Source of the DNA: Gemmatimonadota bacterium
Lineage (GTDB): Bacteria; Gemmatimonadota; Gemmatimonadetes; Gemmatimonadales; Gemmatimonadaceae
NCBI GenBank assembly: GCA_016194585.1
Contig: JACQBG010000018.1
Span: 1 to 54,919 of the forward strand
Reading direction: 5' to 3'
Length of the DNA stretch: 54,919 bases
Part shown: positions 1 to 54,919 of the stretch, piece by piece
Layout of the letters: the number at the start of each line of letters is the position of its first letter
How positions within the stretch are numbered: the stretch's first letter is position 1
The notes under the pieces: model-generated
Told to the model about the DNA's origin: nothing
The model's database searches: none
Seen by the model: the letters and a program-made list of their open reading frames with translations, nothing else
Translations under genes and position numbers: made by a program

Positions 1-790
<790 letters not shown>

Positions 791-807
791 GTGGCAGTGG
801 AAGCGCT

Positions 808-1668
808 TCATCCGGTCAGCGCCGCCGCCCCGCCGACGATCTCCGCGATCTCCTGCGTGATGTTGGCTTGGCGGGCGCGGTTGTACGTGCGACGGAGGTA
901 CGTGAGCATGTCGCCGGCGTTGTCGGTCGCGCTCTTCATCGCGTTGCGGCGCGCCGCCTGCTCCGCCGCCGTCTCGACGAGGGCGCGATACACGGCGTTG
1001 CGCACGTACGCCGGCAGCAACTCCGTGAGGATGTCCGCCGCCGACGGGAAGAGCAGGTAGTCCTTCTGCGCGCCCGCCTTCGACGGCGCCGCCACCGGGA
1101 GCACCTTCGTGCTCGTCGGCGGCGCCGTGAGCGCCGACTTGTACACCGAGTGCACGACGTACACGGCATCGATGTCGCCCGTCACGAACCGCGCCATGAG
1201 CCCTTCGACGAGCGAGGTCGCGTCGAGCGACGTCGGCGCCTCGGAGATGTCGGTGCGCTGCGTGGCCATGGCGCGCCCGACGTAGCGGAAATAGCCCGCG
1301 CCCTTCCGGCCGACGACGTGCAGCTCGACCGCGATGCCTTCCCCCTCGAGCTGCGCGACGAGCTGGCGCGCCTCGCGGATGAGATTCGCGTTGAACCCGC
1401 CGGCGAGCCCGCGGTTCGACGTGAGCAGCAGCACGGCCGCCGTCTTCGTCGTCGTCGGCTGGCGCAGCAGCGGGAAGCGCTCGGCGAGCTCCGGATTGTA
1501 CAGGCTCGAGAGCACGTCCGTGAGCGCCTTCGCGTACGGACGCGCCGCGACGACGCGGTCCTGCGCGCGCTTCATCTTGGACGTGGCCACCATCTCCATC
1601 GTCCGGGTGATCTTTCGGGTATTCTCGGTCGACTTGATGCGACCGAGCAGTTCACGTCCTTTCGCCAC
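808..1668 (-). CDS. atpG: F1 ATP synthase gamma subunit
   Basis: Central rotary shaft of F1-ATPase, a coiled coil linking F1 to the c-ring. The 286-residue product is the usual length. The N-terminus AKGRELLGRIKSTENTRKIT and the conserved MEMVATSKMKRAQ helix are diagnostic, and the C-terminal helix (AARRNAMKSATDNAGDML) matches the family. The GTG at 1666-1668 was chosen because the family begins with (M)A-K-G-R-E; the open frame continues upstream without homology. It lies between atpA and atpD, and both gaps carry the palindromic repeat family. Confidence 0.96.
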   Translation of the reverse strand: MAKGRELLGRIKSTENTRKITRTMEMVATSKMKRAQDRVVAARPYAKALTDVLSSLYNPELAERFPLLRQPTTTKTAAVLLLTSNRGLAGGFNANLIREARQLVAQLEGEGIAVELHVVGRKGAGYFRYVGRAMATQRTDISEAPTSLDATSLVEGLMARFVTGDIDAVYVVHSVYKSALTAPPTSTKVLPVAAPSKAGAQKDYLLFPSAADILTELLPAYVRNAVYRALVETAAEQAARRNAMKSATDNAGDMLTYLRRTYNRARQANITQEIAEIVGGAAALTG

Positions 1669-1691
1669 TGAGGTTCCCGACTTCGGGTGAG

Positions 1692-1732
1692 CGGTGGACG
1701 GTCGACGAGGAACGGTCGACCGTGAACAGCGG
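1692..1732. repeat. Intergenic palindromic ACGGTGA-type repeat, copy 2 (degenerate)
   Basis: Lies in the atpA-atpG gap. It contains GGTGGACGGTCGACG and ACGGTCGACCGTGAAC, with the palindrome CGGTCGACCG inside. It uses the same 7-bp words as the copies at 750-790 and 41626-41658 but is less regular. Confidence 0.55.
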
Positions 1733-1745
1733 TTGCCTCGTCCCT

Positions 1746-3314
1746 TTACGCGGCCGTCTTCTTGTAGGCCTCGATCGCCCGCTTCAGCTCCGCCTCGGTG
1801 TCCTTCGAGATCGCCTTCTCTGTGCGGATCTTGTCGCCGACCTGCGGGAACTGGGCCTTCATGAAGGCATGGAACCCGGTCTCCCACTCGCGCACCTTCG
1901 CCGTCGGCACCTCGTCGATGTGCCCGTTGCTCACGGCGTAGATGATCATGACCTGGTCCTCGACCGCCATCGGCGCGTACTGCCCCTGCTTGAGCACTTC
2001 CACCGTGCGCGCGCCGCGGTCGAGCTGCTTCTTCGTCGCCGCGTCGAGGTCCGACGCGAAGGCGGCGAACGCCTCGAGTTCGCGGTACTGCGCGAGGTCG
2101 AGGCGCAGGCGGCCGGCGACGCCCTTCATCGCCTTGATCTGCGCCGAGCCGCCCACGCGGCTCACCGAGATGCCGACGTTCACCGCCGGACGTACGCCCG
2201 AGTAGAACAGGTCGCCCTGCAGGAAGATCTGGCCGTCGGTGATCGAGATGACGTTGGTCGGGATGTATGCCGAGACGTCGCCGGCCTGCGTCTCGATGAT
2301 CGGCAGCGCCGTGAGCGAACCGCCGGGCTTCAGGATGTTCACGCCGTCGACGACCTTGGGGTCGCTCGAGAGCTTCGCCGCGCGCTCGAGCAGGCGGCTG
2401 TGGAGATAGAACACGTCGCCCGGGAACGCCTCGCGGCCCGGCGGGCGGCGGAGCACCAGCGACAGCTGGCGGTACGCGGCGGCCTGCTTCGACAGGTCGT
2501 CGTACACGGCCAGCGTCGCCATCCCCTCGTTGTACATGAAGTACTCGGCCATCGCCGCGCCCGAGTAGGGGGCGATGTACTGCATCGGCGCCGGGTCAGA
2601 GGCCGTCGCGGCGACGACGATCGTGAACTCCATCGCGCCGGTCGCCTTGAGACGCTCCACCACGCTCGCCACCGTCGACGCCTTCTGGCCGATGGCGACG
2701 TAGACGCAGATGACGTTGTTCCCCTTCTGATTGATGATCGTGTCGACGGCGATCGCCGTCTTGCCCGTGCCACGGTCGCCGATGATCAGCTCGCGCTGGC
2801 CACGACCGATCGGGATCATCGAGTCGATCGCCTTGATGCCGGTCTGGAGCGGCTCCTTCACCGGCTCACGCACGATGATGCCAGGCGCTTCGCTCTCCAC
2901 CTTGCGCGTGTGCTTCGCGTTGATCGGGCCGAGGCCGTCGATGGGGCGGCCGAGCGGGTCGACCACGCGGCCGACGAGCTCCGGACCCACCGGCACTTCG
3001 AGCACGCGGGCCGTACGGCGCACCTCGTCCCCTTCCTTGAGACGGAGGTAGTCGCCGAGGATGACCGCGCCGATGTTGTCTTCCTCGAGGTTCAGCGCGA
3101 GGCCGGTGATCTTCTCCCCCGTCTCGGACGAGGTGATCTCGAGCATCTCGCCCGCCATCGCCTTCTGGAGTCCGTAGATGCGGGCGATGCCGTCCTTCAC
3201 CTCGAGCACCGTCCCTACTTCCTCGACGTCGAGGGCATGCAGGTCGGCGGCCTCGATCTCGCGAAGGAGGATGTCCTTGATTTCACCGGGGCGGAGCGAC
3301 GTCGAAGAAGCCAT
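1746..3314 (-). CDS. atpA: F1 ATP synthase alpha subunit
   Basis: Regulatory nucleotide-binding subunit of F1. At 522 residues it is slightly longer than the typical 500-515. It shows the P-loop GDRGTGKT, followed by [12 protein letters not shown], the [13 protein letters not shown] segment, and the [13 protein letters not shown] region. The ATG at 3312-3314 ([16 protein letters not shown]) fits the family; upstream in-frame codons add unrelated residues. No atpH (delta) or F0 gene lies upstream, so this F1 cluster is split from the canonical operon. A CRP/FNR-type palindrome lies about 80 bp upstream. Confidence 0.97.
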
Positions 3315-3394
3315 GAGAATCGTGACGTTGGATCGTGGGATTACGTGGCCCGCGCGCGAGGGAAATCCACCGCACGGCGCCGGTTCCGGCACAG

Positions 3395-3414
3395 CTTGTG
3401 AAAAATATCACAAG
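3395..3414. promoter_or_regulatory. CRP/FNR-type palindrome upstream of atpA
   Basis: A perfect inverted repeat: CTTGTGA, six A/T-rich bases, TCACAAG. The core TGTGA-N6-TCACA is the textbook consensus for CRP-family regulators. It is about 81 bp upstream of the atpA start in a 136-bp gap of otherwise GC-rich DNA, so it probably acts on the atpA-atpG-atpD promoter. Binding by any regulator is inferred from the motif alone. Confidence 0.6.
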
Positions 3415-3450
3415 ATGCCCCATCCTGCAACCGGTCAGCCCGCTACCTTG

Positions 3451-4275
3451 TCACCCCGTGGCGCGCCGGCGCGAGCGCCCCCGTCCCTGCCGGAAGCGGT
3501 CGATGAGGTCGACCGTGCGGAGCCGCGCCAACGACGCCGTGCGTGCGCCGACGACCCGGAGTGCCGTGCTCCCGAGGTGCGACGGGGAGGCGAAGTCGAG
3601 CACCTGCGCGACGTCGCTCACGTCATATCCGGGGTTCTTCGACAGCTCGGCCGCCGCGATGAGTCGCACCAAGTCGATGATGCGCTTGAGGTTCGGCGCT
3701 CCGCTCGCGGCGAAGCTCCGGCTCAGGTGCTCCCGGGTCACGCCGAGCTGCGCCGCCAGCATCTCCGTGCGCACCGTGCGACCGCCGAAACGGACGATCG
3801 CCCCCCATGCGGCCTGCTGAAGCGGGTGCGTGAGCGCGAGCGCCGCGGGCGCCGTCCCCAGCGCCTCGGCGAATCGGGTCGTGAAGGCACGCGACAGCAC
3901 GAGCTCGCGGAGGAAGGCGTCGTCCATCCCTTCGGCGAGCAGATCGGCGAATTCGGCCGCCGCGCAGCGGCCCATCGCGGGGCCGTCGGCGACGCGGGAC
4001 GGCCCGAGCGCGAAGAACGGGATGCTCGGGAAGTCGCGCGCCAGCGCAACGGCCTTCCACGTGTCGTCGGTGACGTGGCCGATGTCCACGACGACCGCGT
4101 CGACGAGCTCCCGCCGCAGCGACTCTCCCAGCTCCGTCGCGCCACGGCAGAACGCGAGCGCCGTGCGGCGGCGGGGAAACGCGCGCTTGAGCAGGTCGCG
4201 CGCCCGATCGCGCGACGTCGTCGCGAGGACGACGGGCGTCGGCCCGTCGCCGTTCGGGACGGCGGACGCGTTCAT
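3451..4275 (-). CDS. Receiver-like/AraC-type helix-turn-helix protein
   Basis: A 274-residue putative regulator. Residues ~15-140 resemble a degenerate response-regulator fold (VVVDIGHVTDD occupies the phospho-acceptor region). The C-terminal third holds an AraC-like helix-turn-helix (LAAQLGVTREHLSRSF, then the second helix pair around YDVSDVAQVLDFASPSH). The ATG at 4273-4275 overlaps the upstream NUDIX stop (ATGA), which fixes the start and suggests translational coupling. A protein of the same layout is encoded at 28932-29702. The target is unknown. Confidence 0.8.
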   Translation of the reverse strand: MNASAVPNGDGPTPVVLATTSRDRARDLLKRAFPRRRTALAFCRGATELGESLRRELVDAVVVDIGHVTDDTWKAVALARDFPSIPFFALGPSRVADGPAMGRCAAAEFADLLAEGMDDAFLRELVLSRAFTTRFAEALGTAPAALALTHPLQQAAWGAIVRFGGRTVRTEMLAAQLGVTREHLSRSFAASGAPNLKRIIDLVRLIAAAELSKNPGYDVSDVAQVLDFASPSHLGSTALRVVGARTASLARLRTVDLIDRFRQGRGRSRRRATG

Positions 4276-4754
4276 CCTTCCGCCTGGGCCGGGGCCTCGG
4301 CAGGCGCGAGGGTGCCGCCGAGCAGCGTGTGCGCCCGGTCGAGCACGACCCGCGCGTTCTCGTACGAGAGCAGCTTCGACGCCTGCGCATAGCTGGCCCA
4401 CCGGCACGCGGTGATCCCTTCGGCGCGCTGCGGCTTGGTGCGGCGCTGCGGCGTCTCCATCAAATAGAAGTGGCAGATCTTGTGGATGAGGCGTCCGCGG
4501 AACCGGAAATGCCAGTCGATCGTCTCGATCGGCGACGTGAGGCGCAGCACCACCAGCCCCGTCTCCTCGCTCACCTCACGCAACGCGGCGCGGTCCGGAT
4601 CCTCCCCTTCCTCCAGATGCCCTTTGGGGAAGCCCCAGTTGCGATAGCTGTCGCGGATGAGCAGGAACATCGGGCCGTCGTCGCCACGGCGAAAGACGAC
4701 CCCGCCGGCGGAGGTCTCCTCACGAGGCTTCCGGCGACGTTGCCGCGTCGTCAT
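4272..4754 (-). CDS. NUDIX hydrolase
   Basis: A 160-residue pyrophosphohydrolase of the NUDIX superfamily. The NUDIX box is complete: GHLEEGEDPDRAALREVSEE followed by TGL, with the metal-binding REVSEE core. It is preceded by the typical GGVVFRRGDDGPMFLLIR strand pair and NWGFPKGH. The substrate cannot be told; the Ap4A/(d)NTP type is common for this size. Start and stop both overlap neighbours by 4 bp (the ABC ATPase upstream, the HTH gene downstream), so the three genes form one transcription unit. Confidence 0.93.
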   Translation of the reverse strand: MTTRQRRRKPREETSAGGVVFRRGDDGPMFLLIRDSYRNWGFPKGHLEEGEDPDRAALREVSEETGLVVLRLTSPIETIDWHFRFRGRLIHKICHFYLMETPQRRTKPQRAEGITACRWASYAQASKLLSYENARVVLDRAHTLLGGTLAPAEAPAQAEG

Positions 4755-5503
4755 GCCAGCGGGCCGGCCGGCACGGGGGACGCACGCCCTTCGATGAACT
4801 GCCGCACGACCGGATCCTCGGTGTTCTTGATCTCGTCGACGGTGCCGACGAAGCGCACCCGCCCCTCGAACAGCATCGCGACGCGCGTCCCGACGGAGAA
4901 CGCGCTCCGCATGTCGTGCGTGATGACGATGGAGGTGACCCCCAGCTTGTCGCGCATGCGCACCATCATCTCGTCGATCACGGCCGCGGTCACCGGGTCG
5001 AGACCTGTCGTCGGCTCGTCGTAGAGCAGGTACTTCGGGTGCAGGGCGATGGCGCGGGCGATGCCCACCCGCTTGCGCATGCCGCCCGAGAGCTCGATGG
5101 GGAACACGTGGGCCGAGTCGGGCAGGTCGACCAGGTCGAGGGCCTCCTGCACGCGCTGATCGATCTCGCGGGGCGTGAGTGTGCCCATCTTCTTCAGCCC
5201 CATCGCCACGTTCTCGGCGACGGTCAGCGAATCGAACAGCGCCGAGAACTGGAAGACGTACCCGATGCGGGCGCGGAGCGCGTAGAGCTCGCGGCGCGAG
5301 AGGGTCGAGACTTCGAGACCGTCGACGAAGACGCGCCCCTTGTCGGGCTCGAGGAGGCCGACGATGTGCTTGATGGCGACGCTCTTGCCCGTGCCGGAAT
5401 AGCCGATGATGACCATCGTCTCCCCCTCGCGGACCTCGAGGGAGAAGCCATTGAGCACGACTTTGGGACCGAACGCCTTATGGATGTCTTCGAGGACGAT
5501 CAT
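4751..5503 (-). CDS. ABC transporter ATP-binding protein, MlaF-like
   Basis: A 250-residue ATPase of the MlaF/MkL type, which powers phospholipid transport between outer and inner membrane with MlaE permease and MCE proteins. Walker A is GYSGTGKS (residues ~34-41), the signature LSGGM replaces LSGGQ as is usual for MlaF, and Walker B is YLLYDEPTTGLDP; the switch His is in VITHDM. No mlaE or mlaD gene lies next to it here. It is the first gene of the unit with the NUDIX and HTH genes. Confidence 0.9.
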   Translation of the reverse strand: MIVLEDIHKAFGPKVVLNGFSLEVREGETMVIIGYSGTGKSVAIKHIVGLLEPDKGRVFVDGLEVSTLSRRELYALRARIGYVFQFSALFDSLTVAENVAMGLKKMGTLTPREIDQRVQEALDLVDLPDSAHVFPIELSGGMRKRVGIARAIALHPKYLLYDEPTTGLDPVTAAVIDEMMVRMRDKLGVTSIVITHDMRSAFSVGTRVAMLFEGRVRFVGTVDEIKNTEDPVVRQFIEGRASPVPAGPLA

Positions 5504-5572
5504 CGACGATGAAGATACGACACGCGACGCGCGGCGACGAGCCGCCGGCCCGGTGACGGAGCCGGCGGCAGC

Positions 5573-6349
5573 TCAGCGCGATTTCGTCCAGATGGCGATG
5601 ATGCCGCACGACGCGTCCCGGCCGGCGCCGCGATACTCGATCGGGACCGTCGCCACGCCCGGGTAGATCTCGATGGCGTGGATGTCGTTCCGGTCGAGCT
5701 GATCGATGTCGAAGCCCCACGGCATGCGCAGGTCGTCGACGATCACCTGGAGGACGCAGGGGGCGAGGTCGGTGCCCTGCCCGGGGATGGCGGCGGTCTT
5801 CTTCGCCCGCGCCGACGTGACGATGAACGTCCCCGCGCTGTCGACGACGTGCAGCGCAGGGTAACGGCGGAACAGGTCGGAGAGGCGGACTTGCCCTCTC
5901 GTCGCGATCACGGAGTCGGTGAGGAAGATCCCACCACCGGCGGTCGCCCTGCGGCGCTCGAACTCGGAGTAACGAGCGACGGCCGGCTCCGCCACCACCT
6001 GCACGGTACCGAGCGTCTGCGCGGCGAGCGCGGCCATCGGCGCGACGACCGAGTCGCCTGGCGCACCTCTCGTGACGCGGAGCGGAGCGGGCAGGAATCC
6101 AGGGCGCTGGAGCCGGCCGACGAACGGCGCCGCGCCGGTGATCCGCAACCGAAGGATCCCCGCCGAGTCGGCGCGACCGAGGAGCGCTCCCGTCGAGTCG
6201 CGCAGCTCGACCTCGGGGAGGCCGATGCCGGAACGGGCATCGACGACGCGCACCCGAACATCATAGGGCGCATCGCGCGCCTGCGCGGCCAACCCCGCGG
6301 GCGACAGCAATGCGCACCACATCACCCGACCGAACCGTCGCAGGCTCAT
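5573..6349 (-). CDS. Secreted protein with carboxypeptidase-regulatory-like and TonB-plug-like domains
   Basis: A 258-residue exported protein. A signal peptide ends near GLAAQ (residues 1-23). Residues ~28-115 look like a CarboxypepD_reg-like beta sandwich (VRVVDARSGIGLPEVELRDS). The rest resembles a plug domain of TonB-dependent receptors (VRLSDLFRRYPALHVV, VIVDDLRMPWGFDIDQLDRNDIHAIEIYPG) with no barrel after it. Such short barrel-less proteins are probably periplasmic or surface exposed; the function is unknown. Confidence 0.8.
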   Translation of the reverse strand: MSLRRFGRVMWCALLSPAGLAAQARDAPYDVRVRVVDARSGIGLPEVELRDSTGALLGRADSAGILRLRITGAAPFVGRLQRPGFLPAPLRVTRGAPGDSVVAPMAALAAQTLGTVQVVAEPAVARYSEFERRRATAGGGIFLTDSVIATRGQVRLSDLFRRYPALHVVDSAGTFIVTSARAKKTAAIPGQGTDLAPCVLQVIVDDLRMPWGFDIDQLDRNDIHAIEIYPGVATVPIEYRGAGRDASCGIIAIWTKSR

Positions 6350-6457
6350 GCGATCGCCTCCCGGGAGCGTGGATCGTGCGCCGGTACGCGGCGTGGTTCA
6401 CGCACGACCCGCGTCGGTCGGGGGCGGCGTGCCCGCCCCGACCGCCGGCACGTCGTC

Positions 6458-7531
6458 TTACGCCGCGAACGACCCCAGCGCGCGCCCCACGTCGCCCTCG
6501 CGCAGCCGCTTGAGCGCGCGGTCGCGGAGTTGGCGCACCCGTTCGCGGGTGACGCCGAGCATGGAGCCGATCTCCTCGAGGGTGTGCTCGCGCCCGCCCT
6601 CGAGGCCGAAGTAGAGCCGCAGCACCTTCGCATCGCGCGGCGGGAGCGTGTTGAGCGCCGCCTCGATCTCGTCGGTGAGGAAGCGGTTCATCGCCTCCTC
6701 CTCGGTGTCGGGCATCTCGTCGGCGACGAAGCGCTCGATGAGCGAGCGGTCGCCGTCGGGATCCATCGGGGCGTCGAGGCGCACGTCGCCCGTGTTCAGC
6801 GCGGCCAGCGACTGCACGACGTCGACCGACAGCCCGGTGACGGCGGCGAGCTCCTCGGGGGTCGGCTCGCGACGCATCTTCTGGCGCAGGATCTCGCTCG
6901 CCTTGATGATGCGCGAGAGATCGGCGGTGCGGTTGAGCGGCACGCGCACGGTGCGTCCCTGACGCGCGAGCGACGAGAGGATCGCCTGGCGGATCCACCA
7001 CACGGCGTAGGAGATGAACTTCACCCCCTGGTCGGGATCGAACTTCCGGGCGGCGGTGAGCAGCCCGACGTTCCCCTCGCCGATGAGGTCGATGAGCGGG
7101 AGGCCGCGGTTCTGGTACTTCTTGGCGACGGAGATGACGAAGCGCAGGTTGCGCTTCACCAGCTCCTGGAGCGCGTCGGCGTCGCCGGCGCGGATCTTCC
7201 GCGCGATGTCGATCTCCTCGGTGCCCTTGAGCAGCGGGTAGGTCGACACCTCGTACAGGTACTGGTCGAGGATGTCGCGTTCGGGTTCGCTCGGGGCGAT
7301 CCCGGCCGGCGCCGCGCGGCGGCGGCGGGGCTTCTTCTCGGTGATGGCAGACACGGGGGCTTTGACCGGAGCGGGGACGGCCTTGGCGACTGGCTTCGCG
7401 GCGGGTTTGGCGACCGTCTTGGCGGCGGTCTTCGCGGGGGCAGTCGCGGCGGCAGGCGCCGCTTTCTTCGAAGGTTTGGAACGGGCAGGCGCAGTCGTCG
7501 CCTTGCCGCGCTTGGTGCGCGGGGTCGTCAT
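6458..7531 (-). CDS. RNA polymerase sigma factor, RpoD/SigA family, with H1-like tail
   Basis: A 357-residue sigma-70 family factor. Regions 1.2-2.4 begin near residue 87 (DILDQYLYEVSTYPLL), region 2 includes LIGEGNVGLLTAARKFD and FISYAVWWIRQAI, and region 4 ends with the HTH LEEIGSMLGVTRERVRQLRD. No acidic region 1.1 is present. Instead residues 1-75 are an Ala/Lys/Pro-rich stretch (KTAAKTVAKPAAKPVAK) like histone H1 tails. By length it is a group 1 or group 2 factor and may not be the sole housekeeping sigma. Confidence 0.93.
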   Translation of the reverse strand: MTTPRTKRGKATTAPARSKPSKKAAPAAATAPAKTAAKTVAKPAAKPVAKAVPAPVKAPVSAITEKKPRRRRAAPAGIAPSEPERDILDQYLYEVSTYPLLKGTEEIDIARKIRAGDADALQELVKRNLRFVISVAKKYQNRGLPLIDLIGEGNVGLLTAARKFDPDQGVKFISYAVWWIRQAILSSLARQGRTVRVPLNRTADLSRIIKASEILRQKMRREPTPEELAAVTGLSVDVVQSLAALNTGDVRLDAPMDPDGDRSLIERFVADEMPDTEEEAMNRFLTDEIEAALNTLPPRDAKVLRLYFGLEGGREHTLEEIGSMLGVTRERVRQLRDRALKRLREGDVGRALGSFAA

Positions 7532-7762
7532 TGCGGCATCGCCTCCCGAAGGTGCACGCGCCGCGGCGGCGAGGGAGTGCCGTGCGTCGCGCTGGTAGTC
7601 GCCCGCGAACGTCGGGGGCGGAAAGGAGCCAAAAAATAGCTTACGATCATCAATAATTCAACACTCGTCACTTGACCCACTTCAGACACTCGAATAGCTT
7701 TTTTGGTTCCTGTCGGCAGGCGCCAGAGGGAGTTTTTGCGTCAGATCAGCGCCGGTCGCAGC

Positions 7763-7835
<73 letters not shown>

Positions 7836-7920
7836 TCGTCGGACCGCCGGGTGATCGGCGGCTCGACGTGGACCCGGACGGGTCCCGCGGGCGAAGGACG
7901 CCCACGCTACCGTCCGCCTC

Positions 7921-7993
7921 GCGGGAATAGCTCAGTTGGTAGAGCACAACCTTGCCAAGGTTGGGGTCGCGGGTTCGAGTCCCGTTTCCCGCT
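7921..7993 (+). tRNA. tRNA-Gly (GCC)
   Basis: Acceptor GCGGGAA/TTCCCGC, anticodon stem CAACC/GGTTG with loop TTGCCAA (anticodon GCC), T arm GCGGGTTCGAGTCCCGT. CCA is not encoded. It lies 85 bp after tRNA-Ala and is probably co-transcribed with it. Confidence 0.96.
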
Positions 7994-8143
7994 CTGAAGC
8001 ACAGCGTCGGACAGCAGGCAGTGGCACGAGAAGGGACGACAGTCGAAAGCGGCAGGAAGGAGCCCGGTGGGGACGCGCCCGACGGATGAACGAACCACGG
8101 GCGGGCGGAGTTCCCCGGAGTAACCGGCGTCCTTCGTGCCTCG

Positions 8144-8217
8144 GGGCGGTTAGCTCAGTTGGTTAGAGCGCCACGTTGACATCGTGGAGGTCACAAGTTC
8201 GAGTCTTGTACCGCCCA
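8144..8217 (+). tRNA. tRNA-Val (GAC)
   Basis: Acceptor GGGCGGT/ACCGCCC, anticodon stem CCACG/CGTGG with loop TTGACAT (anticodon GAC), T arm with GTTCGAGTC. CCA is not encoded. It is the last of the three-tRNA run and is followed at once by a hairpin terminator. Confidence 0.95.
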
Positions 8218-8218
8218 T

Positions 8219-8251
8219 CGCCTCACGGGGTATACTCGTGAGGCGTTTGTC
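8219..8251 (+). terminator. Intrinsic terminator after tRNA-Val
   Basis: A 9-bp perfect stem CGCCTCACG (8219-8227) / CGTGAGGCG (8237-8245), followed by TTTGTCTT. It probably ends the tRNA Ala-Gly-Val transcript. Confidence 0.75.
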
Positions 8252-8289
8252 TTCAATAGCACCGCTTCACCCCTTCACCCGGTCCCGCC

Positions 8290-9969
8290 ATGACATCCCG
8301 CCTCCGGGCCCTCCGGGCCCTCGCGCTGGCCCTCGCGTCGCTCACCGCCGCCGGTTCGCTGGCGGCCCAGCAGCCCGCCGCCGCCGCCGCGTGCCCCATC
8401 GAGTTGATGCAGCCGCAGCCCGTCGGCATCGCCAACCTGCAGCGCACGAAGGTCCTCAACGCCAAGACGGACGACGAGGCGCAGAAGGCCACGCGCGAGG
8501 CCACCCGTCTCCTGTTCGACCCGAAGGCGGCGTCGAACGCGGTCGGCCGCGACTACCTCCTGGCGCAGTTCTTCGCGCTCGCCATCGAGCACGGCGGCGA
8601 CGTGCAGACGCGAGGCATGCTCGGGCTCCCGGGCGACAAGGACGCGAAGGTCGACCTGTTCGTCGCGCTCGACTCGCTGCTGACGATCGTCGAGAAGGCC
8701 GATCCGGCGTGCAAGAAGGAGGTCGACGACTGGCGGCAGTACAAGCCGTTCATCAACTCCGTGCAGGGCGGATACAAGGCGCTGCAGGCGAACAAGACGG
8801 ACGAGGCCGAGCGGTTGGCGAAGCGCGCGCTCATCCTGTACCGGGAAGGCCCGCAGCCGTACGACATCCTCTGGCGCGTGGCCAAGGACCGGAAGGACAT
8901 CGACGGGGTCGTGCGGAACCTCGACCTGGCGATCTCGAAGCTCGCCGGCGACACGCTGAACGCGAACGTGCGCGCCAACCTCATGTTCAACCTCGGCCGC
9001 GAGCAGCAGGACGCGGCGCAGACGGCGCAGGAGCCGAAGAAGTCGGAGCTGCTGCGCGGCGCGGCCAAGACGTTCGCCGCGGTGGCGAAGGAGTATCCGT
9101 CGTCGGAGGAGGCGCCGTTCGCGCTGAACGGCATCTCGATCGCGAGCGCGATCCTCAAGGACCCGGCGCTCGGCGCCACGGTGATCGACATCGTGAAGGG
9201 CGCGCTCGACAAGTTCAGCGACATCTCGCTGGCGCAGGCCGGCGTGCTGGCGACGTCGTCGAGCAAGACGGCCGACGCCGTGCTGTTCTTCGGCGAGGCG
9301 TCGAAGAAGAACCCGTATTCGCGCGATTACCTCTACAACTACGCCGCGATGCTCTACGAATCGCACCAGCCGCAGGCGATGCTGCCGGTGGTGTCGAAGC
9401 TGGTGGCGATCGACCCGAGCAACCCCGACAACGTCATGCTCTTCGCGTACGCGTACAAGGGGTTGAGCGACACGGTGGCGAACAAGATGCGCGGCGACTC
9501 GGCGAAGATCGTCGACGGCCGCAAGAAGGCGCTCCGCGACTCGATCATGAGCTACAGCAAGTCGACGGCGGCGCGGAAGAAGGCGATCCTCGACTCGGTG
9601 CAGTACTACCGGGCGGAGGAGAAGGCGATGAACGACGCGGCGGCGCAGTACCGCCCGGCGTTCAAGGCGCTGACGGACTCGACGAACATGTTCGCGAAGC
9701 TGTCGGACGACATGCCGCACAAGCTGCTGTTCACGTCGGTCGACCGGCTGAAGGACAAGACGCTGGTCGAGGGCGAGGTGGAGAACCGCGCGAAGACAGC
9801 GCGGACGTTCACGATCGAGTTCGAGTTCCTGGGGAAGGACGGCGCGTCGCTCGGCAAGCAGTCGGTGACCACGGACAGTGTGGCGCCGGGGGCGAGCGGG
9901 AAGTTCAAGGTGGAGTTCCCGAAGGGCGGCGTACTGGGCGTGAAATACGCGCCGCTGCCCTTGAAGTAG
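8290..9969 (+). CDS. Secreted tetratricopeptide-like protein
   Basis: A 559-residue exported protein of unknown role. The signal peptide (residues 1-29) is Ala/Leu rich and ends at SLAAQ. The body is alpha-helical with TPR-like periodicity (for example ADAVLFFGEASKKNPYSRDY, followed by MLYESHQPQAMLPVVSKLVA). A beta-rich C-terminal ~85 residues (LVEGEVENRAKTARTFTIEF) resembles a FxLYD/immunoglobulin-like module. The ATG at 8290 is the only start that gives a signal peptide. It stands alone between tRNA genes. Confidence 0.85.
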   Translation: MTSRLRALRALALALASLTAAGSLAAQQPAAAAACPIELMQPQPVGIANLQRTKVLNAKTDDEAQKATREATRLLFDPKAASNAVGRDYLLAQFFALAIEHGGDVQTRGMLGLPGDKDAKVDLFVALDSLLTIVEKADPACKKEVDDWRQYKPFINSVQGGYKALQANKTDEAERLAKRALILYREGPQPYDILWRVAKDRKDIDGVVRNLDLAISKLAGDTLNANVRANLMFNLGREQQDAAQTAQEPKKSELLRGAAKTFAAVAKEYPSSEEAPFALNGISIASAILKDPALGATVIDIVKGALDKFSDISLAQAGVLATSSSKTADAVLFFGEASKKNPYSRDYLYNYAAMLYESHQPQAMLPVVSKLVAIDPSNPDNVMLFAYAYKGLSDTVANKMRGDSAKIVDGRKKALRDSIMSYSKSTAARKKAILDSVQYYRAEEKAMNDAAAQYRPAFKALTDSTNMFAKLSDDMPHKLLFTSVDRLKDKTLVEGEVENRAKTARTFTIEFEFLGKDGASLGKQSVTTDSVAPGASGKFKVEFPKGGVLGVKYAPLPLK

Positions 9970-9993
9970 GGGTGCAAGCCGTCTAACTTTTGA

Positions 9994-10017
9994 TGCTCGC
10001 CCCAAAAGGGGCGAGCA
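9994..10017. terminator. Hairpin downstream of the TPR-like gene
   Basis: A perfect 10-bp stem TGCTCGCCCC-type (arms 9994-10003 and 10008-10017) with an AAAA loop. There is no T-run, so it could be a Rho-independent-like or mRNA-stabilising hairpin. It lies 25 bp after the stop codon. Confidence 0.55.
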
Positions 10018-10027
10018 GGCGGGAAGG

Positions 10028-10104
10028 GCGCTCGTAGCTCAATTGGATAGAGCATCTGACTACGGATCAGAAGGTTCGGGGTTCGAGTCCCTGCGAGCGC
10101 GCCA
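10028..10104 (+). tRNA. tRNA-Arg (ACG), CCA encoded
   Basis: Acceptor GCGCTCG/CGAGCGC, discriminator G and an encoded CCA at 10102-10104. Anticodon stem TCTGA/TCAGA with loop CTACGGA (anticodon ACG, read as ICG after deamination). T arm GGGGTTCGAGTCCC. It is the only tRNA in this window with an encoded CCA. Confidence 0.96.
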
Positions 10105-10137
10105 CCTCCGCCTGGCTGTGTGAGAGTCTACCGAACT

Positions 10138-10221
<84 letters not shown>

Positions 10222-10243
10222 ATGTTTACAGGTAGAGACTTAG

Positions 10244-10278
10244 AAAGCAGCCGTGCGATTCGTCGCCACGGCTGCTTT
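10244..10278 (+). terminator. Element-borne terminator behind tRNA-Pro
   Basis: A perfect 12-bp stem: AAAGCAGCCGTG (10244-10255) / CACGGCTGCTTT (10267-10278), 11-base loop. It sits just inside the element and would replace the original terminator of tRNA-Pro after integration. Confidence 0.75.
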
Positions 10279-10284
10279 CGCATA

Positions 10285-10303
10285 TACCCCACCCTTACCC
10301 CAC
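10285..10303. promoter_or_regulatory. Candidate integrase arm-type sites, left end
   Basis: Two direct copies of TACCCCAC (10285-10292 and, extended to TTACCCCAC, 10295-10303). The same word occurs as an inverted pair at 18129-18149 at the other end of the element. Repeats near both ends suggest arm-type binding sites of the tyrosine integrase or its accessory factor; this is inferred from position and identity only. Confidence 0.5.
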
Positions 10304-10410
10304 GAGCGACTGGCTGCCGGGTCGGCGACCAGCGGCCGCGCTGTCCGGAATTGGGATGGCCCTGCAACCACCGCGTGGCGCTCGCGACGACCGCACTTAC
10401 CTTCCCGCGT

Positions 10411-11268
10411 ATGAAACGTGACGGTCACGAGTCCGACGAGGGGGCTGGCGCGCCTTCATCGCGCGGCGTCGCCACGCGCCGTGTGGGCGTCGGGGAGTCG
10501 CCGCCGGGTCCACTCGCGCTCGCTGCATGGCCCAGAGGTCCGCGTATCACCGCCGTCGCAGTGTTGATCGTGTTGGTGGCCTACGCCGCGTCACCAGCAG
10601 CTCCGCGCCACGCACCTCGGCCGCATACCACGGAGAGCGCGGCCCCGGAAGCGCGACCGGACGACCTCATAGCGAAGTACACCAAGTGGCTGGCTTACCT
10701 GACCGCTGGCTTAGTAGGTACGGCAGCGGTGCAGATCGGCTTCCTGTTGCGCGCAGACCGGACCGCACGCATCTCCGCCGAGGCGGCGCGCGTAGCCGCT
10801 GACGCCGCCAAGGCAAGCGCGGACACGCTGCCGCAGGTCGAGCGGGCATACATGCTATTCGACAGCAAGGCGAGCCTGGGCGGCGCCCAGAACATCCGAC
10901 CCGGCATCAACCAGCCGGTGCAGTTCCGCAACTACGGCAAGACGCCCGCATTATGCGGTCCGCTCTACGCGCGATTCTACTTCTGCGAACCCGAACCCGA
11001 GCCACACCCCACTCTGTCGCACACCGAGCCGATTTCGAGCGTCAATGCGGGAGAACCGATGCAGTTAGAGCACCGCCCGCTCGAAGCGACGGAAGCGCAG
11101 TTCGAGCGGGCACGTCGAACGGGCGGCGGCCTGTTCCTCGTGGCGAAGCTCGTGTATTCCGATATTTTCGGTGCGAAGCACGAGACGGGCGTCTGCTTCA
11201 TGTGGGACGAGGGGGCGAGCGCGTTCTTCCTGTTCAACGGCGAGCATCGGCTCAACTACCACACGTAA
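10411..11268 (+). CDS. Membrane protein of unknown function (element cargo)
   Basis: A 285-residue protein. It has a basic/Gly-rich N-terminal ~40 residues, a first membrane helix ITAVAVLIVLVAYAA, a second around WLAYLTAGLVGTAAVQIGFLL, a coiled-coil ARISAEAARVAADAAKASAD, and a C-terminal soluble domain of ~150 residues. The layout of a helix pair, A/S-rich coil and VERAY beta domain is common in uncharacterised bacterial membrane proteins. The ATG at 10411 was chosen; an in-frame start at 10222 would add sequence over the terminator hairpin. The role within the element is unknown. Confidence 0.75.
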   Translation: MKRDGHESDEGAGAPSSRGVATRRVGVGESPPGPLALAAWPRGPRITAVAVLIVLVAYAASPAAPRHAPRPHTTESAAPEARPDDLIAKYTKWLAYLTAGLVGTAAVQIGFLLRADRTARISAEAARVAADAAKASADTLPQVERAYMLFDSKASLGGAQNIRPGINQPVQFRNYGKTPALCGPLYARFYFCEPEPEPHPTLSHTEPISSVNAGEPMQLEHRPLEATEAQFERARRTGGGLFLVAKLVYSDIFGAKHETGVCFMWDEGASAFFLFNGEHRLNYHT

Positions 11269-11657
11269 GGGAGAACCGCGCGGTTCCACGCGAGCGCTTC
11301 TCGAACGCCGCCGCACGCACGATTCGCGCGTTCCGGGGCTTCGAGCGCGCAGGCGGAGGACTCCGGCCTCGGGCAGCGCTCCGGTTCACGGCGGCGGCGC
11401 ATGACGATTCAGCTGGGGGTGTCAACGGCGCGCAGAGGTCGAGCGGTAGCAGCGGCTCAGGCTCTCGTTCGCGGAAGTCGCGGCACAATTGAGACACATC
11501 GTCTGGCGGCGCCCATACATCGGCGGTACACTTGCCGAGACTTTGCGAGAGCAGTGCCTGATGGGCGGCCGCTCATGTTCTGCGGCTCGGCACTCGAAGC
11601 GCGGGTCAACGTGCGAGCGACGATACGCCACCTTCCTCAATTCCGCGCGACGAACCG
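11269..11657. other. Non-coding stretch inside the element
   Basis: 389 bp between the membrane-protein and HD-protein genes. Short open frames on both strands have no recognisable product, no good ribosome site, and overlap each other. I see no clear hairpin terminator. It presumably holds the promoter of the HD gene. Confidence 0.4.
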
Positions 11658-13502
11658 ATGAATAGCCAGAGCGACGACTTGGACTCGGATCGATCTAACG
11701 AGTACAAGCTCGTGAAGATGATCCTGCAGCCTGTACGAGAGCGTTGGAGGCGAGGAATCAGGGATTTCGCGAAGCAGGCGCAGCTCGACCACCAATTTCA
11801 CCATAAGAAGAAGGTCATCCGGTCTGCATTGTATGGCGACATGGGATTCGACGAGGATGAGATGCGCCTTGTCGAATCGTTCTACTTGCAGCGCATGCGC
11901 CACATTTCGCAAATGGGATTGCTGCACCTAGTCTATCCCGACGCACGCCATTCACGCTTCGAGCACATGCTCGGCGTGCTTCACTCCCTGAAGGATCTCT
12001 TAGGCGCTGCACAGGCCGGCCACTTCAAGGACGGCCTTAGCGAAGTGCGGCGCAAAGAACTGCGCTTTGCCGCGCTCCTTCACGACATCGGCCACGGACC
12101 GTTCTCCCACACGACCGAAACGCTGCTGGAGCTCACCGGCATTGATGCGATCCTTCATCTCAGCGCCGACAACGAAGAAGAAGGCAAGACCAAGCACCAC
12201 GAACGACGTTGTCGGGATATGTTGCTCGACCTCGACGTCCAACTCGAGAATCTCGGAATCCTCAGCTACGGCCTCTCCGACTACTTCAGACATCAAGGGC
12301 TAGAGCCGTCAGTCGTCGCCGCGTTGGTCACGAGCGCGCGGTCGCACAAGCCGCTGAACCTGCTCAGCGGCGCGTTTGACGTTGACAAGGTCGACTACTT
12401 TCGCCGAGACGCCTTCTTTACTGGGACCCGCGGTGGTGGCGTTGATACTGACGCAATCCGCCGTGGCATGCGGCTTGTTGGGAACAGCGATGCGCTGGCA
12501 ATCGGCTTCGACAAGCGAATGGTCGTGCACCTGCTGCACGCGATGTACGGGCGAATCCAAGTTTACGCGGTCACCGCGTTCCATCCCGTCGTCCGCACCG
12601 CGTCCGCATTGCTGCTTGTCGCGGGGGACCTTGCCCTGCGAGCGCTTCCTGCCGACGCCGCGGCCCTGATACTCGTGAACCTCGAGCTGATGAATGATCG
12701 CGAGTTGCTGACGGTGCTCGATACCGCGGCGCGTGAGTGCGAGGGTGCGGATGGCGCTCTGCTCCAGCGTGTCCTGCAGCGAATCGAGATGCGCCGCCTG
12801 CCGAAGCGACTTGTGACGCTATCCCCGCAGGAATTCGAATCCGTACTTGGCGAGGCGATTCCTACGCTCAGCCAACTCGGCGGCCGCGGAAGACTGCCGC
12901 CGCTCGTGTACTGCCGCGTCTCAACCATAGCGGACGGAAAGTACTCTCAGTACCTGTCGGAGGACTCAACTCCCGACGACCTCGTCATTGTGGAGATGAC
13001 ACCGGCAGATGCCTGGAGAAGCGCTGGTGCGGAGCCGTCGGCCAAGTCGGAACTCGACAGCCTGTGCGACATCTTGCTATGCGATGAGTCTCCCGGAAGG
13101 CCAATCAGCTTGGCCGACTGGCTTGACGCGAACTCCGGGCCTGATTCCGCTAAGCTGATAGCCGAGTCGTTGCAGGCCTATCGACGCGCGACTTGGAGAG
13201 GGCTTGTTCTCGTTCCAGCCACGCTGAAACACCGACTCGCCGAGTTGGGCTTGGTACAGCAGTTCTTGAAGGATCTGGGCAGGTGTCTGAAGCAGCCAGA
13301 GAACTGCTTGCCGTATGTGCGGAGCCGCGGATCCAAGCGCGTGCTCGACGAAGTGAGCAGGATTGTGCTGGATTGGCGATTGCGGCTAGAGAGCCAAGAC
13401 CAGAACAGGGCAGCCCGTTCGGCTCGCCCGAAGGCCAAGGTCAGATCGAAAAAGAAGCCGCCTTCCCCTCGAAAGGGGAAAGCGGCGCGAAAGCGGCGCT
13501 AA
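11658..13502 (+). CDS. SAMHD1-like HD-domain phosphohydrolase (element cargo)
   Basis: A 614-residue predicted metal-dependent phosphohydrolase. The HD metal ligands are visible: RFEH (His103) after a DARHS turn, LLHDIGHGPFSH (His142-Asp143), and DVDKVDYFRRD (Asp243), which closely matches the same segment of the dNTP triphosphohydrolase SAMHD1. Residues ~280-575 are an unrecognised helical region, and the tail is Lys/Arg rich (KKKPPSPRKGKAARKRR). Bacterial dNTPases deplete nucleotides, and some protect against phage; a defence role here is inferred from location. GC content and codon use look lower than in the flanking chromosome. Confidence 0.85.
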   Translation: MNSQSDDLDSDRSNEYKLVKMILQPVRERWRRGIRDFAKQAQLDHQFHHKKKVIRSALYGDMGFDEDEMRLVESFYLQRMRHISQMGLLHLVYPDARHSRFEHMLGVLHSLKDLLGAAQAGHFKDGLSEVRRKELRFAALLHDIGHGPFSHTTETLLELTGIDAILHLSADNEEEGKTKHHERRCRDMLLDLDVQLENLGILSYGLSDYFRHQGLEPSVVAALVTSARSHKPLNLLSGAFDVDKVDYFRRDAFFTGTRGGGVDTDAIRRGMRLVGNSDALAIGFDKRMVVHLLHAMYGRIQVYAVTAFHPVVRTASALLLVAGDLALRALPADAAALILVNLELMNDRELLTVLDTAARECEGADGALLQRVLQRIEMRRLPKRLVTLSPQEFESVLGEAIPTLSQLGGRGRLPPLVYCRVSTIADGKYSQYLSEDSTPDDLVIVEMTPADAWRSAGAEPSAKSELDSLCDILLCDESPGRPISLADWLDANSGPDSAKLIAESLQAYRRATWRGLVLVPATLKHRLAELGLVQQFLKDLGRCLKQPENCLPYVRSRGSKRVLDEVSRIVLDWRLRLESQDQNRAARSARPKAKVRSKKKPPSPRKGKAARKRR

Positions 13503-13515
13503 CAGACGCCGAGCG

Positions 13516-13755
13516 TTACCGCGTCGTGATCGCGAGCAATTCCTTCCCCGATTTGAGAGGACGCACTAGGCCGGACTGCAATGCGTCCGCCAGGCTTGCA
13601 TCAATGCTGTGGGTCGCAAAACCCAGTTGACGAAGTGCGCGTGCGACATCTGTTCGCTTCGCCACGAGTTCGGCATCGGCATCGGCGTCCACGGCGACGT
13701 TCGCGTGGATGATGATTTGCGCGACGACGTTGGCGACGCTTGGTACTGGGCTCAT
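13516..13755 (-). CDS. Small hypothetical protein of the element
   Basis: 79 residues from the ATG at 13753-13755 (MSPVPSVANVVAQIIIHANV); an alternative ATG at 13782 adds 9 residues. No family is recognised. It contains an acidic repeat VDADADAEL and a helix that resembles a short helical bundle. It is convergent with the HD gene, with stop codons 13 bp apart. It may be real because the codon pattern is even, but the evidence is modest. Confidence 0.45.
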   Translation of the reverse strand: MSPVPSVANVVAQIIIHANVAVDADADAELVAKRTDVARALRQLGFATHSIDASLADALQSGLVRPLKSGKELLAITTR

Positions 13756-14094
13756 GGGTTTCTCACGTGAGAGTCGCATCATTCATCCGAGGCGCGGAGA
13801 CAGGGGGTGCGCCGTGACGGGGTAAACGTGGCGCTCCGGCCGGGCGGTCGCAAGAGCCAATTCCGGACACGCCCCTCGTAGTTATAACGACCTGAGTAGA
13901 GGAATGTTTCACGTCGGCCCCGGGCTGACACGGCCAACGCATTGTGCCGCCGGGCAACTCCTGCGGAATTCATCGGCAGATGACGACCGAACTTGAGCGG
14001 GTGAACCGCCGCACCGCAACACCAAACGGGTGCGCAGAGGCACCGAACGCGAGTCCTGGCACAAGGCGGGACTCCGACCGTTCGCCCACCCCTA
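13756..14094. other. Non-coding stretch inside the element
   Basis: 339 bp between two minus-strand genes. It contains an AT-rich patch with the 8-bp palindrome GTTATAAC near 13881, unlike the GC-rich surroundings; this may be a promoter for the 79-residue gene. No convincing coding frame. Confidence 0.35.
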
Positions 14095-14487
14095 TCACAT
14101 TTCTGTCGAGCGCCTCTCGGCGGGCGCCGACGCGCCTTCCGGCGGCATCATGATGACACCCGTGATGCGGCGCGCATCGACCTCGACAGTCCGATCCGAA
14201 TCGGCGGAACCCAACCCGTATCGCGCGAGAAACTCAATTGAACGCAGCCGGTCGCACGCCGCCGCCGTCTCGTCGCACGCGATGGCCACAGCGACAGGGA
14301 GCAGCGCCTCGAGCGAATCTCGCATCGTCGCGCGCAGGGCGTCCTTGGGGCGACCAGGACCACCCCGATTCGGGCCTCCATTGCGCAGTGCGCCGCCGTG
14401 CGGCATCGGGACGAGACCGCCAACTGGCGCGCCCGACAGCCGTGCATTCACCGTGGTTTCTGATTGTCCCGTCACACGCTTACTCAT
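14095..14487 (-). CDS. GRP-motif protein, small-terminase-like or DNA-binding
   Basis: 130 residues. The centre reads GPGRPKDALRATMRDSLEAL followed by a helical domain ending RLRSIEFLARYGLG, a pattern common in phage and satellite proteins near terminase or replication genes. The ATG at 14485-14487 overlaps the RepA-like gene stop by 8 bp, so it is the last gene of the minus-strand operon. The function is not known; small terminase is only one possibility. Confidence 0.65.
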   Translation of the reverse strand: MSKRVTGQSETTVNARLSGAPVGGLVPMPHGGALRNGGPNRGGPGRPKDALRATMRDSLEALLPVAVAIACDETAAACDRLRSIEFLARYGLGSADSDRTVEVDARRITGVIMMPPEGASAPAERRSTEM

Positions 14488-15796
14488 CCAGCGCGTCCCA
14501 GAACGTTTCGAGCGTGTCATCGCGTTCCGGCAATCCGTCTCGTTCCGGCACGGTCGCACTACCGGATTGAGCGGACTGGCCGGAACGGTGGATTGCCCGA
14601 AGGCTGTATACGGAACCTGTACCGTATCCCACGCGGTCGCGTTGCACACCTTGGCGGCGGGCCGCGCGCCTGACGGTACGTTCGGCGAAGCCCGCGCTAC
14701 GGGCCGCGAGCATGACCTGATCGGCTCGGGCTTTCTGCTCTGGTTGGGATTTGAGGAAATCGACCAGCCACTCCCCGCAGTCCACGCGGTCGTCGCGCAC
14801 GTCGGCGTCCTCGTACGTCGCCGCGAGCAACTCGTCCGCCGAGAGCGGAAGTTCCTCACCCCACTCTAGCACAGACGTTTCGATGCCGTGCGGCGCGTCC
14901 GCTGTCGGCGGCAGGAGGGCTCCCACGATGCGGAAGGCTCGCGCTGGCGCCTTCTGGCCGTTCGAAAGTTTGGCGGCAGCCAGCACTTTGTACCCTACCT
15001 CGCTCGGGTGGTCAGTGACAGTCCATACTGCGCGAGCGGCAGCCGCGAACGCGATGCTGCCGCCCCCTTTCAAGAGCGCTCTTTCGCCTCGGCCTTTGTT
15101 GAAGTGCCGTATCACCAGCACGGCGACGCCGTTGCGCTGGGCGAGGCGCGCCAGCGGCTGCAGGGCCTGGCGCGAAGCCGCGTCGTTGTTCGTGTCGGTC
15201 CGCGTCGGCAAGACCAGCGACAGCGGATCAACAACGAGAAGGCGAACTGGATTACCGGTCTCGTGAAGCTCGACGAACTTCTCCTCTATCAGGGCGACGT
15301 GCTCAGTACTCACCTCACCCGGGGTACCATCTCCTCGGTCGACTCCCTCGACGAGATGCACGCGCTCCAGGTCGGCGCCCGCCGCCTCGAGCCGTGGGCG
15401 GATAGTGTCGTTCGGGTCCTCCTCGTAGGACAGCCAGAGCACGTCAGTCGGCGTTGTCGCAAGGCAGCCAGGAAGCGGTCGGCCGGTCGTTAGTGCCGCC
15501 GCGATCGATGTGGCCACGTGTGACTTACCATCCCCCGGAAAGCCATCCATGATGGTGAGCTTCCCCGCGGGCAGCCACTTCGGCCACAACCACGTCACTG
15601 TCCTCGCAGCGAATTCCTTGGCCGTTCGGGTTATCAGCCGCGCGGGCGCGCGCGGCGGCGCGGGAAGGGCACTCCCGTCCTCTTCAACACGGGGAAGACG
15701 ACGAGCACCATCGCACGGTGCCGCTATGTTGCGGCCAATGGTCTTACGGCTGCGCGCGTTGAGCAGGGCGGCGACCTCGTCACCGTTGGAGTTCAC
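14480..15796 (-). CDS. RepA-like AAA ATPase/helicase of the element
   Basis: A 438-residue RecA-fold ATPase of the AAA_25/RepA type found in plasmids and integrative elements. Walker A GFPGDGKS lies at residues ~85-92 after the RTVTWLWPKWLPAGKLT lead-in; Walker B VRLLVVDPLSLV is near 185-196; the H-F-N-K-G motif follows. The GTG at 15794-15796 overlaps the preceding gene by four bases (GTGA). The open frame goes further upstream but only as low-complexity sequence. It probably supports replication of the element. Confidence 0.88.
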   Translation of the reverse strand: MNSNGDEVAALLNARSRKTIGRNIAAPCDGARRLPRVEEDGSALPAPPRAPARLITRTAKEFAARTVTWLWPKWLPAGKLTIMDGFPGDGKSHVATSIAAALTTGRPLPGCLATTPTDVLWLSYEEDPNDTIRPRLEAAGADLERVHLVEGVDRGDGTPGEVSTEHVALIEEKFVELHETGNPVRLLVVDPLSLVLPTRTDTNNDAASRQALQPLARLAQRNGVAVLVIRHFNKGRGERALLKGGGSIAFAAAARAVWTVTDHPSEVGYKVLAAAKLSNGQKAPARAFRIVGALLPPTADAPHGIETSVLEWGEELPLSADELLAATYEDADVRDDRVDCGEWLVDFLKSQPEQKARADQVMLAARSAGFAERTVRRAARRQGVQRDRVGYGTGSVYSLRAIHRSGQSAQSGSATVPERDGLPERDDTLETFWDALDE

Positions 15797-16140
15797 GAGG
15801 GCCTCCGTGCGCGCGCAGCCGCGACGATGATCTCCGCTGCGCGCCGGAACCAGTACCGCGCGTGGCCGGGCAGCCCGTCTCGGAGCGCATCGAGTCCGTT
15901 CGCCTCGCACTGTGCCGCGTGCAGCAATGGATCGTTTCGCCACGTGCTCGACCGCGATGGGTCCTGTCCCCGATAACGCGCTTGCACCTCCGCGCGCCAA
16001 AGCCGCAACGCCCCGGGCGGAGAGGGCGGCGCGCCATCTTCCGTAGCGCCGTATGCGCGCGCGGCAAGGGTGGGACGCTCGCGGCTAGCGGTGTCTACGA
16101 GCGCATCCGCTGTTTGTTGCTCCACCGACGTAGCGGTCAT
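15793..16140 (-). CDS. Hypothetical element protein, 115 residues
   Basis: No family is recognised. The product is polar, with Trp/Arg-rich stretches (LRLWRAEVQARYRGQD, GHARYWFRRAAEIIV). Both ends overlap neighbours by four bases (ATGA upstream, GTGA downstream), which strongly supports it as a real gene. Its place directly before the RepA-like ATPase suggests a replication accessory role, but that is inference. Confidence 0.7.
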   Translation of the reverse strand: MTATSVEQQTADALVDTASRERPTLAARAYGATEDGAPPSPPGALRLWRAEVQARYRGQDPSRSSTWRNDPLLHAAQCEANGLDALRDGLPGHARYWFRRAAEIIVAAARARRPS

Positions 16141-16316
16141 TCGTCATCCACGTTGGGGAAGCGACGGAAGAGCTCATCGATGGTCGCCACCAAGCGCAGC
16201 GCCGTCTGGCTGTCGACGTGCTGCGACGGGCTCTTGCGCATCATCCACTCGCGCAGCGCGTCCACGTCGGCCTTGGTGAGCAGCCTGATCGGCTCCTGGG
16301 GCTCGAGGCCGCTCAT
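16137..16316 (-). CDS. Small element protein, 59 residues
   Basis: Starts MSGLEPQEPIRLLTKADVDA and ends RRFPNVDDE. No known family. It is supported by ATGA overlaps at both ends (with the HTH gene at 16313-16316 and the 115-residue gene at 16137-16140) and by an amphipathic-helix composition. It falls in a tightly packed operon where every gene pair overlaps. Confidence 0.7.
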   Translation of the reverse strand: MSGLEPQEPIRLLTKADVDALREWMMRKSPSQHVDSQTALRLVATIDELFRRFPNVDDE

Positions 16317-16561
16317 GACCGCACCTCCGACCGACCATCGTCAGCGGTCGAACGGCGCACGCGGTGGGAGGTGCTCCACGCGGTGAGATCAGCTACGCGG
16401 TATACCACTACTCGCGCGTACTTGATGAACGGTGGACCGCCCCCTACCGAGCGGTACTTGTTCAACGTCGCCGGAGCGAGACCGAGGTACCGGGCGGCCT
16501 CCGGTGTGCGCAAGAGGCGCTCATCCGGATTGGGGGCACAAAAAAACTCGTCTTGTTGCAT
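16313..16561 (-). CDS. Excisionase/MerR-like helix-turn-helix protein
   Basis: 82 residues. RLLRTPEAARYLGLAPATLN is a winged helix-turn-helix of the AlpA/Xis type, followed by GGGPPFIKYARVVVYRVADL, the usual wing. The ATG at 16559-16561 has AAGGAG six bases before it, so I prefer it over an ATG 42 bases upstream. It lies between the integrase and the replication operon, as excisionases do. It may set the direction of recombination or regulate the operon. Confidence 0.85.
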   Translation of the reverse strand: MQQDEFFCAPNPDERLLRTPEAARYLGLAPATLNKYRSVGGGPPFIKYARVVVYRVADLTAWSTSHRVRRSTADDGRSEVRS

Positions 16562-16786
16562 CGGCAGCTCCTTCACACCAAGAGGTGTGAGAGTTGACGA
16601 CACAACGCCACGAGTTAGCGTCGGTCAGATGGGTTGTTTGTCAGCTACTGCTCGCCCGAACGTTCCTGCAGCATCGGATGAAGGGTCGACACGGGCGCCA
16701 TGAACTATCGCCACGACCTGCCACCGCAGTCAATCCCCGGTGCTCCTTCGGGGGTTTGTTGTGCCGGTACCGCCACGCGGGCCGGG

Positions 16787-18094
16787 TCATCCGCGCCGAC
16801 CTCTCACGCCACGACCCTTCACTCTCACACCTGCGCGGAGTGGCGTAACGGGCGTGCGCTCGCCCGCCAGCTGCGCCTCGAGCGCGGCGGATGTGATGTT
16901 CGCCGCTCGCTTCAACGGGTCGTTGCCGATATGTGCGTATCGCGCCGTGCTCGACACGTCGCGATGACCAATCAACTGGCCGGTAGTGTACAGTGGAGTT
17001 CCGCCCTCCATCGACGCCGAGGCGAAAGTGTGCCGCAAGTCATGTTCGCGAACGTCGGCAAGGCCAGCAGCATGGCGGATAGCGTGCCACACGTGCTTAA
17101 TCTCGACCAGCGGCGCATTCGGACGTCGTCCGTGAAACACAAATGGTGAACCGTCGACACGAGGAAGCCGTCGCAGGACTTCGACGGCCGCATCGCCGAC
17201 GGGGCGCCGCGACCGCCCTCCCTTCGTCTCGCTGAGCAATACGACGCCGTTGTCCAGATCGATGGCGTCCCAGCGTAGCGACAACACTTCCTGCTCGCGC
17301 CACCCACTCAGCAATAAGAACCGAATCGCCGCGATGGCCCACGGATTCGCCGGGCGCATCGTCGTCTGCTTCTTGCCGCCTCGTTGCACGGCGTACGCGG
17401 CGCGCTTGGGGTCGGGCGGAATGCCCTCACGCTCCGCGCGGTTGAGCGTCTCGCCAAGGCGGGCGATCTCCTCAGCGGTTAAGAACCGCTCCTTGGCGCG
17501 CTCAGGGAAGTAGTCGATGCCCTTCGTGGGCGACGTGCCCTCTGGCACCTCGCCGCGCGTCTCAGCCCAGCTGAAGACGGTGCGGAGCAGCCGAAGCGCG
17601 CGGTTCGCGACGACGGGCGCGCGCGTGCCAAGTCTCGTGTGCCAGCGCGCCACCTTCCCGCGCTGAAGGTCGCGTGCCGCGATGTTTCCGAATGCTGGGA
17701 CGATTTCCATATCCAACAGGCGGCGGTACTCTCGGACGGTGCTCGCCTTCCGGCGCCTCTCCCACTCGTCGATGAACCCGTGCGCCAGCTGCTCGACGGT
17801 GCGCGCTTCGCGGCTCGCACGACGTTCGGCCGCCACGTCCACCCCCAGCGCCCAGCGCGACAACATCTCGCGGGCCTTGCCCCGTGCTTCCTCGACAGTC
17901 AGCACGGGGTGCCGTCCGATCACATGGGTGGTGTCTTGCCGGTTCGCTCGACCGCCCTTGCGGAGCCGTACAGCGTACGTGACCACGCCCTTGGGCGTGA
18001 CGCCAACCCGAAAGCCAGGAAGCGCGTCGTCGTCGAGCCAGTAGAGGCGGTCCTTCGGGCGGAGCCCATGTATTTTCTGCCGCGAGAACCGCAT
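16787..18094 (-). CDS. P4-type tyrosine integrase
   Basis: A 435-residue site-specific recombinase. An N-terminal DUF4102-like domain (GFRVGVTPKGVVTYAVRLRK, residues ~28-48) is followed by a core-binding domain (~95-190) and the catalytic domain with Arg in LLSGWREQEVLSLRW, HDLRH, GHRDVSSTARY (His and the nucleophile Tyr). All catalytic residues are present, so it is likely active. It lies 150 bp from the right attachment copy at 18245. Family members commonly use tRNA genes. Confidence 0.95.
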   Translation of the reverse strand: MRFSRQKIHGLRPKDRLYWLDDDALPGFRVGVTPKGVVTYAVRLRKGGRANRQDTTHVIGRHPVLTVEEARGKAREMLSRWALGVDVAAERRASREARTVEQLAHGFIDEWERRRKASTVREYRRLLDMEIVPAFGNIAARDLQRGKVARWHTRLGTRAPVVANRALRLLRTVFSWAETRGEVPEGTSPTKGIDYFPERAKERFLTAEEIARLGETLNRAEREGIPPDPKRAAYAVQRGGKKQTTMRPANPWAIAAIRFLLLSGWREQEVLSLRWDAIDLDNGVVLLSETKGGRSRRPVGDAAVEVLRRLPRVDGSPFVFHGRRPNAPLVEIKHVWHAIRHAAGLADVREHDLRHTFASASMEGGTPLYTTGQLIGHRDVSSTARYAHIGNDPLKRAANITSAALEAQLAGERTPVTPLRAGVRVKGRGVRGRRG

Positions 18095-18128
18095 ACCCGC
18101 CCCCTCTCGGTTTCCCCGTTACCCCTCC

Positions 18129-18149
18129 ATTACCCCACGGTGGGGTAAT
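18129..18149. promoter_or_regulatory. Palindrome upstream of the integrase, candidate arm site or operator
   Basis: Perfect arms ATTACCCCAC (18129-18138) and GTGGGGTAAT (18140-18149) around one base. It lies 35 bp upstream of the integrase start and repeats the TTACCCCAC word seen twice near the left end (10285-10303). A partly matching GTTACCCCTCC is at 18118. It may be an integrase binding site, an operator, or both. Confidence 0.6.
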
Positions 18150-18244
18150 CTAGAGAAACGTCGAGAAATGACAACGGGTGCGTTTCACCAATGAAATGGC
18201 GACGCATGCACGCTCGGGTAATGCCCGGAAATCAGATACCTCAA

Positions 18245-18298
<54 letters not shown>

Positions 18299-18324
18299 TG
18301 ATTGATTTTGATACTGTTACGAGA

Positions 18325-18358
18325 AGCGCCCTGCGGTCTCGCCGCCGGGCGCTTTTTC
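18325..18358 (+). terminator. Terminator behind tRNA-Pro copy 2
   Basis: Stem AGCGCCC (18325-18331) / GGGCGCT (18347-18353) followed by a T-run. Its sequence is unrelated to the terminators behind copies 1 and 3. Confidence 0.7.
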
Positions 18359-18499
18359 TTGTTGGGAGCCTATTGGTAGCCATTCGCGCAACGTTCGACG
18401 GTGCGAGCGCATGGCTTTCGCCGCGCACCGCGCGCTCCCCGCGCGACGGACCCGAGCTGGCGTGTTGTAGGCCAGCCCCCTCGGGAGTAGGTTCTTCGC

Positions 18500-18799
18500 A
18501 TGTCGCTCCTCACGAACGTCCTCGCGAAGCTCCGCGCCCACGAAGCCGAACTTCGCGAGCGCGGCGTTGTGCACGTCGCGGTGTTCGGCTCCGTCGTGCG
18601 CTCGGAGCACCGCGCCGACAGCGACGTGGACCTGTTCGTCGATCTCACCCCCGGTGTGGCCGACGACTTCTTCGCGTACGCCGGAATAGCCGCTGACCTC
18701 GAACAGATCGTGGGGCAGGACGTCGACGTCGCGCGGCGCGACCACCTCCGTCCTCACGTGCGTCCGAGCGCCGAGGCGCAGGCGGTGTATGCCTTCTGA
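18500..18799 (+). CDS. MNT-type nucleotidyltransferase antitoxin, MntA-like
   Basis: A 99-residue minimal nucleotidyltransferase. The fold motif is FGSVVRSEHRADSDVDLFVD: GS followed by D-x-D. MntA proteins neutralise HepT by adding AMP to a residue near its active site. It overlaps the next gene by 11 bp, the usual arrangement of this toxin-antitoxin pair. It is cargo of the second tRNA-Pro element. Confidence 0.88.
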   Translation: MSLLTNVLAKLRAHEAELRERGVVHVAVFGSVVRSEHRADSDVDLFVDLTPGVADDFFAYAGIAADLEQIVGQDVDVARRDHLRPHVRPSAEAQAVYAF

Positions 18800-19148
18800 G
18801 GTGCCGCGCGAACGGCTGCAGGACATCGTCACCAACATCGACCGGGTGCGCGCCCACCTGCAGGGTATGAAGCCCGACGCCGAGCTTGACGACAAGACGC
18901 GCGACGCGGTGGAGCGGTGTCTCGAACGGATCAGCGAAGCCGCCAAGAAGCTCGGCCCGATGATCGAGGAGCGGCAGCCACAAGTCTCGTGGCGGGGCAT
19001 CCGCGGCTTGGGCAATGTGCTCCGCCACGAGTACGATGCCGTGGACGATTCGACGATCGCCAGAATCGTCGAGCAGGAACTCGGACCGCTGCGTCAGGCC
19101 TGCGTGAACGAGTCCGCGGCACGCGGGGACGACGAGGGCGCGGGCTGA
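18789..19148 (+). CDS. HepT-like HEPN ribonuclease toxin (DUF86)
   Basis: A 119-residue all-helical HEPN protein, probably an RNase. The active-site region reads RGLGNVLRHEYDAVD; the conserved His-x-Tyr is present, while the Arg normally five residues before His is Gly, with Arg directly before His instead, a variant I know from other DUF86 proteins. The partner of the MntA-like gene upstream. The ATG at 18789 lies inside the antitoxin gene. Confidence 0.87.
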   Translation: MPSEVPRERLQDIVTNIDRVRAHLQGMKPDAELDDKTRDAVERCLERISEAAKKLGPMIEERQPQVSWRGIRGLGNVLRHEYDAVDDSTIARIVEQELGPLRQACVNESAARGDDEGAG

Positions 19149-20356
19149 GCACGTACGGCTGGGCGTTCAAGGCGCGGTTCCGGCGGAACGCGTTCGGATG
19201 GCGCGGATCGCGACTCGCCGTCACGCGGGTACGCGAGGCGGTCGGCGAGATTGCCAAGGTGGCGCGAAAGGACCCTGCTCTTGCCGCCGAAGGCGCGGTC
19301 GTGTTTCTGGAACGGTTGTCGCCCGCACTGGAACAGGTCGACAGTTCGTCGGGCGCCCTCGGTAGCGCAGTCCATCACGCGATCGCCGCGCTCGTTCCGG
19401 TGATCGCACACGCGACTGGCGATGACGCGACGCGCGACGCGTGGCTCGAGCGCCTCTGGGCCGCGCATGTGGCGGACGAAATTCCCTACATCGAGTGCCT
19501 CGGGGATTACTGGGGGGATCTCTGCGCATCGCGCGAAGTCGCGTCGCGGTGGGCCGACCGCCTCATGGACGACACGCGGCGAGCGCTTGCGCCTGCCCGA
19601 CCGACACGAGCGTTCTTCAAAGGAACCTCCGCCTGCCTGAGCGCGCTCCTCGCCAGCCAGCGGTTCGATGAGATGATGCAGCTTCTCGCGTCCGAGACGT
19701 TCTGGCCCTACAAGCAATGGAGCGTGAAGGCGCTCCTCGCTCAGGGGAGAAAGGCGGAGGCTGTCCGGCAGGCCGAGGCGTGTCGCAGCCCGTGGAGCAA
19801 CGATCGCGCCGTGGACGTGATGTGCGAGGAGATACTCCTGTCGTCGGGACTCGCCGAGGAAGCGTACCGTCGCTACGGTCTGCGGGCGCACACCACGGGA
19901 TCGTATGCCGCGACTTTCCGAGCGGTGACGAAACGGTATCCGGACCGCGCGGCACGCGAGGTGCTCGCCGACCTCGTGGGCACGACACCAGGCCTTGAGG
20001 GCAAGTGGTTCGCCGCGGCGAAGGACGCTGGATTCCTCGACTATGCGATCACCCTGGCCAGGCTCAGCCCCGTGGATCCGAAGACGCTCGCACGAGCGGC
20101 GCGCGACTTCGCTGAATCGGAATCGGTGTTCGCGATCGAAGCAGGGCTGCTGGCCATTGAGGGATTCGCCAATGGCCTGGGTTTCGAAGTCACAGGAGCA
20201 GACGTACTCATGGCCTACGTCGGTGCGATGACGGCCGGGACGAATGTCGAGCGATCGCCAGAGGTCCGCGTGCGACTCGCGGAGATGTTGCGACAGGAGC
20301 GTGTGGGAACCGTATTTGTTCGGCAGGCGCTCGGCGTGCTCGCTGGGAAAGGGTGA
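19145..20356 (+). CDS. Conserved protein of unknown function linked to HepT/MntA
   Basis: About 403 residues, beginning near STYGWAFKARFRRNAFGWRG, helical throughout (TPR/HEAT-like), with strong segments such as IPYIECLGDYWGDLC and EEAYRRYGLRAHTTGSYAAT. I recognise the sequence type as a widespread uncharacterised bacterial family. There is no ATG/GTG/TTG at the expected start: the frame is open from within hepT, and only CTG at 19145, overlapping the hepT TGA, fits. The next GTG at 19259 would remove the conserved N-terminus. A CTG or coupled start is likely. Confidence 0.75.
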   Translation: MSTYGWAFKARFRRNAFGWRGSRLAVTRVREAVGEIAKVARKDPALAAEGAVVFLERLSPALEQVDSSSGALGSAVHHAIAALVPVIAHATGDDATRDAWLERLWAAHVADEIPYIECLGDYWGDLCASREVASRWADRLMDDTRRALAPARPTRAFFKGTSACLSALLASQRFDEMMQLLASETFWPYKQWSVKALLAQGRKAEAVRQAEACRSPWSNDRAVDVMCEEILLSSGLAEEAYRRYGLRAHTTGSYAATFRAVTKRYPDRAAREVLADLVGTTPGLEGKWFAAAKDAGFLDYAITLARLSPVDPKTLARAARDFAESESVFAIEAGLLAIEGFANGLGFEVTGADVLMAYVGAMTAGTNVERSPEVRVRLAEMLRQERVGTVFVRQALGVLAGKG

Positions 20357-20485
20357 GCGCACTCCGGCTCGACGCGATCTCATTGCGCGGATCACCGGAA
20401 GAAGCGCGGAAATCGGAAACGTACGATCATCGGTGCTAAGCCATCGTGCCCTTTGCAGTTACCGGACAATTCCCGTTGTCTTGGC

Positions 20486-20533
<48 letters not shown>

Positions 20534-20557
20534 ACAACATGGGAAGAACACGAGAAA

Positions 20558-20587
20558 GGCATCGGCGATCCGTCGATGCCATTTTTC
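20558..20587 (+). terminator. Probable original terminator of tRNA-Pro
   Basis: Stem GGCATCG (20558-20564) / CGATGCC (20574-20580) followed by ATTTTTC. It is located 24 bp after the outer att repeat, so it would follow tRNA-Pro in an element-free chromosome. Confidence 0.7.
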
Positions 20588-20661
20588 GTCGCGCGCACCG
20601 GCGTCGGCCCCACGACTGGCCGCGCGCCAGCGCCGCCGGGCGGCCGAGCCCGCCGGGATAA

Positions 20662-20680
20662 TACTTTTCAATACAAAGTA
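20662..20680. promoter_or_regulatory. AT-rich palindrome upstream of the membrane protein
   Basis: TACTTT (20662-20667), seven bases, AAAGTA (20675-20680), then CTTGACA, which could be a -35 box. It is the only AT-rich patch in the region and lies 37 bp before the ATG at 20717. A likely operator-promoter overlap; the regulator is not identified. Confidence 0.5.
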
Positions 20681-20716
20681 CTTGACAGGTCGATCCGCCG
20701 CTGCCATCGTTGGGCC

Positions 20717-22204
20717 ATGCCTGCTCCACGTCCCGATGCACCCGCGGTCGACGCACGCGCCCGCGCGACGTCCGTCCTCGCCGCCGCGCTGCTCATCGCC
20801 GTCGCCGGCGACCTGCTGCTCCGCGGCGGCGAGTGGCGGCTCGGCTTCACGCTGCTCGTCGCCCTCGTCACCCTGAGCGCGTTCGCGGTCGGCGCGCGCG
20901 CCGACCGCGAACGGAACTTCCTCCTCGCGGGCACCGTCGTCGCCGCGCTCGGCCTCGTGCTGCGCGACGCGATGGCGTTGCGCGCCATCGACCTGCTCTC
21001 GGTGCTCTGCATGGGCGCGCTCACCGTCTGGCGCGGCAACGGACGGAGCGTCGCGCGACTCGAGGGTCTCGACGCCCCGAAGGCGGCCGTGCTCGCGGTG
21101 CTCACGACGCTCGTCGGCGCGCCGGAGGTGCTCCGCGCCTCGAGCCACGCCGGCGCCGACACGGCGGCGCGCGCCGCGCGGACCCGCGCCCTCGCCATCG
21201 GCGTCGTGATCGCGCTGCCGCCGCTGCTGATCGTCATGGCGCTGCTCGGGTCGGCCGACTCCGTGTTCGCCGGCTTCCTGTCGAGCGCCGCGGAGTTCCT
21301 CTCGCGCGAGGCGGTGCAGCACGTCGTCGTCATCGCCGCGCTCGCCTGGCTCGCGACGGGATGGCTCCTCGGCACGCTCGACCGTTCCGCCGTGATCCGG
21401 ATCCCCGAGATCCGCTCGCCGGGACTGCCCTTCGCCAGCGCCAGCGTGGGACTCTACGGACTGGTGGTGCTGCTCACGCTCTTCCTCGCGACGCAGCTGC
21501 GCGTGCTGTTCGGCGGCGCGGCCTACCTGAGCGCCACCGCCGGACTCACCGTGGCGCAGTACGCGCGCGAGGGGTTCTTCCAGTTGGTGGTCGTCGCCGG
21601 CATCGTGCTCGCCACGCTCGTGGCTGCCGACTGGCTCGTGGCGCGCGACGCCGAGGCGGCGCGCCCGTACCGCGTGGCGGGGACGGTGCTGGTCGGGCTC
21701 GTCGCCGCGCTCCTCCTCTCGGCCTCCGCGCGGATGTGGCTCTACGTGTCGTACTTCGGCCTCACGATCGACCGGGTGCTGGCGACGGCGATCATGCTCT
21801 GGGTGCTCGCGGCCTTCGTGACGTTCGCGGCGACCATGCTGCGCGGGCGCGGCGATCGGTTCGCGCCGGCGATCCTCCTCGTCACGATCGGCTGGGTGGC
21901 GGCGCTGAACGTGGCGAACCCCGAGGGGATCGTCGTGCGCGCGAACCTCGAGCGCGCCGCCGCCGGCAAGCCGTTCGACGCGCAGTACCACGCGTACCTC
22001 TCGGCCGACGCGCTGCCGGCGCTGCTCGCGGCGGCACCGACGCTGCCGGCCATCGAGTGTGCGGACCTTGCCAGGAATCTGGCGAAGGTATGGAAGACGC
22101 GGCGCGCGGCGCGCGACGATTGGCGGAGCTGGAGCGTGCCGTACGCCCGCGCCATCGCCGCTGGGGCCGGCCGCGACGCACCCCGGTGCGCCGGCGGAAG
22201 CTGA
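20717..22204 (+). CDS. Polytopic membrane protein, DUF4173/DUF4153-like
   Basis: A 495-residue integral inner-membrane protein with about 10-12 hydrophobic helices. The motif region TQLRVLFGGAAYL with YAREGFFQLVVVAGIVLATL is typical of DUF4173, a family of unknown role in bacterial membranes. A soluble C-terminal tail of ~90 residues follows (ANPEGIVVRANLERAAAGKP). The ATG at 20717 follows the palindrome; the upstream in-frame extension has no hydrophobic sequence. It is the first chromosomal gene after the integrated elements. Confidence 0.85.
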   Translation: MPAPRPDAPAVDARARATSVLAAALLIAVAGDLLLRGGEWRLGFTLLVALVTLSAFAVGARADRERNFLLAGTVVAALGLVLRDAMALRAIDLLSVLCMGALTVWRGNGRSVARLEGLDAPKAAVLAVLTTLVGAPEVLRASSHAGADTAARAARTRALAIGVVIALPPLLIVMALLGSADSVFAGFLSSAAEFLSREAVQHVVVIAALAWLATGWLLGTLDRSAVIRIPEIRSPGLPFASASVGLYGLVVLLTLFLATQLRVLFGGAAYLSATAGLTVAQYAREGFFQLVVVAGIVLATLVAADWLVARDAEAARPYRVAGTVLVGLVAALLLSASARMWLYVSYFGLTIDRVLATAIMLWVLAAFVTFAATMLRGRGDRFAPAILLVTIGWVAALNVANPEGIVVRANLERAAAGKPFDAQYHAYLSADALPALLAAAPTLPAIECADLARNLAKVWKTRRAARDDWRSWSVPYARAIAAGAGRDAPRCAGGS

Positions 22205-22262
22205 CCGTCCTCGTCGTGAGCTGCGCTGGATTGCGGTCGGTCGGACGACCGCGACCCGTGCG

Positions 22263-22913
22263 TCAGGTCAGGAGCGACCCGAAGGCGACGGCGCCCTTGA
22301 ACACGATGAACAGGCCAAGCGCCATCAGCAGCACCCCGCTCACCGCGCCGACGACCCGCTGTTCCGCGGCGATCGCGCGGAACCTGCCGCGCACCGTCTG
22401 GCTCGCATACGCCACGAGGAGCATCGGGATGGAGAAGCCGGCGGAATAGATCAGGAGATAGGCGACGCCGGCGGTCACGCGCTGTTCGGTGGCGACGAGG
22501 GCGAGCACACCCGAGAGCATCGGCCCGACGCACGGGATCCAGATGACCCCGAGCAGCGCGCCGAGCGCGAATCCGTTGATGCGGCCGCCGGCGCGCTCCG
22601 CGAGACGGGCGAACCCGAGCCGCTTGAACGGGTTCACGTCGAAGATGAGCAGCAGCCCGAACAGCGCGATGACGGCGCCGACCCCCTTCTCCGCCTTGTA
22701 CATCCACGGCCCGACGACCGCGCCGAACAGCGACGACACGACGCCCATCGCCACGAACGCGAGCGCCAGTCCGCTCACGATGAGCACGGGGCGGAGCTTG
22801 TGATCGCTCGCCGTGCCGGTCACGATGAGCGGCACGACGGGGATCACGCAGGGCGAGAGGACGCTGGTGAGCCCCGCGCCGAGGACGAGTGCCGCGTTCA
22901 GGTCGCTGACCAT
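22263..22913 (-). CDS. CcdA/DsbD-like transmembrane thiol-disulfide carrier
   Basis: A 216-residue, six-helix membrane protein that passes reducing equivalents from cytoplasmic thioredoxin to the periplasm. Both redox Cys motifs are present: LSPCVIPVVPL in helix 1 and IWIPCVGPMLSG in helix 4. It starts 4 bp after the stop of the thioredoxin-like gene, so the two are translated together and likely interact. Use could be cytochrome c maturation, metal or persulfide redox, or another pathway. Confidence 0.92.
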   Translation of the reverse strand: MVSDLNAALVLGAGLTSVLSPCVIPVVPLIVTGTASDHKLRPVLIVSGLALAFVAMGVVSSLFGAVVGPWMYKAEKGVGAVIALFGLLLIFDVNPFKRLGFARLAERAGGRINGFALGALLGVIWIPCVGPMLSGVLALVATEQRVTAGVAYLLIYSAGFSIPMLLVAYASQTVRGRFRAIAAEQRVVGAVSGVLLMALGLFIVFKGAVAFGSLLT

Positions 22914-22917
22914 CCGG

Positions 22918-23436
22918 TCACTTCGTGAGCGCGGCGAGCACGGCGTCGCCGCTCTGCACGCCCGGTGTGAAGCGCGACAGCTCGCGCCCGTCCTTGTCGG
23001 CGATGACGAGCGTCGGGAGTCCGCGGATGCCGTACGCCTCGAACTTCGGCATGTCGGCCTGCTCGGTCGTCTTGATGAGCACGACCTGCGCCACTTTCGA
23101 GAGCGAGTCGGCGACGCCGTTGAGGATGCCGAGCTGCGTCTGGCAGGGGTAGCCGTTCGGGTTCATGAAGAAGAGGAGCTGCTTGCCCGGCGCCGTGGCG
23201 CCGCTGGTCGCGACGGCCGGCGTGGCCGCGTCGGTGGCGACGGGCGCGGCCACCGCGGCCGGAGGCGGCGCGACGGCGACCTCCGACGACGACGCGCGCG
23301 CACCCGCGTTGCGCGCGCCCGCCGCGGCCGCGGCGACGGCGACGACGACCGCGACGCCGACGAGGGCGATCCACTTCGGCAGCGCGGACCGCCGCTGTTT
23401 CTGCCTGCGCGCGCGTTCCCGTGAACTCTTCGACAT
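22918..23436 (-). CDS. Membrane-anchored thioredoxin-like protein with single active Cys
   Basis: 172 residues: a basic cytoplasmic N-terminus (RERARRQKQRR), one membrane helix (~22-42), an Ala/Pro-rich linker, and a thioredoxin fold from residue ~83. The usual CxxC is replaced by GYPC (in FFMNPNGYPCQTQ), so only the second Cys remains; the cis-Pro loop is GLPTLVIAD. Loss of the nucleophilic Cys suggests a monothiol or binding role rather than a normal oxidoreductase. It is paired with ccdA downstream. Confidence 0.85.
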   Translation of the reverse strand: MSKSSRERARRQKQRRSALPKWIALVGVAVVVAVAAAAAGARNAGARASSSEVAVAPPPAAVAAPVATDAATPAVATSGATAPGKQLLFFMNPNGYPCQTQLGILNGVADSLSKVAQVVLIKTTEQADMPKFEAYGIRGLPTLVIADKDGRELSRFTPGVQSGDAVLAALTK

Positions 23437-23488
23437 GTCATCCTCGCGGTTGGCCTGCGACTCGATGCTACGTGAGTCTATATATCAC

Positions 23489-23502
23489 TATATGTTCATA
23501 TA
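23489..23502. promoter_or_regulatory. TATATG-N2-CATATA operator-like palindrome, thioredoxin/ccdA
   Basis: TATATG TT CATATA, 53 bp before the thioredoxin-like start, within an AT-rich patch. A nearly identical element (TATATG CT CATACA) lies before the OsmC gene at 24084-24097. A shared repressor site is likely; ArsR-type regulators use similar sequences. Confidence 0.6.
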
Positions 23503-23569
23503 ATAGGGCAAAGCCGCGCACCGGTGTCGGCGAAACCCGCAGGCGTCCGGCGCAGCCGGTCGCCGGCGC

Positions 23570-24031
23570 TCAGTCCGCGACGGCCGTACCGGCCGCAGCG
23601 GCCGCGCCGGCCGGCGCGCCGGCCTCGATCTGCATCACCACCTCGGCGCCATGGACGAGCGTGGCGTGCGCGGGGCAGCTCCGGGCGACGCGCTCGAGCA
23701 TGGCGACGTGCTGCTCGGGGATCCCCTCGGGGAGCACGACGCGCACGACGAACTGGCCGATGCGATTGGGGTTCGGCGCGCCGTACTGCTCGAGCTCGAC
23801 GCGCATGCCCGCGTAGGGGATGTTGCGCGAGTGGCAGAACTGCTGGACGTACAGGGCGACGCAGGTGCCGAGCGACGCACCGAGCAGCTCGATGGGGGCC
23901 GGCCCCATGTCCTCGCCGCCACCGGCGGCGGGCTGGTCGACGATGATGCGGTGCGAACGGACCTGGGCGGCGAACTGCACGCCGCCTTCGTGGGTGACGA
24001 CGATCGGTCGACGCGGACTCCGGCCGGACAT
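23570..24031 (-). CDS. OsmC/Ohr-family protein
   Basis: A 153-residue OsmC-fold protein, which reduces organic or other hydroperoxides through two cysteines. The first reactive region is LGASLGTCVALYVQQFCHSR, and the second is RSCPAHATL. The N-terminal strand EGGVQFAAQVRSHRIIVDQP matches the family. The C-terminus has an Ala-rich tail. The ATG at 24029-24031 is well placed about 55 bp after the operator-like palindrome. Members of the OsmC subgroup with persulfide-related roles also exist. Confidence 0.9.
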   Translation of the reverse strand: MSGRSPRRPIVVTHEGGVQFAAQVRSHRIIVDQPAAGGGEDMGPAPIELLGASLGTCVALYVQQFCHSRNIPYAGMRVELEQYGAPNPNRIGQFVVRVVLPEGIPEQHVAMLERVARSCPAHATLVHGAEVVMQIEAGAPAGAAAAAGTAVAD

Positions 24032-24071
24032 GATGGACCTCCAGACGTGGCGGAAGGGGATGTTGTCGTTT

Positions 24072-24101
24072 CTATTGTATGCTTATATGCTCATACAGTA
24101 G
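24072..24101. promoter_or_regulatory. Nested operator-like palindromes upstream of the OsmC gene
   Basis: Outer arms CTATTGTATG (24072-24081) and CATACAGTAG (24092-24101), 9 of 10 complementary. An inner TATATGCTCATACA (24084-24097) matches the motif at 23489-23502. It suggests two overlapping sites for one dimeric regulator. Confidence 0.6.
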
Positions 24102-24139
24102 ATGTCAACCCGCCCCGCCCCCGCGTCGTGCGTCCGCCC

Positions 24140-24991
24140 TCAGGGGAAGCGTCGCCTCGCGGCGTCGGGGAAGGCGCGCTCCAACTCGGCCGACGGGACG
24201 GCCGACGAGAGTCGCCCGAACGTCCCCTGCTCCGCGATCTCGCGTGCCGCCGCCAGGAAGCCCGCCCACGCGACGCGGGCGAGGGCGCCGCCGACGCTCA
24301 CGCGACGCACGCCGAGGTCGGCGAGCGCCGCGACGGTCGTGAAGTCGCCTCCGACGAGGACGTTCACCGGCCGGGGCGCGACGGCGCGCACGACCGCCGA
24401 GATCTCCGACGGCGTGCGGATGCCGGGAGCGTAGAGACAATCCGCCCCCGCCTCGGCGAAGGCCTCGAGCCGCCGGACGGTCTCGGCGAGGTCGGGACGC
24501 CCGACGATGAACCCCTCCGACCGGGCGGTGAGCACGACCGGCGTTCCACCCTCGTCGATCGCGCGGCGGGCCGCGCGCACGCGCTCCACGGCGAGCGCGA
24601 ATTCGAAGAGCGGATGTCGCGCGTCGCCGGTGGAATCCTCGATCGACAGCCCCGCGATGCCCGTCTGCACGGCGCGCCGCACGTTCAGCGCGACGGCGTC
24701 GGGCGCCGTCGCGAAACCGTCCTCGAAGTCGGCGTTCACCGGCACGCTGGCGGCGCCGGCGATGTCGCGCAGGTGCACCAGCATCTCCTCCAGTGGCACG
24801 TGATTGTCGCGCCGGCCGCGCGACCAGGCGAAGCCGGAACTGGTCGTGGCGATGGCACGGAATCCGAGCGCGCCGAGGAGGAGCGCGCTGCCCGGATCCC
24901 AGGCGTTGGGCATCACGAGGCACCCACCCTCGTGCAGGCGGGCGAAGTCGAGCGATCGCGGATGATTCGGCATGGTCGACGCGTTGCTCAT
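24140..24991 (-). CDS. Isocitrate lyase/PEP mutase family protein
   Basis: 283 residues, a TIM-barrel of the ICL/PEPM superfamily, which forms or breaks C-C or C-P bonds of 2-oxo acids. Mg-site and loop motifs are visible: MPNAWDPGSALLLGALGFRA, VPVNADFEDGFA, GIAGLSIEDSTGD, LTARSEGFI. The catalytic Cys/Asp loop is not diagnostic, so the substrate is unknown. The ATG at 24989-24991 was chosen over a second ATG 18 bases later; neither has a strong ribosome site. It lies 19 bp after the NIPSNAP gene on the same strand. Confidence 0.88.
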   Translation of the reverse strand: MSNASTMPNHPRSLDFARLHEGGCLVMPNAWDPGSALLLGALGFRAIATTSSGFAWSRGRRDNHVPLEEMLVHLRDIAGAASVPVNADFEDGFATAPDAVALNVRRAVQTGIAGLSIEDSTGDARHPLFEFALAVERVRAARRAIDEGGTPVVLTARSEGFIVGRPDLAETVRRLEAFAEAGADCLYAPGIRTPSEISAVVRAVAPRPVNVLVGGDFTTVAALADLGVRRVSVGGALARVAWAGFLAAAREIAEQGTFGRLSSAVPSAELERAFPDAARRRFP

Positions 24992-25010
24992 GGGCGAGGT
25001 GTGAGAGGGG

Positions 25011-25466
25011 TCACTCGGTGCCATCCCGGTGCGGCGGAAACTGCAGCGTGCCCGGCACGGCCTCAAGGAAGGTGCGTTCCTCACGGAGGATGAAGCGCTT
25101 CGCCTGCGCTTCGGCGAAGTTCGCCTGGCCGTCGGCGTCGGCGCGCAATCGCGCGCGGTACGCCTCGTACGCGGCGAGCGACTCGAAGCCGACGAGGGCG
25201 AGGGCGATGTCGTTCGTCCCTTCGGAGGGGAGGAGGCAGCCGATGAGGCTCCCGCCGCATCGCGGGATGATGCGGCCCCATCGTTCGGCGTACGCGGCGA
25301 ACGCCTTCCGCTGGAACGGATCGATCTGATAGCGGATGCAGCATGTGACGGGCATGCGGCCTCTCGGGTCGAAGGAACGCGTCCCGCCGAGCGCGACGGC
25401 GCCGAGGGCGAGGCGGCCGAGGAACGCGCGTCGCGACGCGGGCTGGCGGCGATCGGAGAGCGACAT
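25011..25466 (-). CDS. NIPSNAP-domain protein with Tat signal
   Basis: 151 residues. A twin-Arg motif [19 protein letters not shown] opens the protein, so it is probably exported folded. The NIPSNAP-like ferredoxin-fold body begins at [17 protein letters not shown] and includes [19 protein letters not shown] and [27 protein letters not shown] functions are poorly known. The ATG at 25464-25466 has GGAGA before it. It is divergent from the ArsR-type gene. Confidence 0.85.
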
Positions 25467-25547
25467 GGGCGAGTCTCCGTGCGTGCGGGGATGGGACGTC
25501 GGGCGGCGACGTCGTGGTGCCGCGAACGCTAGCGCTGGTCGCGGGAA

Positions 25548-25573
25548 CATGGTTCGCTTGTCATCGAACCATG
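25548..25573. promoter_or_regulatory. Palindrome overlapping the ArsR-type start codon
   Basis: Perfect 9-bp arms CATGGTTCG (25548-25556) and CGAACCATG (25565-25573) with 8 bases between; the right arm includes the ATG of the regulator. A site in this position is expected for autorepression and could also control the divergent NIPSNAP gene. Confidence 0.7.
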
Positions 25574-26254
25574 GACGCGCCTCCGGACATCGCCGCCGTC
25601 GCCGGACTCATCGGGGACCGGGCGCGCGCGGCGATCCTCATGAGTCTCATGGCCGATCGTGCGCTCACCGCGACCGAACTCGCCCGCGCGGCGGCGGTGA
25701 CGAAGCAGACGGCGAGCGCGCACCTCGCGCGACTGCTCGAGGCACAGCTCGTCACGGTCGCGCAGTCGGGACGCCATCGATACTACCGGCTCGCCGACCA
25801 TCAGGTCGCCTCGGCGCTCGAGCGCCTCGTCGTGCTCGCCGAACATGTCGGCGCGCGTCAGGTCACGGTCGGTCCCGTCGACCCCGCGCTGCGTCGGGCC
25901 CGCGTCTGCTACGATCACTTGGCCGGAGAGCTCGGCGTGTTCGTGTACGACGCACTGAGAGACCGGGGGTTCGTGCGCGCCGATGGCTCGCGACTCACGC
26001 TGACGGCGGGCGGCGAGCGCTTCGTGAGCGGGTTCGGGGTCGACGTGACCGCGCTGCGGCATCGGCGGCGGCCGCTCTGCCTGGCGTGCCTCGACTGGAG
26101 CGTCCGCCGGCATCATCTCGCCGGCGCGTTGGGCGCGGCGCTGCTGCAGCGCATCTTCACGCTGGGCTGGGCACATCGACGAAAGGGATCGCGCGCCGTC
26201 GTCTTCTCGGCGCTGGGGGAACGCGCCCTGCGCGCCCGGCTCGCGGCGGGATAG
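25571..26254 (+). CDS. ArsR-type winged-helix regulator
   Basis: 227 residues. The ArsR HTH is at residues ~5-85: [20 protein letters not shown], then [24 protein letters not shown]. No Cys metal motif is seen in the HTH. The C-terminal ~140 residues form an extra domain with a [20 protein letters not shown] segment, known from regulators next to NIPSNAP or enzyme genes. The ATG at 25571 sits inside the palindrome. It is divergent from the NIPSNAP/PEP-mutase unit, which it probably controls. Confidence 0.88.
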
Positions 26255-26360
26255 CCGAGGGCGCGGCGACACCACTTTGCCGGTTACAGACGACGCCGGA
26301 CGCCGCGCGGGACGGGTAGGATTCAGACACCCCCCGCTTGGACGCGATCAGAGGCGCGAA

Positions 26361-28379
26361 GTGAGACGAGACGACGGACTCCCTGCCCCGCCGGCGTCGC
26401 CGGGCCTCGCGCGGGACCTGCCCGCGAGCGAGGCGCGTTTTCGCGCCATGTTCGAGGAGGCCCCCCTCGGCGTCGCCCTGGTCGACTCGCACTCGGGACG
26501 GATCTACGAGGTCAACGCCCGGTTCGCGGCCATCGCCGGCCGGACACGCGAGGAGATGGCCGCGATCGACTGGATGAGCATCACGCATCCCGACGACGTG
26601 GCCGAGGATCTGGCGAACATGGCCCGCATGAACGCGGGGGAGATCCCCGGGTTCTCGATGGTGAAGCGGTACCGGCGTCCTGACGGTTCGTGGGTGTGGA
26701 TCAACATGACGATCGCGCCGATCTTTGCCGACACGGCGGCGGGACCGCGCCACCTCTGCATGATCGAGGACATCACCGAGCGGCGCCGGGCCGAGGAGGC
26801 GCTCCGGATCAGCGAGGAGCGATATCGGGCCGTGTTGCGCACGGCGATGGACGGGTTCTTCGTCTTGGATTCCCAAGGGCACTTGATCGAGGTCAACGAG
26901 AGCTACTGCCGCATGAGCGGGTACAGCGAGCAGGAGCTGCTCGGCATGCGCGCATCGGACTTGAATCCGGAGCTCGACGCGCAGCGCCTCGACGCCCGCA
27001 TCCGGACCATCCAACGGCACGGCGCCCTGCGCTTCGAGACGTCGCACCGTCGCAAGGACGGGAGCGTCTACCCGGTCGAGGTCAGCGCGCAATACCGGCC
27101 GATCGGCGACGGCCAGGTCGAGTCGTTCATTCGCGACCTGACCGAGCAGCGCGCGCTCGAGGCGCGCGTGCGCGAGGCGGAGAAGCTGGAGTCGGTGGGC
27201 CGGCTCGCGGGCGGCGTGGCGCACGAGTTCAACAACATGCTGAGCGTCATCCTCGGGCGCGCCGAGCTCGCGCTCCTGCAGGACGGCACGCCCCCCGAGA
27301 TCCGCGCCGGACTGCTCGAGATCGAGACGGCGGCGAAGCGCTCCTCGGAATTGGCGCGACAGATGCTCGCATTCGCCCGCAAACAGCGGATCGTGCCGCG
27401 CGTGGTCGACGTCAACGCCGAACTGGCGAGCGGGCTGAGCAGGATCGAGCGGCTCGTGGGCGACGCGATCACGGTCTCGTTCGCGCCGGCGCCGTCCGTG
27501 TGGCCGGTGCTGATCGATCCGGCGGAGCTGAGCCGGATCGTGACGAACCTGTGCCTCAATGCGCGCGACGCGATCGCGGGGGTAGGCGCGCCGCGAGCGA
27601 CCGGCACCGCGCCGAACGGCGTGGTCGCGATCGCGACCGCGTGCACGACGCTCGACGCCACGTTCTGCGTACCGCACCCCGAAGCGGTGCCGGGCGACTA
27701 CGTGCGGCTCTCCGTGCGCGACAACGGACACGGCATGACGCCTGAGGTGCTCGCGAAGCTGTTCGAGCCGTTCTTCACGACGAAGCCGGTGGGGCAAGGG
27801 ACGGGACTCGGCCTCGCGGCGGTGCATGGCGCCGTCAAGCAGAGCAACGGCTTCGTCGTCGTCTCCAGCGTCCCCGACGCGGGAACGTCGGTCGACGTGT
27901 ATCTGCCGCGGCATGTCGAGGCGGCCGCGGCTCCCGCGCCCGCGCCTACGCCGGCGGAAGCGCCGGCGGGCGGGCACGAGACCATCCTGCTCGTGGAAGA
28001 TGAACCGCAGGTGCTGGCGCTCGCGACGACGGCGCTGCGGGCACTCGGCTACCGCGTGCTCGCCGCGTCGGGGGCGAGTGCGGCGATCCGCCTGTCGCTG
28101 GAGCACCCGGGCGCGATCGACCTCCTGCTCAGCGACGTCATCATGCCCGGGATGAACGGTCCGCAACTCGCCACCCTTTTGCGAAAGGGCCGACCGGGGA
28201 TGAAGCGTCTCTTCATGTCGGGCTACTCGCCCGACGTGATCACCGACGAGGCCGTCTCCGACGGTCAGACCGCCTTCCTCGCGAAGCCCTTCTCGATGGA
28301 CGTCCTCGCGACCGCGGTGCGGACCCTGCTGACCGGGGACCGGGCGCCGTCGCGATCCACACTCGAACCACCCAGGTGA
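26361..28379 (+). CDS. PAS-PAS hybrid histidine kinase with C-terminal receiver
   Basis: 672 residues, no membrane helix, so a cytosolic sensor. Order: PAS 1 (residues ~25-140), PAS 2 (~150-265), HisKA-like with VAHEFNNML (His288), HATPase with NLCLNARDAI, DNGHGM and TGLGLAAVHGAV (~370-510), an Ala/Pro linker, and a receiver with LLVEDEP and phospho-acceptor Asp592 in LLLSDVIMPGMNG. The GTG at 26361 is my choice; a TTG at 26277 is also in frame. It is followed by a thioesterase gene. No output DNA-binding domain. Confidence 0.92.
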   Translation: MRRDDGLPAPPASPGLARDLPASEARFRAMFEEAPLGVALVDSHSGRIYEVNARFAAIAGRTREEMAAIDWMSITHPDDVAEDLANMARMNAGEIPGFSMVKRYRRPDGSWVWINMTIAPIFADTAAGPRHLCMIEDITERRRAEEALRISEERYRAVLRTAMDGFFVLDSQGHLIEVNESYCRMSGYSEQELLGMRASDLNPELDAQRLDARIRTIQRHGALRFETSHRRKDGSVYPVEVSAQYRPIGDGQVESFIRDLTEQRALEARVREAEKLESVGRLAGGVAHEFNNMLSVILGRAELALLQDGTPPEIRAGLLEIETAAKRSSELARQMLAFARKQRIVPRVVDVNAELASGLSRIERLVGDAITVSFAPAPSVWPVLIDPAELSRIVTNLCLNARDAIAGVGAPRATGTAPNGVVAIATACTTLDATFCVPHPEAVPGDYVRLSVRDNGHGMTPEVLAKLFEPFFTTKPVGQGTGLGLAAVHGAVKQSNGFVVVSSVPDAGTSVDVYLPRHVEAAAAPAPAPTPAEAPAGGHETILLVEDEPQVLALATTALRALGYRVLAASGASAAIRLSLEHPGAIDLLLSDVIMPGMNGPQLATLLRKGRPGMKRLFMSGYSPDVITDEAVSDGQTAFLAKPFSMDVLATAVRTLLTGDRAPSRSTLEPPR

Positions 28380-28381
28380 CG

Positions 28382-28879
28382 ATGACGCCGCAGGCTCGGA
28401 CCGCCGTGCAGGACCACTATCCCGACGACGTCGCGCACTGCTACGGCTGCGGGCGGCTGAACGCGCACGGACTGCACGTGCGCTCCGTGCGTGACGGCGA
28501 CGCGATGGTCGCGCGGTTCACGCCGCGCGCCGAACACATCGCCGTGCCGGGCTACGTGTACGGCGGGCTGATCGCGTCGTTGATCGATTGCCACGCGATC
28601 GGCACCGCCGCCGCGGCCGCCGAACGCGCCGAGGGACGCGAGATCGGCGAGGCGCCGGCGCCGCGCTTCGTGACGGGTTCGCTGCACGTCGACTTCCTGG
28701 CGCCGACGCCGCTCGGTCCCGAGCTGGAGCTCCGCGCCGAGGTCACGTCGGCGAGCGCGCGCAAGGCGTTGGTCGCGGTCGCCGTGAGCGTGGGGGGCCG
28801 CGTCACGGCACGCGGCGAGGTCGTGGCGGTGCGGATGCCGGCGTCGATGGCGCGGATGGAGACGCCGCCGGCGCCGTAG
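28382..28879 (+). CDS. PaaI-family hotdog thioesterase
   Basis: A 165-residue hotdog-fold protein. Landmarks are [16 protein letters not shown] near the N-terminus, [18 protein letters not shown] in the central helix and [14 protein letters not shown] before the last strands. These fit acyl-CoA thioesterases of the PaaI/4HBT type. The ATG at 28382 starts the frame; a GTG at 28376 that overlaps the kinase stop (GTGA) is the alternative. It is co-transcribed with the kinase, with no clear functional link. Confidence 0.85.
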
Positions 28880-28931
28880 CGCCGCTCCCCTCTCGCGGCG
28901 CGTCGTGCCCTCGCCACGCGCGACGGCACGG

Positions 28932-29702
28932 TCAGCGCCGGAGGAGCGCCCGCGAGAGCCGGCCGGTGAACTCGTCGCGCGAGATGGAGCGTCCGAGCTC
29001 CGCGGGCACCACGCCGACGAGCCGCCGGGAGTGCGAGACGAGCAACCGGAGCCGGCTGTAGCCGTGCGAGGATGCGACGTCGGCGGGGCGCTCTTTCCGC
29101 TCGGCCAGCGGTTCCCACGTGCGGGCGAGGCGCGCGACGTCGAGCAACGTCGACGCGCCACTGAGGCCGGAGCGCAGCATCCACCGGTCGATGGAGCGGC
29201 GCCCGAGCTGCGCGCTCTCCGCGAACTCGTCGACCCAGCGCGGCAGCGGCCCGCCGCCGAACAATCGCACCGACGCGGTCTGCAGCGATTCCGGGAACCG
29301 CCGGAACCGCGTCGCCGCGCCCGAGAAGAGCACCGAGGTCACGGAGGGCGCCATCAGCGACGCGATCTTCTGGCGGATGAGCTCGAGGTCGTCGTCGACC
29401 CCGCGGAGGATGAGTTCGCGTGGGCCGAACTCCTCGATCTGCAGCACGCGGCGCGCGCCGGCGGCGGTGAGCGGCGTGTAGATGACGACCGGCAGCGACG
29501 TCGCCGCGATGGCGGCGAGGACGCGCCCGTAGGCGTCGTCGTCGAGGATGGCGGGGTCGAGCACGAGTGCGTCGCAGCCTCGCGACTTCAGCGTGGCGAG
29601 CGACGCGGCGAGACCGTGGTCTGGGAGCAACTGGTACGCTGGCGCGACGGCATGCTGCAGATGACGTCGCGCGTCGTGGGCCAGGATCGCGAGGATTCGC
29701 AT
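28932..29702 (-). CDS. Receiver-like/degenerate HTH protein (second of the type)
   Basis: 256 residues. The N-terminal half resembles a response-regulator fold ([20 protein letters not shown] at the phospho-acceptor region, [13 protein letters not shown]). The C-terminal half holds a divergent AraC-like HTH ([20 protein letters not shown]). The same layout is seen at 3451-4275, so the two are probably paralogues, although the sequence identity looks low. It precedes tRNA-Arg on the opposite strand. Targets are not known. Confidence 0.7.
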
Positions 29703-29891
29703 GGTAACCGGTGGGAGTCGGATGCCACTCCGGGATTCGGCAGAGTCTCACAGGGCGCGAGGGGGGTGTCAAGACTGTCCGGAAATCGTCCTTGTTTCGC
29801 ATCCTGCCAAGGGGTATCTTCCTCCTTTCGCCCGTGGAGCGGCCGCGCCAGCGGCACCGCTGAATCCGGCAGCTGCCGGATCGTGGATTGG

Positions 29892-29965
<74 letters not shown>

Positions 29966-30035
29966 TCACCCCGCCTTCCCGACCTCCGCCCCTTCCTTCC
30001 CCTCCCCGGCGCACCTCGCGCCCGCGTGCCCCGTC

Positions 30036-31292
30036 GTGGACATCTCCGAACTCCGCCGCAAGCCGGTGCCCGAGCTGCAGTCGATGGCCGAGGGGCTGCA
30101 GATCCCTGGCACGGTCGGCCTCCGCAAGCAGGAGATCATCTATCGCATCGAGCATGCGCTGCTCGCGGCCGACGTCGCGCTGCGCGCCGAAGGGACGCTC
30201 GAGCTGATGAGCGAGGGATACGGCTTCCTCCGCAGCGCCGACTACAACTACCTGGCGGGTCCCGACGACATCTACGTCTCACAGACGCAGATCCGCCGGT
30301 TCAGCGCGAGGACCGGGGACACGATCCGCGGGCGCGTGCGCCCGCCGAAGGCGTGGGAGAAGTACCTCGCGTTGCTGCAGGTCGAGTCGTTGAACGGCGC
30401 GGCGCCCGAACTGGCGCTGCAGCGCGTTCCGTTCGACAACCTGCGTCCACGCTACCCCGACCAGCGTCTGCGCCTCGAGACGGCGGCGCCCGACCTCGCG
30501 ATGCGCGTCGTCGATCTCATCGCGCCGATCGGCAAGGGACAGCGCGGGTTGATCGTCGCGCCGCCGCGCGCCGGCAAGACGATCCTCCTGCAGAAGATGG
30601 CGAACGCCATCGCCGAGAATCACCCGGAGGTCGAGCTGTTCGTGCTGCTCATCGACGAACGCCCCGAGGAAGTGACCGACTTCATCGCGAGCGTGCCGAG
30701 CGCCGAGGTGATCAGCTCGACGTTCGACGAGCAGCCGAGCCGGCATGTGCAGGTCGCCGACATGGTGATCGAGAAGGCGAAGCGGCTCGTCGAGTGCGGC
30801 CGCGACGTGGTGATCCTGCTCGACTCGATCACCCGCCTCGCGCGCGCCCACAACACCGTGATCCCGCTCTCGGGGAAGATCCTCTCCGGCGGCGTGGACG
30901 CGAAGGCGATGGAGAAGCCGAAGCGGTTCTTCGGCGCGGCGCGGCGCATCGACGGCGGCGGCTCGCTGACGATCGTGGCGACGGCGCTCGTGAACACCGG
31001 GTCGCGCATGGACGAAGTGATCTTCGAGGAGTTCAAGGGGACGGGCAACATGGAGCTCGTGCTCGACCGGGAGATCGCCAACCGGCGCATCTTCCCGGCG
31101 ATCGACATGCTGAAGTCGGGCACGCGCAAGGAGGAGCTGCTCCTCACGGAGAAGGAGAAGAACCGCGTCTTCCTCATCCGGCACTTCCTCGGCGACATGG
31201 CGCCGGAGGACGCGATCGCGTTCCTGCTCAAGCGCATGAAGCAGACGAAGAACAACGACGAGTTCTTCGCGCGCATGGCGGAAGGCGAGTGA
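30036..31292 (+). CDS. rho: Transcription termination factor Rho
   Basis: A 418-residue hexameric RNA-dependent ATPase that ends transcription. The N-terminal RNA-binding part begins [20 protein letters not shown], with the cold-shock-like [15 protein letters not shown]; the ATPase domain has Walker [33 protein letters not shown] and the R-loop GGVDAKAM. The GTG at 30036 gives the standard N-terminus, without a clear ribosome site. Its stop overlaps the ruvX GTG start by 4 bp. Length and motifs are fully normal. Confidence 0.97.
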
Positions 31293-31723
31293 CGCGACTC
31301 GCGCGGTGGATGGCGATCGACCTCGGCGACCGCCGGGTCGGGCTCGCGATCAGCGACCCCGAGGGGATGATCGCGTCGCCGGCGGGGTTCGTGGAGCGAC
31401 GGCCGGGCAAGCGTCCCCCGCTGACGGCGTTGCTCGCGCAGGCGACCGCGCTCGGCGCGCGGGGGTTCGTCGTCGGCCTCCCGCTCGACCAGCAGGGGGA
31501 CGACACGCCGCGGGCCGTCGAGGCGCGCCGCCTCGCGCACGAGCTGTCGGCGCGCACGGGGTTGCCGGCGCAGATGGTGGACGAGCGGTTCACCACGGCC
31601 GCCGCGCTGCAGGCGATCCAGGCGATGGGCGGGTCGACGCGTGGCCGGAAGGGGGACGTCGACGCGCTCGCCGCGACGCTGCTGCTGCAGCATGCGATGC
31701 GGATGGCGGAGCACGCCGGATGA
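31289..31723 (+). CDS. ruvX: RuvX/YqgF RNase H-fold nuclease
   Basis: 144 residues. [19 protein letters not shown] carries the first catalytic Asp, [19 protein letters not shown] matches the central motif, and [10 protein letters not shown] the next. The family processes pre-16S rRNA 5' ends. The GTG start at 31289 overlaps the rho stop; an internal ATG at 31310 is the alternative. The stop overlaps the mltG start (ATGA), so rho-ruvX-mltG is one unit. ruvX next to mltG is common in bacteria. Confidence 0.93.
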
Positions 31724-32775
31724 GGTGGCGCCGCGCGCTCGTCGTGGCGCTCGTCGCCATCGCCGCGGCATGCGGCGGGGCGACGGGGCCCGAGGTGCGC
31801 CTCACCATCCGGAAGGGTTCGTCGTTCCGCGAGGCGGCCGAGTCGCTGGCGGCGCACCGGCTCGTGCGCTCGGCCCGCGTGTTCGGCATCTACGCCAAGC
31901 TGCGCGGTCACGACCGTTCGCTGCGCTACGGCACGTACGTGCTGCGCGACGGGATGTCGTGGGAGCAGCTGCTCGAGGCGCTGCGCGCCGGCCGCGGGAT
32001 CGTGCATCAGGTGACGATCCCGGAGGGGTATCCGATCTCCCAGATCGCCCCGCTCCTCGCCGACGCGCTCGACGTGCCGGCGGAGTCGCTCGACGCCGCG
32101 GTGCGCGACACGGCGCTGCTGCACCGGCTCGACGTGCCCACGCCGACGCTCGAGGGCTACCTCTTCCCCGACACGTACATCTTCCCCGACCACGCCACGG
32201 CGCGCGAGGCCGTGCGCGTGATGGTCGAGCGGTTCGAGAAGGAGTGGAAGCCCGAGTACGACGCGCGGCTCCGCGCGATGGCGCTCTCGCGGCACGACAT
32301 CGTGACGCTCGCGTCGATCGTCGAGAAGGAAGTGCGGCGGCGCGAGGAGGGGCCGGTGGTGGCCGCCGTGTACCTCAACCGGCTCAAGGCGCACATCCCG
32401 CTCCAGGCCGACCCGACGGTGCAGTACGCCCTCGGCAAGAAGCCGGGGCGGGTGTACTTCCGCGACCTGCGCGTGAACTCGCCGTACAACACCTACAAGG
32501 TGACGGGGCTCCCGCCGGGCCCGATCGCGAGTCCGGGGGCGGCGAGCATCCGCGCGGCGCTCTACCCGGCGAAGGTGCCGTACCGGTACTTCGTGGCGCA
32601 TCCCGATGGCCACCACGAGTTCCGGCGCACCTACGCCGAGCATCTCGAGGCGATCAAGCTCGTCCGCGGCGTGGCGCGCGCCGACTCGATCAAGGCCGAG
32701 GCGGCCGCCCGTGCCGCGGAGCGCGACTCGGCGCTGCGTGCCGTCGGGTTGAAGGACAGCGTGCGCCGTCCGTAG
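31720..32775 (+). CDS. mltG: Endolytic murein transglycosylase MltG
   Basis: 351 residues. The N-terminus [20 protein letters not shown] looks like a lipoprotein signal peptide, whereas E. coli MltG has a membrane helix. The YceG fold follows: VRLTIRKGSSFREAAESLAA (LysM-like), EGYLFPDTYIFP, and the catalytic Glu in LASIVEKE. It cuts nascent glycan strands and sets peptidoglycan chain length. The ATG at 31720 overlaps the ruvX stop. It closes the rho-ruvX-mltG unit, convergent with aroH. Confidence 0.93.
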   Translation: MRWRRALVVALVAIAAACGGATGPEVRLTIRKGSSFREAAESLAAHRLVRSARVFGIYAKLRGHDRSLRYGTYVLRDGMSWEQLLEALRAGRGIVHQVTIPEGYPISQIAPLLADALDVPAESLDAAVRDTALLHRLDVPTPTLEGYLFPDTYIFPDHATAREAVRVMVERFEKEWKPEYDARLRAMALSRHDIVTLASIVEKEVRRREEGPVVAAVYLNRLKAHIPLQADPTVQYALGKKPGRVYFRDLRVNSPYNTYKVTGLPPGPIASPGAASIRAALYPAKVPYRYFVAHPDGHHEFRRTYAEHLEAIKLVRGVARADSIKAEAAARAAERDSALRAVGLKDSVRRP

Positions 32776-32780
32776 CGCGG

Positions 32781-33155
32781 TCAGTCGGAGAGCAGGTCCT
32801 GCCGCAACAGGATGGCGTTGCGCAGGTACACGTGCCGGAGCTCGTGCCGGGCGCGCGGCGTCTCGACGTGGAGCATCACGCGCAGGCATTGCGGGAGCGC
32901 GCCCTCGACGGGAAGCTCCTGCATGCAGAGGAGCGGCACGTCGTGCCAGCCGTAGAGGCGCGCCGCGTGCGCCGGGAACTCGCTCACCAGGTCGGGCGTG
33001 GCGGTCATGATGGCGCTGATGATGTCGAGCGAGGTGAGGTCGTTCTGGTCGAGCATCGAGTCGAGCAACTCGTGCACGGCCATCCGGATCTCCCGGGGGT
33101 CGTCGCGATCGACCGTCGTGGCGCCGCGCACCGCGCGGACTTTGTAGCGGGACAT
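32781..33155 (-). CDS. aroH: Chorismate mutase, AroH type
   Basis: 124 residues, the length of monofunctional AroH-type (Bacillus-like) trimeric chorismate mutases, which turn chorismate into prephenate for Phe/Tyr synthesis. YKVRAVRGATTVDRDD carries the first active-site Arg; ISAIMTATPDLVSEFPAHAA and CMQELPVEGALPQCLRVMLH carry the next residues. It is divergent from the rRNA methyltransferase gene, with starts 54 bp apart. Confidence 0.95.
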   Translation of the reverse strand: MSRYKVRAVRGATTVDRDDPREIRMAVHELLDSMLDQNDLTSLDIISAIMTATPDLVSEFPAHAARLYGWHDVPLLCMQELPVEGALPQCLRVMLHVETPRARHELRHVYLRNAILLRQDLLSD

Positions 33156-33208
33156 GGTGAGTATTGTGCGCTCTTGAGCGCGGCGTGTCCACCGTTAGGT
33201 TGCCTACC

Positions 33209-34375
33209 ATGAAGGAGTCGCACGCCGTCGTGTCGCAGCGAGGTGCCCGGCGGTGGCAGCGCGGGCACCCGTGGATCTTCCGTTCGGACGTCGTGCGGGC
33301 ACCGGCCGCGCCGCCGGGCGCCGTGCCCGTGCGCGACCAGCAGGGGCGCGAACTGGGCTGGGCGCTCTGGAGTCCGGTCTCGGAGATCTCGCTGCGGCTC
33401 CTCGACCGCGATCCGGGCGCGCGCATCGATGAGGCGTGGTGGCACGGGCGCCTGCGCCGTTCGCTCGAGCGGCGCGCGCCGCTCGCGGGGGTCGCCGATG
33501 CGTTCCGCCTCGTACACGGCGAGGGCGACGGCCTCCCGTCGCTGGTCGTCGACCGGTTCGACCGGTGGCTGGTGGCGCAGTTCCTCTCCGCGGGGATCGA
33601 GGCGTTCCGCGGCGAGATCGTGAGCGCGCTGCGCGCGCTGACGGGCGCCGACGGGGCGCTGGCGCGGAACGACGCCTCGGTGCGCTCGCGCGAAGGGCTG
33701 GAGCGCGCGGTCGAGCCGCTCTGGGGCGAGGTGCCGCAGGAAGTGGCGGTGCGCGAGCATGACGTGCGATTCCTCGCCGCCCCGCACACCGGCCAGAAGA
33801 CGGGCGCCTTCCTCGACCAGCGCGAGAACCGGGTGCTCGCCGGTTCCGTGGCGCGCGGGCGCGCGCTCGACGTGTTCAGCTACCACGGCTCGTTCGCGCT
33901 GCACCTCGCCCGCCGTGCCGAGTCCGTGACGGCCGTCGACAGCTCGGCCCAGGCGCTCGCCCGGGCCAGCCAGAACGCGGCGCTCAACGAGCTGCACAAC
34001 ATCACCCTCGTCGAGGCCGACGCCTTCGAGTTCCTGCGCGCGCAGGAACAGGCCGGCGAACGGTACGACACGATCGTGCTCGACCCGCCGGCGTTCGCGA
34101 AGAACAAGCCGTCGCTCGAGGGAGCCGTGCGGGGCTATCGCGAAGTGAACCTGCGCGCGATGCGGTTGCTCGCGCCCGGCGGGATGCTGTACACGGCCAG
34201 CTGCAGCTACCACCTCACGAAGGCGCGCTTCCTCGAGATGCTGCAGGACGCCGCGGCCGATTCGGGACGACGGATCGTGCTCCGCGCCCTCACGGGGCAG
34301 CCGCTCGACCATCCCGAGGTGCTGACGGTCCCCGAGACGGGCTACCTGAAGGGCGCGCTGCTCGAAGCCGACTGA
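33209..34375 (+). CDS. RlmI-like 23S rRNA (cytosine-C5) methyltransferase
   Basis: 388 residues. A PUA domain (~1-75, WQRGHPWIFRSDVV) is followed by an EEHEE-like domain and a SAM-dependent methyltransferase: LDVFSYHGSFALHLA (SAM binding), LDPPAFAKNKP (motif IV) and SCSYHLT with a catalytic Cys. This architecture matches RlmI, which methylates C1962 of 23S rRNA. The ATG at 33209 is preferred; the open frame runs 45 bp further up with no conserved sequence. Confidence 0.92.
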   Translation: MKESHAVVSQRGARRWQRGHPWIFRSDVVRAPAAPPGAVPVRDQQGRELGWALWSPVSEISLRLLDRDPGARIDEAWWHGRLRRSLERRAPLAGVADAFRLVHGEGDGLPSLVVDRFDRWLVAQFLSAGIEAFRGEIVSALRALTGADGALARNDASVRSREGLERAVEPLWGEVPQEVAVREHDVRFLAAPHTGQKTGAFLDQRENRVLAGSVARGRALDVFSYHGSFALHLARRAESVTAVDSSAQALARASQNAALNELHNITLVEADAFEFLRAQEQAGERYDTIVLDPPAFAKNKPSLEGAVRGYREVNLRAMRLLAPGGMLYTASCSYHLTKARFLEMLQDAAADSGRRIVLRALTGQPLDHPEVLTVPETGYLKGALLEAD

Positions 34376-34400
34376 CCGGGCGCGGCGACCGGCGCGTGCC

Positions 34401-35186
34401 TCAGCGCCGCTGACAGTCCGGACAGAGATAGGTCGAGCGCCCCGCCTGCACGATGCGACGGATGGGGCGCGCGCACCGTTCGCACGGCTCCCCCTCGCGG
34501 TCGTAGACGTGCAGCGGCGCCACGCGCTCGCCCGTGCGGTACCGGCCGGCGTTCTTCACGCCGTCGCGCAGGGTCTCGCGGATGGCGTCGACGAGCCTCG
34601 CGGCGCGGGCGGCCGAGAGCGACGACGCGACGGCGCGCGGACTGATGCCGGCGATCCACAGTGCCTCCCCCGCATAGATGTTGCCGAGGCCGGCGATCAC
34701 GCGCTGGTCGAGGAGCGCCGTCTTGATGGGACCGCGCCGCGACGCGAGCGCCGCGCGCAGCGCGCCGGCGGTGAGCGAGGGGTCGTCGGCCTCGGGGCCG
34801 AGGGCGGGGAGCGGCTCGGTCCCCGGCGCGTGCCAGCGCACGGTACAGAGCGCGCGCGAATCGACGAGCGCGACGCGCACGCCACCGCTCAGGTCGAACG
34901 AGACGCGGGCGAACCTCGGCAGCGGCGAGTCGGTGCGTCCGACGTGCCAGTCGCCATCCATCCGGAAGTGGACGTGCAGCGACGCGCCGTCGTCGAGGCG
35001 CAGCAGCTGATGCTTGCCGCGCCGCTCGACGGCCACGATGCGACGGCCCGCCGCGCGTCGCGCCGCGGCGGCGCCGAGCCCGCGCCGTTGCGCGGCGTGC
35101 AGCGCGGCGACGGCACGGATGCGCCGCCCCAGCGCGGCGCGACGCAGCCGTGACGCGGCTTCCTCGACTTCGGGGAGTTCGGGCAT
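34401..35186 (-). CDS. Formamidopyrimidine-DNA glycosylase (Fpg/Nei family)
   Basis: A 261-residue bifunctional base-excision repair glycosylase/AP lyase. The N-terminus PELPEVEEA supplies the catalytic Pro2/Glu3; Lys in RRGKHQLL lies in the second conserved position; the H2TH segment is GLGNIYAGEALWIAGI; and the C-terminal zinc finger uses CERC and CPDC. Fpg (8-oxoG) or Nei-type substrate choice cannot be decided from the sequence. The ATG is fixed by the catalytic Pro2. Confidence 0.93.
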   Translation of the reverse strand: MPELPEVEEAASRLRRAALGRRIRAVAALHAAQRRGLGAAAARRAAGRRIVAVERRGKHQLLRLDDGASLHVHFRMDGDWHVGRTDSPLPRFARVSFDLSGGVRVALVDSRALCTVRWHAPGTEPLPALGPEADDPSLTAGALRAALASRRGPIKTALLDQRVIAGLGNIYAGEALWIAGISPRAVASSLSAARAARLVDAIRETLRDGVKNAGRYRTGERVAPLHVYDREGEPCERCARPIRRIVQAGRSTYLCPDCQRR

Positions 35187-35309
35187 CGTTCTCGGGGCAG
35201 GCGTGTGGGAGCGCGCGCGTGAACGATGGCTCGCCCGCGATGCGAGTGCCAGCGGCCGCGTGACGTTCGCCGCCGCCGCACGTCACACATCAGAGGCAGT
35301 CCCCTCGTT

Positions 35310-35318
35310 TGTGGATAA
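35310..35318. promoter_or_regulatory. Single perfect DnaA-box-like 9-mer
   Basis: TGTGGATAA, the reverse complement of the consensus TTATCCACA, in the 169-bp gap between two divergent genes. One isolated box is not an origin; it could be a DnaA-regulated promoter site or chance. Confidence 0.3.
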
Positions 35319-35355
35319 CGCCGCTCTTTGATGGCCCGTCGTTCGTGCTTAGCTT

Positions 35356-36171
35356 GTGCGCATCGACCGCATTCCTCCCGTGAGCCGCGATCTGATCCCC
35401 TCCCGCACGCCGCGTTCGCTCCAGCACGAGTACTCCATGTACGTCGATCGTGAGATCGAGGCGTACAAGGAATCCGTGTCGCGTGCGCATCTGTGCGGGA
35501 TCGCCGACGTGGCGCACGCGACGCTCGAGGGGGAATTGCAGCTCGGCATGCGCGACGTGCTGCTCGCCGCGGAGGTCGATCGGATCATCGCGCGCCGGCT
35601 CAAGATCCCCTCGTTCGAGACGTGGCGCCGCCGCCTGCTCCGCAACGCGTCGGAACCGAAGCGCCCCGAGTATTGGGGGCTGCGCGCCGACACGCCGCTC
35701 GCGCACGCGCTCAACCGCGCGTCGCTGAGCGCCGAGGTCGTCGTGACGGGGGCGCGTGTGCAGGGTTCGGCGCTGTACCTGGCCGCGAACGGCTGCCATG
35801 TGACGGCGATCGAGCCGGAACACGACGTGGTGGAGCGCGTGCTCGTCGCCGCCGAGGAGGCGGGACTCGAGTCGCGCGTGCGCGGACTGACGACGGAGTT
35901 GAGCCAATGGATGCCCGACGGTCCGGTGGCCGCGGTGGTGCTCACGCCGGCGGCGTTCGCGGGGCTCGGACCGTCGGAGCGCGAGCGCGTGATCGCCGCG
36001 CTCCAACTGGCGACGCTCGACGGCGGCGTGCACCTCGTGGAGACGATCATCGCCGGCCAGGAGGCGATCACGGAGGATGAGCTCCGGCAGAGCTACGCCG
36101 GGTGGGACCTCTCGTTCGTGCAGGAGCCCGGTGCCGCGAAGACACTGGTCGCGAGGAAGTCCGTCGCGTAA
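35356..36171 (+). CDS. Predicted SAM-dependent methyltransferase-like protein
   Basis: 271 residues, not assigned to a known named family. Residues ~125-200 look like a Rossmann methyltransferase core (VVTGARVQGSALYLAANGCH, AIEPEHDVVERVLVAAE) with Glu where SAM-binding acidic residues sit; the usual GxGxG is replaced by GARVQGSAL. The N-terminal third is helical. The GTG at 35356 was used; a GTG at 35380 is also possible. It stands alone and is followed by two hairpins. Confidence 0.7.
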   Translation: MRIDRIPPVSRDLIPSRTPRSLQHEYSMYVDREIEAYKESVSRAHLCGIADVAHATLEGELQLGMRDVLLAAEVDRIIARRLKIPSFETWRRRLLRNASEPKRPEYWGLRADTPLAHALNRASLSAEVVVTGARVQGSALYLAANGCHVTAIEPEHDVVERVLVAAEEAGLESRVRGLTTELSQWMPDGPVAAVVLTPAAFAGLGPSERERVIAALQLATLDGGVHLVETIIAGQEAITEDELRQSYAGWDLSFVQEPGAAKTLVARKSVA

Positions 36172-36175
36172 CGAA

Positions 36176-36201
36176 ACGACACAATAGCGGAAAAGTGTCG
36201 T
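36176..36201 (+). other. Hairpin ahead of terminator
   Basis: Stem ACGACAC (36176-36182) / GTGTCGT (36195-36201) directly after the stop codon, without a T-run. It is followed 13 bp later by a full terminator, and may protect the mRNA 3' end. Confidence 0.45.
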
Positions 36202-36214
36202 GTTCTTTTGCGAC

Positions 36215-36241
36215 AACCGGCCCATTCGGGCCGGTTTTTTT
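36215..36241 (+). terminator. Intrinsic terminator
   Basis: Stem CCGGCCC (36217-36223) / GGGCCGG (36228-36234), loop ATTC, then seven T. A classical Rho-independent terminator for the methyltransferase-like gene. Confidence 0.88.
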
Positions 36242-36378
36242 GTTATCCAACCTGCTGTGGTATATGGATTTGCATGTGGCCGGAAACAGGCACTCTCCGT
36301 GCAACGTCTATTGGTCGAGAGCAGGACCTACTTCTATTACTAGCGCGATCGCGCATGGGCGCGGCTGGTGAGGATCCG

Positions 36379-36537
36379 ATGGACTATCTGCGGCGTGTTG
36401 AGATCGAGGAAGAGCCGGTGGGGATCATCATCTCCGCTGGGAGCCGTGCGGAGGAGACGCCCCGTTTCTCGGCGTACGTGTGGGGACCGGTTCCCACGTG
36501 TGAGACCGAGGAGAAGGGCGGGAAGCTGGTCGCGTAG
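36379..36537 (+). CDS. Small conserved-looking hypothetical protein, 52 residues
   Basis: Starts MDYLRRVEIEEEPVGIIISA and contains TPRFSAYVWGPVPTCETEEK. GGTGAGG precedes the ATG. The composition is balanced and unlike random GC-rich frame shadow. No family is recognised. The open frame continues upstream to 36208, but through the terminator, so the internal ATG is used. It lies between two terminators and is transcribed by itself. Confidence 0.55.
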   Translation: MDYLRRVEIEEEPVGIIISAGSRAEETPRFSAYVWGPVPTCETEEKGGKLVA

Positions 36538-36616
36538 ACGGGACGTCGGCCGAAGGGAGAGCGCGCTCCGGGGGTGATCCTCCGGGGCGCACGTGTTTTC
36601 GAGGGTGGTTAAAACG

Positions 36617-36652
36617 ACAGCGGGGAGCCGACGATCGTCGGCTCCCCGCTGT
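36617..36652 (-). terminator. Strong terminator of the 21-residue gene
   Basis: A perfect 36-bp palindrome: ACAGCGGGGAGCCGACGA and its reverse complement, followed on the minus strand by CGTTTTAA. It starts 8 bp after the microprotein stop. Also may end transcripts of the 52-residue gene from the other side. Confidence 0.85.
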
Positions 36653-36660
36653 TCGAAGAA

Positions 36661-36726
36661 CTACTTCTTCTTCGCGGCCTTCTTCTTGGTGGCCTTCTTC
36701 TTCGCAGCCTTTTTCTTGGCAGCCAT
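36661..36726 (-). CDS. Lysine-triplet microprotein, 21 residues
   Basis: ATG at 36724-36726, TAG at 36661-36663. The product is four KKK triplets separated by AA or AT pairs (MAAKKKAAKKKATKKK...). AGGAG lies eight bases before the ATG, and a 36-bp palindromic terminator lies 8 bp after the stop, so it is a complete gene. Composition matches histone H1-like C-terminal repeats, so a DNA- or RNA-binding/compacting role is likely. The strong signals suggest high expression. Not in any named family that I can assign. Confidence 0.75.
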   Translation of the reverse strand: MAAKKKAAKKKATKKKAAKKK

Positions 36727-36812
36727 GGTACTAGCTCCTGTGAAGGAGTGAATTCCCTGGCGATCCCCCGGTGGACCGCTGGGCTCGAAACCGCGTTTCC
36801 GCGGCCCCGCTC

Positions 36813-38204
36813 TTACACGGCCTCGGAGAGGCTCGTGAAGTTGAAGTCCCGCACCTTGATCGACGGCATCGCGATCGCGCCGCCTTGCTCGGTGCCGGCG
36901 AGCCGCTCGGACCGTCCGAGCGCCTCGAGATTATTCAGCATGAAGAGCGGCGATTCGTTGAATCGCATGTTCGATACGCTCTTCGAGACCCTTCCGTTTT
37001 CAATCAAGAACGTGCCATCGCGCGTCAATCCTGTGTACAGAATTGTACGAGGATCGACTTCGCGCAAGTACCAGAGCCTGGTGACGAGGATCCCGCGTTC
37101 GGTCCCGCGGATGAGTTCGTCGACCGTTTGCGAGCCTCCGGACATCTTGAACGAGCTCGGTGCGCCCGTCGCGACCTTGTTCTGTTTCTTCGCCCAGAAG
37201 CGCGAATAGTACAGCTGCTTGAGCACGCCGTTCTCGATCCAGAGCTGTTTTCCCAGAGGGAAACCTTCGCCATCGAAGGGTTGCGCGAGCAGCTGCGGAT
37301 CGGCGGGATCGGAGAACATCGTCACCCGCTCATCGACGATCTTCTCCCCGATCTTGTTTCCGCCGCCGGTCTTCACGAAGGGCGAGCGTCCCTCGTCGGA
37401 GCTCCTGGCATCGGCGTAATTCGAGACGAGCTGGACGAGGTCTCCCGTCGCTTGCGGCTCCAGCACGACGACGTAGCGGCCCGGCTCGATCTTCGCCGGA
37501 TTCCGCGACGCGCGCGCTCTTTCGAGCGCTCGCGCGGCGACGGCGTCGAAGTCGATGCGCGACCAATCGGGATGATCGGCGGCGGCCCACCCCGATCCGG
37601 TGCCGTCGCTCGTGCGCACCGTGAGCTGGTAGTTCGCGCTCGTCGAGCGGAAGTACGCGAACATCCCCTTCTGGTTGGCGATGGCGTTGTAGCCGGCGCC
37701 GGCGACGAGGAAACCGGCGGCGACGAGGTCGCCGGCCTTGCGCGCCGGTCCGAGCGCCGAGAGCGCGACCTTGGCGCGGTCGGCCGCGGAGTTGTTGGCC
37801 GTCGCGTCGAACCACGCATCGACCGTCTCGTACCGTTGCGCGTCGAGCTCGGGCATCGCCTCGGGATCGTCGGGGGCGAGCCTGGCGAGCCGCTCCGACT
37901 CGCGCACGCAGCGCAGGAGCGAGTCGTCGGAGAGGTCGTTGGTGGTGACGACCGCGTGCTTGGGGCCGAACGACGACTGCACGACGACGGTGGCGTCGAC
38001 GATGGAGCCGGCGGTGGAGAGCTGGTTCGCGGCGAAGCGGATGTTCTGCGTGATGCCGCCGCTGACGTTCACGTTGATGGCGTCGGCTTTCGACAGCTTC
38101 ACCGTCTTCTCGCAGAGCGCCTGCACGGCGGCGCGCGGCAGCACGCCCTCGGGTTCGGCGGTCACGCGGGCGACCGCGTCGAGGAGTCGTTTGGGGGCGG
38201 TCAT
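36813..38204 (-). CDS. TldE/PmbA-like metallopeptidase partner
   Basis: 463 residues of the TldD/PmbA family. TldE lacks the HExxxH zinc site and supports TldD in proteolysis of modified peptides. Family landmarks are SKADAINVNVSGGITQNIRF, the central GYNAIANQKGMFAYFRSTSA and the C-terminal GTERGILVTRLWYLREVDPR, with NPxxG-like ends. No signal peptide. The start (ATG at 38202-38204) overlaps the TldD stop by one base (TGATG), so both are translated together. Confidence 0.88.
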   Translation of the reverse strand: MTAPKRLLDAVARVTAEPEGVLPRAAVQALCEKTVKLSKADAINVNVSGGITQNIRFAANQLSTAGSIVDATVVVQSSFGPKHAVVTTNDLSDDSLLRCVRESERLARLAPDDPEAMPELDAQRYETVDAWFDATANNSAADRAKVALSALGPARKAGDLVAAGFLVAGAGYNAIANQKGMFAYFRSTSANYQLTVRTSDGTGSGWAAADHPDWSRIDFDAVAARALERARASRNPAKIEPGRYVVVLEPQATGDLVQLVSNYADARSSDEGRSPFVKTGGGNKIGEKIVDERVTMFSDPADPQLLAQPFDGEGFPLGKQLWIENGVLKQLYYSRFWAKKQNKVATGAPSSFKMSGGSQTVDELIRGTERGILVTRLWYLREVDPRTILYTGLTRDGTFLIENGRVSKSVSNMRFNESPLFMLNNLEALGRSERLAGTEQGGAIAMPSIKVRDFNFTSLSEAV

Positions 38205-39832
38205 CAGCTCTTCCTCCCCGTGTTGATGACGTTGACGTTGCGGAAGCGGGCCGGGACGGCGCCGTGACTGACGGCGTTCACTTGGCCGGGCTGTCCCTTG
38301 CCGTCGAAGAACGAGCCGCCGAGCTGGTAGCTCTTCGGCCCGCCGATCATGTCCATCGAGTTCCAGAAGTCGGGGGTGCGGATCTGGTAGGCGACGTCCT
38401 TGAGCATGCCGGCGATCTTGCCGCCCTTGATCTCGTAGAACACCTGCCCGCCGAACTGCGCGTTGTAGCGCTGCTGGTCGATGGAGAACGAGCCATCGCC
38501 GATGATCGCGATGCCGCGGTCGGTGGCGGCGATGAGGTCGTCCCAGGAGCGTTCCTCCTTGCCCGGGAGGAGCGAGACGTTGGGCATGCGCTGGAACGAG
38601 ACGCTCGACCAGCTGTCGGCGTAGGCGCAGCCGTGGGAGCGCACGGGGCGTCCCTCCTTCTCGTACCACCACTTGAGCCAGAGTGCCTGTTCGCGCGTCG
38701 TCTCGTAGTCGTTGACGACGCCGTCCTTGATGATGAGGAAGTCGTCGGGCTGAACGCCGTCGTCGTCGTAGCCGATGGTCGAGAGCGCGCCTTCCTGCGA
38801 GCGGTCGCCGCGGATGTTCATGATCGGCGGGCCGTAGCGGAGCTTGCCGAGCTTCTCCTCGGGGGGCGCGACGAAGCTCGTGCCGGCGTAGTTGGCTTCG
38901 TAGCCGAGCGCGCGGTCGAGTTCGAGCGGGTGGCCGATGGACTCGTGGATGGTGAGCCAGCTGTTCGACGGGTGGAGCACGAGGTCGTAGCGGCCGACGT
39001 CGACGGGCTTGGCGGTGAGCTTCTGCGCGGCCTCTTCGCCCCATTTGCGGGCGTTGCCGGCGAGGTCGCAGCCGAGGACGTACTCCCAGCCGCGCCCCAT
39101 CGGCGCGGCTTCGACCCCCTGCCGGTTCTGGAAGTCGGAGAAGTCGCTCGACACGGCGGTGGCGGTGAAGAGCGGCCAGCTGCGCACGAGCGTCTGCGTG
39201 ATGACGGAACCGTCGGTGTTGGCGTAGTTCCGCTCCTGCTTCACGAGGAAGAGGATGGAGTTCACGTACTTCACCTTGTCGACCTTCATCGCCTCGGCGT
39301 TGGCGGCGAGCAGGAGGTCGACCTTCTGCTCGACGGGCACGTCGAAGGGATCGACGGTGAAGGCGCTCTTCCACGTGGCGTTGGGATGCGCCGGCGCGGG
39401 CGCGAGCTCGACGGCGCGGTCGCGGGCCGCACGGTTGGCGCGGGCGATGCTCGCGGCTTCCCGGGCGGCGGCGGTGACGGCGTCCTTCGTGAGGTTGCGC
39501 GTGGCGGCGAAGCCCCAGCAGCCGTCGAGGAGGACGCGGACGCCGCAGCCGATGGTGTCGGTGTCGACGACGTTGATGATCTGGTGCTCGCGCGTGACGA
39601 CGAAGTTCTGCCGGAAGCGCGCGATGCGCGCGTCGGCCCACGACGCGCCGGCGAGCTTGGCGGCGTTGAGGGCGTCCATCATCAATTCCTTCGCGGTACC
39701 GCCCTCGAAGCGTTCGACGTTCTCCGGCGTCGGGGCCGGCGCCGCGCGGGCGCCGCGGGGGAGGGCCGCGAGCATCGCGGCGGCGGCGCCGGCGCTGCCG
39801 GCGTACTTGAGGAACTCACGCCTGTCTGTCAT
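38204..39832 (-). CDS. TldD-like metalloprotease with Tat signal
   Basis: 542 residues. The Tat motif TDRREFLKYAGSAGAAAAML at the N-terminus predicts export, unlike the cytosolic E. coli TldD. The metal site is HESIGHPLELD (HExxxH), followed by the typical GTSFVAPPEEKLGKLRYG and the GGSFFDGKGQPGQVN ending. It forms a complex with TldE to digest peptides. The ATG at 39830-39832 places the Tat motif at the N-terminus. The start is followed by a 160-bp leader. Confidence 0.9.
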   Translation of the reverse strand: MTDRREFLKYAGSAGAAAAMLAALPRGARAAPAPTPENVERFEGGTAKELMMDALNAAKLAGASWADARIARFRQNFVVTREHQIINVVDTDTIGCGVRVLLDGCWGFAATRNLTKDAVTAAAREAASIARANRAARDRAVELAPAPAHPNATWKSAFTVDPFDVPVEQKVDLLLAANAEAMKVDKVKYVNSILFLVKQERNYANTDGSVITQTLVRSWPLFTATAVSSDFSDFQNRQGVEAAPMGRGWEYVLGCDLAGNARKWGEEAAQKLTAKPVDVGRYDLVLHPSNSWLTIHESIGHPLELDRALGYEANYAGTSFVAPPEEKLGKLRYGPPIMNIRGDRSQEGALSTIGYDDDGVQPDDFLIIKDGVVNDYETTREQALWLKWWYEKEGRPVRSHGCAYADSWSSVSFQRMPNVSLLPGKEERSWDDLIAATDRGIAIIGDGSFSIDQQRYNAQFGGQVFYEIKGGKIAGMLKDVAYQIRTPDFWNSMDMIGGPKSYQLGGSFFDGKGQPGQVNAVSHGAVPARFRNVNVINTGRKS

Positions 39833-39992
39833 TCGATCGATCGCTCCGGGCGGGACGCCACGAGGAGTCGATGGCCGACCGGGCCGCGATGCTCGGTCGG
39901 GGCATGCCGCAGGTGGGGGGACACGCGACGGCGGGACGAACGTGCAGCGCGAATATTGGCGCCCCGGCCGCCGCTCGGGAAGGGGCGCGGCG

Positions 39993-40454
39993 TCAGCGGT
40001 TCACGATCGAGGGTTTGAGCGACGCGACGAGCTGCGCCAGCTCGTTGCGCTCGCGGTCGGCGATGTGGAAGTGCGCGACGGTCTCGTCGAGATGCCCGGT
40101 GAAGGCGTTGTAGACGTCGTTGGTGATCTCGAACTGGGCGTGCGCGGTCTTCATGTCCTTGCCCGGGTAGTAGCACGGGCCGCCCGTCGCGAAGCAGAGC
40201 TGGTCGACGAGGTGCTGCCGGATGCGCTGCAGGTCGGCGGGCTCGAGCCCCTTGAAGAAGGGCGCGATGCGCGGGTCGGGGAGCGCGCGCCCCAGGAAAT
40301 CGTCGGTGACGGCGGCGATGGCGTCGTAGCCGCCGAGCCGGAGGTAGAGCGAGCGGTCGGCGGCGGGTTTGAGCGGGTGCAGCGTGGCGCATCCGGCGGC
40401 GGCCGCGGCGGCGAGGACGACGAGACTGGAGCGGATGGCGCGCGACAACGGCAT
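39993..40454 (-). CDS. Group 1 truncated haemoglobin as a lipoprotein
   Basis: 153 residues. The N-terminal lipobox is AAAAGCATL (Cys near residue 22), so the protein is likely anchored outside the cytoplasm. The globin part (LYLRLGGYDAIAAVTDDFLG, followed by LPDPRIAPFFKG, then HLVDQLCFATGGPCYYPGKD) fits the TrHbN class; His in KTAHAQFEI is the proximal ligand. The ATG at 40452-40454 has GAGGA before it. A secreted truncated globin is unusual. Divergent from tdh. Confidence 0.88.
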   Translation of the reverse strand: MPLSRAIRSSLVVLAAAAAAGCATLHPLKPAADRSLYLRLGGYDAIAAVTDDFLGRALPDPRIAPFFKGLEPADLQRIRQHLVDQLCFATGGPCYYPGKDMKTAHAQFEITNDVYNAFTGHLDETVAHFHIADRERNELAQLVASLKPSIVNR

Positions 40455-40580
40455 GGGCAGCTTCCTCGTTAGGGTTCGGGCGGCGGCCGCGTCGAGCCTG
40501 CCCACACGGTGAACGTCGCGGACGGCCGCAACGGTTTCCTCCACTTTCGCCGGCTCCTGCCACCCGCGACGTTTAAGGCC

Positions 40581-41609
40581 ATGAAAGCCCTCGTCAAGGA
40601 AACCGCCGCCTCCGGATTCGCGCTGAAGGACGTTCCCGTCCCCGCGATCCGAGGCGATGAAGTGCTGATCAAGGTCCACCGGGCCGGCGTGTGCGGCACC
40701 GACGTGCACATCCACGAGTGGGACGCGTGGGCGCAAGGGCGATGCCGGCCCCCGTTCACGGTCGGCCACGAATTCGCGGGCGAGGTCGCCGAGGTCGGGA
40801 CACTCGTGACCGACGTGAAGGTGGGCGACCGGGTGACGGCGGAGGGGCACATCGTCTGCGGGCGATGCCACCTGTGCCGCACGGGGAACGGGCACGTCTG
40901 CCCGAACACGCGCATCATCGGCGTCGACCGTGACGGCTGCTTCGCAGAGTACATCGCGATGCCGGCGACGAACGTGTGGCATCTCGACGACGACATCGCG
41001 TTCGAGATCGGCGGCATCCACGACCCGATGGGGAACGCGTTCCATACGGCGCTGCACGGCACCGAGCTCCCCGGGAAGACGGTGCTCATCACCGGGTGCG
41101 GGCCGATCGGCATCTTCGCGGTCGGCATCTGCCACGCGGCGGGCGCGAGCCGGGTGATCGCGAGCGACGTGAACCCGACGCGGCTCGCGCTGGCGAAGGC
41201 GATGGGAGCGCACGACGCGGTGCAGCCGCAGGACGCCGCGGCGGCCGTGCACGCCGCGACGGACGGACTCGGCGTGGACGTGGTGCTCGAGATGAGCGGC
41301 GTGCCGGCGGCGATCCATCAGGCGTTCAAGCTCGTGCGCGTGGGCGGGCGGGTGCAGATGCTCGGCATCCCGTCGAAGCCGATCGACGTGGACCTCGCGA
41401 CCGAGATCATCTTCAAGGGAATCACGGTCTACGGCGTGGTGGGGCGCCGGATGTACGAGACGTGGATCCAGATGACGCAGTTCCTGCGCAGCGGACAGTT
41501 CGACCCCAAACCCGTGATCACGCACCGGTTCCCGCTCGAGGATCACGCCGAGGCGATCCGGGTGATCAAGGCGGGAGAGGCCGGCAAAGTGGTGTTCGAG
41601 ATCGCGTAA
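40581..41609 (+). CDS. tdh: L-threonine 3-dehydrogenase
   Basis: A 342-residue zinc-dependent alcohol-dehydrogenase fold that oxidises L-threonine to 2-amino-3-oxobutanoate with NAD+. Catalytic Zn: VCGTDVHIHEWD and GHEFAGEVAE; the structural Zn uses CGRCHLCRTGNGHVC. The NAD loop is ITGCGPIGIFAVG. Followed by kbl (65-bp gap), which cleaves the product to glycine and acetyl-CoA. Length and motifs match Tdh. ATG at 40581. Confidence 0.96.
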   Translation: MKALVKETAASGFALKDVPVPAIRGDEVLIKVHRAGVCGTDVHIHEWDAWAQGRCRPPFTVGHEFAGEVAEVGTLVTDVKVGDRVTAEGHIVCGRCHLCRTGNGHVCPNTRIIGVDRDGCFAEYIAMPATNVWHLDDDIAFEIGGIHDPMGNAFHTALHGTELPGKTVLITGCGPIGIFAVGICHAAGASRVIASDVNPTRLALAKAMGAHDAVQPQDAAAAVHAATDGLGVDVVLEMSGVPAAIHQAFKLVRVGGRVQMLGIPSKPIDVDLATEIIFKGITVYGVVGRRMYETWIQMTQFLRSGQFDPKPVITHRFPLEDHAEAIRVIKAGEAGKVVFEIA

Positions 41610-41625
41610 CTACTACGGCGAGTGC

Positions 41626-41658
41626 ACCGTTCACGGTGAACGGTGGACGGTGAACCGT
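41626..41658. repeat. Intergenic palindromic ACGGTGA-type repeat, copy 3
   Basis: In the tdh-kbl gap. Perfect 9-bp arms ACCGTTCAC (41626-41634) and GTGAACGGT (41636-41644) around one G, followed by GGACGGTGAACCGT. The same words and geometry as copies in the atp operon at 750 and 1692. Confidence 0.68.
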
Positions 41659-41674
41659 ACACAACTCTGCACTC

Positions 41675-42883
41675 ATGTCGCTGAACCCGAAGTTCGTCGC
41701 AGGCCTCGAGGCGACGATCGCGCAGCTCAAGGCCGACCGCGTCTACAAGACGCTGAACTATCTCGACTCGCCGCAGTCCGCGCACGTGCGGATGGAGGGG
41801 CGCGGCGAGGTGCTGATCCTCTCCTCGAACAATTACCTCGGCCTGTGCGACGAGCCGTCGGTGATGGAGGCGGGGATCGCGGGGATCCGGAAGTACGGCG
41901 CCGGCACCGGCAGCGTGCGCTTCATCTGCGGCACGTTCACGGTGCACCGCGAGCTCGAGCAGGCGCTCGCGCGGTTCGTGGGGACGGATGCCTCGATGAC
42001 GTACGTCTCGGCGTGGAACGCCAACGAGGGGCTCACGGCGACGGTGGTCGAGGAGGGAGACTTCGTGGTGAGCGACGCGCTCAACCATGCGTCGATCATC
42101 GACTCGATCCGGCTCGCGAAATCGATCACCAAGTGCACGACCGCCGTGTACAAGCACGGTGACCTCGACGACCTGGTGGAGAAGCTGAAGGCGAACAAGG
42201 CGGCGAAGCGGCGGCTCGTCTGGACCGACGGCGTGTTCTCGATGGAAGGGAGCATCGCCAAGCTGCCGCAGCTGCTGCAGATCGCGCGCGACCACGACGC
42301 CGTGCTCATCGTCGACGATTCGCATGCGACCGGGGTGCTCGGGGCGACGGGGCGCGGCACGGCGGAGCATTTCGGCGTGCTGGGCGAGGTCGACGTCATC
42401 ACGAGCACGCTCGGCAAGGCCGTCGGGGGCGCGGCCGGAGGGTTCGTGGCCGGCCCGGCGGCGCTGTGCGACATGCTCACGCAGCGGTCGCGCCCGCAGC
42501 TCTTCTCGAACGCGCTGCCTCCCACCGTCGCGGCGAGCGCGCTCGCGGCCGTGCAGTTCATCGAGGCGCATCCCGAGCGGGTGACGGCGCTGCACGAGAA
42601 CGCGCGGTTCTTCCGCGGCGCGCTCGTCGAGGCGGGGCTCAAGCCGCTCGACGGGGACACCCCGATCGTGCCGATCATCGTCGGCGAGACGGCGGACGCC
42701 ATCCGGATGAGCCAGATGCTGCTCGACGAGGGGATCTTCGTGACCGGGTTCGGCTTCCCGGTGGTGCCGCAGGGGACGGCCCGGCTGCGCTGCCAGGTGT
42801 CGGCGGCGCATACCCGCACGGACCTCGAATTCGCAGTGCGGGCGATCCGGTCGGTGGCCGATCGGGTCGGCATCGGGAGGTGA
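41675..42883 (+). CDS. kbl: Glycine C-acetyltransferase (KBL)
   Basis: A 402-residue PLP-dependent alpha-oxoamine synthase. It converts 2-amino-3-oxobutanoate and CoA to glycine and acetyl-CoA. Motifs: SSNNYLGLCDEP, GTGSVRFICGT, DDSHATGVLGATGRG with PLP-binding His/Asp, and the Schiff-base Lys in TSTLGKAVGGAAGG. Length matches Kbl. Placed right after tdh, as in E. coli but in the reverse order (kbl-tdh there). Confidence 0.95.
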   Translation: MSLNPKFVAGLEATIAQLKADRVYKTLNYLDSPQSAHVRMEGRGEVLILSSNNYLGLCDEPSVMEAGIAGIRKYGAGTGSVRFICGTFTVHRELEQALARFVGTDASMTYVSAWNANEGLTATVVEEGDFVVSDALNHASIIDSIRLAKSITKCTTAVYKHGDLDDLVEKLKANKAAKRRLVWTDGVFSMEGSIAKLPQLLQIARDHDAVLIVDDSHATGVLGATGRGTAEHFGVLGEVDVITSTLGKAVGGAAGGFVAGPAALCDMLTQRSRPQLFSNALPPTVAASALAAVQFIEAHPERVTALHENARFFRGALVEAGLKPLDGDTPIVPIIVGETADAIRMSQMLLDEGIFVTGFGFPVVPQGTARLRCQVSAAHTRTDLEFAVRAIRSVADRVGIGR

Positions 42884-42998
42884 CGCGTCGTGACCTCCCG
42901 GGGAGCCTCCTCGTCCGAGAAGTGAGCCTCCGGGCGGCCTGATGGGCCGGCCGGGCGCTCCGTTTCGGCATCCGGTCCTCTCCCTCGAGGTGCAGCCT

Positions 42999-43661
42999 AT
43001 GCGTCTGTTCCGTGCTTCCGTCGTCGCCGCCGTCGCGGTCGCGGCACTCGTGCGCCCCCTGTCGGCGCAGACGGGCACCTACCCGTTCCAGGACGCCTGG
43101 TATTGGGGGGTGTACGGGGGACAGATCTCGTTCCCGACCTCCGTGGCGCGGACGATCGCGCCGACCATCGGCGCCGACTGGATGATCACGCGCACGAACT
43201 ACGCGCTCCACATCTTCGCGGAGCAGTCGTATTTCGACGCGGTGTCGACGGTCACCGACTTCCCGACGGGCGCGCCGCGCAACGTGAACATCACCGACCT
43301 GCGCCGCATCGGCGCGAACGCGATGATCTTCACGCCGAAGGTCTCGATCATCCGCCCCTACGTCGGGCTGGGTTACGCCTTCAACTTCATCCGTGAAGCG
43401 AACGCCCAGGGCACCTACTACAGCACGCCTGCCGCGAAGGACACGGTCGACGGGCGCATCAACGCCGCGAAGTCCGCCGGCAAGCTGTTCGGGCAGTTCG
43501 GCCTGATGACGACGCTCGGCCGCTGGGCGCCGTTCGCCGAGTACACGGTGATGCCGTCGCAGGGTGCGGGCAGCTGGTTCGTGAACGGCGACGGCTTCAC
43601 GAGCGCGTGGACGCTCGGCGTGCGGTTCAACTTCGGAAGCTCGATCGAGAAGAAGTGGTAA
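42999..43661 (+). CDS. Predicted outer-membrane beta-barrel-like protein
   Basis: 220 residues. Signal peptide ~1-23 (AALVRPLSAQ). The rest alternates short amphipathic strands with Gly/aromatic ends (YWGVYGGQISFP, YVGLGYAFNFI, GLMTTLGRWAPFAEYTVMP) and ends WTLGVRFNFG, a typical eight-strand barrel pattern. No named family. ATG at 42999 yields the signal peptide. Followed by a terminator hairpin. Confidence 0.8.
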   Translation: MRLFRASVVAAVAVAALVRPLSAQTGTYPFQDAWYWGVYGGQISFPTSVARTIAPTIGADWMITRTNYALHIFAEQSYFDAVSTVTDFPTGAPRNVNITDLRRIGANAMIFTPKVSIIRPYVGLGYAFNFIREANAQGTYYSTPAAKDTVDGRINAAKSAGKLFGQFGLMTTLGRWAPFAEYTVMPSQGAGSWFVNGDGFTSAWTLGVRFNFGSSIEKKW

Positions 43662-43685
43662 GGCGGCTTCCCGCCTGAGGCATCG

Positions 43686-43716
43686 AGCGGCGCGGCCCTA
43701 CGGGTCGCGCCGCTCT
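43686..43716 (+). terminator. Hairpin after the beta-barrel-like gene
   Basis: Stem AGCGGCGCG (43686-43694) / CGCGCCGCT (43706-43714), 11-base loop, followed by CTTC. No good T-run, so moderate support. Confidence 0.5.
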
Positions 43717-43741
43717 TCGTCGCCGGGCATGGCGGCGCGCG

Positions 43742-44371
43742 TCAGCGCGTGGCGGAGAGCCAGCGGCGCGTGTCGCGCCGCGCCGACACGAAGGGGCTGT
43801 CGCGCACGATCCATCGCAGGGGCCAGTCGACGGCGGCGTTCTTCGCGTTGATCCCGACGCGCGGGGTGACGGCGACCTCGGCGTCGGGCACGGCGAGGCC
43901 CTCCACGATGCGCAGCGCGCCCCGCGTGAACGACCGCCCGTGGAAGCGGGGGCCGGTGATGCCGAAGGCGTCGCAGAGCCGTCCCGGACCGGAGGTGAGG
44001 TCGACGTCGCGACGCGCGAGCCGGCGGCGGCGCATGGTCTCGACCCCGTGCAGCGGCTCGACGGCGCGCAGCAGCACCGCGCTGGCGAGCCCCTCGGCGC
44101 GCGTCACGGCGTTCGCGCACCAGTACATGCCGTAGATCAGGTAGACGTACGCCGAACCCGGGGGGCCGAAGAGTCCCTCCGTGCGTGCCGTGCGGCCGAC
44201 GCTGGCGTGGCACGCGGCGTCGTGCTCGCCGACGTAGGCCTCGGTCTCGACGATGCGTCCGCGCACCGTGACGCCATCGACCGTGCACTCGAGCACGGCG
44301 CCCAGCAGTTCGCGGGCGACGTGCTCGGTGTCACGGTCGTAGAAATCCGCGCCGAGGGCGCGCGCCCTCAC
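43742..44371 (-). CDS. DNA-3-methyladenine glycosylase (AAG/MPG type)
   Basis: A 209-residue base-excision repair enzyme that removes alkylated purines. RIVETEAYVGEHDAACHAS carries the catalytic Glu and the Tyr; PPGSAYVYLIYGMYWCANAV and TSGPGRLCDAFGITG are family landmarks. The start GTG at 44369-44371 overlaps the stop of the NYN gene (GTGA), so it is co-translated with it. The usual length. Confidence 0.93.
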   Translation of the reverse strand: MRARALGADFYDRDTEHVARELLGAVLECTVDGVTVRGRIVETEAYVGEHDAACHASVGRTARTEGLFGPPGSAYVYLIYGMYWCANAVTRAEGLASAVLLRAVEPLHGVETMRRRRLARRDVDLTSGPGRLCDAFGITGPRFHGRSFTRGALRIVEGLAVPDAEVAVTPRVGINAKNAAVDWPLRWIVRDSPFVSARRDTRRWLSATR

Positions 44372-46134
44372 GACGCGGCGGCGCCCTTCTTCTTGGCGCG
44401 CGGCGCGCGCTTGACGGCGGGCGCGGCCGCGTCGGCCGGCTTGGCCTTGCCGCGCCCCTTCTTGGCCGGCGCGGCGGCCGCCGGCTCCGCTGCGGCCGGC
44501 GCCGCGGCGACGGGCGCCGTGGGCACCACGCCGATGAGCAGCATGTCGGGCGCGATGGCGCCGACCTTGGGACCGCGCGGGCCGCGACCGCCGCGGCTCG
44601 GGATGCCGCGCGCCGCCATGCCACGCGGCGGCGGGGGCGACGCCGCGGCCTTCCGCTCGTCGTCGACGGCCTTGAGCGCCGCTTCCTTCACTTCGAGCTG
44701 CGCGGCGACGCTCGGCGCGCTCGCCGCCTTGGCGACCTCGAAGGAGTCGCCGCGCTTGCGCAGGTCGATGATGTCGCCGTCGTGCGCGTCGCGGAGGATC
44801 CGCGCGAAGTTGCGCTCGGACAGGCTCTCGCTGTCGCGGCCGAGGATCGCGAAGGCGCGCTCTCGCACCATCTCGGCGTTCACGGCGTCGTCGCCCGTGA
44901 CGACCGCGTTCACGGCCTCGCGCACGAGCGCGAAGGCCTCGTCGCGGGTAAGGCGGAGGCCGGCACGGCCGATGTTCTCGTTGACCGCGACCGGCGCGTG
45001 GCGCTCGCGGCGCGGTTCGTGCCGCGGCGTCTCGTGCCGCGGCGCGTCGTGACGCTTCGCCGCCGGCGTGGCCGGAACGACGAGCGCGGCGGCCGGCACG
45101 ACCGGTGCGGCCACCTCTTCCGCCATGTCGATGGACCGTTCGGCCGTCACCTCGAGGCCGGCCGTGTTCTCGTCGCGGTCGCGACGGCCGCGACCGCGCC
45201 CACCTCGACGTCCGCGACGGCGCCCTTCACGGTCGTCGCCGTCGCCGAGCGGCGCGCGCGGCGCCGGAGCGGCCGCGGGGGCGTCGGCGGCCGGCTTGCC
45301 GCCGCGCGGCGGTCCGACTTCGAGCTGTCCGTTCTCGAGCTTCGTGACGGTGATCAGCCCCTTCTGCGCCGCTTCGGTGCAGAACTTGGAGAACTTCGAC
45401 ATCCCGAGGTCCTTCTCGTCGAAGCTGCTGTCGATCTCCTTCATGACCTGCTTGAGGCGGTCGGAGCGCATGACGTCGCCGTTGCGCTGCATGCGCGCGA
45501 TGGCCTCGCTCACGAGCTCCCACGGGTCGTACTTCTGCGTGTCGGTCTCGTCGGTCGCCTTCACGAGACCGGCGAGTGCGTTGTAGCTGTAGTACTCGTC
45601 GCAGTTCTGGACGAGGAGGTCGCTCGACGATTCGCGGATGCCGACGCCGATGACGTACTTGCCGTACTCCTTGATCTTCATCACCAGGCTCGAGAAGTCC
45701 GAGTCGCCGGAGAGGAGGATGTAGGTGCCGATCTCGGGGCGCGTGAAGACGAGCTCCATCGCGTCGATGGCGAGGCGGATGTCGGTGGCGTTCTTCTTGG
45801 ACGACCCGTACGCCGGCGCCATGATCATGTCGATCGACGACTCGGCGAGGGGGACGATGTACTGCGGGTAGCGGCGCCAGTCGGCGTAGGCACGCTGGAC
45901 GGCGACCTTCCCCTTGATGATGTCGGAGCCGAGCAGGTTGCGGAGCTCGTGGCCGAGGTCCGAACGGATGCCCATCGTGACGTTGTCGAAATCGATGAGC
46001 AGGGCCGCGTTCGGCGCGTGGTGGACGAGCGGCGTGGTGAGGGGGGCCTGGTGCTGGGCGTGCGCGCCCGGGCCGCGGTGGATAGGCGCGATCGTCCCGC
46101 GGAGCGGGGCGACATGCGAAGGACGTGACTTCAT
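44368..46134 (-). CDS. NYN-domain/LOTUS protein, predicted RNA nuclease
   Basis: 588 residues. A PIN-like NYN domain occupies ~40-185 (AALLIDFDNVT, then YGSSKKNATDIRLAIDAMEL and ILLSGDSDFSSLV, giving the acidic cluster). Two LOTUS/OST-HTH-like domains are likely at ~200-275 (WELVSEAIARMQRNGDVMRS) and ~395-470 (ALVREAVNAVVTGDD). Between them is an RG-rich linker (RRRGRRGGRGRGRRDRD). The tail is Lys/Ala/Pro rich. Such proteins bind or cut RNA; the target is unknown. The RG-rich linker and the KAP tail suggest RNA or DNA binding. Confidence 0.87.
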   Translation of the reverse strand: MKSRPSHVAPLRGTIAPIHRGPGAHAQHQAPLTTPLVHHAPNAALLIDFDNVTMGIRSDLGHELRNLLGSDIIKGKVAVQRAYADWRRYPQYIVPLAESSIDMIMAPAYGSSKKNATDIRLAIDAMELVFTRPEIGTYILLSGDSDFSSLVMKIKEYGKYVIGVGIRESSSDLLVQNCDEYYSYNALAGLVKATDETDTQKYDPWELVSEAIARMQRNGDVMRSDRLKQVMKEIDSSFDEKDLGMSKFSKFCTEAAQKGLITVTKLENGQLEVGPPRGGKPAADAPAAAPAPRAPLGDGDDREGRRRGRRGGRGRGRRDRDENTAGLEVTAERSIDMAEEVAAPVVPAAALVVPATPAAKRHDAPRHETPRHEPRRERHAPVAVNENIGRAGLRLTRDEAFALVREAVNAVVTGDDAVNAEMVRERAFAILGRDSESLSERNFARILRDAHDGDIIDLRKRGDSFEVAKAASAPSVAAQLEVKEAALKAVDDERKAAASPPPPRGMAARGIPSRGGRGPRGPKVGAIAPDMLLIGVVPTAPVAAAPAAAEPAAAAPAKKGRGKAKPADAAAPAVKRAPRAKKKGAAAS

Positions 46135-46560
46135 CTGTCTCTGGCGAACTCGCCGGTGTCGGGCTGACGCATCCCGCGGCGCGTGGCGCGTGAAGCGCGG
46201 CAGCGCACGGAGGCGACACGTCGCCCGGTGGTAGTGTGGGGGCGGCGAGCACGCTCACCAGATCCACCGGGGGCGCGCCGCCATCTGCGGAGCCTTCCTC
46301 CCCGGAAGAACGTGATGGCGCAGACGCCAACGCTCCCGTGGTCATCCGAGGCGCCGGTCGTGCCGGTGATCGGTGGCGCGTGGCCCGCAACGATCATCGA
46401 CGCGCACGGCGCATCGTCCCTGCAACCTAATGCCATGGTTGGGGTTTGTCACCGTCTGGCCGGTCGCGCCGGCGAGTTCGCAGGCGCCGGGCGGGCTCCG
46501 CGACTGTAACTTGTGAGTCGAAATGAAACTCTCCCCGTCCCCGACCCGTAGACGCAGCCA
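46135..46560. other. Divergent intergenic stretch
   Basis: 426 bp between two divergent genes, the NYN protein and the histidine kinase. I see no convincing coding frame: open frames overlap on both strands with no family similarity. No clear hairpin or AT-rich promoter stands out. It should hold both promoters. Confidence 0.4.
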
Positions 46561-47769
46561 GTGAAGCGACTCGGCTTCCGGTCCCGGCTGTTTCTCATCC
46601 TGGCGCTGTTCGCGCTGGTGCCGTCGGTCGTGCTGACGACGGTGTGGGGGGGCACGATGGCGCGGTTGCTCCCGCTGATGAGCGGCGCCACGGCGTGGGA
46701 CAGCGCGGCGGCGACGGGAGCCCGGGCGCTGGTCGTGGCGCGACGCCAGCGGCACGCGGCCGACGAGGACTCGGCGCTCGCCGCGCACGAGCGCGAGCTC
46801 GCGACGTCGGTGACGAGGGCCAAGCAGTTCGAATATCTCGTGGGCCGGCTGGTGCCGGTGCTGCTCGTGGTGGGGCTGGCGATCCTGGCCCTGCTCGGAT
46901 TCCTCGCGTCTCGCGCGGCGGGGCACCTGAGCCGGCAGTTGAGCCGCCCGCTCGACGAACTCGTGGGATGGACCCGCCGGATCCGGCGGGGGGAGCCACT
47001 CCCGGCGCAGGATGAGGGCCGGGGAGCACCGGAGTTCCAACTGCTGCGATCGGGCATGCGGGAGATGGCGGTGGATATCGAGGCGGGCCGCCGCGCGGCG
47101 CTGGAGCGGGAGCGGCTCGAGGCGTTCCGGGAATCGGCGCGGCAGGTGGCGCACGAACTGAAGAATCCGCTGACGCCGATCCGGTTCGCGGTGGACCAGC
47201 TGAAGCGAAAGGTCGGGCCCGAACTGGCCGAGGTGGTGGAGGTGCTGTCGGTGGAGTCGGCGCGATTGGAGGCGATGGCGCGGAGCTTCGCGCAGTTCGG
47301 CCGGTTGCCCGAAGGGCCGGTGGCGGAGCTCGACGTCGCGGAGCTGGTGCGCGACGTGGTGCGGACGACGGTGCCGTCGTCGATCGAGATGCGCGTGTCG
47401 GTGGCGGAGGGCGTGCCGCTGGTGCAGGGCCAGCACGACGCGATCATCCGGGCGGTGGCGAACGTGCTGTTGAACGCGGTGGAGGCGTGCGGCGACGGCG
47501 GCCGCATCAGCGTGAGCGTCGGCGCGCCGTCGCCGGGCGAAGTGGTGATCGCGGTGCACGACTCCGGCCCGGGGATCGCGCCAGAGCGGCTGGAGTCGAT
47601 CTGGCGCCCGTACGTGACGTCGAAGACGGGCGGCACGGGGCTCGGGTTGGCGATCGTGAAGCAGACAGTCGACGCGCACGGCGGGCGAGTGGAAGCGCAC
47701 AGCACGCCGGGCGATGGCACGGAGATCCGCCTCATCTTCCCGGTGCGGCGGCCTGACCAAGGAGCGTAG
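46561..47769 (+). CDS. NtrY-like membrane histidine kinase
   Basis: 402 residues. Two membrane helices (residues ~9-27 and ~97-117) enclose a short periplasmic loop, then a HAMP-like linker (LSRPLDELVGWTRRIRRGE). The kinase core has RQVAHELKNPLTPIRFAV (His198), N-box NVLLNAVEACG, DSGPGIAP and GTGLGLAIV. HELKNPLTPI is typical of NtrY-type kinases. GTG at 46561 is the start. It lies upstream of a sigma-54 activator gene, with two small membrane-coil genes between. Confidence 0.92.
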   Translation: MKRLGFRSRLFLILALFALVPSVVLTTVWGGTMARLLPLMSGATAWDSAAATGARALVVARRQRHAADEDSALAAHERELATSVTRAKQFEYLVGRLVPVLLVVGLAILALLGFLASRAAGHLSRQLSRPLDELVGWTRRIRRGEPLPAQDEGRGAPEFQLLRSGMREMAVDIEAGRRAALERERLEAFRESARQVAHELKNPLTPIRFAVDQLKRKVGPELAEVVEVLSVESARLEAMARSFAQFGRLPEGPVAELDVAELVRDVVRTTVPSSIEMRVSVAEGVPLVQGQHDAIIRAVANVLLNAVEACGDGGRISVSVGAPSPGEVVIAVHDSGPGIAPERLESIWRPYVTSKTGGTGLGLAIVKQTVDAHGGRVEAHSTPGDGTEIRLIFPVRRPDQGA

Positions 47770-47771
47770 CC

Positions 47772-48077
47772 GTGGACGGAGTCCAAGCATTCGCCGCCGT
47801 GGCGGTCGTGATCGTCGCGTCGTACACGGTCCTGACGGTGGTGCGAGCGGTGGTCGGGCGGATCGAGCGCCGGGGGTCTCCGCGCGCGGAACTGCCCGCC
47901 GAAGCGCAGGCGCGCATGGAGCGCATGGAGCGCGCGCTCGAGTCGGTGTCGATCGAGATCGAGCGCATCTCGGAGAGCCAGCGGTTCCTGACGAAGGTGC
48001 TCACCGAGCGCGAACGACAGGCGATCGGCGACGGCCGCGCCGGCGCGTCGTCCTCTTCACCCGGATCCCTGACATGA
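47772..48077 (+). CDS. Small membrane-anchored coiled-coil protein A
   Basis: 101 residues: one membrane helix (~8-27), a basic stretch, and a coiled coil MERALESVSIEIERISESQR followed by FLTKVLTER. The gene next to it (48074-48376) has the same layout, with the shared motif E-R-I-S-E-x-Q-R-F-x-T-K-x-L. The GTG at 47772 directly follows the kinase stop. It might link kinase and regulator or form a scaffold; not in a named family. Confidence 0.8.
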   Translation: MDGVQAFAAVAVVIVASYTVLTVVRAVVGRIERRGSPRAELPAEAQARMERMERALESVSIEIERISESQRFLTKVLTERERQAIGDGRAGASSSSPGSLT

Positions 48078-48376
48078 ACGAAGACATCGTCGTCCCGATC
48101 GCGTTCTTCGGCACGGTGATCGTGCTGTCACTGGGGATCCCGCTCGTGCGCGGGTACCTGCGCCGGCAGGAGCAGCGGACGGCCCTCCCGCCGATCGATG
48201 TCGAGCAGGCTGCGCGGCTCGCGCGCATCGAGACGGCGCTGGAATCGATGGCCATCGAGCTCGAGCGGATCTCGGAGGGGCAGCGGTTCACGACGAAGCT
48301 GCTCTCCGAGCGCGCCGACGCCATGGGCACGCTTCCCCGCCCCGACGCCGGCGCGATCCGGCGCGAACCGGGCTGA
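48074..48376 (+). CDS. Small membrane-anchored coiled-coil protein B
   Basis: 100 residues, a paralogue of the preceding protein: helix IAFFGTVIVLSLGIPLV (~9-26), then IETALESMAIELERISEGQR and FTTKLLSERADAM. The ATG at 48074 overlaps the stop of gene A (ATGA). A tandem duplication with only ~40-50% similarity is evident by eye. It ends 7 bp before the sigma-54 activator start. Confidence 0.8.
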   Translation: MNEDIVVPIAFFGTVIVLSLGIPLVRGYLRRQEQRTALPPIDVEQAARLARIETALESMAIELERISEGQRFTTKLLSERADAMGTLPRPDAGAIRREPG

Positions 48377-48383
48377 GCGCGCG

Positions 48384-49763
48384 ATGCCGTCCGTGCTGCT
48401 CATCGACGACGAACCCAACATCCGGCGGATGGTGGGCGCGCTGCTCTCGTCGGAGGGGTTCGAAGTACGCGACGCCCACGACGGCGCGTCGGGGCTGGCA
48501 CGCGCCGACGAGTCGGAACCGGACATCGTGCTGCTCGACCTCATGATGCCGGGCGCGCTCGACGGGATGACGGTGCTCGAGCGGCTGCGCGAACGATTCC
48601 CGGAGCTCCCGGTGATCATGATGAGCGGCCGCGCAGGGCTGGCCGACGCGGTGAAGGCGACGCGGCTCGGCGCCGTGAACTTCCTCGAGAAGCCGTTGAC
48701 CCCCGAGGGCGTACTGCTGGCGATCGCGAGCGCGCTCGAGCTGCGCATGACGCGCCGCGAACGCTCGGCGCTGCGCGCCGACCTCGGGCTCGCCGGCGAA
48801 CTGGTAGGGACGAGCCCGGCGATGCGCGAGGTGCGCGAGATGATCGCGCGCATCGCGCCGACCGACGCCCGAGTACTCATCACGGGCGAGAGCGGCACGG
48901 GGAAGGAGCTCGTCGCCGCGGCGATCCACGCCGGGAGCGCGCGGCGCGACCGCGCGTTCGTGCGCGTGAACTGCGCGGCGATCCCGCGCGATCTGGTCGA
49001 GAGCGAGATGTTCGGCCACGAGCGCGGCTCGTTCACCGGCGCCACGGAGCGCCGCATCGGCCGGTTCGAGCTCGCGCACACGGGCACGCTGTTGCTCGAC
49101 GAGGTGGGCGATCTGGGCGCCGAGGCGCAGGCGAAGCTGCTGCGGGCCATCGAAGCGAAGGAGATCGAACGCGTCGGCGGTGGTCGCGCGATCAAGATCG
49201 ACGTGCGCGTGATCGCGGCGACGAACCGCGACCTCGCGCGCGCCGTGCAGGACGGCAAGTTCCGCGAGGACCTGTACTTCCGGCTCAACGTGATCCCGCT
49301 CCCCGTGCCGCCGTTGCGCGAGCGGCCCTCGGACATCCCGCTGCTCGTGCGGCATTTCGCGGCGCTGCAGCGGCGCCGCTCGGGGCAGCCGGCGCCGGAG
49401 TGGACCGACGAGGCGGTGGACTACCTCGTGCGGCACCGATGGCCCGGCAACATCCGGGAACTCGCGAACATCGTCGAGCGGCTGTCCATCCTGCACGCGG
49501 GGCAGTCGATCGGCGCGGCCGAGGTGGCGGCGGTGCTCCCACTTGGCACGGACGGCGTCTCGGCGCCGCCGCTGCCGGCCCTGTCGCAGCCGGAACTGAC
49601 GCTGAGCGACGCGCTCGACGAGTACGAACGGCTGCTCATCAGCCGCGCGCTCCAGGCGGCGAACGGCGTGGTGGCCGAAGCGGCGCGACGACTGCGCACC
49701 GACCGCCCGAACCTGTATCGCCGGATGAAGCGACTCGGCGTGGTGGTGCCGGGGGAGCCGTGA
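48384..49763 (+). CDS. NtrX-like sigma-54 response regulator
   Basis: 459 residues: receiver (1-~125) with the phospho-acceptor Asp52 in VLLDLMMPG; AAA+ domain with Walker A GESGTGKE and the sigma-54 contact loop as GSFTGA (consensus GAFTGA); C-terminal Fis-like HTH (VVAEAARRLRTDRPNLYRRM). It should activate sigma-54 promoters when phosphorylated by the kinase at 46561-47769. A good sigma-54-type site lies just downstream at 49885-49900. The GSFTGA loop is a known variant. Confidence 0.93.
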   Translation: MPSVLLIDDEPNIRRMVGALLSSEGFEVRDAHDGASGLARADESEPDIVLLDLMMPGALDGMTVLERLRERFPELPVIMMSGRAGLADAVKATRLGAVNFLEKPLTPEGVLLAIASALELRMTRRERSALRADLGLAGELVGTSPAMREVREMIARIAPTDARVLITGESGTGKELVAAAIHAGSARRDRAFVRVNCAAIPRDLVESEMFGHERGSFTGATERRIGRFELAHTGTLLLDEVGDLGAEAQAKLLRAIEAKEIERVGGGRAIKIDVRVIAATNRDLARAVQDGKFREDLYFRLNVIPLPVPPLRERPSDIPLLVRHFAALQRRRSGQPAPEWTDEAVDYLVRHRWPGNIRELANIVERLSILHAGQSIGAAEVAAVLPLGTDGVSAPPLPALSQPELTLSDALDEYERLLISRALQAANGVVAEAARRLRTDRPNLYRRMKRLGVVVPGEP

Positions 49764-49884
49764 CGGCGCGTTCACGAACTGACACGCCGTGGGACGCCGA
49801 ACCGACACGACGGTGATGCGACGCGCTGGCCTTGGCGGTGATGAGGGCGGCGCGCGGCAATGACTTAGACTGAGAGTGAAGCTC

Positions 49885-49900
49885 CGGCACGGGACGTGCC
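49885..49900 (+). promoter_or_regulatory. Putative sigma-54 promoter
   Basis: CGGCACG-N4-GTGCC resembles the consensus TGGCACG-N4-TTGC. The GG (49886-49887) and GC (49898-49899) dinucleotides have the required 12-base spacing. Transcription would begin near 49911, 26 bp before the ATG of the fusion protein. Lies directly after the sigma-54 activator gene. Confidence 0.6.
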
Positions 49901-49936
49901 TTTCGCGGCATCGACCCGTTCACAACTGGAGACACG

Positions 49937-51667
49937 ATGAAGCGGATCGTCTGGATCGTCTGCATGGTGGCACTCGCGGCGCCGATGATGGCGACGGCGC
50001 AGCGGGCCGACACGTCGGTGGCGCGACTCTCCGCGGTGGCGCGCGCCGCCGTGGACGTGTACAACGCGCCGGGGACGCGCCGGGTGACCGGCGCGTTCGA
50101 CGTGCCGGCGGGCAGCGTGATCGCCGGCGACGTCGCGGTGCTCAACGGCCCGGCGACGATCGCCGGGCGGATCGACGGATCGCTCGTCGCCATCAACGCC
50201 GACGTGCGGTTCGCGAAAGGGGCGCAGATCGGCCAGCAGTTGATGGTCGTGGGCGGCGGGATGGTCGGACAGGACGGCGCCACTATCGGAGGCGACATCC
50301 GTTCGCAGGCCGAGTTGCTGCGCTACCATCTCGAGGGGGAGCGCCTCGTCCCCGACGCCGACCCCGTGTACGACGACTCGTGGTGGAACCGGCACCGGGT
50401 GCGCCACGAGTTCCGGCGCGGCGAGGCGTTCACCGATTTCTTCTACGTCGCGTCGCGCGCGTACAACCGCGTGGAGGGGTGGTCGATCGTCGCCGGGCCG
50501 CGCTTCCAGCGCACGCCGGCCTGGGGAAAGATCAACGTCGAGGCCTTCGGCGTGGTGCGCACGGCGAGGCCCATCCGCTGGGACGATCAGACGCTGGGGC
50601 ACGAGGCGAGGGCCGAAGTGCAGTTCGGCAAGCCGATGGGGGTGGCGCTCGGCGGCCGGCTGTTCGACGTGGTCGCGCCGACGGAGAGCTGGCAGCTCGG
50701 CAACACGGAGGTCGGGCTCGCGTCGGCGCTGCTGCATCGTGACTATCGCGACTATTACGGGCGGCACGGCGGCGAGGTCTACGCGCGGTTCCAGGCGACG
50801 GACGACGCCGACCTCACGCTCGCCTTCAGCAACGAGCGGTGGGCGGACGTGCGCGACCGCGATCCGTGGTCGCTGCTGCGCGGCGACGAGCCGTGGCGCG
50901 CGAACCCGACGATGGATCCCGGCGACATGCACCTCACGACGGCACGGCTCCGCGTGGACACGCGCGATGGCAAGGGCTCGGCGTGGATGACCGGGTGGTA
51001 CCTGAACGCCGAGCTGGAGAACGGCGCCGGGATGTTGACGCGGTTCGGCGCGCCGGTGATGACGCTCGGCGGATTCGCGATCCCGTCGCCGGAGCACGTG
51101 GACTACACGCGCGGGTTCGTGGATGCGCGCCGCTATCTGAAGGTCGCGCCGGACTTGTTCGTCAATTTCCGCGCGGCCGGTGGCGGGTGGCTGGCCGGCG
51201 ACGCGCTCCCCACGCAGCGGCGTCTCGGGCTGGGCGGCCCCGGGACGCTGCCCGGGTTCTCGTTCCGCGACGCCTCGCTCACGCCGGACCTCCTCAATTG
51301 CACGGGCGGGTTCACGCAACCGGGAACGCCGGCCCAGTGTGATCGGGTCGCGTTGCTGCAGGTGGAATTGCGGTCGGGATTCTTCTGGTCGGCGATCCGG
51401 GACGACGCGACGGAGGACTGGTGGCGGCCCGGGTTCAACCATCGGGCCCAATGGGTGCTGTTCGCCGATGCCGGCCGCGGCTGGCGCGTCGGCACTCCCG
51501 ATGGGCGACTGACGTACTCCGACCACACCGTGCCGGGTTTCGACTCGTACAAGACGGACCTCGGGATCGGCGTCGACTTCGGCGGACTTGGCGTGTACTG
51601 GGCGAAGAGCGCCAGCGACGCGAGCGAGCCCTCGAGGTTCTTGTTGCGTCTGGAACGGCGGTTCTAG
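49937..51667 (+). CDS. Bactofilin-like/Omp85-like barrel fusion protein
   Basis: 576 residues. Signal peptide ends TAQ (~1-22). Residues ~50-110 resemble a bactofilin-like polymer-forming repeat (AGSVIAGDVAVLNGPATIAG, RIDGSLVAINADV). The rest looks like a membrane beta-barrel of Omp85/BamA type: GLGGPGTLPGFSFRD is the characteristic RxRGF-type loop, and DLGIGVDFGGLGVYWAKS near the end fits a barrel closing strand. The pairing of the two modules is unusual. Controlled by the sigma-54-type site above, by position. Confidence 0.82.
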   Translation: MKRIVWIVCMVALAAPMMATAQRADTSVARLSAVARAAVDVYNAPGTRRVTGAFDVPAGSVIAGDVAVLNGPATIAGRIDGSLVAINADVRFAKGAQIGQQLMVVGGGMVGQDGATIGGDIRSQAELLRYHLEGERLVPDADPVYDDSWWNRHRVRHEFRRGEAFTDFFYVASRAYNRVEGWSIVAGPRFQRTPAWGKINVEAFGVVRTARPIRWDDQTLGHEARAEVQFGKPMGVALGGRLFDVVAPTESWQLGNTEVGLASALLHRDYRDYYGRHGGEVYARFQATDDADLTLAFSNERWADVRDRDPWSLLRGDEPWRANPTMDPGDMHLTTARLRVDTRDGKGSAWMTGWYLNAELENGAGMLTRFGAPVMTLGGFAIPSPEHVDYTRGFVDARRYLKVAPDLFVNFRAAGGGWLAGDALPTQRRLGLGGPGTLPGFSFRDASLTPDLLNCTGGFTQPGTPAQCDRVALLQVELRSGFFWSAIRDDATEDWWRPGFNHRAQWVLFADAGRGWRVGTPDGRLTYSDHTVPGFDSYKTDLGIGVDFGGLGVYWAKSASDASEPSRFLLRLERRF

Positions 51668-51670
51668 CGC

Positions 51671-52327
51671 GTGCACCGGTCGTCACGACGGCTCGTCGCC
51701 GCCGCCGCGTTCGTCGCGCTGCGTGGGGGATCGCTGGAGGCCCAGCGACCCCCGCGGCTCGACGTCTTCCCGCCGGCGCCGGCGGAGGCTCTGGTGCAGG
51801 GGCCGGTGGTGAGCGCCAGCGACATGCTCGCCGGGGCGCGGATCCGCGAGCTGCTCGCCGCGGGGTTCCCCGCCCGCTTCCATTTCCGCGTGGAACTGTG
51901 GAGCGAGGGGCGGTGGGTGAACGACCTCGAGCGCGAGATGGAGTTCGACGTGGTGGCGCACTACATCGCGCTCGAGAAGGCGTACGAGGTGGTGCAGCTC
52001 GTGCACGACCGTCCGCTCTCCCTCGGGAAATTCTCGAAGCTCGACGACGTCGAGGGGGCGATCGCGCGCCCGACGCGGGTGCCGTTGACGGCGTTCCGCA
52101 CGTCGCGCGCCCTGTACTACCAGGTGACGCTCGAGGTGACGGTGCTCTCGCTGAGCGACCTCGACGAGCTCGACCGCTGGCTGAAAGGGGAGTTGCAGCC
52201 GGCGTTCAGCGGCTCGCGAAATCCCGGCACGGCGCTGACGCGCGGCTTCCGCGCGCTCGCGGCGCGCGTGCTCGGCGGCGAGCGCCGCGAATACGAGCGC
52301 CACACCGCGCCGTTCCGGATCCCCTGA
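51671..52327 (+). CDS. DUF4390 protein, secreted
   Basis: 218 residues. A signal peptide (~1-24, SLEAQ) is followed by a beta-rich DUF4390-like domain: RIRELLAAGFPARFHFRVEL and the TRVPLTAFRTSRALYYQVTL segment. In Pseudomonadota DUF4390 genes lie beside NtrY/NtrX-like kinases. Here it lies on the same strand, after the barrel gene that follows the NtrX-like gene, so the association is preserved with a different order. The start is GTG at 51671. Confidence 0.85.
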   Translation: MHRSSRRLVAAAAFVALRGGSLEAQRPPRLDVFPPAPAEALVQGPVVSASDMLAGARIRELLAAGFPARFHFRVELWSEGRWVNDLEREMEFDVVAHYIALEKAYEVVQLVHDRPLSLGKFSKLDDVEGAIARPTRVPLTAFRTSRALYYQVTLEVTVLSLSDLDELDRWLKGELQPAFSGSRNPGTALTRGFRALAARVLGGERREYERHTAPFRIP

Positions 52328-52360
52328 GCGGGGTGGCGGCCGCGATCGCGGCGCGCCGGG

Positions 52361-52960
52361 TCAGCCGTGGCGCGCCGGGCGCGCCTGCCCCTGCACGCGG
52401 TGCTCGATCGCCTCGACCTGCTGGAGCACCTCGCTGCCGTAGAACAGGCGGATGTACTTCGCCTGCGTGGGCGTGAGGCGCCGCACCGCCCACGAGAGGT
52501 GCACGAAGTGCGGCTCGACGGGCGCGTGCTTGAGGTGCATGCCGCACTCGTCGGGGAGGTGGTTCGACTTGCGCGTGTTGCAGCTGCTGCAGGCGGTGAC
52601 GACGTTGGTCCACGTGTTGAGTCCGCCGCGCGAGAGCGGCACGACGTGGTCGCGCGTCAGCGACTCGCGATGCCGCAGCTGCGCGGCGGCGCGGCCGCAG
52701 TACTGGCATTGGTAGCGGTCGCGGGCGAAGAGGAACGTGTTCGTCACCTGCCGGCGGAAGCGACGCGGCACGTGGATGAACTTCGTCAGGCGGATGACGA
52801 TGGGGCGCGGATATCGCAGGCGCTCCGAGCAGACGGGCGATTCGCGGTCGGCCTCGACGATCTCGGCCTTGCCATCGATGACGAGTCGCAGCGCGCGGCG
52901 CAGCGGCACCATCGTGAGCGGCTCGAACGACGAATTGAGCGCGAGGCAACCGACGATCAC
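52361..52960 (-). CDS. HNH endonuclease
   Basis: 199 residues. CQYCG and ACSSCN provide the zinc-binding pairs; LTRDHVVPLSRGGLNTWTNV is the HNH core with DH and N. An N-terminal ~75-residue domain with LNSSFEPLTMVPLRRALRLV is found in a widespread family of stand-alone HNH proteins of unknown role. GTG at 52958-52960 is the start. Convergent with the DUF4390 gene. Not near any restriction or defence gene. Confidence 0.9.
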   Translation of the reverse strand: MIVGCLALNSSFEPLTMVPLRRALRLVIDGKAEIVEADRESPVCSERLRYPRPIVIRLTKFIHVPRRFRRQVTNTFLFARDRYQCQYCGRAAAQLRHRESLTRDHVVPLSRGGLNTWTNVVTACSSCNTRKSNHLPDECGMHLKHAPVEPHFVHLSWAVRRLTPTQAKYIRLFYGSEVLQQVEAIEHRVQGQARPARHG

Positions 52961-53009
52961 GCCGCCCTCCGGAGAGAGGATCCGTGGCGCTGCCGCCGCG
53001 CGCGGCGCG

Positions 53010-53966
53010 TCATCTACTGCTGTCCGCCGGCTCGATCACCGGCACCGGCGTGAGCCAGCCATGGACGTCGGGGAGCCGTCCCTTGGCGATCCCCATGAAG
53101 CGGTCGTGGATCTGCGCGAAGACCGGTCCGGGCTCGCCGGTGCCGACCGGGAGCCGGTCGATCGACCGGATGGGCGTGAGTTCCGCGGCGGTGCCGCAGA
53201 AGAACGCCTCATCGACGAGATAGAGGAACTCGCGCGGCATCGTCATCTCCTTGACCGTGAGGCCGAGGTCGGCGGCGATGCGGAGCACGGAGTCGCGCGT
53301 GATGCCGTCGAGGATGCCCGACGAGAGCGGCGAGGTGAACAACGTGCCGTCGCGGACGACGAACAGGTTCTCCCCGCTCCCCTCGGCGACGAAGCCCGCG
53401 GCGTCGAGCACGATGCCCTCGAGGTAATCGTCCTGACGCGCCTCGGCCTTGGTGAGCTGCGAGTTCAGGTAGTTGCCCGTCGCCTTGGCGAGGGTCGGGA
53501 ACGTGTTCGGCGCGGCGCGGCGCCAGCTCGACACGCAGACGTCGGCGCCGTGCTCCACGGCCGCGTGCCCGAGGTAGGTGCCCCACTCCCAGCAGATGAT
53601 GAACGTCTCGACCGGCGCGTCCTTGGCCCAGATGCCCATCTGTTCACCCGTGCGGGCGACGAGGGGGCGGATGTAGCAGTGCGAGAGGCCGTTCGCGGCC
53701 ACCGTCTCGACGGTGGCGTCGACGAGTTCGTCGACGGACCAGCGCACGGGGAGGCGGTAGATCTTCGCCGAGTCGCGCAGGCGGCGCATGTGGTCGCGCA
53801 GCCGGAAGACGGCGCCGCCCTCGGGGGTCTCGTAGCAGCGCACCCCTTCGAAGACACCCGAGCCGTAGTGCACGACGTGGCTCATCACGTGCAGCGTGGC
53901 GTCCGCCCAATCCACGAGCGTGCCGTCACGCCAGATCTTCGCCGTCGGTCCCTTGCCGATCCCCAT
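53010..53966 (-). CDS. ilvE: Branched-chain amino acid aminotransferase
   Basis: A 318-residue fold-type IV PLP aminotransferase that carries out the last step of Leu/Ile/Val synthesis. Typical points are HYGSGVFEGVRCYETPEGGA, LAKATGNYLNSQLTK with the PLP Lys, SGENLFVVRDG and SGILDGITRDSVLRIA. The length is in the normal IlvE range. The ATG lies 54 bp after the stop of the deaminase gene on the same strand. The annotation is secure, although D-amino-acid or 4-amino-4-deoxychorismate relatives share the fold. Confidence 0.95.
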   Translation of the reverse strand: MGIGKGPTAKIWRDGTLVDWADATLHVMSHVVHYGSGVFEGVRCYETPEGGAVFRLRDHMRRLRDSAKIYRLPVRWSVDELVDATVETVAANGLSHCYIRPLVARTGEQMGIWAKDAPVETFIICWEWGTYLGHAAVEHGADVCVSSWRRAAPNTFPTLAKATGNYLNSQLTKAEARQDDYLEGIVLDAAGFVAEGSGENLFVVRDGTLFTSPLSSGILDGITRDSVLRIAADLGLTVKEMTMPREFLYLVDEAFFCGTAAELTPIRSIDRLPVGTGEPGPVFAQIHDRFMGIAKGRLPDVHGWLTPVPVIEPADSSR

Positions 53967-54020
53967 GGGCGCCTCGAGCCGGAGGTACGACGAATTGTAA
54001 TCGGTGCGCGCACGACGGCG

Positions 54021-54919
54021 CTACCGATCGCGCTTCCAGCGTGCGAGGCGGTTGGCGGCGTCGCGCACCTCGACGGCGACCTCGGCGACGTCGGTACCGA
54101 GGACGCGGCCATTGCGCACGCGCTCGACGCCGTCGACGACGACGAGCGACGCGGTGGCGTGGGACATCGACCAGACGAGCGCGTCGGCGGGATCGTAGAG
54201 CGGCGTGGCGTCGAGTCCGATCGGGAACGCGGCGAGGTCGGCGCGCTTGCCATGCTCCAGCGAGCCGACGATGCCCCCCAAGCCGAGCGCGCGGGCGGCA
54301 CCGATGGTAACCAGTTCGAGCGCATCGCGGCCGGTGAGGATGTCGTCGCGCCCAGTGCGGGCGCGGTGCGCGAGCACGGCAAGGCGCGCCTCGGCGAGGA
54401 GGTTCATCGCGTTGTTGCTGGCCATCGAGTCGGATCCGATGCCCACGTGGATACCCGCGGCGAGCATGTCGCAGAGCGGCGCGATGCCGTGGCCGAACTT
54501 GGCGTTCGACGCGGGACAGTGCGCGATGCCGCACGCGTGGGCGGCGATGGTCGCGAGGTCCGTGGCGTCGACGCGCACGCAATGGATGAGGAGGGCGCGC
54601 TCGGCGAGGATGCCCGTCTTCTCGAGGAGGGTGATCGGCGAGGTGGCGCGCGGCGCGACCTCGATCCTGCGCCCGTGCAGGAACGCCGCGAACGCGCCCT
54701 CGCCCGCGGCGACGAGGTCGAACTCGTCCTCGCTCTCGGCCACGTGCGTCGCGACGGGCAGGTGGTTGGCGGCCGCGAACGCGGCGATCCCGGCGAACAG
54801 CGCGTCGCTCACCGAATACGGCGCGTGTGGCGAGACGCCGACGCGCACGAGCGGCGTCTCGTAGGCCTGCATGGCGCGCACGCACCGTCGCAGCTCGTCG
54901 ACGGCGGCGCGCGCCTGGC
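54021..54919 (-). CDS. TrzA/MtaD-type amidohydrolase (deaminase), N-terminus missing
   Basis: About 299 C-terminal residues of a metal-dependent hydrolase that deaminates compounds such as S-adenosylhomocysteine, 5'-methylthioadenosine or cytosine/guanine analogues. SPHAPYS, HVAES, LIHCVRVDATDL, AHCPASNAKFGHG and GIGSDSMASNNAMNL supply the metal and substrate residues. The N-terminal HxH metal motif lies beyond the right edge. It is upstream of ilvE on the same strand. The substrate cannot be set. Confidence 0.9.
   Translation of the reverse strand, partial: QARAAVDELRRCVRAMQAYETPLVRVGVSPHAPYSVSDALFAGIAAFAAANHLPVATHVAESEDEFDLVAAGEGAFAAFLHGRRIEVAPRATSPITLLEKTGILAERALLIHCVRVDATDLATIAAHACGIAHCPASNAKFGHGIAPLCDMLAAGIHVGIGSDSMASNNAMNLLAEARLAVLAHRARTGRDDILTGRDALELVTIGAARALGLGGIVGSLEHGKRADLAAFPIGLDATPLYDPADALVWSMSHATASLVVVDGVERVRNGRVLGTDVAEVAVEVRDAANRLARWKRDR

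What the first reader, a model, noticed from the sequence alone, without database searches (positions are those of the whole stretch)
36661..36726. 21-residue lysine-triplet microprotein with complete gene signals
Four KKK blocks spaced by Ala-rich pairs, a clear AGGAG ribosome site and an exact 36-bp palindromic terminator. It is far below usual annotation limits. Its composition equals histone H1-like repeats, so it may compact DNA or bind RNA or polyphosphate. It has one promoter and one terminator, typical of an abundant small protein.
Basis: partly seen in the sequence, partly recalled or inferred. Interest (0 to 1): 0.75.

Follow-up and report, generated by a model that had tools for sequence, protein, structure and literature searches.

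The report
Basic microprotein with new RNA leader
A 21-residue lysine-rich protein gene, far below normal annotation size, is real: it belongs to a family of very basic, unfolded proteins kept in nearly all bacteria of the family Gemmatimonadaceae, and its messenger RNA carries an undescribed, strictly conserved hairpin that probably controls its translation.

Summary
The microprotein is real. It is on the minus strand (ATG 36726, stop TAG 36663-36661): MAAKKKAAKKKATKKKAAKKK. AGGAG lies 8 nt upstream, and an exact 36-bp palindromic terminator follows. No sigma-70 promoter was found. The gene is conserved across the family Gemmatimonadaceae. Its relatives are 14-163 residues, almost only K/A/R/G/T/S, mostly with no acidic residue. 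Close copies differ only at synonymous third positions.

Between ATG and about 36783 lies a structured RNA leader: a 10-bp hairpin (outer stem, small asymmetric internal loop, inner stem) capped by ACCGGG (ACCGG invariant in 78 of 78 distinct sequences), then a hairpin pairing the Shine-Dalgarno. In the first hairpin 9 of 10 pairs show compensatory changes. Covariance models find it in 146 of 179 Gemmatimonadaceae genomes (33 of 35 genera), usually once. All 80 copies examined precede a protein that starts with such basic sequence. No Rfam family or library paper found describes it.

In 30 of 80 loci the gene directly follows tldD-tldE. Best explanation: a histone H1-like polycation that binds nucleic acid and/or polyphosphate, with translation controlled by the leader. 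The ligand and the protein's target are not shown.

The parts
36661..36726 (-). Microprotein CDS, MAAKKKAAKKKATKKKAAKKK, stop TAG
   Evidence: ORF; orthologues; synonymous-only changes
36735..36748 (-). Shine-Dalgarno hairpin: CTCCT (36748-36744), loop TCAC, AGGAG (36739-36735)
   Evidence: Pairs present in 87% of cells of the 80-sequence alignment, some compensatory changes
36755..36783 (-). P1 leader hairpin: CCC / A / GCGGTCC / loop ACCGGG (36772-36767) / GGATCGC / CA / GGG
   Evidence: 9 of 10 pairs with compensatory changes; loop ACCGG invariant in 78 of 78; no Rfam match
36786..36809 (-). Predicted upstream hairpin with GAAA loop
   Evidence: RNAfold of the window leader; clade-level sequence conservation; suggestive only
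36816..36837 (-). Predicted hairpin P0, CACGAGCCTC..GAGGCCGTG, inside the last codons of tldE
   Evidence: RNAfold; similar hairpins in part of the loci, 37 of 79 against 63 of 395 shuffles for any CAC..GTG hairpin of 8 bp or more; suggestive only
36611..36652 (-). Terminator: 36-bp palindrome (36652-36617) plus CGTTTT
   Evidence: Sequence; terminator-like hairpin after 69 of 80 orthologues
36813..38204 (-). tldE/pmbA-type peptidase gene, directly upstream, same strand
   Evidence: Pfam PmbA_TldD domains; adjacent in 30 of 80 loci
38204..39832 (-). tldD-type peptidase gene, upstream of tldE
   Evidence: Pfam PmbA_TldD domains

Best explanation
The locus is a small gene for a disordered polycation of the histone H1-like type. 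It is the short local form of a family-wide basic protein that most likely coats or condenses polyanions (the chromosome, RNA and/or polyphosphate). Its mRNA carries a structured leader: a hairpin with an invariant ACCGG(G) loop and an asymmetric internal loop, then a short helix that pairs the Shine-Dalgarno. The leader most likely sets translation: when the Shine-Dalgarno helix is closed little protein is made, and a factor that recognises the ACCGGG hairpin shifts that balance. Shown: coding gene, conservation, RNA covariation, terminator, one-to-one link of leader and basic protein. Inferred: polyanion binding, translational control, existence of a trans-acting factor.
For: Orthologues of 14-163 residues with K 38%, A 27%, R 9% and mostly no acidic residue; synonymous-only changes; leader covariation 0.408 against 0.132 shuffled and at most 0.116 slid, 9 of 10 P1 pairs compensated in the independent MAFFT alignment A1; loop ACCGG 78 of 78, and more G.U than A.C cells in P1, 24 to 9; leader in 146 of 179 family genomes and next to a basic N-terminus in all 80 loci read; Shine-Dalgarno helix in 87% of cells. 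Analogies: AlgP H1-like tail, DNA binding and polyphosphate granules (PMC9239181); translational control of H1-like HctA by an RNA (PMC3469542).
Against: No expression, binding or regulation data. The Shine-Dalgarno helix is weak or absent in some genera (L119, L135). Polycation composition alone does not fix a target. Loci are related, so counts are not independent.
Confidence: 0.6

Rival explanations
1. Cationic peptide processed or degraded by the neighbouring TldD/TldE protease (RiPP-like or antimicrobial precursor).
For: tldD-tldE lies directly upstream in 30 of 80 loci from many genera. TldD/E cleaves small peptides such as the microcin B17 precursor (PMC5810440, abstract seen).
Against: About 48 loci with enough upstream sequence have the same leader and protein without tldE; orthologues reach 163 residues of repeats with no leader-core layout; no modification enzyme was recognised among the few neighbours tested.
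Confidence: 0.08
2. The ORF is a lysine-attenuation leader peptide (uORF) for a downstream gene.
For: Short, lysine-rich, followed at once by a terminator.
Against: The next gene downstream is convergent, here and at the recurrent position in 55 of 80 loci; orthologues grow to 163 residues.
Confidence: 0.02
3. The transcript works as a small RNA or the hairpin only protects the mRNA 5' end, and the ORF is incidental or unregulated.
For: P1 is stable, and in genera with a recognisable promoter it lies within the 5' untranslated region.
Against: Coding signature and long orthologues; mere stability does not explain an invariant ACCGG loop.
Confidence: 0.15
4. P1 is a DNA operator (an inverted repeat bound by a transcription factor), not an RNA element.
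For: The stem is an inverted repeat in DNA as well.
Against: The repeat arms change while keeping pairing and only the loop is invariant, the reverse of an operator; it sits at a fixed short distance from the Shine-Dalgarno and downstream of the promoter seen in some genera.
Confidence: 0.05

Closest known systems
AlgP and PhaF of Pseudomonas (histone H1-like KPAA repeat proteins)
   Same: Lysine/alanine-rich, low-complexity, disordered basic tail; AlgP links DNA and polyphosphate granules. Gemmatimonas aurantiaca was described as polyphosphate-accumulating (reference title).
   Different: AlgP has a 124-residue N-terminal domain and a tail of over 150 residues; here the whole protein is tail, down to 14 residues, with a structured RNA leader.
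Chlamydial HctA (Hc1) under sRNA IhtA
   Same: Small H1-like protein whose translation is controlled by RNA.
   Different: IhtA is a separate trans-acting RNA; here a conserved cis hairpin is found and no trans RNA is known. Sequence kinship was not tested.
Structured cis-regulatory leaders (riboswitches, protein-binding hairpins)
   Same: Small hairpin with invariant loop, asymmetric internal loop and freely covarying stems near the translation start (family knowledge, not a test).
   Different: No Rfam family matches it; ligand unknown.
SWIB-domain proteins with a lysine-rich N-terminal tail
   Same: Share the MAAKKKAAKKPAKK-type start; one gene (L124) has a leader-like hairpin.
   Different: They carry a folded SWIB domain; the hairpin loop is not kept in related genomes.

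Membership tests
Histone H1-like (AlgP/Hc1-type) basic proteins | Lysine/alanine-rich low-complexity basic sequence | tested here: met
   K 38%, A 27%, R 9%; mostly no acidic residue
Histone H1-like (AlgP/Hc1-type) basic proteins | Binds DNA or polyphosphate | not testable with these tools
   Needs binding assays
AlgP family proper | N-terminal helical domain before the KPAA tail | tested here: not met
   Whole ORF is 21 residues of tail; no Pfam or NCBIfam match for the microprotein; AlgP layout
Any Rfam RNA family | Score above the gathering threshold | tested here: not met
   Window scan gave six tRNAs only; permissive scan of five leader loci gave no match over the P1 leader above threshold
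Cis-regulatory RNA leader (kind) | Conserved structure with compensatory changes upstream of one type of gene | tested here: met
Cis-regulatory RNA leader (kind) | Ligand-dependent change of expression | not testable with these tools
   Needs reporter and binding experiments
TldD/E peptide substrate | Cleavage by TldD/E | not testable with these tools
   Only adjacency in 30 of 80 loci is known
Attenuation leader peptide | Regulated same-strand gene just after the terminator | tested here: not met
   Next gene is convergent

The most novel reading that the evidence does not exclude
The ACCGGG hairpin is a new class of cis-regulatory RNA, confined to Gemmatimonadaceae and perhaps a sister family. 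It senses a conserved ligand or protein to set the amount of a major polycation of the cell, linking nucleoid or polyphosphate state to translation of a protein that can shrink to 14 residues.
Probability: 0.4. Interest if true: 0.82.

Novelty: new variant of a known kind. Interest (0 to 1): 0.65.

Why it matters
It turns a 21-residue ORF that annotation would discard into a near-universal gene of a whole bacterial family with its own structured RNA leader. Cultured strains carry it, so it is directly testable. It offers a minimal natural polycation (14-24 residues) for work on nucleoid compaction and polyphosphate, and a candidate new regulatory RNA class with one-to-one target choice.

Tried and rejected
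A genome contigs pattern scan used too long a gap (32 nt or more; the true gap is 27 nt), so it missed the real loci; its six hits are treated as chance. A first Pfam/NCBIfam scan of the SWIB protein (protein 1) used a C-terminus that I had typed wrongly; the Pfam scan was redone from DNA and the NCBIfam result for that protein should be ignored. The SWIB-gene copy of the leader (L124) was considered as a second regulon member and left open, because in a related genome the loop is not kept (TACCGGGA in L166). Weak model hits outside the family (G205, G215, G224, G236, G256; G357, G366) were rejected: those read lack the CACCGG loop with a basic ORF. The attenuation, DNA-operator and RiPP readings were weighed and ranked low. 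No structure prediction was run: the protein is below the tool's length limit and disordered. Literature searches found no description of the motif; two large bacterial ncRNA surveys do not mention Gemmatimonas in their main text.

Full report
1. Observation. The ORF lies on the minus strand, 36726-36661, and reads MAAKKKAAKKKATKKKAAKKK. AGGAG is 8 nt upstream of ATG. The 36 bp at 36652-36617 are an exact palindrome followed by CGTTTT. No sigma-70-like promoter was found near it, so the claim of one promoter is not supported; the gene may be read from the tldD-tldE operon or from an unrecognised promoter.

2. Conservation of the protein. A DNA search of 60 relatives matched the locus in nearly all other genomes of the genus. 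The proteins read there start MAAKKK and vary from 14 to 22 residues in whole codons. Two groups with identical protein sequence differ only at third codon positions: 3 and 4 variable codons, all synonymous. Across the family the same gene runs from 14 to 163 residues and is made almost only of K, A, R, G, T and S. A terminator-like hairpin follows in 69 of 80 loci against 6 of 77 control stretches.

3. The RNA leader. Nineteen sequences gave P1 = outer stem, small asymmetric internal loop (1 x 2 in the window), inner stem, ACCGGG loop. With 80 sequences (78 distinct), 14 of 15 pairs of the whole structure show changes on both sides. The covariation score is 0.408 against 0.132 in shuffles and at most 0.116 when slid (this alignment was fitted to the model, whereas the first, A1, was made by MAFFT without it). 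ACCGG is identical in 78 of 78; the sixth loop base is G in 77 and U in one when read without gaps. G.U cells exceed A.C cells 24 to 9 in P1, which favours RNA of the coding strand. A second helix pairs the Shine-Dalgarno (87% of cells). Two further upstream hairpins are predicted. One of them, P0, lies inside the last codons of tldE in the window, and the same kind of hairpin occurs in loci without tldE; this part is suggestive only.

4. Distribution. Model R1 matched 143 and model R2 146 of 179 genomes of the family (32 and 33 of 35 genera), usually once per genome. In the order and phylum samples, hits outside the family are few and weak. A sequence pattern for loop, Shine-Dalgarno and basic start matched 53 of 298 phylum genomes, with no match to the reversed control; all but one are in the family. 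The exception, G040 of sister family f3, has stem-ACTGGG-stem, a Shine-Dalgarno hairpin and MAAKKKAAKKTAKKKVAKKKK, so the architecture may be older than the family. It is a single case. No Rfam family matches the leader above threshold.

5. Which organisms. This places family f1 as Gemmatimonadaceae. It is an inference from lengths, not from labels.

6. Neighbourhood. tldE ends 25-183 nt before the model start in 30 of 80 loci, with a decayed tldE remnant in one more (L012). A convergent gene recurs downstream in 55 of 80 by ORF clustering, which is crude in such GC-rich DNA; in the window the convergent gene is 35356-36171, with no Pfam match. Genera g5 and g37, and single loci of g7 and g14, have a TTGCNN-17/18-TATATT promoter about 100-130 nt before P1, so the leader there would lie in the 5' untranslated region.

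7. Mechanism. Best reading: a disordered polycation of H1 type, with translation set by the leader. AlgP shows that such tails can bind DNA and that such a protein sits on polyphosphate granules, and HctA shows that an H1-like protein can be controlled at translation by an RNA. Gemmatimonas was first described as polyphosphate-accumulating. Because the loop is invariant while the protein changes freely, the partner of the loop is more likely a conserved protein, RNA or small molecule than the polycation itself; autoregulation remains possible. This step is inference.

8. Limits. Nothing here measures expression, binding or regulation. E-values from the session models are rough. Loci are not independent samples. 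Literature was searched only in the open library.

Noticed in passing
L024 (G040, family f3), about 1400-1570: Lysine-rich microprotein MAAKKKAAKKTAKKKVAKKKK preceded by CCGCCGGCC-ACTGGG-GGCCGGCGG and a Shine-Dalgarno hairpin: a possible leader homologue outside the family with loop ACTGGG, not reported by the covariance models.
   Followed up: partly
L124:3010-3410 (G152:C10): A leader-like hairpin precedes a SWIB-domain protein with a lysine-rich N-terminal tail; in related genomes the SWIB gene does not keep the ACCGGG loop.
   Followed up: partly
window 36816-36837: The last codons of tldE can fold into a hairpin that resembles hairpins upstream of the leader in loci without tldE; L012 keeps this piece next to a decayed tldE remnant.
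   Followed up: partly
window 35356-36171: A 271-residue convergent gene with no Pfam match lies downstream of the microprotein; a convergent gene recurs at this position in many loci of the family.
   Followed up: no
G182:C10:133692-133747 and G183:C39:87617-87672: Second places with CACCGGGGG, a Shine-Dalgarno and ATGGCCGCTAAGAAG in genus g49; not examined.
   Followed up: no
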